From contig CAKZRR010000058.1 of assembly GCA_937146805.1 (NCBI GenBank), positions 1 through 36,103 on the forward strand: a stretch of 36,103 nucleotides of DNA, written 5' to 3'. Of this stretch, positions 1-36,103 are shown piece after piece (the first letter of the stretch is position 1; each line of letters opens with the position of its first letter). The DNA is from an uncultured Owenweeksia sp. Lineage in GTDB: Bacteria > Bacteroidota > Bacteroidia > Flavobacteriales > Schleiferiaceae. The position numbers and the translations under genes were made by a program. Under the pieces are notes generated by a model. It was not told where the DNA came from, did not search any database, and saw nothing but the letters and a program-made list of their open reading frames with translations.

Positions 1-22
1 GTCGTAAACACAAAATAACCAT

Positions 23-52
23 AAGAAGTTCAAACCACGGTTTGAACTTCTT
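23..52. terminator. Perfect inverted repeat, candidate bidirectional terminator
   Basis: A perfect 14-bp stem (23-36 with 39-52) surrounds a two-base AC spacer, about 50 bp beyond the stop of the minus-strand HtrA gene. The stem is strong but only short T runs follow on either strand. It could end the HtrA transcript, a plus-strand gene lying left of the window, or both. It could also be a protein-binding palindrome. Confidence 0.5.
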
Positions 53-102
53 TAAATACTTTTATCGGACACTATTGAATTAAAATATTTAAAAAGAAAT
101 TA

Positions 103-1545
103 TTAAAAACCAAAGGCGAAGTATTTGGTACGTCCTTGAGAGGTATAACCTTGTAAAACTACAGGGTCTCCCTTACTCATTCCCTTCACGGCATTATTCA
201 CATCACTTACCTGTTGAATGGCCTTTCGGTTAATATGTGTAATAATAAAACCTTCGGGTATTCCTTGTTGTTTTAAAATACCAGATGAAAGGTCTTCAAC
301 CTTAAGCCCAAAACGAATACCGTATTTCGATTTTTCCACTTCGGACAGAGGTTCCAAGTCAGCACCGAGCATGCTCATAAAATCGGTACTACTTGCTTTT
401 ATGCTGGCCGTATTTCCATTCATATTACGCAATTCCAAATCAAAGTTTAACTCCTTTCCTTTTCGGTTTACGGTTACTTTTACACGATCCCCAGGCCTTT
501 TTCCGCCAATTATTTCTTGTAATTCACTGCTTTTATTAACCACTTTACCGTTTATAGCAATAATCACATCTCCGGTTTCAATACCCGCTTTTTCAGCAGC
601 TCCCTTATCGGTAACGCCCCCTACATACACGCCACTGCTTAGCTCAATATCTAGTTGTTCCGCCATAGCCGGGTTAACATCCGAAATATTAACGCCTATA
701 AAGGCGCGCTGGACGGCACCAAATTCCAATAAATCTTTTACTACTTTTTGAACAATGTTGGCCGGCACTGCAAATGAGTAACCTTCAAAAGAGCCAGTGT
801 GGGTAGAAATAGCACTGTTAATTCCAATTAACTCTCCTCGTGTATTTACCAATGCACCACCACTATTTCCTGGATTTACCGCGGCATCTGTTTGTATAAA
901 TGACTCTATAGCAGATCGTTGATCAATAATGCCAATATTGCGGCTTTTAGCGCTTACAATACCGGCTGTAACCGTAGAGGTTAAGTTAAATGGGTTACCT
1001 ACAGCCAAAACCCATTCGCCAAGGCGTACATCGTCAGAGTTACTAAATGTCAAGTACGGAAGCTCTACATCGGACTCAATTTTTAACAAACCAATGTCGG
1101 TATTAGGGTCGGTGCCTATTACTACGGCATCGTACTGCTTATCGTTATTGAGTTTAATTTTAATTTTTTGGGCTTTTTCAATTACATGGTTGTTGGTTAC
1201 AATGTACCCATCCTTAGAAATAATTACGCCTGAGCCAGACCCTTCTCTAATTTGAGGAGGCATAGCTCTGCCAGGGTTCCCAAAAAAGAAATCAAGCGGG
1301 CTTTGTGTAACATATCCTTTGGTTTCTACCGAGGTAGTTACGTGTACCACACTGTTTACTGATTTCTCTGCTGCTTCTACAAAACTCAAAGGGTCGGTAC
1401 TGCTAAGTGAGGTACGCCTTATTGGAGTAGTTTCTCTTTCAATAATTCTTTCTACCTGGGGTTGTTCTAAAAAAACTTTATACCCTCCTAAAGTAATGGT
1501 GCCAGCAATTAGTGATACCATTAATGTTTTTCCAATGCTCTTCAT
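103..1545 (-). CDS. degQ: HtrA/DegQ-family periplasmic serine protease with two PDZ domains
   Basis: Envelope quality-control protease/chaperone that degrades or holds misfolded exported proteins. Residues 1-25 are a basic start plus hydrophobic stretch acting as signal peptide or anchor. The trypsin-like domain (about 50-280) has the complete triad: His120 in TNNHV, Asp150 in DPNTDIGLL and Ser228 in GNSGGAL. PDZ1 is at about 282-370 and a more diverged PDZ2 at about 395-478. At 480 aa the length is normal for the Do/DegQ family. It stands alone on the minus strand, divergent from the dapF operon across a 109-bp gap. DegP and DegQ cannot be told apart here; the symbol refers to the family. 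Confidence 0.95.
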   Translation of the reverse strand: MKSIGKTLMVSLIAGTITLGGYKVFLEQPQVERIIERETTPIRRTSLSSTDPLSFVEAAEKSVNSVVHVTTSVETKGYVTQSPLDFFFGNPGRAMPPQIREGSGSGVIISKDGYIVTNNHVIEKAQKIKIKLNNDKQYDAVVIGTDPNTDIGLLKIESDVELPYLTFSNSDDVRLGEWVLAVGNPFNLTSTVTAGIVSAKSRNIGIIDQRSAIESFIQTDAAVNPGNSGGALVNTRGELIGINSAISTHTGSFEGYSFAVPANIVQKVVKDLLEFGAVQRAFIGVNISDVNPAMAEQLDIELSSGVYVGGVTDKGAAEKAGIETGDVIIAINGKVVNKSSELQEIIGGKRPGDRVKVTVNRKGKELNFDLELRNMNGNTASIKASSTDFMSMLGADLEPLSEVEKSKYGIRFGLKVEDLSSGILKQQGIPEGFIITHINRKAIQQVSDVNNAVKGMSKGDPVVLQGYTSQGRTKYFAFGF

Positions 1546-1654
1546 TATTTTTAAAGGTTTTAATTTGCAAAATGTATTTTCAATAACTATTCCAAGTCAA
1601 CTTGTATTGTCAAGCTGTCGCTGGATTTAACAGCACTTTAACGAATCTAAAATT

Positions 1655-2440
1655 ATGTTGCTCCATTTTTCAAAGTATCAAGGTACAGGAAATGATTTTG
1701 TTATGTTGGATGGTCGTAAACGAAATTTCGATTTTTTAACGCGTGACCAAATTGTCTGGCTTTGTGATAGGCGTTTTGGCATAGGAGCTGACGGGTTAAT
1801 TATTCTAAAAAATCACTCCACCGTGGCATTTGAAATGCAATATTTTAATGCCGATGGTAACCAAAGTAGTATGTGTGGCAATGGTGGTCGCTGCATTGCT
1901 CGATTTTTTCATGATTTGGGTGATGCAACCGATAAGTTTAGCTTTTGGGCAATAGACGGGTTGCATAAGGTGCAAATTACTGAAAAATCGGTTCAGCTAA
2001 AGATGGCCAACGTAACGGATATTGAAAGGGTAGGAGAAGATTTTTTCTTAGATACGGGGTCGCCACATCATGTAGCATTTGTAGATAAAATGCCTGATAA
2101 TGATTTTGTTATCAAAGCCAAGGCCATCCGCCACAGCGAAAAATACAAAGCAGAAGGTGTAAATGTAAACTTTGTAGAAGTACAAGAAAAGGGTTTGAAA
2201 ATTAGAACCTTTGAACGCGGTGTAGAGGATGAAACCCTAAGTTGTGGAACGGGCGTTACGGCCTGTGTATTAGCTTCTAAGGTAGCTGGCAAGATGACTG
2301 ATAATTTAGTAGATGTGCAAGCGCAAGGAGGGCAACTACAAGTTGCTTTTGGTCAATCTACCAATGGTTTTGAGGATATCTGGCTGATAGGGCCTGCTCA
2401 AAAATCTTTTGAGGGTACCGTTAACATAACAGAATTTTAG
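1655..2440 (+). CDS. dapF: Diaminopimelate epimerase
   Basis: Converts LL- to meso-diaminopimelate in the cytoplasm, for lysine and peptidoglycan synthesis. Both halves of the pseudo-dimeric fold are visible, each with its catalytic cysteine: Cys74 in NADGNQSSMCGNGGR and Cys197 in ETLSCGTGVTA. The N-terminal KYQGTGNDF motif is typical. 261 aa is the usual length. It is the first gene of a compact five-gene plus-strand operon; the next gene starts with a GTG that overlaps its TAG stop by one base. Confidence 0.97.
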   Translation: MLLHFSKYQGTGNDFVMLDGRKRNFDFLTRDQIVWLCDRRFGIGADGLIILKNHSTVAFEMQYFNADGNQSSMCGNGGRCIARFFHDLGDATDKFSFWAIDGLHKVQITEKSVQLKMANVTDIERVGEDFFLDTGSPHHVAFVDKMPDNDFVIKAKAIRHSEKYKAEGVNVNFVEVQEKGLKIRTFERGVEDETLSCGTGVTACVLASKVAGKMTDNLVDVQAQGGQLQVAFGQSTNGFEDIWLIGPAQKSFEGTVNITEF

Positions 2441-2928
2441 TGGAGTCAACACTACGAAAAATACAACTGGTGCAACCCAGTTTACGTCATGTAGAGCTGC
2501 TACTTACTTGGGAAAACAATCCTAAAAATTGGAAGTTTGGGAATACAAGGGGTGTATATACTCATGAGGAGATGTTGGGTTTTGTTCAATCGAAACATGA
2601 TTTGGAGAATGCAGGCCAGCAACGTTGGATGATTGAAAATGAAGAAGGGTTGCCAATTGGCACAATTGATTTGTTTGATTTTAGCAAACAAAAGATGCGA
2701 GGTAGCGTGGGTATTTTGATTGCCGAGGAAGACGAGAGAGGTAAAGGCTATGCTAAGTCGGCTCTTTTGAGCTTAATTGAGATATGTAAAAAACTTGAAT
2801 TTAAAGAGTTACGTAGTACGGTGTTCTATAATAACAAAGCCAGTTTGGCACTTTTTAAAAGCACGGGTTTTAATAACTCAAATCTTGACATGGCCGGTGA
2901 TTATAAAGAAATGCGCTACACATTTTAA
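2440..2928 (+). CDS. GNAT-family N-acetyltransferase (RimJ/RimL-like)
   Basis: Predicted cytoplasmic acetyl-CoA-dependent N-acetyltransferase; substrate unknown. The acetyl-CoA pyrophosphate-binding motif A is seen as DERGKGYAKSAL near residues 104-115, preceded by the beta-strand GSVGILIAE and followed by NNKASLALFKSTGF, as in RimJ/RimL-type and spermidine acetyltransferase-like proteins. 162 aa is normal. The start is a GTG (2440-2442) sharing one base with the dapF stop codon (TAGTG), indicating translational coupling. Its own TAA stop shares one base with the next ATG (TAATG). Confidence 0.88.
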   Translation: MESTLRKIQLVQPSLRHVELLLTWENNPKNWKFGNTRGVYTHEEMLGFVQSKHDLENAGQQRWMIENEEGLPIGTIDLFDFSKQKMRGSVGILIAEEDERGKGYAKSALLSLIEICKKLEFKELRSTVFYNNKASLALFKSTGFNNSNLDMAGDYKEMRYTF

Positions 2929-4880
2929 TGCGTGGCAAGCTTAAAATAGCGTGTGTATTAGGTGCTTTGTTATTGCTGGTAGCAATGATGGTAACCTGCC
3001 AGAATAAGGAAGAGGCTATCACAAGTAATCAGGTGTATTTCAATCATAACGATACTGTTAAATATGTGGGTATTGAAACGTGCCAACAATGCCACCAGGA
3101 TATTTACGAGAGTTTTGTGCAAACAGGTATGGGTTCTTCCTTTGGGCTGGCTACGCAAAGTAAAAGCTCGGCTAATTTTAGTGGTATTGATGCGCTTTAC
3201 GATTCGGCAAGAAATTTTTATTATCAACCTCATTGGAAAAGGGATAGTCTTAAGTTGCTGGAATTTAGATTGATGGGTGCCGATACCGTTTATCATAGAC
3301 TTCAAAATATACATTACGTAGTAGGTAGCGGCCAGCACACCAATTCACATTTATTTACGGAGGGCAGTTATTTGTATCAGGCTCCTTTTACGTGGTATTC
3401 GCAAAAGCAGAAGTTGGATTTGCCGCCCGGTTTTGAGAATGGTCATAATAGCCGTTTTTCGCGTAAGATTGGTTTGGAGTGTACCTCATGCCATAATGCA
3501 ATGCCTGTACATTTTGAGATAGGATCCATTAATAGTTATAAGCAAGTACCAAAGGCTATTGATTGTGAGCGCTGCCATGGGCCAGGAGAGGCGCATGTAA
3601 AAAAGATTAGGGCTGGTAATATTACCGATACCTCCAGGGCTATAGATTATTCTATTGTGAATATTAAAAAACTATCTACCGAATTACAGTTTGAAGCTTG
3701 CATGCGTTGCCATTTACAAGGTAATGCCGTGTTGGCTCCAGGTAAAAGCTTTTTTGACTTTAAACCCGGAATGAAGCTAAACTCGGTAATGGATGTGTAC
3801 CTGCCTCGATACGAAGGTGCAGATGATGAGTTCATTATGGCATCGCATGTAGATAGATTTAAGCAAAGCAAATGCTTTATTGAAAGCAGTAAAACTTTTA
3901 ATTGTACCTCGTGCCATAATCCGCATGTTTCGGTTAAAGTAACAGCTTCAAAACAATTTAATAGTACTTGCGCTGGTTGCCATGCTGGCAAGCCCAAACA
4001 TCAATGCACGCAGAATGAAGATTCGCTAAAGTTGGCCAATTACAATTGTGTAAGTTGCCATATGCCCTCTTCCGGATCGATTGATATCCCACACGTAAGT
4101 GTTCATGATCACCGAATACAAATTCCGCGAAAGCGAAAAGATACCACCGGCATAAAACGTTTTTTAGGCCTACAGGCGGTTAATAATACTAAGCCAACTA
4201 TGTTGAGTAAGGCCAAGGCGTACTTGCAACAGTATGAGCGTTTTGAAACTAAAAGCTATTATTTAGATAGCGCCCAATACTTTTTAGAAAGAGCTGGGGC
4301 GCAAAAAGAGAATATTGCTATTTGGGTTCATTTTTGGCATTTAAAAAACGATGTGCTTGCTTTGCGCGAAACGGTGAAAAGCACCACAGCTACGGGATTA
4401 CTAAATGTTTTGACACGTAAAACTTTTAGTAATAGCGATGCTTGGACAGCCTATAGGTTGGCTTTGGTATTAGGTAATGAGGAGGCCAAATTATTATTGG
4501 AAAGAGCCGTGGAGTTAGCACCTTTAATTTCGGAGTTTAGAGTGAAATTGGGCGATGTGCTGATTGCCTTAGGCAGTTTGGAGGAGGGAAAGCAATGTTA
4601 TTTGTGGGTATTAAAAATGGAGCCCAATAATGCTACGGCTAACAATAATGTGGGTTTTTTGTTTTTACAACAGAACAAGTTGGATTTGGCAAGATTGCAT
4701 TTAAAACGGGCGGTGGCACTAAATCCAGATTATGAGTTGACGTGGTTAAATAAGGCTTCACTTTATTTGATGGAGGAAGAGTTTGATAAGGCGAAAACAG
4801 CTCTGTATGAGGTATTACGTATTAACCCAAATAGTGTTAAAGCCAAAGCGGGTATAGAATATTTACAAACGAAGCAATGA
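2928..4880 (+). CDS. Seven-heme c-type cytochrome with C-terminal TPR repeats
   Basis: Exported multiheme cytochrome. Seven CXXCH heme-binding motifs lie at residues 52, 185, 213, 258, 326, 348 and 374. The N-terminus (1-24) is a hydrophobic export signal ending in Cys24 (VTC-Q), so a lipoprotein anchor is possible, although the lipobox is atypical. From about residue 505 to 645 there are TPR-like helices, including one starting near EPNNATANNNVGFL and a second ending at LNPDYELTW. It resembles the cytochrome c554-like/doubled-CXXCH group. The electron donor and acceptor cannot be read from sequence. It is coupled to both neighbours: TAATG overlap upstream and ATGA overlap with the next gene. 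Confidence 0.9.
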   Translation: MRGKLKIACVLGALLLLVAMMVTCQNKEEAITSNQVYFNHNDTVKYVGIETCQQCHQDIYESFVQTGMGSSFGLATQSKSSANFSGIDALYDSARNFYYQPHWKRDSLKLLEFRLMGADTVYHRLQNIHYVVGSGQHTNSHLFTEGSYLYQAPFTWYSQKQKLDLPPGFENGHNSRFSRKIGLECTSCHNAMPVHFEIGSINSYKQVPKAIDCERCHGPGEAHVKKIRAGNITDTSRAIDYSIVNIKKLSTELQFEACMRCHLQGNAVLAPGKSFFDFKPGMKLNSVMDVYLPRYEGADDEFIMASHVDRFKQSKCFIESSKTFNCTSCHNPHVSVKVTASKQFNSTCAGCHAGKPKHQCTQNEDSLKLANYNCVSCHMPSSGSIDIPHVSVHDHRIQIPRKRKDTTGIKRFLGLQAVNNTKPTMLSKAKAYLQQYERFETKSYYLDSAQYFLERAGAQKENIAIWVHFWHLKNDVLALRETVKSTTATGLLNVLTRKTFSNSDAWTAYRLALVLGNEEAKLLLERAVELAPLISEFRVKLGDVLIALGSLEEGKQCYLWVLKMEPNNATANNNVGFLFLQQNKLDLARLHLKRAVALNPDYELTWLNKASLYLMEEEFDKAKTALYEVLRINPNSVKAKAGIEYLQTKQ

Positions 4881-5806
4881 AAAAGCCAGGCCGATCTTTT
4901 TTGATTTTTGTCCTTTACGGATTTTCTACCGTTGCGAGTTACGGGCAGCTGCGTAGCGATAGTTTGTCTCTTTTTGATAGGACCAAAAGTCCGAATAAAA
5001 TACGCCAAATAAGCCTTTTGAGTGGGGAAGCGGTGATTTTTGGAGGCACCTTTTTAGGCTTAAATAACCTGTGGTATGCCGATTATCCTCGTTCGGGATT
5101 TCACACATTTAATGATAATAGTAATTGGCTACAAATGGACAAAGCCGGCCATGTGATGACCGCCTATTATGTGGGCAATGTGGGCAAGGAGTTAATGCAA
5201 TGGGCAGGTTTTAATGATCGAGTATCTTTGGGATGGGGCGGCTCGTTGGGTTTGCTTTTTTTAACGGGAGTTGAGGTGCTAGATGGACTATCGGATGAAT
5301 GGGGGTTTAGCTGGGGCGATATGGCGGCCAACACGGCAGGTACTATTTTTTACATAGGGCAGGAGTTGCTATGGCAAGAGCAAAAAATGGTTCTGAAGTT
5401 TTCGTATCACAATACGAGCTATGCTGATTATGCTCCTAATCTATTGGGTAACAGTTGGAATGAAAGAATTTTGAAAGACTACAATGGGCAAACGTATTGG
5501 TTATCTACCAATGTAAATAGCCTTACGGGCTGGGAAAAATGGCCAGCTTGGCTAAATGTTGCCGCAGGCTATGGAGCTGATGGAATGATTACAGCCAGTT
5601 ACCAGGAGCTATTGTATAGTCAAAATGAGGACTTTGCTTGGCAGCGCCAATACTATTTTGGTTTGGATATTGATTTGAGAAAAATACCGGTAAAAAAGCC
5701 GTGGCTAAAAACCACGCTTAAAGCACTTAATTTTATTAAAATTCCTTTGCCTACAGTTGGTATTAACCAAAATGGGAGTGTGGCGTTTTACCCGTTTTAT
5801 TTTTAA
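4877..5806 (+). CDS. DUF2279-family exported protein
   Basis: 309-aa protein with a signal peptide at about 1-24 (ending ASYGQ). The conserved DUF2279 (YfiM-like) core is recognised from DKAGHVMTAYYVG near residue 90 and following glycine-rich membrane-like segments (GWGGSLGLLFLTGVEVLDG; SWGDMAANTAGTI). The C-terminal half contains aromatic, alternating segments that could be beta-strands, so outer-membrane association is plausible. The function of the family is unknown. Its ATG overlaps the cytochrome stop codon by four bases (ATGA), and the cupin gene follows after three bases. Confidence 0.8.
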   Translation: MKKPGRSFLIFVLYGFSTVASYGQLRSDSLSLFDRTKSPNKIRQISLLSGEAVIFGGTFLGLNNLWYADYPRSGFHTFNDNSNWLQMDKAGHVMTAYYVGNVGKELMQWAGFNDRVSLGWGGSLGLLFLTGVEVLDGLSDEWGFSWGDMAANTAGTIFYIGQELLWQEQKMVLKFSYHNTSYADYAPNLLGNSWNERILKDYNGQTYWLSTNVNSLTGWEKWPAWLNVAAGYGADGMITASYQELLYSQNEDFAWQRQYYFGLDIDLRKIPVKKPWLKTTLKALNFIKIPLPTVGINQNGSVAFYPFYF

Positions 5807-5809
5807 GAT

Positions 5810-6175
5810 ATGAAGATTGAAAAGGTAAATATTGCCAATAAGCTAGAGTCCTTTAGCGATTTTTGGAACCCAAGAGTGGTGGGTAAACTAAATGGGCAAA
5901 TGGTGAAAGTGGCTAAGTTTAAAGGCGATTTTGTGAGACACCAGCATGAGGGAGAAGATGAGCTTTTTATGGTAGTTAGTGGCGAATTGTTTATTGAGCT
6001 AGATGATAAAACGCTGCAATTATCGCCAGGTGAGCTTGTGGTAATTCCAAAAGGAGTTTACCACAAGCCCTATGCTACTAATGAGTGTGCTGTTTTATTG
6101 TTTGAGCCCGAGGCTACCCTAAACACAGGAAATCAGATAAATACTTTTACTAAAAACAATTTGGAAGAAATATAA
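5810..6175 (+). CDS. Small single-domain cupin protein
   Basis: 121-aa cytoplasmic protein made of one cupin barrel. Cupin motif 1 has the metal ligands His44, His46 and Glu51 (HQHEGEDE), and motif 2 has PKGVYH with His85. All four canonical ligands are present, so metal binding is likely. Such short cupins may act as isomerases, dioxygenases or sugar-binding proteins; the substrate cannot be told. It is the last gene of the dapF operon and ends only 10 bp from the convergent clpB stop, with no obvious terminator between. Confidence 0.88.
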   Translation: MKIEKVNIANKLESFSDFWNPRVVGKLNGQMVKVAKFKGDFVRHQHEGEDELFMVVSGELFIELDDKTLQLSPGELVVIPKGVYHKPYATNECAVLLFEPEATLNTGNQINTFTKNNLEEI

Positions 6176-6185
6176 GGGTGGAGTA

Positions 6186-8804
6186 TTAGCCGGCATTTAG
6201 CTCTTTGAGGTTTACATCTGTATTTTTAAACACCAGTTGTTCCCCTTCAAAATCTACAAATACCATTTGGTCGTTAGTTATTTCTCCTGCCAAAATGGCT
6301 TTTGATAGTTCATTTAAAATACGTTTTTGCATGGCGCGCTTAATGGGTCTTGCACCAAACTGTGGATCAAAGCCTACATCAGCTAGGTAGTTTACCGCTG
6401 CATCCGAAATTTCGATACCAATGTTTTGTTCGTCCAACAATGCCTTTAAGTGACCAAATTGGATGCGTACAATGTCCTTTATGTTATTTTTAGATAAAGG
6501 CAAAAACATTACCATTTCATCAATTCTATTTAGGAATTCAGGCCGTATGCTTTTGCGTAATAAGTTGATAACCTGGGTTCTTGTATCTTCAAAAATTTCC
6601 AAACGGTTTTCACTCGTAAGCTTTTCAAATTTCTCTTGAATTAAGTGTGACCCTAAATTGGATGTCATTATAATAATGGTGTTTTTGAAATTAGCTACAC
6701 GTCCCTTATTATCTGTAAGCCTACCTTCATCCAGTACTTGTAAAAGTATATTAAAGGTATCGGGATGTGCTTTTTCAATTTCATCTAACAATATTACCGA
6801 ATAGGGCTTTCTACGAACCGCTTCAGTAAGTTGTCCACCTTCGTCATAGCCCACGTATCCTGGAGGTGCTCCAATTAAACGGCTTACGGCATGACGTTCC
6901 TGGTATTCGCTCATATCTATACGAGTGATGGCGTTTTCATCATTAAATAAGTATTGCGCTAAACTTTTGGCAATTTCTGTTTTACCCACGCCTGTAGTTC
7001 CAAAAAACAAGAAAGAACCAATGGGCTTCTGTTGATCCTGTAAACCAGCTCGGCTTCTTCGCACCGCATCAGATACCACCATAATAGCTTCTTTTTGGCC
7101 CACTACTCGTTTACGGAGTTCGTCTTCTAAGTGTAGCAATTTACTACGCTCGCTTTCTAGCATTTTGTTCACTGGTATGCCTGTCCAACGGCTTACTACG
7201 TCCGCAATATCTTCAGCATCAACTTCTTCTTTAATGAGGGTATTGCCTTTTCCCAATGTAATTTGTTCTTCAAATTTCTTAAGGTTTTCCTCGGCTTCTT
7301 TAACTTTTCCGTAGCGTATCTCCGCTACTAATGCATAGTTTCCAGCTCTTTCTGCTTGATCGGCCTCTTGCTTAAGCAGCTCGATTTGTTCTTTGTTTTT
7401 TTGAATGCCTTCAACGACTTCTTTCTCCGATTTCCATTGAGCATTTAAAGTATTTCGTTGGTCGCGGTATTCGGCTAGCTCTTTTTTAAGTTCACGTAGT
7501 TTATGTTCATCATTCTCGCGTTTAATGGCGGCCAGTTCAATTTCTAGCTGCATTATTTTTCGATCTACATCATCTAATTCTTCGGGTTTTGAGTTCATTT
7601 CCATTCGAAGTTTAGCCGCAGCTTCATCCATTAAGTCAATAGCTTTATCGGGCAAAAACCGATCACTAATATAGCGTTGCGACAAACTTACTGAGGCTAA
7701 AATGGCTTCATCTTTAATGCGCACCTTATGGTGTGTTTCGTACTTATCTTTAATACCTCGTAATATGGAAACAGCGGATTCTGTATCAGGTTCATCTACC
7801 ACTACTTTCTGAAATCTACGTTCGAGCGCTTTGTCTTTTTCAAAATATTTTTGATATTCCTTTAACGTGGTGGCACCTACGGCACGCAGCTCGCCACGAG
7901 CTAGGGCCGGTTTTAAAATATTTGCTGCATCCATAGCACCTTCCCCTCCGCCAGCACCTACTAAGGTGTGTATTTCGTCTATAAACAAAATCACTTGTCC
8001 TTCGCTTTGGCTTACTTCTTTTACAACCGATTTAAGCCTTTCTTCAAACTCACCTTTGTACTTAGCTCCGGCAATTAAAGCACCCATATCAAGGCTATGT
8101 ACTTCTTTGTCTTTAAGGTTTTCCGGTACATCACCATTAATAATTCGGTGAGCAAGACCTTCGGCAATAGCCGTTTTACCTACACCAGGCTCACCAATTA
8201 ATATGGGATTATTTTTGGTTCTTCTAGATAGTATTTGAAGTAAGCGCCTAATTTCTTCATCTCTCCCTATAACTGGATCAAGCTTACCTGAGCTTGCCAG
8301 TTGATTAAGGTTTCGAGCGTATTTGGCAAGTGATTGATAATTGGATTCGGCACTAGCCGAACTTACTTTTTCACCTTTTCGTAAGTCATCAATAGCCATT
8401 TTTAATGATTTTTCGGTGATACCGCTGTCTTTTAGCATTTGGCTACTACTATCTCCGTTTTTTAGAATAGCCATGAGTATATGCTCAATAGAAACGAAAT
8501 CGTCTTTCCATTGGGTCATTAAGGTTTGGGCATCGCGGATAACGGTGCCTGAATAATTGGAAAATGTGGGGTTTGCATTTGACTGGGTGGGTAATGATTT
8601 GAGTTGGCTGTTTAGTGCCTGCTTTATGGTAGCAGGATTAATATTTTGCTTTTTAAGTAGATAGGGGACTAGGTTTTCATCTTCCGAAAATAGGGCACTT
8701 AATATATGGCAAGGCTCTACAAGTGCGTTTTTATTTTGAATGGCTAATTGCTGAGCCTGTTGCAGCGCTTGCTGTGATTTTAGAGTGAATTTATTGGGAT
8801 CCAT
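6186..8804 (-). CDS. clpB: ATP-dependent disaggregase ClpB
   Basis: Hexameric AAA+ disaggregase that works with DnaK to rescue aggregated proteins. Domains in order: double Clp-N repeat (1-145); NBD1 with Walker [10 protein letters not shown] near 204 and Walker B VILFIDE near 271; the coiled-coil middle domain (about 400-530), which distinguishes ClpB from ClpA/ClpC; NBD2 with Walker [10 protein letters not shown] near 602, Walker B VILLDE near 670 and pore loop GYVGY. 872 aa is full length. The gene stands alone; upstream is a 159-bp gap holding the terminator of the neighbouring secreted-protein gene. Heat-shock control is expected from the family but no operator is visible. Confidence 0.97.
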
Positions 8805-8908
8805 TTTGTTTTTTTTAGTTGTGGGTCAATAAATATTCCAAAGGGTAAATAGGGGGTAAAGCACGACAGAGAGACAGTTACTGAAGGTTTTATCAGAAAT
8901 TTTGACAT

Positions 8909-8943
8909 AAAAAAAGCCGCATCGATATTTATCGATGCGGCTT
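8909..8943 (-). terminator. Rho-independent terminator of the 1656-aa secreted-protein gene
   Basis: A perfect 14-bp stem (8914-8927 with 8930-8943) with a two-base loop is followed on the minus strand by seven T residues (complement of the A run at 8909-8915). It begins 21 bp after the stop codon of the large T9SS cargo gene and upstream of clpB. Confidence 0.9.
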
Positions 8944-8963
8944 GATAATAGTTTGCGAATGCT

Positions 8964-11900
8964 TTATCGTTTCACCAACTTACGGGAAACAACTTCACCT
9001 TCATATTTAATATTGATAAAGTAAACTCCGTTGCTCCAAGCTTGGCCGTTAAACTCAATTTCTTGAAGACCTTGCTCTAAGAATGTACTTCTAGTTTCGA
9101 TAAGCTTACCCACCATGTCATATACTACAACATTTACAGTTTTACTTTGTGGCAAGTATAAACCAAGTGTAGAAATATCATTGGTGGGGTTTGGTGCTAG
9201 GCTTCCCACTACCATTTGCTCAGGTTGTACGTACTCTTCATTTCCAATTTGGATTTGAGGGGTAGTATCCGTTTTCGCAAAGCAGAAGTCATCAATAGCC
9301 CAACCAGCACTCTCAATTAAGTAGTCCGAACCAAAGCGGAAACGTAAAATAACCTTAGTATCATCTAAGAACATAATGCGTTGGTGTGCATGTTGCCAGC
9401 CATCAGTACTATCAGTCCATCCACCTCTAATTTGATCCAAAGAAGTAACAAATTCAGTATTGTACCAGTCAGTGAAGTTACCAGCTGTATCCTTTAGGGC
9501 ATAGCCAATAGGATACCAAGAAACACCACCATCTAAAGTGTATTCTACATTTCCTCCATCATGGTACTTCTCCGTCTTAAGGTTATGCTCAAAGTCAATG
9601 CTAAATGTTTGACCTGAATCTACAATAAAAATAGGTGTAAATAGGGAAGAGGCATCTGCCGACAGGTAATTTGAATCGGCATCGGTTACCCAGGCATTAT
9701 TTCCACTAAAGGCACCACCAAATTGAGAAGGTGTACCTTCTTCCCAAGATGTTCTTTGAGAAAAGTCATCTGAATTTAATGAAAACCATGAATAATCGTT
9801 AGGGTTCTCAAAGTCGTCACAATAGCTGCTATCAGGTGAGCCAGCTGTTAAGTCAATTTCATCAATAATAGTAATGGTAAGGCAAAGACTATCATCCGTT
9901 GGTAAGTTGTCTCTTTTCACATTAGGACGAGAAGTAACTACACACACATTGTGAGGCCCGGAAGTAACCATCGCTGCAGGCCAAACGTAGTTCCAGTCTT
10001 TTATAGTTTCTTTAAATCCAGGGGCTAAAAAAGTATCTAGACCTGCACCATTTCGTCTAAATTGATAAGTAAAAGGGGAGGTATTAATCTTTATATTATC
10101 AATATATAAGTCGATATTACAGGAATACAAGTTTTTCGCTCCAGTATTTTGCACTGTAATGGTCATTTCTTGATCTACTCCTGGAAAAGGGATAGGGGAA
10201 ACGGTTTTAACAGAAATAGGTGAAGCACTATTTTGTGGCGGAATATAGATAGAGAAATCATCTATCGCCCATCCACCTCCTGCAGTACCTTGAGGTTTTG
10301 AAGCGGCAGATCTAAACTCAAATTGCATTTCCAATTGTGAACCTACTTGCGAGTTAAACTCAAAAAGAGGGAAGCTAGTGAATACCCAGCCATTTAACAT
10401 TCCACCATTAATACACTGGTTGCTACCAAAGCTTAAAGTATTTTCAACAAATGCAGGTTTACCTCCAAAAAGAGCCGATGATGGAGTACCTAAACAGCCT
10501 CCATGCCAGTTGGATCCAACATTGGAACCTTGAAAATTCTCACCAAGTACCTTAAAGGTACCACCTGTTCTGTATGTAATAGAAGCTGCGGCATTAGAGG
10601 TGGCACCCCCAATACCAAGTCCTAAATCTAGGTTTTGTGCAAATCGTAGTTCTGCACCCCAAATGGTATCAAATTCATCGATAAGCGGAGCTCTTAGAAT
10701 TTCTGTGGTTCCTACTAAATAGCGTCCATTAATATTAGTACTCCAGCAGTTAGGCGAACTTCTTGGTAAGTTGATGCTACCATTATTCTGAGGGCTGCCT
10801 AACTCCCATTGAAGTAAGCCGCTATTTGGAATAAACCCAGATTCATCATAATCACAAGGATCAAAATTTTGAGAAAAGTTATCGTATGCGTGGTAAGTAG
10901 TACGACCAATAACATTCTTTTTAATAGTGTCATTCCAAGCATGCGCATCAGCCGAGCCATTAGGACTGGTTACATAAACAGCGAGCTCAAATTCACCGGC
11001 AGGGTGTACTACATTGGCTGAATTTAAAGTGACTTCTGCATTAGCCCCAGGTGATATTGTTAACCCCGTAAAAGCTTGTGTGTAGATAGTTGCAATCCCT
11101 TGATTAACACCACATAAAGGGGTGATTCGGTAGTTTACCGTAGCCGAGGTAAGCATACTGGTACCAAAGTTGGCAATTCTAACCTTAGGATCAAGAGCTT
11201 GGGCAAGCGTACCACGATATAGAGGTCTATTAATACTATAACCACCGGCATCATTCGTTTGCGCATCAAAAATTCTGATTTTGTCAATGGCAAAGTTTGT
11301 AAGATCACCAGCAGCATCACGAGTAACTTTAAATCGTAATTTGATAGAGGTATTGGCGTGCGCAGATAAATTAATTCGTTTCATCTCCCATTGAGACAAT
11401 TCTTTATTTTGATTAGTTCCACCACCTTTATTTACTGTTGAACCAGGTATGGTACTCCAGGTATCTAAATCTTCATTACCTAATGAAATTTCAATTTCTA
11501 ACTTACTAATATCAGCACCGTATGCATGATAAAAGAAATCCAAAACTGGATTGGTCATACCTGTAAAGTCAAGACACATGGTTCTCATATAAGTAGAAAC
11601 AACACCACTACTAGAATTACTTTCGGCATATAAGTATTGTCCGCCATTGTGGTAACCATCGTAAGGCCCAGTGTTTCTAGTTGCGGTCATTTCATCACCA
11701 ACTTGCCATCTAAAAACAGGATTAAGACCACTTGTAAATTCGAAGTTGCTATTTCCTAAATTTTGAGTTAGAAAGGCACCGTTCTCAAAGTCCTCAAAAA
11801 ACGGGAAGCTGGTAATAGGTTGCTGATAAATAATTTGGGGACCTTGAGTGCTGTCGTTTGATCGGTTAACATCACCTGCCATGTTTGTCCAAAGGTCTAA

Positions 11901-13934
11901 CTGGTAAGTTCCAAAGGTTGGAAATGCAGCCTTCGGTGTAAAAGTATAAGTCAACGTGTCTCCCAACATTAAAGGAGGATTAGGTTTAATAGTATCCCAT
12001 TGAACAATTCCACCATTTAGCTGAAAGGCCACTGGAATTGCAGATGCAGATCTACAGCCATTATTCAAAACGGTAATATCAACGTCTTCATTAGAGTAAG
12101 AGCACAATCCAAAAGTAGGAGTAGTGTTGGAAATTACAATCATATCTACAGAATCGGGCTCAAATATTTTGAAGTCATCAATCGCTATATCGTTACGATC
12201 TCCTGTAGTGCTTTTTCTAACTCTAAATCTAACTCTGATAAATTTCCCCACAAAAGGATCTAAGCTAAAAACAGCTCTCTCCCAGGGGTCTGTATCGGAT
12301 GATTGCTGCTCGCCATTAATAACATGGTAGTTAGGCCACCAAACTGATGTGTTGGCACCAGTATCAATATCTACTGCTAAATAGGTTACATCAGAACCAA
12401 ACATGTGGTAAAAGAACTCAAAGCCTAAACAGCCTGGAGCTTTTGTAAGGTTAATACAGGGGGTAGTTATGGTAGTAAAATTTCCTGATCCTGCTGTTGT
12501 CGAGGCCTCGGAGTATAGGTATTTACCAGCACCGGACGTGTGATCTCCATTTGGTCCTGTATATTGAGTGCCTGTAGGACCGGATCGAACACTCCAGCCA
12601 AAGCCACTACTTAATGATGGTGAAAGACTCCAGTAACCATCTAGGTTTAGAGGCATTACTCCTCTATGAGTTGTTCCTGAACTACCATTTCCTGTTCCAG
12701 CTGTCCATTCGTTAGACAATTCAAAGCTGGTAATCCAAGGATAGTTATTTACAACTGTTGGAAAGGCATTACAACTTGGGTTTCCACATTTTGCCGGTAA
12801 AGCCGAATCAATCCAGAAAACGTAATAACCTCTAAATGCGGTATCGCTAGTTGCGTTGTAAAACGGTTCGGGTTGTTGTGCAAAGTTGGGTGCCGCAGCA
12901 CAGGCCAAATCAACAGCTTTAATAAACCAAGCCACTGAATCACCAACACCAATACCTGAAATGCTCTGCTGATACTCAACACCTGAGGTGTAATTCATTT
13001 TGATAGAGTCAAGTGGTCCTCTATTAATGCTATAATATAGGTTAACACTATCAACTCCCGTGTTAAAGCCACCTACATCGGTTACTTGTACTCCAATTTT
13101 ATAAAGGCTATCATTTCTACCCTCAAGACTTCCTTCTGGCTTGTTGTTAAAACAGGGAACCGGAATATAATTTACGTTAACAACTGGAGGTTCCAATTCA
13201 CAAGCCGACTTGGTAATTACAATATCATCAATAAACCACCCGGGTAAGAAATCACGCGGTCCTGATGGTGTAGGTGGAAGTGTTTGCGGAAAATCAGCTA
13301 TAAAACGAATACGAACATTTGGGTAACCAACAATAGTGGGAGGATTACCTGGGTTGGTAATGTTTGAAGCGAGACCTGTTAAATCGAACTTCTCTTGTAC
13401 CCACCAACTTTGCTGTGGTGTAGAGGCAGGAGCATCCCATCCACTAGTAAAAGGGGTTCCGTTCCAAAGGTTAAACTGCGTGTAAGATGCTTCGTTAAAA
13501 TAATTGTTTGGTGGTGTTCCTGAAGAATATAAGGGGCTATTTCCTTTATAATAAGGACTAGCATTTATAGTTGTCCAAGATGTCCCTTGATTAGTAGATA
13601 CTTCTATTCGGCAAAAGTTATTGGCAAATACCTTGGCAATTTGATAAAAGTCTAAAAACACATAGGGATAACCAACCGTGCTAAAGTCAGGCGTTTCAAA
13701 CCATACAAAAGCCGTTTGCGTACCTGTTCTAGAGCCTTGTACATGAAAGCTATTATTCAAGGATGTTGCTAAAAAAGAAGTTGTATCCCAAGTTCTTGGA
13801 GGGTTACCAGAAGAACCGGTTGTAACATTAACTGTAGCGCCATCAAAATCTTCGCTGTAGGCTATAATTTTTTGAGATTTACCTTGTGGGGCAAATAGGG
13901 CTAAGGCAATTAGGGTGAGTAATAATTTCCTCAT
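8964..13934 (-). CDS. Large modular secreted protein with T9SS type A sorting domain
   Basis: 1656-aa exported protein, probably delivered to the cell surface or medium by the type IX secretion system. Signal peptide about 1-20. The rest is a series of roughly 300-350-residue units. Each is a MAM/concanavalin-like beta-sandwich ending in a W/A-x-IDD/IDK strand, near residues 233, 584, 883, 1223 and 1545, with Ig-like or CARDB-like linkers between (for example about 590-690 and 1240-1350). The C-terminal about 80 residues are a T9SS sorting domain (LAPNPTNDIS start, VYFINIKYEG and final KLVKR). No catalytic motif was recognised; adhesion or glycan binding is inferred. A TAnnTTTG box precedes it and a strong terminator follows. 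Confidence 0.9.
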   Translation of the reverse strand: MRKLLLTLIALALFAPQGKSQKIIAYSEDFDGATVNVTTGSSGNPPRTWDTTSFLATSLNNSFHVQGSRTGTQTAFVWFETPDFSTVGYPYVFLDFYQIAKVFANNFCRIEVSTNQGTSWTTINASPYYKGNSPLYSSGTPPNNYFNEASYTQFNLWNGTPFTSGWDAPASTPQQSWWVQEKFDLTGLASNITNPGNPPTIVGYPNVRIRFIADFPQTLPPTPSGPRDFLPGWFIDDIVITKSACELEPPVVNVNYIPVPCFNNKPEGSLEGRNDSLYKIGVQVTDVGGFNTGVDSVNLYYSINRGPLDSIKMNYTSGVEYQQSISGIGVGDSVAWFIKAVDLACAAAPNFAQQPEPFYNATSDTAFRGYYVFWIDSALPAKCGNPSCNAFPTVVNNYPWITSFELSNEWTAGTGNGSSGTTHRGVMPLNLDGYWSLSPSLSSGFGWSVRSGPTGTQYTGPNGDHTSGAGKYLYSEASTTAGSGNFTTITTPCINLTKAPGCLGFEFFYHMFGSDVTYLAVDIDTGANTSVWWPNYHVINGEQQSSDTDPWERAVFSLDPFVGKFIRVRFRVRKSTTGDRNDIAIDDFKIFEPDSVDMIVISNTTPTFGLCSYSNEDVDITVLNNGCRSASAIPVAFQLNGGIVQWDTIKPNPPLMLGDTLTYTFTPKAAFPTFGTYQLDLWTNMAGDVNRSNDSTQGPQIIYQQPITSFPFFEDFENGAFLTQNLGNSNFEFTSGLNPVFRWQVGDEMTATRNTGPYDGYHNGGQYLYAESNSSSGVVSTYMRTMCLDFTGMTNPVLDFFYHAYGADISKLEIEISLGNEDLDTWSTIPGSTVNKGGGTNQNKELSQWEMKRINLSAHANTSIKLRFKVTRDAAGDLTNFAIDKIRIFDAQTNDAGGYSINRPLYRGTLAQALDPKVRIANFGTSMLTSATVNYRITPLCGVNQGIATIYTQAFTGLTISPGANAEVTLNSANVVHPAGEFELAVYVTSPNGSADAHAWNDTIKKNVIGRTTYHAYDNFSQNFDPCDYDESGFIPNSGLLQWELGSPQNNGSINLPRSSPNCWSTNINGRYLVGTTEILRAPLIDEFDTIWGAELRFAQNLDLGLGIGGATSNAAASITYRTGGTFKVLGENFQGSNVGSNWHGGCLGTPSSALFGGKPAFVENTLSFGSNQCINGGMLNGWVFTSFPLFEFNSQVGSQLEMQFEFRSAASKPQGTAGGGWAIDDFSIYIPPQNSASPISVKTVSPIPFPGVDQEMTITVQNTGAKNLYSCNIDLYIDNIKINTSPFTYQFRRNGAGLDTFLAPGFKETIKDWNYVWPAAMVTSGPHNVCVVTSRPNVKRDNLPTDDSLCLTITIIDEIDLTAGSPDSSYCDDFENPNDYSWFSLNSDDFSQRTSWEEGTPSQFGGAFSGNNAWVTDADSNYLSADASSLFTPIFIVDSGQTFSIDFEHNLKTEKYHDGGNVEYTLDGGVSWYPIGYALKDTAGNFTDWYNTEFVTSLDQIRGGWTDSTDGWQHAHQRIMFLDDTKVILRFRFGSDYLIESAGWAIDDFCFAKTDTTPQIQIGNEEYVQPEQMVVGSLAPNPTNDISTLGLYLPQSKTVNVVVYDMVGKLIETRSTFLEQGLQEIEFNGQAWSNGVYFINIKYEGEVVSRKLVKR

Positions 13935-13987
13935 AATCTATTCTTAATAATTGATTTTAAAATTGTCTGAGTGAAGTCAGCTAAGCA

Positions 13988-13995
13988 CAAATATA
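13988..13995 (-). promoter_or_regulatory. Candidate Bacteroidota -7 box for the large T9SS cargo gene
   Basis: On the minus strand this reads TATATTTG, an exact match to TAnnTTTG, about 54 bp upstream of the start codon. No well-spaced TTG -33 element was found. Confidence 0.45.
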
Positions 13996-14045
13996 ATTAA
14001 CAAGTGTGTAACCGAGTACTGCCAATTATTTAATGCGGGTTAAAA

Positions 14046-14657
14046 TTATTTTACGGTTAAGGATAAGTTTAAATCATCCTCTAGGTAAAGTTCTAAAAAA
14101 TCATTTTTTGTTACGCTCCCAACACCAGCTGGAGTGCCTGTGAAAATCAGGTCTCCAATTTTAAGTGTAAAGAAAGTCGAAATATACTCGATTAGCTGAT
14201 TAATTGAAAATACCATCTCAGAAGTTTTACCATTTTGTTTAACTTCTTTATTTACAGCTAATGAGAATCTAACATTTTGAATATCAACAAAGTGCTTGAC
14301 ATCTACAAAACGGCCAACAGCAGCTGAGCCATCAAAGGCCTTTGATTTTTCCCAAGGCAAACCCTTTTCTTTGAGTTTTTTTTGCAAATCGCGCGCTGTA
14401 AAATCTATTCCAAGGGCTACTTTATCGTAGTATTTAGAGGCAAATTTGGCTTGTATATTTTTACCCAAACGGTTAATTTTTATCACCACTTCGGCTTCAT
14501 AATGTATGTCATTCGAAAAGTCGGGAATAAAAAATGGTTGTCTCTTTGCGATAAGTGCCGTTTCGGGTTTTAAAAAGAGAGCGGGCTCTTTTGGGACTTC
14601 ATTTCCGAGCTCCTGAGCATGGCTGGCGTAATTACGACCTACACAAATTATTTTCAT
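14046..14657 (-). CDS. Fumarylacetoacetate hydrolase (FAH) family protein
   Basis: 203-aa cytoplasmic enzyme of the FAH superfamily (YcgM/FAHD1-like), which includes acylpyruvate hydrolases, oxaloacetate decarboxylases and isomerases. The metal ligands are visible: Glu54 and Glu56 in HYEAEVV and Asp85 in LGIDFTARD. The N-terminal CVGRNYASHAQELGN and the C-terminal FTGTPAGVG are family signatures. The length matches the short single-domain subgroup. Its ATG overlaps the exonuclease stop by four bases, so the two are co-translated. The substrate is uncertain. Confidence 0.9.
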   Translation of the reverse strand: MKIICVGRNYASHAQELGNEVPKEPALFLKPETALIAKRQPFFIPDFSNDIHYEAEVVIKINRLGKNIQAKFASKYYDKVALGIDFTARDLQKKLKEKGLPWEKSKAFDGSAAVGRFVDVKHFVDIQNVRFSLAVNKEVKQNGKTSEMVFSINQLIEYISTFFTLKIGDLIFTGTPAGVGSVTKNDFLELYLEDDLNLSLTVK

Positions 14658-15421
14658 GAGTTGGCTAGGCTTAATCTAATGCGAGTGAGTACTTTTTTAG
14701 TATAAAGCGGAAATTCGGCATTCTGCATCCAACTGTAATATCCAGGGTTTTCCTTAAATACTTCGGTAACTGGACGGTCGCGATATTTTCCAAAACTAAA
14801 CACCTCTTGTTCTTTATCGTTTAAACGAATAAAGCCCGCAAAATCAACTGCTTTAAAACGATTACTGAATTGAGCCAATGAACCTATGTTGTTTTCTAAA
14901 TCATCATATCTATCTAACTGAGATTTTAAAATTTCGTAGGTAGCCAAGGTGTCGGCTTCTGCGGTATGGGCATTTTCCAAAGTTTTATCACAATAAAAGC
15001 GATAGGCGGCTTCGAGTGTTCGCTGCTCCTTTTTGTGAAAAATATTTTGAACATCCACAGCATTGCGATTGCCTAGGTCAAAATCAATCCCTGCTCGCAA
15101 AAACTCCTCGGCCAGCATAGGTATGTCAAATTTATTGGAGTTATAGCCTCCCAAATCTGAATCTTTCACCATATCGTGCACCTTTGAAGCCAATTGCTTA
15201 AAGGTAGGTTCGTTAGCTATTTTTTCATTGGTAATTCCATGAATGGCGATAACTTCATCAGAGATATGCATCTCTGGGTTAACCAGCCATGTTTTGCTTT
15301 CTTTATTTCCGTTTGGAAAAATTTTGAGGATACCAATTTCTACAATTCTATCGGTTACCACATTTATACCAGTAGCCTCTAAATCAAAAAAGCAAATGGG
15401 TCTTGTAAGTTGTAATTCCAT
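14654..15421 (-). CDS. DnaQ-like DEDDh 3'-5' exonuclease with extra C-terminal domain
   Basis: 255-aa predicted 3'-5' exonuclease. All DEDDh residues are present: Asp13 and Glu15 in FFDLEATG, Asp99 in NKFDIPML, His152 and Asp157 in HTAEAD. After the catalytic domain (about 1-175) comes a short domain starting at FSFGKYRDRPVTEV and running to the end (about 203-250). It resembles the FGK..G.P module found at the end of some exonucleases (DUF3820-like). It could serve in repair or RNA trimming rather than as a Pol III epsilon subunit. It overlaps the FAH gene by four bases; only a 37-bp hairpin-filled gap separates it from the E2 gene upstream. Confidence 0.9.
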   Translation of the reverse strand: MELQLTRPICFFDLEATGINVVTDRIVEIGILKIFPNGNKESKTWLVNPEMHISDEVIAIHGITNEKIANEPTFKQLASKVHDMVKDSDLGGYNSNKFDIPMLAEEFLRAGIDFDLGNRNAVDVQNIFHKKEQRTLEAAYRFYCDKTLENAHTAEADTLATYEILKSQLDRYDDLENNIGSLAQFSNRFKAVDFAGFIRLNDKEQEVFSFGKYRDRPVTEVFKENPGYYSWMQNAEFPLYTKKVLTRIRLSLANS

Positions 15422-15432
15422 ATTTTATATAT

Positions 15433-15455
15433 AAAAAAAGCCCCGAAGGGCTTTT
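15433..15455 (-). terminator. Terminator with UUCG tetraloop after the E2 gene
   Basis: Stem 15436-15443 with 15448-15455 (8 bp) closes on a loop that reads TTCG on the minus strand, the very stable UUCG tetraloop with a C-G closing pair. Seven Ts follow (complement of 15433-15439). It starts four bases beyond the E2 stop codon. It also occupies almost the whole gap to the exonuclease gene, so read-through would express that gene and the FAH gene. Confidence 0.9.
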
Positions 15456-15458
15456 GTT

Positions 15459-16793
15459 TTACAATTCTCTGTTGGGGTCAAAGGCCTCTAGGTAATCAGC
15501 AAGCTTTCTAACAAACATACCACCTAAAGCACCATCAACTACTCTATGATCGTAAGAGTGCGATAAGAACATTTTGTGACGGATGCCAATAAAGTCTCCT
15601 TCGGGTGTTTCAATAACAGATGGTTTTTTATTAATGCTACCCAAAGCCATAATGGCAACTTGGGGTTGATTAATAATAGGTGTACCCATTACGTTTCCAA
15701 AGGTACCTACGTTGGTCATAGTGTAAGTGCCACCTTGAATATCATCTGGCTTAAGCTGATTGTTGCGCGCGCGGTTGGCCAAGTCGTTTACAGATTTAGT
15801 TAAACCTATAAGGTTAAGCTGATCGGCATTTTTAATTACAGGTACAATTAAATTACCTGAAGGTAAGGCGGCTGCCATTCCAACATTTATACTGTTCCTT
15901 TTTATAATATTATCACCACTCACGGCAATGTTAATCATCGGGAAGTCTTTAATGGTTTTTACCAAGGCCTCAATAAAAATTGGGGTGTAGGTAATTTTTT
16001 CTCCTTCGCGTTTCGCAAAATCATTCTTAATACGATTACGCCAGTTCACAATATTGGTTACGTCTGCTTCTACAAACGATGTAACGTGCGGTGAAACATG
16101 CTTGGACATTACCATATGCTCGGCAATTTTCTTGCGCATGCGGTCCATCTCAATAATTTCATCGCCTTGGCCGGCTGATACTGTAGGAGCAACAATGGCT
16201 GTCTTTGCAGGAGCTGCTGCAACCTCTTTTACTACTTTGGTTTCGCTTTGAACGGCAGGAGCAGGAGCTGCTGCATTTCCTCGGTTACTTATATAGGTAA
16301 GCATATCCTTTTTAGTAACACGTCCTTCGGCACCAGTACCTGGTACGGTGTCTAATTCAGCTTGAGCAATACCTTCCTCTTTGGCCATATTGCGAACCAA
16401 TGGTGAGTAAAATCTTCCTTCGGTACTGCTTACAGTAGCCACCGTTTCTTGAGCGGCTACAACCGTTTGTTCTACTACGGCAGCCGCAGCCGGAGCGGTA
16501 CTATTAGCAGCGGCAGCTCCATTGCTAGATGGAGCACTTGCGTTGGCAGCGGCCTCTGTTTCAATGATAGCGATGGCTTGTCCCACCTGCACTACATCAT
16601 CTTCGTTAAATAGTTTTTTGGTCAAAACACCTTCTGTAGGTGATGGCACTTCGCTATCTACTTTGTCGGTGGCAATTTCCAGCACCGATTCTTCCATTTC
16701 AATGCTGTCGCCTTCTTCTTTTAACCATTTTATGATAGTGGCTTCGGCTACACTTTCACCCATCTTGGGCATAATTAATTCTACTTGTGCCAT
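15459..16793 (-). CDS. 2-oxo acid dehydrogenase E2 subunit (dihydrolipoamide acyltransferase)
   Basis: Core subunit of a 2-oxo acid dehydrogenase complex. It transfers the acyl group from lipoamide to CoA. Domains: lipoyl domain 1-78 with lipoyl-lysine Lys44 in EIATDKVDSE; an Ala/Pro/Val-rich flexible linker; the E1/E3-binding domain starting at FYSPLVRNMAKEEGI (about 128-168); a second linker; and the catalytic domain (about 215-444) with His416 and Asp420 in SYDHRVVDG. 444 aa with one lipoyl domain resembles the branched-chain or Bacteroidota pyruvate-type E2 rather than SucB; the substrate cannot be fixed from sequence. No E1 or E3 gene lies nearby. Confidence 0.93.
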   Translation of the reverse strand: MAQVELIMPKMGESVAEATIIKWLKEEGDSIEMEESVLEIATDKVDSEVPSPTEGVLTKKLFNEDDVVQVGQAIAIIETEAAANASAPSSNGAAAANSTAPAAAAVVEQTVVAAQETVATVSSTEGRFYSPLVRNMAKEEGIAQAELDTVPGTGAEGRVTKKDMLTYISNRGNAAAPAPAVQSETKVVKEVAAAPAKTAIVAPTVSAGQGDEIIEMDRMRKKIAEHMVMSKHVSPHVTSFVEADVTNIVNWRNRIKNDFAKREGEKITYTPIFIEALVKTIKDFPMINIAVSGDNIIKRNSINVGMAAALPSGNLIVPVIKNADQLNLIGLTKSVNDLANRARNNQLKPDDIQGGTYTMTNVGTFGNVMGTPIINQPQVAIMALGSINKKPSVIETPEGDFIGIRHKMFLSHSYDHRVVDGALGGMFVRKLADYLEAFDPNREL

Positions 16794-16830
16794 ATTTCGA
16801 ATAAAGTTTTGTTCAATTTAAAAAGGTGGG

Positions 16831-16838
16831 CAAAGGTA
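16831..16838 (-). promoter_or_regulatory. Candidate -7 box for the E2 gene
   Basis: Minus-strand TACCTTTG, an exact TAnnTTTG match, 38 bp upstream of the E2 start codon. A TTTG at 16863-16866 (minus) lies 24 bp further upstream, slightly far for a -33 element. Confidence 0.45.
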
Positions 16839-16869
16839 AAAAATAGGGAGCCACAAAAAACCCAAATAT

Positions 16870-18825
16870 TTAATCTCCTAAATTTCTAAAGCTTCGGCTT
16901 ATAAAAAGTAAATCATTCCAAGCGGTATAATTTTTTGCATACAACTGATTGATGTGATTAACAGCCGTTTGCTGTAGCTGATGGAAATCACGTTGTGAAC
17001 AGACACTCAGTACCGATTTCTTTAATTTAGGGAGATGACTTGTTGGAGCTCTAAGATCGTAGCCTACCCATGTTTTTTTAGCTAAAAGCACGCTAAAAAT
17101 ATTGCCTAAAAAGCCTGATTTATTTGTTGTAAACCAAATGCCAATAGGGGAGGTAATCATTAGCAATAAGGCCATTGAAATATCAAAAAAGCGTTTAGCT
17201 CTGCGATTGGCAGGTTTAGAAATGGCGTTAAACTGTAGGGTATACCATGAACCTTGGCTGTTTATGGAATTACTACCAATAATGAACTCACTTTCGGTAG
17301 GGGCAATTTTTATTTCCACTTTCGTGGGATTTAATTGAGTCATCATTTTAAAAATATCGTTGCCACTGATATCTTTTGAGCAAAAAATAACTTCATCAAT
17401 AGTAAAAACACGCACCATGTCCGGCAAATTATCTGCTGTGCCAACATATTTTGGGTGTTCGGCCAAGGTGCTATTTGGGCTTACAAAACTTAGGTAGCTA
17501 ATATTAGGTGTGGTTTGCTTGGCCAGTTGTTCCACTCGTTCTGCTTCGGCCACCGAGCCTACAATAAAAATGCGTTTTTGCTGCTGATGAGCTACCAATA
17601 AGTTTTTACCAAGCTTTTGTAACAACAACCTAGAAAGAGGGATGCTTATAGCCGCCCAAACGGAACCGAGCAAAATGATAGCGCGTGAAAAACGGAATTC
17701 TTCGGGTACCAAACTATAAATCACCAAAATAAGAACGGTGCCAGCAAAAATACCTTTAAAGAGTTTTACCAAACGGGTGGGTTTGGTGTAACCTCCATTT
17801 ACTAATAAGCTTAGTACCCAAGCCAATGCATACAGCGGAAAAGCCGTCCAAATTAGGTTTTGTGAATACTCACCGCCCACAATAAAACGATGATTGTGTT
17901 CCCAGTACTCCTTAATGTAAAACAAGCCGCCAAGCAGTAAACTAAAATCGAGAACTGGTAAAAAAAGTGCATTCACAAATCGCTTAACTATCGAAATAGC
18001 GGCACGCAGATAAATGGCTAGTGTAATAAGTAAATTAAACAGCTGGGCATAGGTGCCGCTAAAATGCTTTTTTGCAAAAATGGCCATGGCCTTGTAAAAT
18101 ACATAAACATAATTGAGGCTGCCTTTTTTTGTGCTCTCGCCTTTATAATGAATAATGCTGGTGCTGGCTAAATAATGATTGGCATAACCGGCTTTAAGTA
18201 TGCGGTAGGATAGGTCAATATCCTCTCCATACATAAAGAAGTCTTCATCTAGCAAGCCTGCCTCCTTTAATGCGCTATTGCGCATAAACATAAAGGCTCC
18301 GGCCAATATTTCAATTTCTTGATTTTCAGTTTCGCTAAGATGACCGAGGTAATATTTTGCAAACCTTTTAGAGCGTGGAAACAAAGATGAAAGGCCAAAT
18401 ATTTTATAAAAAGATACCGATGGGGTTGGCAAACCTCTCTTACTTTCGGGGAGGTAATTACCTTTGCCGTCTATCATTTTTACGCCTAAGGCACCTGCTT
18501 TAGGGTGTTGCTTCATAAACTGAATGCACTCACTAAAAGTATTTTCTTCTACTACCGTATCTGGGTTTAATAGTAGAACAAACTCGCCTTTGGCTTGGCG
18601 TATTGCCTGATTATTGGCTACCGAAAAGCCAACGTTTTTTTTGTTGGCGATAAGAATAACGTCCTTAAATTTTTCGGCTAGCATTTCATTACTGCCATCG
18701 CTAGAGTCATTATCTACCACAAAAATTTCAGCCTCAATACCCTGCAAAGCACCCTGCACCGAAAGCAGGCATTGCTCCAAAAAGTATTTTACGTTGTAGT
18801 TTACTATTACTATCGATAGCTTCAT
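16870..18825 (-). CDS. GT2 glycosyltransferase fused to a membrane sugar-transferase-like module
   Basis: 651-aa inner-membrane protein, probably for surface glycan synthesis. Residues 1-240 are a GT-A family 2 glycosyltransferase of the rhamnosyltransferase type: VIVNYNVK start, VDNDSSDGS, NPDTVV as the metal-binding region, and MYGEDIDLSYR. About 245-400 hold several membrane spans. About 415-520 look like a nucleotide/CoA-binding fold (RIFIVGSVAEAERV). Residues 542-651 resemble the ends of polyprenyl-phosphate sugar-phosphate transferases (RFFDISMALLLMITSPIGIW, then KKTWVGYD and LPKLKKSVLS), but the usual catalytic stretch between is missing. It is the third gene of the recR unit, overlapping the gene upstream by four bases. 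Confidence 0.85.
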   Translation of the reverse strand: MKLSIVIVNYNVKYFLEQCLLSVQGALQGIEAEIFVVDNDSSDGSNEMLAEKFKDVILIANKKNVGFSVANNQAIRQAKGEFVLLLNPDTVVEENTFSECIQFMKQHPKAGALGVKMIDGKGNYLPESKRGLPTPSVSFYKIFGLSSLFPRSKRFAKYYLGHLSETENQEIEILAGAFMFMRNSALKEAGLLDEDFFMYGEDIDLSYRILKAGYANHYLASTSIIHYKGESTKKGSLNYVYVFYKAMAIFAKKHFSGTYAQLFNLLITLAIYLRAAISIVKRFVNALFLPVLDFSLLLGGLFYIKEYWEHNHRFIVGGEYSQNLIWTAFPLYALAWVLSLLVNGGYTKPTRLVKLFKGIFAGTVLILVIYSLVPEEFRFSRAIILLGSVWAAISIPLSRLLLQKLGKNLLVAHQQQKRIFIVGSVAEAERVEQLAKQTTPNISYLSFVSPNSTLAEHPKYVGTADNLPDMVRVFTIDEVIFCSKDISGNDIFKMMTQLNPTKVEIKIAPTESEFIIGSNSINSQGSWYTLQFNAISKPANRRAKRFFDISMALLLMITSPIGIWFTTNKSGFLGNIFSVLLAKKTWVGYDLRAPTSHLPKLKKSVLSVCSQRDFHQLQQTAVNHINQLYAKNYTAWNDLLFISRSFRNLGD

Positions 18826-20207
18826 TGACTCGTCCAGGGCTTTGCAATGGAGTCGGCAAGATAATGCGCATTTATCTTAGCGTTGGCCTGATTAATTTCG
18901 GGTAAATAATAGATGCTATAGCCAGCGCGGTGCGCGTTTTCCAATTCGGCTTGGCTGCTGTAATAATCCAGTTTTACCTGATTTCCGTATTCTTGGGTCA
19001 TTTCAATTTCAGGATAATACCAACCAGCGATAACCCAAGCTTTCCCCTTTTGTTGTTGGCTCCATTGGTTAAAGTTATACACCAATTTAGATTTTGCCAC
19101 TCGCTTGGTATGATCCAAAATAACAGGCCCTTGTAAGGCATCCATAAATATGGTTTTGCCATTACTGTTAAAGTTTATACTGGCAGGGCTAGCTGCGCCT
19201 GCGCGTGATGAGTTTTGATAATCGAAACCCACAAAAAAGCAAGAGAAAATACTAACCAAACTAAATGCGAGCACCCATTTACTTGAATAGAAACTGGCCA
19301 AGTACAGTACAAAAAAGGGAATAAAAACTAAAAAGAACTCGGCCTTAAAAGGCAAACGTAAAAACACAAATAACTGCATGGCTAAAAGTAGTAGCAAGGC
19401 AAGCCAATAATTGCGCGGTAGCTTGGTAATAGCAGTATGGCGTAGGTGCTTAAGCTTGGCTATTAAATAGGCTGTGCTGCCCACAATAAAAAGCAGCAAA
19501 AAGGCTCCCCAAACCCCAATACTGGCTTTGTACAATACGCTAGCCCATCCCGGAAACGGAGGCTTGTGGAAATCTAAAAAACCAAAACCATAAGTAAAGA
19601 AAGCTGGCAGGTAGGCCACAATGGAAATAACGGTTGCGGCAATTCCCATTTTTATGATTTCATCAAAGCGATGTTGGCGGGTATAGGTGAGTATAACTAA
19701 AGGTAATAAAAAGCCTAAATGCGATATACGAAAGCCGGTAGCTATACCTACAAAAATGCCAGCGAGTAAATATTTTTCATTGAGCATTTGCCAAAAGGCT
19801 AATAATAAAAAAAGCAGCCCAAAGTTGTAGTCAATAGTATAGGTGCCAGCAATAAAAAAGGAAGGTATAAACCCAAAACCTAAACTTAATAAAAAGGGTG
19901 AAGGAATTAAAAATCGTTGCGCTATTTTGTAAAACACAACAATGGACAAGGCGCTTACGATGGCGCTAAGTAAGTTGAAAAATAGAGGGCTGTGCTCAAT
20001 GGAATATAAGGCAGCTAAAAGCAACTCATATATTGGGTGCCCCGGTAAACGAGATACTTCATATTGGCCGCTGTCCCAAATTAGGCGTGCATTTAAAGCT
20101 TGTGCCCAAGCATCTTCTTCTCGGCCATAGCCAGCACTTAAAAAGGGCAACCTGGCCAATAGGGCAATGGCAAAAAGTGCCCATTCATGTAGCTTAAGGT
20201 TTTTCAA
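18822..20207 (-). CDS. Multi-spanning GT-C (ArnT/PMT-like) glycosyltransferase
   Basis: 461-aa polytopic inner-membrane protein with about ten hydrophobic spans and a soluble C-terminal tail (about 350-461). The first periplasmic loop, right after span 1, has the acidic cluster YGREEDAWA (residues 27-35), matching the position of the catalytic Asp/Glu in family 39/PMT-like GT-C enzymes that use lipid-linked sugars. Later loop residues such as RLPGHPIYE also fit this group. Donor and acceptor are unknown. It overlaps recR upstream and the GT2 gene downstream by four bases each (ATGA), so the three genes form one operon. Confidence 0.75.
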
Positions 20208-20833
20208 TGCGCAGAGTTTTGGCTAATCGAACTTTCATAAGGAACGCGGTTGCTAATACTTCTAGCTAAAGTAACTTCATCGGCATACTCTAGCTGGTCG
20301 CCAACGGCAATACCTCGCGCAATAGCGCTAAGGGTAAGGGAGGCATCGTTTAACTTCTTATATAGATAAAAGGTGGTGGTTTCGCCTTCTACGGTGGCAC
20401 CAAGTCCAAAAATTATTTCTCGCGGTTTTTTTTCATTTACGCGGTGTATTAAGCTATCAATATTTAATTGAGATGGGCCAACGCCATCCATAGGGCTAAT
20501 TACACCGCCCAATACATGATACAATCCTTTGTATTGTCCTGTGTTTTCAATGGCCATTACATCTCTTATATCTTCTACCACGCAAATTAAACCTTCATCC
20601 CGGCTGGGATTGCTGCAAATTTCACATACCTCATGGTCTGATAAATTACCACAGCGCTTACAAGCATTTATATCTTGCTTTAGCCGTACCAAAGCAGTGG
20701 CCAAACTTTCTACTTCGTGCTCCTCTTGCTTTAGCAAATGCAAGGCAAGGCGCAGGGCGGTTTTTTTTCCGATGCCCGGCAGGCTCGAAATTTCGTCTAC
20801 CGCACGTTCCAAATGTTTAGATGAAAAATTCAT
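20204..20833 (-). CDS. recR: Recombination mediator RecR
   Basis: Part of the RecFOR pathway that loads RecA at gaps during recombinational repair. The order of elements is standard: helix-hairpin-helix with [17 protein letters not shown] (18-34), a four-cysteine zinc site (Cys58, Cys61, Cys70, Cys73), the Toprim domain starting at [14 protein letters not shown] (about 82) and the C-terminal [15 protein letters not shown] region. 209 aa is normal. It is the first gene of a minus-strand unit with two glycosyltransferase genes and diverges from a symporter gene across 70 bp. Confidence 0.97.
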
Positions 20834-20846
20834 GAATCAAAAAGGC

Positions 20847-20854
20847 CAAAGTTA
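20847..20854 (-). promoter_or_regulatory. Candidate -7 box for recR operon
   Basis: Minus-strand TAACTTTG, an exact TAnnTTTG match, 14 bp upstream of the recR start codon. The distance implies a very short leader. No clear -33 element was seen. Confidence 0.45.
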
Positions 20855-20903
20855 AATACTCAGTTGCAGGTATTTCTATTTTCTTTGCTTAAAATTAGTT
20901 TAA

Positions 20904-22352
20904 ATGAGTTCACAACTACTGCTAGGCCTTATAGCCGCCTATTTTTTGCTGCTTATTGCCATATCTTACTTTAGTGGCCGAAAAAGTGACAATGAAACAT
21001 TTTTTACCGGAAACCGCCAAAGCCCTTGGTATGTAGTGGCTTTTGGAATGGTGGGAGCCTCGCTTAGCGGAGTAACTTTTATTTCGGTGCCGGGCTGGGT
21101 GGCTACCAACGGCTTTAGCTATATGCAAATGGTTTTGGGTTATGTTTTGGGCTACATAGTTATCGTTAATATATTATTGCCACTCTATTATCGGCTTAAT
21201 CTTACCTCTATTTACACCTATTTAGGTGGGCGTTTTGGAAATACCTCTTATAAAACGGGTTCACTCTTCTTTTTGCTTTCACGGATTATTGGAGCCTCTT
21301 TTAGATTGTATTTGGTGGCTATTGTGCTCGATCAAATTTTGGCGGTGTACGAGGTGCCCTTTTGGCTTACCGTAGCCATTACCATTTTACTTATTTGGGT
21401 CTATACTTTTCGTAGTGGTATTAAAACTATTGTTTGGACGGATACCTTACAAACCACCTTTATGCTTTTGGCCGTAATTATTACCGTTTTTGTAATTAGA
21501 GATAAACTTATTCCCGAAGAAGGTTTATTCAATTATATAGCGCAATCAGATTATTCTACGGTTTTCAATTTTGGAGATTGGCGCGCAGAAAATGCCTTTT
21601 GGAAACAGTTTTTGGCCGGTATGTTTATCACCATTGTTATGACGGGTTTAGACCAAGATATGATGCAGAAAAATCTAAGCTGTAGAAGCTTAAAAGATGC
21701 TCAGAAAAACATGATGTGGTTAAGCGTGGTGCTGGTTTTTGTTAATGTTATTTTTCTATCCTTAGGCGTGTTATTATATGATTATGCGGCTGCCGCGGGA
21801 ATAGATGCAACGGGTGACAAGTTGTTTTCGGCTGTAGCCCTTTCGGGGGATCTTGGTATGCTGGTGGCTGGTTTGTTTGTGGTGGGTTTAATCGCGGCCG
21901 CCTACTCCAGTGCCGATTCTGCTTTAACCGCATTAACCACTTCTTTTTGTGTGGATATTTTGGGCGTGCAAAAAATGGAAGCACAACGCGCTACACAACT
22001 TAGAAAGGTAACGCATATTGGATTTTCACTGGTGCTTTTTTTGGTAATCATCCTATTTAAATATTGGGTAGACGACAGTGTAATTAAGGAACTATTTACC
22101 ATTGCAGGTTACACCTACGGCCCATTACTTGGCTTATATGCTTTTGGTTTGATTACCAAGTTAAATATTAAAGATGTGTGGGTGCCAGTGGTTTGTATAG
22201 TTTCTCCATTGTTATGCTACTTCTTTAAAATATATGCCTTAGAGTGGTGGGGCTATTCGTTTAGTTTTGAGCTGCTATTACTCAATGGTTTGCTCACCTT
22301 TATGGGATTATTACTATTGGTAGATACTAAAAAAGCCGCCTACATAGAGTAA
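20904..22352 (+). CDS. Sodium:solute symporter (SSS family)
   Basis: 482-aa inner-membrane transporter predicted to couple solute uptake to a sodium gradient. About 13 hydrophobic spans follow the SSS pattern. The N-terminal FFTGNRQSPWYVVAFGMVGASLSGVTFISVPG holds the broken first helix that forms the sodium and substrate site. The region GLIAAAYSSADSALTALTTSFCVDI matches the conserved span-8 sodium-site helix with small and hydroxyl residues. The substrate (sugar, sialic acid, amino acid and others) cannot be told. It diverges from recR. Its final codons form one arm and the loop of a terminator hairpin serving the opposite gene. Confidence 0.93.
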   Translation: MSSQLLLGLIAAYFLLLIAISYFSGRKSDNETFFTGNRQSPWYVVAFGMVGASLSGVTFISVPGWVATNGFSYMQMVLGYVLGYIVIVNILLPLYYRLNLTSIYTYLGGRFGNTSYKTGSLFFLLSRIIGASFRLYLVAIVLDQILAVYEVPFWLTVAITILLIWVYTFRSGIKTIVWTDTLQTTFMLLAVIITVFVIRDKLIPEEGLFNYIAQSDYSTVFNFGDWRAENAFWKQFLAGMFITIVMTGLDQDMMQKNLSCRSLKDAQKNMMWLSVVLVFVNVIFLSLGVLLYDYAAAAGIDATGDKLFSAVALSGDLGMLVAGLFVVGLIAAAYSSADSALTALTTSFCVDILGVQKMEAQRATQLRKVTHIGFSLVLFLVIILFKYWVDDSVIKELFTIAGYTYGPLLGLYAFGLITKLNIKDVWVPVVCIVSPLLCYFFKIYALEWWGYSFSFELLLLNGLLTFMGLLLLVDTKKAAYIE

Positions 22353-22360
22353 GCGGCTTT
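22329..22360 (-). terminator. Terminator hairpin overlapping the symporter stop codon
   Basis: Stem 22332-22339 with 22353-22360 (8 bp, GC-rich centre) encloses a 13-nt loop containing the TAA stop of the symporter. On the minus strand the stem is followed by six Ts (22329-22334), making it a good terminator for the secreted protease gene ending at 22391. On the plus strand only three Ts follow, so it may also end the symporter transcript but less efficiently. Confidence 0.8.
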
Positions 22361-22390
22361 CCTAAAAATCCTGTAAAAGGGAGAATTGTT

Positions 22391-25300
22391 TTATTCCTGT
22401 TTCAACCAGCGGAAATTCTTAGTGCCCCAATCCGTTTTTACCGAAACAAAGTACACACCTTTAGGGGCGTGGCTAATGTTTATCTCTAGGCTTTCTTCTT
22501 TGTTTTTGGCCAAGCTCATTTCTTTTACTTGTTTACCGCCCGCATCTGCAATTGTAATTTTTACAGAACCGTTGTAATTACCTAGTTCTAAGTTTCCAAT
22601 ACCATTACTTGGGTTAGGGAACAAGTTTATTTGAGCCAGTTGCCATTCTTCCACACTCACAATGCCGGTAACGTTTACGGTGTCGTAATGCACATCAGTG
22701 CCACAAGCATTGGTTACGGTAAGGGTAACCGTGTATTTTCCTTTGGCAGCATATACATGCGTAGGGCTAACGGTAGTTGATAAATTACCATCACCAAAAT
22801 CCCAACTAACGTTACTTGGTTGGTTACCTGAGCTATTATTAAAATTAGCTTGATTAAAATTAAGCGTAAAGTTAAAGTTAGCAAGGGGCGTATCACCAAT
22901 TGCTACTGGCTTACTTTTAGAGGTTTGTCCACCAGCATTGCTAGTAACCAAATTTACGTTTCTAGTTCCTGCACCAGCATAAACCACTTGATGAGGGCCA
23001 GCCGTATTGGCCGTACTTGGTGTGGCGTTGGCACCAAAATTCCAGTTGTAAGTAGAGGCTAGTCCACCGCTTGTTAAATCATTAAAAACTAATGTGTCTC
23101 CTGCACAGTTAGTACCATTAAAGCTAAAATCGGCTACAGGCGATATTGTATTAGGATCAATTAAATTAAAGGCATCAATAGCCATGTCAGATGCAAAATC
23201 GCTACCCGTAAGCCCTCTAATACGTATGGCTACTTTTTGCCCCATATAAGCTGTTAATGGGATGTTCGCTTGTTTCCAGGCGCTTCCTTGATTACCAGTT
23301 ACTTGAGGGATAATGTCTAAAACAATTCCGTTTTCGGTAATTAAATCCACACTTAAAGTTCCCATATTATTCCCACGCATATGGTACCAAAAATAAGCAG
23401 CTGCTGCGCTAACCTGTGTGCTGTCTAAGTCTAAACAAGGAGACACTAAAATGGCTTCCATAAATTCACAAGTTCCTGAAGCTTCAGTGTAGAGATATTT
23501 ACCATTGCTGGTTCCAGGCACGTAATCAGCCGTAGGGCCTGTATTATTACTAGCCGTACCGCCATTGTCCGTTCTCCAGTCAATGTCATCACCATTTCCA
23601 TTACTAACGTTCATCCAACCATCTTTTAAAGTACAAATGGTAGCTCCACAATTAGTGGCAGTAGCACAACTATTAAAAGTTTCAAAGTTTTGCGTGTACG
23701 GAATGCTAACAGTGGTGCCCGTGGTAATGGTTAAGCCATTAACCAAAGTATCGTTGTATTTGTTTTGATCTTGTTGGTAATTGATCCAAGAAGTATAAGT
23801 ATAACTCTGACCCGTTATTGGAGTAACACCCGTAGAAAAAGTATGTGTGTAGTATGCACCGGGAGCCACTTTTTGAATTACAGTGTCTTTAATAATAGAA
23901 CCACTGTTTACTTGGTAGCTCAAGCTAAAGTTTCCAACGCTATCCAATCCATTATTATACAATTCTACAGTAACATCTAAATTATTCAAATTAAAGCAAT
24001 CAGATAAAACACCGGGAGCCGGAGAAATTTGCTGCGCCAATTCTAAATCGCGGCTTAGCGTACAATTAATTAAACCAGCTTGCTTTTGAACGGCAATGGC
24101 TCTACGGCCGATGCCTGTGTTGGTAACAGAGGCTACTGAGTACCAGTCTTCTTTAGAGATATCGTTTACCCCTACTACAAAAGAGTTGGTGCTGCTATAG
24201 CCGATGGAATCCATGTATTCGGCACCTAGTTTGTAAATTACATACCCTGTAGCTGTTCCAACATTATTCCAATTAAGTACTAATGAATCTGGGCATGAAC
24301 TGGCGATGGATAAACCCGAAGGAACTGGTACAATGGTAAATACACCTGGTGATTGTGAGCTTTGCGTACCACGTGTTACACGCACAATGGCGCTATCGGT
24401 AACCGTCCCTTGTACGTTCCAAGCAAAGTATCTGCGGCTAGCGGGTACCGAGTTATTAATAGGCGCCCAATTAGCTCCATTATCCGTTGAGTATTCAACT
24501 TGAAAGTTGGTAGTGCCTTCCGAAGCATCCCAACGAATGTATTCCAACTCAGATGGCGCTAAACCTTCACCACCCATAGGGTAGGTAAGTACTATTTCGT
24601 CCATTACAAATTGGTAGGTAATAAAGAATTTTTGTTGGCTGCTTACTAAGTTAAAAGGGTTTACACTTAGCGTAATATCGCCACTGGCAGGGTTGCTAAT
24701 GGTAATTTGTTCCACATTGTTAAGACTATCTCTAGCCGGCACAGCAGCGTTAGCCAAAGTGGCTGCATTAGGACGAGGATCTAATACCCAAGGTTGGTAG
24801 TTGCTGCTTCCTTGTGTAGCAGTTAAATCTAAATCGTTTACCAAGGCTCTAGCAGCAATAGTACTGGCAGGAGCATCTGGCCAGTATAGCATTATTTTAA
24901 CTTCTTTAATAGTACCCGAAGTAGGTACTGATAAGGTGAAGTTTTTAGCAGATGTTCCGCTAATGGAATCGCTGATAAAGTTTGAGTTTTTAATAGCATT
25001 GTAAGCAGTACGGGCATTTATTCGGCCATAGCCGTAAATAAAGTCAGGTCCATTATTACCTAAATCATCAGCCGTGTTCATTAAAATAGATTTTAATAAA
25101 CCTGCATGTGGCTCTTTGTTATGTACGTCTTTATATGCCTCGTATAAAGTAGCCAAAGTACCAGAAACACCGGGGCAAGACATGGAGGTACCTGTTTTGC
25201 TAGTGTACCCATGAGCGTTTGGTAAATCGGTGGTGCTAAAAACGGAAGTTCCTACACCGCCTACATCTGGTTTAATACGACCATCACTTGCTGGGCCACG

Positions 25301-26497
25301 GCTACTGCTATTAGCTATACCATCCACACGATTGAGGTTGGCTACAGCAATAACATTTTTGGCAATTTTATGTCCGCCTGTTACATTTCCCCAGTTGTTT
25401 CCGGCTCCATAACCACAATCACTGGTGCCACTGTTTCCAGCTGAAAATACATGCAGCATAGTAGGTCTGTCAATTGCATCTTGGTCCATTTGGCGTGTAA
25501 AGTTGGTGTAACCACCGTTGCAACCATTGGAGTATGAAGAAGAGGTGATGCGTACATTTTGCGTGTTAAAATTGGCATCGGCATTATTCAAGTTATCTGG
25601 GTAGCTTTCGTAATAAATGTGCGCTCCCTTTGCCATTCCTTCACCTTTAGGGTTTTTGTTTCCTGCACCAAAAATGGTTCCGGCAACGTGGTCACCGTGG
25701 TCACCTCTTGAGTTACCTGCACTTTGAATTAATCTACCTGTATAATCTACATGCTCGCCTAAGGCGCCATCATCGCCATGACCTACTACTATTCCTGTAC
25801 CATCGTATCCCGGGGCACCGGCATATTTAGCCTGTAAAAAACTAACTCTATGGTCGGTACGGGCAGTATTATTTTCTGTTTCGCCTGGGTCTTCCATTTC
25901 TTGCAGCTGCATAACAAACGGAAGTTTAGAAAGCCCTTTAATATCTTTTAGTTCAACGGCTAAAGCAATTTTACTATGATGTACATCATTACTTAAAGCA
26001 AAATAACCAGCTTGTGTAAGCAAGTTAGTGGCTTGGCTATTTGAAATATTAGGATAATATGAAATCCATACTTTAAATTGATTATCGCCTATCCATGCCC
26101 AATGGGGTACATCTTTTTGAAATAGTTTTTTAGAAAGCTTCCAGTCGGGCTGCAAAGCAGTTACGCTGGCTCCACGCGCCACTAAAAATTGACGAGCCGT
26201 TTCTAGCTGGTACACATTAATGCTTACAATAAAAGCTTTGTGCGGGATGTACTCCAAGGTTGTGAATCCAGGGTATTGTTGATGTAACTTTAAGCCTGAA
26301 GCTTGTACTAAACGGTAGATTTTTCCATCTACCACTTCGTTGGAACTATATTGTAAACCACTAACATCGGCTACATAGGTAGTTATGGTGTGGTTGGTGA
26401 GTAAAACATTACCAGAGATTTGCTGAGCGCCTTCGTCTTGCGAAAAACTGTTCAAGCAAATTGCTATTCCTGTTAAAGTAAGTAGCAATTTTTTCAT
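22391..26497 (-). CDS. Secreted subtilisin-like (S8) protease with PKD domains and T9SS tail
   Basis: 1368-aa extracellular protease. Signal peptide about 1-19. A prodomain-like region runs to about 215. The S8 catalytic domain (about 225-505) has the triad: Asp in GHGDDG (242 or 243), His270 in HGDHVAG and Ser438 in GTSMSCPG, plus the oxyanion Asn in SAGNSG. A jelly-roll segment (about 505-635), fibronectin III-like regions (about 640-810), a MAM-like module (about 935-1115), two PKD domains (about 1120-1200 and 1205-1280, with WNFG and WDFGDG) and a C-terminal T9SS sorting domain (about 1290-1368, FPNPSNG) follow. It probably degrades proteins for nutrition; the substrate is unknown. Confidence 0.95.
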   Translation of the reverse strand: MKKLLLTLTGIAICLNSFSQDEGAQQISGNVLLTNHTITTYVADVSGLQYSSNEVVDGKIYRLVQASGLKLHQQYPGFTTLEYIPHKAFIVSINVYQLETARQFLVARGASVTALQPDWKLSKKLFQKDVPHWAWIGDNQFKVWISYYPNISNSQATNLLTQAGYFALSNDVHHSKIALAVELKDIKGLSKLPFVMQLQEMEDPGETENNTARTDHRVSFLQAKYAGAPGYDGTGIVVGHGDDGALGEHVDYTGRLIQSAGNSRGDHGDHVAGTIFGAGNKNPKGEGMAKGAHIYYESYPDNLNNADANFNTQNVRITSSSYSNGCNGGYTNFTRQMDQDAIDRPTMLHVFSAGNSGTSDCGYGAGNNWGNVTGGHKIAKNVIAVANLNRVDGIANSSSRGPASDGRIKPDVGGVGTSVFSTTDLPNAHGYTSKTGTSMSCPGVSGTLATLYEAYKDVHNKEPHAGLLKSILMNTADDLGNNGPDFIYGYGRINARTAYNAIKNSNFISDSISGTSAKNFTLSVPTSGTIKEVKIMLYWPDAPASTIAARALVNDLDLTATQGSSNYQPWVLDPRPNAATLANAAVPARDSLNNVEQITISNPASGDITLSVNPFNLVSSQQKFFITYQFVMDEIVLTYPMGGEGLAPSELEYIRWDASEGTTNFQVEYSTDNGANWAPINNSVPASRRYFAWNVQGTVTDSAIVRVTRGTQSSQSPGVFTIVPVPSGLSIASSCPDSLVLNWNNVGTATGYVIYKLGAEYMDSIGYSSTNSFVVGVNDISKEDWYSVASVTNTGIGRRAIAVQKQAGLINCTLSRDLELAQQISPAPGVLSDCFNLNNLDVTVELYNNGLDSVGNFSLSYQVNSGSIIKDTVIQKVAPGAYYTHTFSTGVTPITGQSYTYTSWINYQQDQNKYNDTLVNGLTITTGTTVSIPYTQNFETFNSCATATNCGATICTLKDGWMNVSNGNGDDIDWRTDNGGTASNNTGPTADYVPGTSNGKYLYTEASGTCEFMEAILVSPCLDLDSTQVSAAAAYFWYHMRGNNMGTLSVDLITENGIVLDIIPQVTGNQGSAWKQANIPLTAYMGQKVAIRIRGLTGSDFASDMAIDAFNLIDPNTISPVADFSFNGTNCAGDTLVFNDLTSGGLASTYNWNFGANATPSTANTAGPHQVVYAGAGTRNVNLVTSNAGGQTSKSKPVAIGDTPLANFNFTLNFNQANFNNSSGNQPSNVSWDFGDGNLSTTVSPTHVYAAKGKYTVTLTVTNACGTDVHYDTVNVTGIVSVEEWQLAQINLFPNPSNGIGNLELGNYNGSVKITIADAGGKQVKEMSLAKNKEESLEINISHAPKGVYFVSVKTDWGTKNFRWLKQE

Positions 26498-26645
26498 ACG
26501 TATTTAGGGATTTTTTATGAGCGCCCCAAGGTACAATACAACTCGCTAATAATTGTCGGAATTTAAACATAGAGGAGTTTAAGTTGCTAATGACATAGAG
26601 GTAGGTAAAAGGCGGAGCTCATTTTAATGGATATTCGATTGGTTC

Positions 26646-26903
26646 TTATTGAAGCGTGTTGGCTACCAGAACAAACAATAGGTAAAGCCCAGTCAAACCC
26701 GCAAGAGAAAAAACAATGCTTTGCCAAATGTGGGGTGGTATTCAATTTTTTCCTTTTACCTCGTTGTCCAATAAGTAAACCAATCACCAAATACGATAGC
26801 AAGAATAAATAACCACCTAAATCGCCTATTGCGGAGCCATAGAGCCGGCATGCTAGTATTGCATAGCACCGATAATACTATAGAAGACAATTCTTTTTAA
26901 CAT
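26646..26903 (-). pseudogene. Possible decayed small membrane-protein gene
   Basis: Reading the minus strand from an ATG at 26903, the first frame gives MLKRIVFYSIIGAMQY, then meets stops. A second frame continues with GDLGGYLFLLSYLVIGLLIG followed by the basic QRGKRKK. Past about 26740 the first frame resumes as IWQSIVFSLAGLTGLYLLFV and ends ANTLQ-stop at 26646. Three hydrophobic segments with a basic loop, in alternating frames, suggest a two- to three-span protein of about 85 aa broken by two compensating frameshifts. The family is unknown. Hydrophobic stretches can arise by chance in such DNA, so this remains tentative. Confidence 0.35.
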
Positions 26904-27002
26904 TATTCAAATGTACATCGATTTGTTTCAATAGCCATTTTAGTACTTTTTGCTGTTTAAATTTTGGACTGTTGTGTGACCTCTTACCTCCATTTTCATT
27001 AG

Positions 27003-27010
27003 TACATTTG
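27003..27010 (+). promoter_or_regulatory. Candidate -7 box for the PIG-L deacetylase operon
   Basis: TACATTTG matches TAnnTTTG exactly and lies 17 bp upstream of the start codon at 27028, implying a short leader. A TTG at 26972-26974 is about 28 bp upstream, longer than the usual spacing. Confidence 0.5.
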
Positions 27011-27027
27011 ACGCACAAACACGTTAC

Positions 27028-29484
27028 ATGAAAAAACTGATTTTTGGAATGCTAGGCTTGGTATGCCTTAGCGGGAGTAGCATAGCACAATCTAAAACGG
27101 CATCTGAAACATTACACGAGCTTAAAAAACTACAAAACCCTATGCGGGTGTTGTATTTGGCCGCCCACCCGGATGATGAAAACACCCGAATGATTTCGTG
27201 GTTGGCCAATGGCGTAGGTGCTAATACCGCTTATTTAAGCTTAACGCGAGGCGATGGAGGACAAAACTTAATTGGTACTGAATTGGGTGCCAAATTAGGA
27301 GTGCTTAGAACCCAAGAATTGATGCAGGCTAGAAACATTGATGGCGGCCAGCAATTTTTTACCCGTGCGGTTGATTTTGGCTACAGCAAAAATGCTGATG
27401 AGACTTTTGACAAATGGCAAGAGCAGGAAGTATTGGCGGATGTAGTTTGGGTAATCAGAAAGTTTAGACCGGATGTAATTGTTACGCGGTTTCCACCGGA
27501 TAAAAGGGCAGGACATGGACACCATACGGCTTCGGCTATGTTGGGAATTAAAGCTTTTGAATGGGCAGCGGATGCCAGCAAATACCCCGAGCAATTAAAG
27601 GAGGTAAGCGTGTGGCAAGCCGAACGTATTTACTGGAACGCCAGTGTTTGGTGGAACAAAGAGCTACCAAAATTAGCAGCGGAAGACCCTAATTATGTAG
27701 CAGTAGAAGTGGGCGGCTACAACGGTTTGATGGGCACCTCATACAACGAGTGGGCTTCTAAAAGTAGAACGCAGCACAAGAGCCAAGGTTTTGGTGTTTC
27801 GGTGGCGCGTGGCCAAAATGCCGAGTATTTAAAACATTTGGCGGGTAGCAAAGCAAAGGAAAGTCTTTTTGAAAATGTACCGCAAACTTGGGAGCGTTAT
27901 GATTTTGCTGAGGGCGATAAAATGTTGGCTCAAATTGTAAACGATTTTCAAATTATAAATCCCGCGGCCAGCGTAAAAGGACTCATAGCACTTAAAAAAG
28001 CCGCTCAAAAAATTAACAACCCAGCCGAGAAAACGTATTTCACCGAAAAGGTAAACGAGCTTATTTTGGCCTGCTTGGGTTTTCATGCCGAGCTATTGGC
28101 ACCGGGTCCTTATATTACGCACAATGCCCCTGTAGCTTTAAATTTAGAGGTGCTTTGCCGTGCGCAAGAGTTACCTGTAAAATTGCAGGCCATAGCTATT
28201 GGCGGACAAGCGCAAAGCTTGGAGGAAACCTTAAAGACCAATCAAATTTTTAAAACCGAACTGGATTATATCGTACAAGAGGAATTATCGCAACCCTATT
28301 GGTTGATCGGTGATTACCAAAATATGTTTAGCGTAAATAATTCTAGGCTATTAGGTACACCCGAAAATGAGGCAGCCGTAAAGGTGCGAATTACTTTAAC
28401 GGCTGATGGTGAGAGTTTTGAACATGTTATTCCGCTTACGTATAAATATTCGGATAGGGTAGAAGGGGAGATAATTGAGCCCGTGTATGTGATGCCTAAC
28501 TTTACGGTTACGTCCAATAAATCAAACTTGATTTTTGTGGACGATCAAGCGCAAGAATTGGAGTTAGAGGTGCGTCACTTTGCCACAGGCGAAAAAACGA
28601 TACAGCTTAGTGCAGAAGGTTGGCAGGTAACTCCTGAGAAATTATCTGTAAAGGGAGCTTCGGGCAGCAGCCAGTTGGTAACTGTAACGGTAAAGCCAAA
28701 AAAGGGAAGTGCCTTGCAAAAACTGCATTTTTCAAGTGGAGACAAGGCCTTATATGGTTTAACCGAAATAGCCTATAAGCATATTGAAAAGCGTTTGGTA
28801 TTTGAGAGCAGTGATGTGCAACTTACTCCGATCGATTTAAAAATAGTGGGTAAAAAAGTAGGTTATATTAATGGTGCGGGCGATAAAGTAGCTGCCGCTA
28901 TTGAGCAGATGGGCTATGAGGTAGATGTGCTAGATGAAGCGGCTATCCGAAATACAGACTTGAGTCAATACCAATGTATTATAGCTGGTATTAGAGCTTA
29001 TAATACCGAGAAATGGTTGCCCAATGTAAAAGAGGTTTTAATGAATTACGTAGAAGGTGGTGGTCATTATTTGGTGCAATACAATACGGCTTCGCGCGAT
29101 TTATTGAGTTTAGATATTGGCCCTTACCCTTTTAAAATAGGTAGAGATCGGGTAACAGACGAAAACTCGGAGGTAAAATTTTTAGATAAGAAACACGCGG
29201 TGTTTAATAGCCCTAATAGTTTAACTAAAGCTGATTTTGACAATTGGGTACAAGAGCGTGGTTTGTATTTTTCTACCGAATGGGATAAAAAATTTACTCC
29301 GCTATTTGGCTGGAACGATAAAGGAGAAAGCGAAAAGAAAGGTGCTTTAATTATGGCACCTTATGGCAGTGGTACTTTTAGTTATTGCGGCATTTCTTTT
29401 TTTAGAGAATTGCCAGCAGGTGTGCCGGGAGCCTATCGCTTGTTGGCCAATTTAATTAGTTACCAGCCAACTTCAAACCCCTAA
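27028..29484 (+). CDS. Exported PIG-L/LmbE-like deacetylase with C-terminal amidotransferase-like domain
   Basis: 818-aa exported protein. Signal peptide about 1-21 (ends SSIAQ). The PIG-L domain (about 38-280) has the zinc motif AHPDDEN with His47 and Asp50 and the second motif HGHH (163-166), so N-deacetylation of an amino-sugar compound is likely. A beta-rich middle (about 350-600) follows. From about residue 609, VGYINGAGDKVAAAIEQMGY and IIAGIRAYN resemble a class I glutamine-amidotransferase-like (ThuA/trimerisation) fold without an obvious catalytic cysteine. It is much longer than BshB/MshB-type cytoplasmic deacetylases. It heads an operon with a 36-aa peptide and an SSS transporter, suggesting coupled processing and uptake of a sugar-containing substrate. 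Confidence 0.87.
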   Translation: MKKLIFGMLGLVCLSGSSIAQSKTASETLHELKKLQNPMRVLYLAAHPDDENTRMISWLANGVGANTAYLSLTRGDGGQNLIGTELGAKLGVLRTQELMQARNIDGGQQFFTRAVDFGYSKNADETFDKWQEQEVLADVVWVIRKFRPDVIVTRFPPDKRAGHGHHTASAMLGIKAFEWAADASKYPEQLKEVSVWQAERIYWNASVWWNKELPKLAAEDPNYVAVEVGGYNGLMGTSYNEWASKSRTQHKSQGFGVSVARGQNAEYLKHLAGSKAKESLFENVPQTWERYDFAEGDKMLAQIVNDFQIINPAASVKGLIALKKAAQKINNPAEKTYFTEKVNELILACLGFHAELLAPGPYITHNAPVALNLEVLCRAQELPVKLQAIAIGGQAQSLEETLKTNQIFKTELDYIVQEELSQPYWLIGDYQNMFSVNNSRLLGTPENEAAVKVRITLTADGESFEHVIPLTYKYSDRVEGEIIEPVYVMPNFTVTSNKSNLIFVDDQAQELELEVRHFATGEKTIQLSAEGWQVTPEKLSVKGASGSSQLVTVTVKPKKGSALQKLHFSSGDKALYGLTEIAYKHIEKRLVFESSDVQLTPIDLKIVGKKVGYINGAGDKVAAAIEQMGYEVDVLDEAAIRNTDLSQYQCIIAGIRAYNTEKWLPNVKEVLMNYVEGGGHYLVQYNTASRDLLSLDIGPYPFKIGRDRVTDENSEVKFLDKKHAVFNSPNSLTKADFDNWVQERGLYFSTEWDKKFTPLFGWNDKGESEKKGALIMAPYGSGTFSYCGISFFRELPAGVPGAYRLLANLISYQPTSNP

Positions 29485-29489
29485 TAGGT

Positions 29490-29600
29490 ATGGCCAACAA
29501 AAAGTATTTTAAAACCTGGAACCCTCTGTATAGCCTAGTGTTGGCCTTTTTGCTGCTGCAAATTGTAGTGTATTATTTAATAACCAACGCATTTAGCTAA
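29490..29600 (+). CDS. 36-aa single-span membrane peptide between deacetylase and symporter
   Basis: A short gene, ATG at 29490 to TAA at 29598-29600. It starts five bases after the deacetylase stop, and its TAA shares one base with the ATG of the symporter (TAATG). The product is basic at the start (MANKKYFKTWNP), followed by one hydrophobic helix (SLVLAFLLLQIVVYYLI) and a short polar tail. The tight spacing, the one-base overlap and the membrane-peptide composition support a real coding gene. Small partner proteins are known next to some SSS transporters (YhdT with PanF, YjcH with ActP), so a transporter accessory role is the best guess. Confidence 0.75.
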   Translation: MANKKYFKTWNPLYSLVLAFLLLQIVVYYLITNAFS

Positions 29601-31330
29601 TGGCTCCTTTAGATTGGATTGTACTTTTTGGAACGCTGTTTATAATAGTAGGATACGGCACTTGGAAAACACGTAAAAATCAGACCTTAGATGGTTATTT
29701 GCGGGGTGGTAACGAAATGAAATGGTTTACCATTGGTCTTTCGGTAATGGCCACCCAAGCCAGCGCCATTACCTTTTTAAGCGCCCCTGGTTTGGGCTAT
29801 GAGTCGGGCTTGCGTTTTGTGCAGTTTTACTTTGGTTTGCCTTTGGCCTTAATCCTTATTTCGGCCTTTATTATACCCATTTACTATAAACTAAAAGTAT
29901 ATACGGCTTACGAATATCTAGAGCGTAGGTTTGATCTAAAAACTAGATTGCTAGCGGCTTTCCTGTTTTTGGTGCAACGCGGTTTAGCGGCTGGACTTAC
30001 TATTTATGCACCAGCTATTATACTCTCTACCCTTTTGGGTTGGGATTTAAATCTCACCAACATATTTGTAGGCACCCTGGTAATTATTTACACCGTAAGT
30101 GGAGGAACCAAAGCAGTGAGCCTTACCCAAAAATGGCAAATGGCCGTAATATTAATGGGCATGGGTTTGGCTTTTGCTATTTTACTGTATAAAATTGGTG
30201 GTTTTACCGAAATAAGCTCAGCTTTTCAGTTGGCGGGTTCGGTAGGTAGGTTAGAGGTGCTCGATTTTGATTTTGACCTCAATGAGCGTTACACCGTATG
30301 GTCCGGTTTAACCGGGGGGCTCTTTTTAGCGCTCTCGTATTTTGGCACCGACCAAAGCCAAGTGCAACGTTATTTAAGCGGTAAAAACATTAAAGAAAGT
30401 AGGCTAGGACTTATGTTTAATGCGGTGCTTAAAATACCCATGCAGTTTTTTATACTACTTACGGGTGTGCTTGTTTTTGTTTTTTACTTGTATGTAAAAC
30501 CGCCCATATTTTTTAATCAAACGGCCTTGGCGGGATTAGAAAACACCGAAGCCCAAGCAGAGCTACAATCTTTAGAAACCAAGTTTGATGCTAATTTTGA
30601 GGAGTTACAAACCAACCGCGATGCCTTTGTGGAGGCTTTGGAAGGAACCGATGAGGCGGCCATTACCCAATCTAAAAATAAGTTTAAACACAGCGTAGCT
30701 CAGGAGCAGGAAATAAGGGGAGAGGTAAAAGAATTGCTGCTGGCCAATAACCCCGATTTTAAGGTAAAAGATACCAACTATGTGTTTTTAACTTTTGTGA
30801 TGGACTATCTGCCCATTGGCGTGGTGGGTTTAATCATAGCGCTTATTTTCTCGGCAGCTATGTCTTCTACAGCTGGTGAGCTCAATGCCTTGGCTACCAC
30901 CACTTCGGTAGATTTTTACAAGCGCTTGGGTGCCCCCCAAATGACCGATAAGCAACAATTGTGGGTGTCTAAATTGTTAACCGTGCTTTGGGGAGTAATG
31001 GCCATTGGTTTTGCGCTAAGTGCCCGCTTGTTCGATAATCTTATTGAAATGGTAAACTTGCTAGGCTCCTTATTTTACGGCAGTATTTTAGGAATTTTTT
31101 TAGTAGCCTTTTTTATAAAATGGATACACTCTAATGCTGTTTTTTGGGCAGCCGTAATTGCTCAACTAATGGTACTAGGCTTGCATTTTGGAAGGGTGTA
31201 CGATGTTGCCTTTTTGCCCAGCTTTGATATTGAGTACTTATGGTACAACGTAATAGGTTGTGGCTTGGTAGTAGCCTTTGCTTTACTTTTTCACTTTACG
31301 CTGCCTAGGGGTAAGAAAGAACAGAGTTAG
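29600..31330 (+). CDS. Sodium:solute symporter (SSS family) with extended loop
   Basis: 576-aa inner-membrane sodium-coupled transporter. The N-terminal broken helix region (FTIGLSVMATQASAITFLSAPG) and the conserved sodium-site helix (LIIALIFSAAMSSTAGELNALATTTSVDFYK) identify the family. Between the middle spans there is a hydrophilic, charged insertion at about residues 300-395, predicted helical, absent from the shorter SSS protein at 20904. The substrate is unknown but probably linked to the product of the upstream exported deacetylase, with which it shares an operon through the 36-aa peptide gene. Confidence 0.92.
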   Translation: MAPLDWIVLFGTLFIIVGYGTWKTRKNQTLDGYLRGGNEMKWFTIGLSVMATQASAITFLSAPGLGYESGLRFVQFYFGLPLALILISAFIIPIYYKLKVYTAYEYLERRFDLKTRLLAAFLFLVQRGLAAGLTIYAPAIILSTLLGWDLNLTNIFVGTLVIIYTVSGGTKAVSLTQKWQMAVILMGMGLAFAILLYKIGGFTEISSAFQLAGSVGRLEVLDFDFDLNERYTVWSGLTGGLFLALSYFGTDQSQVQRYLSGKNIKESRLGLMFNAVLKIPMQFFILLTGVLVFVFYLYVKPPIFFNQTALAGLENTEAQAELQSLETKFDANFEELQTNRDAFVEALEGTDEAAITQSKNKFKHSVAQEQEIRGEVKELLLANNPDFKVKDTNYVFLTFVMDYLPIGVVGLIIALIFSAAMSSTAGELNALATTTSVDFYKRLGAPQMTDKQQLWVSKLLTVLWGVMAIGFALSARLFDNLIEMVNLLGSLFYGSILGIFLVAFFIKWIHSNAVFWAAVIAQLMVLGLHFGRVYDVAFLPSFDIEYLWYNVIGCGLVVAFALLFHFTLPRGKKEQS

Positions 31331-31335
31331 GTTAA

Positions 31336-31394
31336 ACCTGGACTCTATTCCAATTTGGCTTAGCCATCGCTCTAAATTGGATTTTCAACCAGGT
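31336..31394. repeat. Nested inverted repeat after the symporter gene
   Basis: ACCTGG (31336-31341) pairs with CCAGGT (31389-31394), and inside it CCAATTT (31350-31356) pairs with AAATTGG (31374-31380). The two eight-base internal spacers are symmetric in length but unpaired, and no T run follows. It may be a weak stop signal or a leader structure of the next gene. It also marks the border between the operon and the accessory right end. Confidence 0.35.
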
Positions 31395-31438
31395 GATAGA
31401 AATCATAAACTGACGCCAAGAAGAGTACGTTAATAATT

Positions 31439-32497
31439 ATGAAAAAATTAATTTTTATTGCTTTTCAGGTTCATTTGTCTTTATGCACTTTTGGTCAAGA
31501 TATTTCTATGGTGCTTGACTCTAATGTAGAAATATACTGTGTAGGAAATGTGCATTTTGACGGAATCCATTACCGAAAGAATAAAGCCTACTTATATGAA
31601 GTGGCAAAAAATGAGAAGCGCGAAGCTTATCTGTATGAAATGCTGATATCGAAAGGCGGGGTTGGTTCAATACTTTTAGAGTACCCGGTTCATGACGAGT
31701 TATATCTAAATTATATTTATAACGCAAGTCTGGATAGTGCTATTAACCTAATTGATACCATAAACTTTCCATCAGCTTACTATGCAGATTTGCGCTTACG
31801 GAGGATAGTTAATGATAACCCGCATTTGAAAATTGTGTGTGTGGATATTGCTGAAGAAGAAAATCGTGTTGACTTTATGAGTTCACTTTTATATGCTACT
31901 CTTTCACAGTACAAGCCTTTAAAAGATTACTTTCTTTTTCCTGAGTACCAAGATGGCGATACCTATGTTTCAATTTGGGAGGAATATAGGTGGATAGTGG
32001 ATAGTTTGGCAATAGAAGGATATGATGAAGAGTATATTAATCTTTTGAACGATGCTTTAGAGGTAAGGTTTTTTGAATCATGTAAAAAGAAGAGAGTTAG
32101 ATTGTTGGTAGAAGAATTTAAGCTGTTTTATTCAGTTAAGCATCCAGACTTAGCCACCCCTTTTATTTTACGAATGTGTAATTCTTATATCAGCAAAAGA
32201 ACGAGTCATCAAAAATTAGAACGTGAACGGTTTATATTTAAGGAGGTTACAGAGGCTGTTACTGCTAGTGATTCGGTACCAGTTTTGTTGCAAATGGGCA
32301 AATGGCATTTTCAGGCTAATACAGAAAACAATCTCAGGTACTTTTTTGAGAAAACGGCTCTTAATTGCACGTATCTTAAATTGTATCAATCATTGTTTAG
32401 TTTTTGGTATTCAAAGTCCGAAAATGAACTAGCTATTAAAGCGGAGAGGGAAGAGGTAGTGGAAGTAGATAGAAATGATTATTTGATTTTTGAGTAG
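31439..32497 (+). CDS. Exported protein, possibly erythromycin-esterase/ChaN-like (TraB-Tiki) fold
   Basis: 352-aa protein with a signal peptide (about 1-20, ends TFGQ). The order CVGNVHFDG (36-42), SILLEYP with Glu81, KIVCVDI and later LLQMGKWHF recalls the GExxH, inner Glu and late His motifs of the EreA/ChaN/TraB-like hydrolase superfamily. However, the first-motif Glu is Asn37 here, so the site may be altered. This is pattern resemblance only. The gene stands alone with a 108-bp upstream gap. It may be cargo of the variable region ending in RHS remains. Confidence 0.5.
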   Translation: MKKLIFIAFQVHLSLCTFGQDISMVLDSNVEIYCVGNVHFDGIHYRKNKAYLYEVAKNEKREAYLYEMLISKGGVGSILLEYPVHDELYLNYIYNASLDSAINLIDTINFPSAYYADLRLRRIVNDNPHLKIVCVDIAEEENRVDFMSSLLYATLSQYKPLKDYFLFPEYQDGDTYVSIWEEYRWIVDSLAIEGYDEEYINLLNDALEVRFFESCKKKRVRLLVEEFKLFYSVKHPDLATPFILRMCNSYISKRTSHQKLERERFIFKEVTEAVTASDSVPVLLQMGKWHFQANTENNLRYFFEKTALNCTYLKLYQSLFSFWYSKSENELAIKAEREEVVEVDRNDYLIFE

Positions 32498-32638
32498 CTT
32501 AAGTCGTTAAATGAGAGAGTAAGAGTAGGGTGAAGGTATAGTAGGCAAGAAAGAGAATTGATCAATAATACCCCATTAGAAAGTTGGACTATCTTAGTCC
32601 TTTGGAAAAACGAAAAGCTCCATGTACTTTACACAGCA

Positions 32639-33154
32639 ATGAAAAAGGTTAAACGGGTATATTTTTTAATTGGGATGTTGGCAACGTTGGCTTCATGTAA
32701 AGAGCCTACTTATATACCAAGGGCCAATAAAGGTGAGCTTGTTAAAGATTCATTTTACTTTTACAGAGATACCTTAAATTTTCATCATGTTCCACTTCCT
32801 GATTATATTGTAAATAGCGTTGATACGATCATTCAAAACCATCCACTTGAAGTAAATTACTATTGGAGTATTACACTCACAAAGGAAAAAGGCAGATTAA
32901 CATATGAGATTATGCCTTTTTATTGTGAGATGTTTATGCTTTATTTAGATGATTCCCATGAACCTTATAAAGCCAGTGTCGTAAATAGCCAAAAGGTTTT
33001 TATTTATGACGAGAAGGATTTACTGCCGATTGATTCGGAACTACCTTATATAAGGATCCATAACCCGGGGAAAATGACCGAATTTTATAAAACATCTAGG
33101 CCTTCATGGATATTTCAAAAAGATAGGAAAGGTGTTGTGTCCTATGTTGATTAG
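32639..33154 (+). CDS. Predicted lipoprotein of unknown function
   Basis: 171-aa product starting MKKVKRVYFLIGMLATLASCKEP, a good Bacteroidota lipoprotein signal with lipobox LASC (Cys20). The frame is open further upstream to a TTG at 32558, but that would bury the signal peptide 27 residues in, so the ATG at 32639 is preferred. The mature part has no recognised domain; it is rich in Tyr and charged residues. No family could be named. Periplasmic immunity proteins of conflict systems often look like this, but no toxin gene is adjacent. Confidence 0.75.
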   Translation: MKKVKRVYFLIGMLATLASCKEPTYIPRANKGELVKDSFYFYRDTLNFHHVPLPDYIVNSVDTIIQNHPLEVNYYWSITLTKEKGRLTYEIMPFYCEMFMLYLDDSHEPYKASVVNSQKVFIYDEKDLLPIDSELPYIRIHNPGKMTEFYKTSRPSWIFQKDRKGVVSYVD

Positions 33155-33211
33155 GCTTTGTATCACACCTTATATTGGCAATAATCCGACAGAAATAGCA
33201 GTCATATCGAA

Positions 33212-33763
33212 ATGATAAAAATAATTGTAACCACCACTTTGGGTCTGTTATTATTAATGAATAATGATGCGTTGTTCGAAAATAATTGTAGCGGTTTTAA
33301 TTCTAGCTCATGGTATGATTATCAGTGTTTAGCAATCTCTAGTGCGCAAACAGCTGATAAAGAATTTTTAAATGACAGCCTTAATTTTACGGTTGTAAAG
33401 ACGGTTGAATTGGACGACACCTTGCAATTTGCCGTGGCTTTTATGAAAAAGGAGTTTTTAACGCATCTGTTGCTTGGGCTAGAGGAAGATAGCATGTTAG
33501 GTTTTTCCTCTTACGATACATTTGAGGTTTTAATTATAGGAGAGCCAAATAGTAAAAAAAATTACAAAAAAATTAATGAGATAAGTCAATTGACGGATTA
33601 CATTAAAGCCAAGCAGGTAATGAGTACGCCTCCCAAAGATTCAGTTGTTTCATATCGGATTTGGGAGGTTGTAGCCTTGCATCAAACAGTTTTTATTCAT
33701 GATATTTATAGAGGTAAGCTTGTGGGTAAGTATGCTGTAGGAAACACAACTATTTTTAGATAG
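33212..33763 (+). CDS. Small exported protein of unknown function
   Basis: 183-aa product with an N-terminal hydrophobic segment (IIVTTTLGLLLLM, residues 4-16) likely to be a signal peptide. The mature protein has two early cysteines (about residues 26 and 39) that could form a disulfide. No domain was recognised. It follows the lipoprotein gene by 57 bp on the same strand and may share its transcript. Its AT-rich composition is like that of its neighbours in this right-hand accessory stretch. Confidence 0.65.
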   Translation: MIKIIVTTTLGLLLLMNNDALFENNCSGFNSSSWYDYQCLAISSAQTADKEFLNDSLNFTVVKTVELDDTLQFAVAFMKKEFLTHLLLGLEEDSMLGFSSYDTFEVLIIGEPNSKKNYKKINEISQLTDYIKAKQVMSTPPKDSVVSYRIWEVVALHQTVFIHDIYRGKLVGKYAVGNTTIFR

Positions 33764-33853
33764 AACTAAATAATAGGCGCTTAATTAGGGAGTTTATGCT
33801 TGAGTAGGTTTAAACTTCAAATTACCATTTTTAATGGCAGCGTTAAGCTATAC

Positions 33854-34357
33854 TTACTTTTTAGATTTAGGCTTAACAGTTCTAAATATTTGTTTTTGCT
33901 GCATAGACTGAAATTGCCTTTGTTGAATTAATTGTTGACTTTCCAATCCATTAATTTTAGTTTGCTTTTCTTCTATTTTTGCCATAGGTGTGGCCAGCAC
34001 CACTTTGGATATTTCCTCAATCAGTTCGCTTGGAGCATTGCTTGGTCGCCTTTGGTAGGATAAAATATTCGATTGCAGATTTTTTAGTTCCTCCTCTCTT
34101 TTTTCAATAAGCAGTTTTAAATCAGCTAGTTCTTTTTCCTTTAAATTAAATAGCGAATCTTGAACTATGAAGTTAGATTTCTCTAGAGAGACTAAAGACT
34201 CCTGGTGCTCTAGTTTGGTTGACTTATACTCTAAATCCTTGTATTTAATGCTTACATCGTTGGCAATATAGCTTACATAACCTATGGCAAAGGTTGCCAT
34301 TATTAAACATAAACTTAAGGCATACCAAAATATTTTAGGAACTCCATCAAAACTCAT
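33854..34357 (-). CDS. Membrane-anchored coiled-coil protein of unknown function
   Basis: 167-aa protein with one membrane span near the N-terminus (about 9-31, WYALSLCLIMATFAIGYVSY). It is followed by a long charged heptad-rich stretch (about 38-105) predicted to form a coiled coil, a short break with RRPSNAPSE, a second helical Gln-rich part (about 130-158) and a basic tail. The topology suggests an inner-membrane scaffold-like protein. No family was recognised. It is the only minus-strand gene in the right-hand accessory region and converges on the gene ending at 33763. Confidence 0.65.
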   Translation of the reverse strand: MSFDGVPKIFWYALSLCLIMATFAIGYVSYIANDVSIKYKDLEYKSTKLEHQESLVSLEKSNFIVQDSLFNLKEKELADLKLLIEKREEELKNLQSNILSYQRRPSNAPSELIEEISKVVLATPMAKIEEKQTKINGLESQQLIQQRQFQSMQQKQIFRTVKPKSKK

Positions 34358-34398
34358 AAATGCAAGGTTTTAGTTAAGGTTTATTGAATTGTTTTTGG

Positions 34399-34422
34399 CA
34401 AACCTCAAATGTGTAAGGTTTG
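34399..34422. promoter_or_regulatory. Inverted repeat upstream of the coiled-coil gene
   Basis: CAAACCT (34399-34405) and AGGTTTG (34416-34422) form a perfect 7-bp inverted repeat separated by 10 bases. It lies about 42 bp upstream of the start of the minus-strand gene at 34357. The geometry fits a dimeric repressor site or a small hairpin in the leader. The rest of 34358-34575 shows only stop-filled AT-rich sequence. Confidence 0.3.
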
Positions 34423-34575
34423 AAAGGCTTCAAGATACAATTAATTAAGAAACAGAGGTGTGGCGGAGTTAGCTTTTGAGCCATTGTAGCTTGATAATTT
34501 AACGGTTAACAAAAGTTAAAAACCAGGCTTACCGAATCACTTTATTTTTAAAAAAAAATACTGCTTTAATGCCTT

Positions 34576-35168
34576 ATGAGTAGAGCTAGCTTTATTAGCT
34601 ATCCATTTTTACCCGAAGATGAAGCCATTGGCCAAGGAGACGGCCCCTCGCCTGAGGGAGAAAGTTATGGCAGCAAGTAGTTGGGGGTATCACAAAATTT
34701 GCAATCGGTGTAAGTGGATTTGGTAAAATGGCGGGCACTGATTATATTGTGGATGATTTGTTTGAACGGATAAGCATAGTAGTGGTAGATGATAAGAATC
34801 CTTTTAATGATGCCACTACATTTAACGATCAAACCGTTGAGGATATGTTAGATGTTAGTATAGCTGGGGCTTTAATCAGAATAGAGCGAAACTTATCTAT
34901 TGATGAGTAGGCAATTTTTGCGGCTCATGAATTAGGACATGCCTTGTATTCAATTAGAAATCCTTTTAAGGATTTTAAATGGTCTGAGATTGGAAACCCT
35001 CATCATCCAAACGGAGCTGTACATGATAAGTATAATCCTAGTGGACCTATGGCTGATCTCTTTGAGTCAGGAACTAAAGCTTTTCTAAAAAATAATTGGT
35101 ATGCCATTTTATCTTGTTTTATTCTATATTATAATCAATCAGGTAGGCGGACTTTCGTCATTAATTGA
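34576..35168 (+). pseudogene. Broken RHS-type toxin tail with zinc metalloprotease motif HELGH
   Basis: Three pieces read as one protein. Piece 1, from the ATG at 34576, ends at a TAG (34678-34680). Restoring one missing G near 34677 would join its SYGSK to VVGGITKF in the next frame. Piece 2 runs to SIDE and a TAG at 34908-34910. Piece 3 continues in the same frame with AIFAAHELGHALYS, whose HExxH zinc motif is at 34926-34940, and later HHPNGAVHDKYNPSG, which could supply a third ligand. Such zincin domains are common as C-terminal toxins of RHS proteins in Bacteroidota. No RHS repeats precede it, so it is an orphan, inactivated tail. Confidence 0.65.
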
Positions 35169-35724
35169 GCAGGTTCATCAAGCTGTAGAAGCTTATAATG
35201 TGGAGAAATTTTTTTTAGAGCACTCAGATGAGGATGATTATCTCATCGGAGGATATAGTAATTATGATAGAGCTTTAGTTCCCTCTGGTTGTAGATTGAG
35301 CCTCGATTTTACGCCTTTGGATTCTCTGTCATTTCCTTTAAAGGGGTATAAACTTTATCATATAATTTACAATCCAAATAAATTGAATTGCGGAGAAAGA
35401 ATTCAAGTAACGTCTGTTATGGATGGGTCACGACCAAAAAAACAGTTGTTTTTAGTGGCTTACAATTACGATCGTGAACGAGTTTTATATATAAGCGGTG
35501 GTTTTAAAAAAAGCCGTATTTCCGGATTTTTTGATTTTAATAATAAGCAGGAAGTAAATACTTATTTAAAGTTAAAACTTTATAATTTGAAAATTAAAAA
35601 TTGGAAGTTTGAAGGTGAGAATAACCGAGTTATTAAATATTCGGGGTTTAGCCAATCTTTAGTGAGAACTATTAAAATTGAAATTTCGCAAAAGGACTTT
35701 GACAAGATTAAGGTATCTGAATAG
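35101..35724 (+). CDS. Membrane-anchored protein, candidate immunity partner of the RHS tail
   Basis: 207-aa product with an N-terminal hydrophobic segment (FYLVLFYIII, residues 3-12) that would act as signal or anchor. The mature part is rich in Tyr, Lys and Asn, with no recognised domain. Its ATG lies inside the last 68 bases of the broken HELGH toxin frame, the place where immunity genes sit in RHS loci, and it is intact although the toxin is not. The immunity role is inferred from position only; it could instead be an unrelated orphan gene, and the exact start is uncertain because no other Met lies nearby. Confidence 0.55.
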   Translation: MPFYLVLFYIIINQVGGLSSLIEQVHQAVEAYNVEKFFLEHSDEDDYLIGGYSNYDRALVPSGCRLSLDFTPLDSLSFPLKGYKLYHIIYNPNKLNCGERIQVTSVMDGSRPKKQLFLVAYNYDRERVLYISGGFKKSRISGFFDFNNKQEVNTYLKLKLYNLKIKNWKFEGENNRVIKYSGFSQSLVRTIKIEISQKDFDKIKVSE

Positions 35725-35813
35725 CTTTTCCAACAATCTAATATGTTGAGGCGTGTTAGTATTTATAACCACAAATCTTAAAACACTTTTAGTATTAGTT
35801 GTTATTGAAAACG

Positions 35814-36056
35814 ATGATGTTTTTTGATTATTTAGGTCATAACGAGTATATTACCGATATGGCAGGTGAAGCTTACCAATACTTTTGGTACAGCCCCTGG
35901 GGCGAAAGTTTAGTGGACGGTCACAAACACAAATCCGCACAATCTAATTTTTGCGATGGCCCTTACCGGTTTAATGGTAAGGAACTGGATGCGGAAACAA
36001 GTAATTACTATTATGGAGTGAGGTATTGTAAGCTCCCCATTTTTAGTACGGTTTAA
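35814..36056 (+). pseudogene. Orphan RHS repeat-associated core fragment
   Basis: An 80-aa open stretch from the ATG at 35814. It reads DYLGHNEYITDMAGEAYQYF, then YSPWGES, FNGKELDAETSNYYYGVRY and KLPIFSTV-stop. These are the landmarks of the RHS repeat-associated core of Bacteroidota, where DHLGS..YITD, FGE, FNGKELDEETG.YYYGARYY and LSVDPL are usual. The large N-terminal repeat region is absent. The end has lost residues after RY and stops just before the expected variable tail. It is a displaced core remnant, not a functional gene. Confidence 0.8.
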
Positions 36057-36103
36057 AATTATACAATTAATTTATTATTCAAATCTTGTTGGCCGCAGTG
36101 AAG

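Follow-up and report, generated by a model that had tools for sequence, protein, structure and literature searches.

The closest described systems to the locus reported here are the Rhs C-terminal displacement arrays of Enterobacteriaceae (PMC2935791, PMC8125069). According to passages of Jackson et al. 2009, dissociated tips with core fragments lie downstream of intact rhs genes, the cores within a locus or array are identical, and the core has its boundary at a motif that ends in DPXG (PMC2935791). For bee gut bacteria, a second study reports orphaned 3′ ends that stand in arrays together with immunity genes, as well as some genomes with orphan toxin domains only (PMC8125069).

The stretch of DNA analysed here (36,103 nucleotides, hereafter the window) is the entire contig C58 of a 58-contig, 3.16 Mb draft genome (G000) of an uncultured Owenweeksia sp. 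As far as the passages above describe displacement arrays, the right-hand end of the window resembles them in having a tail and an immunity gene without a full Rhs gene and a core fragment behind these on the same strand, and similar layouts are found in the relatives G029 and G038. It differs from them in that the tail is broken and has no core piece of its own, the window contains no intact Rhs gene, the core is cut by an IS element, and the draft holds no second DNA-level copy of the core and thus no intact gene with an identical one. The features are as follows.

34579–34674, plus strand: open piece in another frame, a possible start of the tail relic by continuity only
34680–34907, plus strand: tail relic, part 1, ending at an in-frame TAG at 34908
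34911–35165, plus strand: tail relic, part 2, with HELGH and HDKYNPSGPMAD; homologues in G029, G058 and G218
35101–35724, plus strand: candidate immunity gene, an open frame of 207 aa with a signal-peptide-like start (by eye)
35826–36026, plus strand: Rhs core fragment, TIGR03696 positions 1–37 of 76 over 35889–36026, with tblastn matches in relatives
36027–36103, minus strand: right end of an IS3-family element that exits the contig; its genes would read leftward

The initial annotation gave the order correctly: tail, immunity gene and core fragment follow one another on the plus strand. We consider this to be probably a decaying Rhs locus, in which a displaced tail and an open immunity gene are followed by the head of a further core that was cut by the insertion of an IS3-family element.

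The core fragment and the IS3-family end

The presence of an Rhs core fragment at the end of the window, as initially annotated, is borne out by both profile and translated searches. The fragment lies inside an open frame (35799–36056) that scores 28.5 bits (E 1.6e-6) against the NCBIfam model TIGR03696, aligning to positions 1–37 of 76. The score falls under the cut-off of 32.5 bits because only half of the TIGR03696 domain is present, as expected of a truncated member with an incomplete domain, and a genome-wide core search recovers the same fragment with 27.9 bits at 35889–36026 (again model positions 1–37). When the fragment was compared to Rhs loci by tblastn, 16 matches were obtained in six other genomes (G002, G006, G017, G021, G038 and G062) with identities of 34–63% overall: 13 of these fall at 45–63%, while the remaining three, at 34–38%, are broken by inserts. 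Judged from these alignments, the similarity to the Rhs loci of relatives is far beyond chance.

The limits of the fragment are narrower than the 35814–36056 first proposed. Of the 19 plus-strand core matches to the Rhs loci of relatives, 13 begin at 35826, and the right-hand limits of the 19 fall at 36026 in 11, at 36038 in one and at 36053 in seven (a minus-strand match was dropped as a shadow match). The eight matches that overrun the junction, by 12–27 bases, are taken as chance extensions, since the IS-derived CKLPIFSTV resembles the native YDPKISVWL. Within the proposed extent, therefore, 35826–36026 is core, and the sequence from 36027 onward, which reads TGTAAGCTCCCCATTTTTAGTACGG, is IS. 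In relatives, about 40 further residues (YDPKISVWLSVDPL...DPDG) stand between the point at which the fragment ends and the tail. A DPxG-type core end is absent from the window, as the IS begins at 36027, before any YDP or DPxG, and it is because the IS3-family element begins at this base that the core breaks off at model position 37 of 76.

The initial annotation had the core stopping right where a variable tail would begin, but its end lies half-way through the domain and at an IS terminus. A genuine core/tail boundary, in an array that swaps tails at this core, would agree with the one-strand order, with the core-tail modules that stand in line in relatives and with the core remnant that follows the immunity gene in G029. 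Against it stand the broken tail and the absence from the draft of any other DNA match to the core, and the boundary itself is refuted by the IS end; we consider this version very improbable. The IS terminus explains where the core stops, and the element would have been inserted at 36026/36027.

The evidence for the IS end comes from the draft itself and from related complete elements. The frame at 35799–36056 takes its final nine codons and its stop from the last 77 bases of the window, and an exact copy of these bases is found once more in the draft, at one end of contig C52. The contig ends C57:66884–66960, C19:42387–42461 and C9:85807–85883 are left ends of this IS type, where a matching terminal repeat leads into ATGAGAAAGAG. 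The draft thus has five IS ends, the right end on two contigs and the left end on three, and its inverted terminal repeats are on separate contigs; related complete elements have both. All five contigs stop 75–77 bases inside the IS termini, which would fit a repeat breaking an assembly with words of about 77; the element is present more than once in the genome, and the window probably ends 77 bases into it because the assembler could not get across. The 4-bp flanks of the five ends do not pair, and the terminal 12-mer of the IS has a single occurrence in the window, at 36027.

In G006, the same left end leads into a transposase orfA, of which the first 37 residues are present and match HTH_Tnp_1 at 24.9 bits (cut-off 24.1). 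A terminal-repeat scan of genome contigs gave at least 111 stretches and at least 18 distinct elements with both ends, 1256–1287 bp in length (20 rows, with two elements found from both ends), while the IS end patterns were not found in viral contigs. Base 36027 of the window aligns with the terminal base in all six complete elements compared (Bacteroidota, 1264–1283 bp), three of which come from one Ferruginibacter isolate. The termini were located by a pattern built from the draft's own ends, and the exact end base rests also on direct repeats: among the matches listed, a 4-bp direct repeat stands at the exact termini of four of the 14 complete elements with both flanks (L098, L123, L142 and L188) and is absent from the other ten. 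In the one element tested, L098, orfB carries rve and scores 195.4 bits as an IS3-family transposase (cut-off 160), and orfA carries HTH_Tnp_1. The element thus resembles the IS3 family (NCBIfam NF033516) in its terminal repeats starting with TG, in the orfA (HTH_Tnp_1) and orfB (rve) of a complete relative and in relatives of 1256–1287 bp; it is unlike it in that the window has 77 right-end bases only and the draft's own element is nowhere seen whole.

Least probable of all is an assembly chimera, with an erroneous joining of the core fragment to the IS end. The join does lie at a repeat, at a contig end and in a draft of 58 contigs, yet it falls at the IS terminus, and C58 and C52 each break off exactly 77 bases inside the repeated sequence, which is what a correct assembler stop would be expected to give. 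The initial annotation had proposed looking beyond 36103 for another tail/immunity pair or a full RHS gene; the sequence at that edge is IS, and a continuation past it was not found in the assembly.

Two of the contigs with IS ends carry other frames at these ends. On C52 (1–883, minus strand), the IS3-type right end that also closes the window truncates the frame of an IS110-family (RNA-guided) transposase, so that one IS apparently lies within another; the first 1577 bases of this contig have no match in Rfam. On C9, a frame of 82 aa runs into the IS left end at the contig end.

The toxin tail relic and its immunity gene

A TAG at 34908 breaks the single frame of the tail relic (34680–35165), and near 34675 the frame changes. 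The match to the tail profile starts at 34881 and runs through this TAG, while no homologue was detected for the relic upstream of 34881. The open piece in front of the frame change (34579–34674) matches only itself among the Rhs loci compared. As no core was detected ahead of the tail relic, before 34579 in the window, the tail is without a core in front and the module is thus truncated on its 5′ side too.

The relatives of the tail sit at the C-terminal ends of Rhs proteins in G029 (57% identity over 49 aa), G058 (52% over 44 aa) and G218 (32% over 65 aa). Those on contig C8 of G029 and C47 of G058 share with the window the HExGH...HDxxNPSGxxA tail, but in these two the tail frame is open and joined to an Rhs core in front of it, and the window tail has neither property. 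All four aligned tails have HExGH and an aligned H further on, and in three of them this H is followed by D. By this motif, part 2 of the tail appears to be zinc-metallopeptidase-like. The G218 tail gives a sub-threshold match to Reprolysin_5 over the HExGH stretch (11.9 bits against a cut-off of 27, E 0.26). The window tail pieces and the G029 protein have no match in Pfam-A, the G058 tail protein shows a weak RHS repeat only in the Pfam scan, and no NCBIfam model matches the window tail pieces.

The family of related tails is small. A search of 395 genomes of the class returned the window's own tail, the Rhs protein of G218 (E 5.2e-4) and a 343-aa frame without a core in G436 (E 7.0e-4), the last of which is taken as chance. 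Among 88 genomes of the family, the tail profile found its own sequence, G029, G058 and, at E 0.009, an unrelated enzyme-like frame in G032 that is likewise taken as chance. No match to the tail was found in plasmids and phages at E 1e-5, and a scan of genome contigs with a two-row tail alignment gave 142 pattern-matching stretches, none of which was confirmed. Against solved structures, the tail profile had one match, at E 0.12, which is not trusted.

Directly behind the homologous Rhs tail in G029 lies a gene whose product is similar to that of 35101–35724 (34% identity over 99 aa, E 3e-16, pairwise). The gene at 35101–35724, initially annotated as a possible immunity gene, is therefore supported by its position and by one homologue, and on these two grounds it is likely the cognate immunity gene of the tail. 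The gene that follows the G058 tail, unlike its counterpart in G029, is without detectable similarity to that of the window, and the same negative result was obtained for the gene behind the G218 tail. A search with the immunity protein in the 395 class genomes returned only its own sequence, and the 14 matches to solved structures, at E 0.023 or worse, are none of them trusted.

The immunity gene may still protect against the toxin of a relative. More tentatively, and with more doubt than confidence, we suggest that the tail belongs to an Rhs toxin-tail family that lies over no Pfam-A cut-off, is metallopeptidase-like by its HExGH...HDxxNPSGxxA pattern and shares an immunity family at least between G029 and the window, and that the open immunity gene was kept as an orphan shield against relatives while the toxin decayed.

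Two further frames of the window, 32636–33154 and 33212–33763, have lipoprotein- or signal-like starts by eye. Neither has a match in the other 87 genomes of the family, and both could be candidates for further orphan immunity genes.

Related layouts and Rhs material elsewhere in the genome

The order seen in the window, with a related toxin, recurs in G029, where a joined core and tail is followed by the immunity gene and then, about 190 bases on, by a core remnant that is short and broken in frame. Rows of core modules on one strand are seen in G038, three on C6 and two on C31 (spacing 1.8–2.4 kb) and two more, 3.4 kb apart, on C11. These arrangements in G029 and G038 support tail displacement as a process in the family. 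The passages on the 2009 model lead one to expect identical cores (PMC2935791), whereas DNA identity is 71–91% among the cores of eight G038 modules and 61–69% among those of G021. Some of the cores on C6 and C11 of G038 (L082, L085) contain extra stretches, NNLSRLYGG... and LARTAKLGGF, that look like small repeated inserts.

In the genome of the window itself, the comparison is less favourable to displacement. No second DNA-level copy of the window core was found in the draft, though a draft may miss repeats, and the contig runs unbroken through the core, which suggests that the core is not repeated in the genome. At E 0.001, the only other Rhs core is at C9:53477–53722; as it is not listed in a protein search with the window core at E 1, it is counted as highly divergent. 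Protein matches to the core on C36 (E 0.16) and C17 (E 0.24) are weak and were not counted. The initial annotation proposed to compare the fragment at the nucleotide level with complete RHS genes of the genome, and named a lack of similarity to any RHS core there as an outcome that would refute its reading; no such similarity was found, with the same caveat for a draft. The recombination at a core sequence that it envisaged thus has no direct evidence in the draft, and the absence of any trace of a recombination donor or acceptor is a counterpoint to displacement.

The rest of the interrupted core was sought behind the IS left ends, and no continuation was seen on C57, C19 or C9 (flanks by eye, with frames listed for C9); a contig with this remainder was not found in the assembly.

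The C9 core (L079:2150–3738, minus strand) belongs to a frame of 301 aa with core model positions 1–75 and a different tail; this Rhs frame is followed by a lipoprotein-like frame of 227 aa, and the two look like another orphan tail/immunity pair. At C1:29966–30052, away from the core matches, a frame of 541 aa has an RHS-repeat match at 22.3 bits (Pfam cut-off 22). In the window, two large proteins carry Por secretion tails, as fits Bacteroidota.

The tail without a core in front, the divergent core on C9 and the lack of a DNA-level core copy make a real rival of one further explanation: that a single Rhs locus was broken by IS-mediated rearrangement, with the core derived from the tail's own gene or from elsewhere and moved by deletion, inversion or recombination between IS3 copies rather than by tail displacement. 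The five own IS ends without paired 4-bp flanks are as expected if copies recombined, although unpaired flanks are also expected when a draft loses short contigs. Nevertheless, a same-strand core also lies behind the immunity gene in G029, where the IS terminal 12-mer, with one mismatch allowed, is absent from the 13.6 kb searched around the locus. In the window, moreover, the left end of the fragment showed no DNA with copies elsewhere in the genome, and the 12-mer occurs at the right-hand junction only. We therefore regard such a rearrangement as unlikely.

Reading of the locus

The best fit is still that the head of one module stands behind the leftover tail and immunity gene of another. 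The core match, the IS end, the homology of the tail and immunity gene and the broken state of the tail are observed directly, and the steps that connect them may be sketched as follows. An orphan toxin tail would have lost its core and its reading frame while its immunity gene stayed open. The core fragment would be the head of another displaced module, made by tail displacement at the core, into which the IS3-family element was later inserted at 36026/36027; the assembler would then have stopped 77 bases into this element. The orphan tail/immunity cassettes of the initial annotation thus hold in part: they agree with the layouts of G029 and G038, whereas the IS-made end and the tail without a core count against them. 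The locus is of a known kind, C-terminal displacement of rhs, and is a degraded member of it, damaged by an IS.

An IS insertion at a contig end is what gives the core the appearance of stopping at its tail boundary. This corrects a tempting misreading and serves as a warning that such contig-end stops in draft genomes should not be counted as recombination points. The small Rhs tail family seen in G029, G058 and G218 also gains a further member through this locus, one whose tail is broken while its immunity gene is open.
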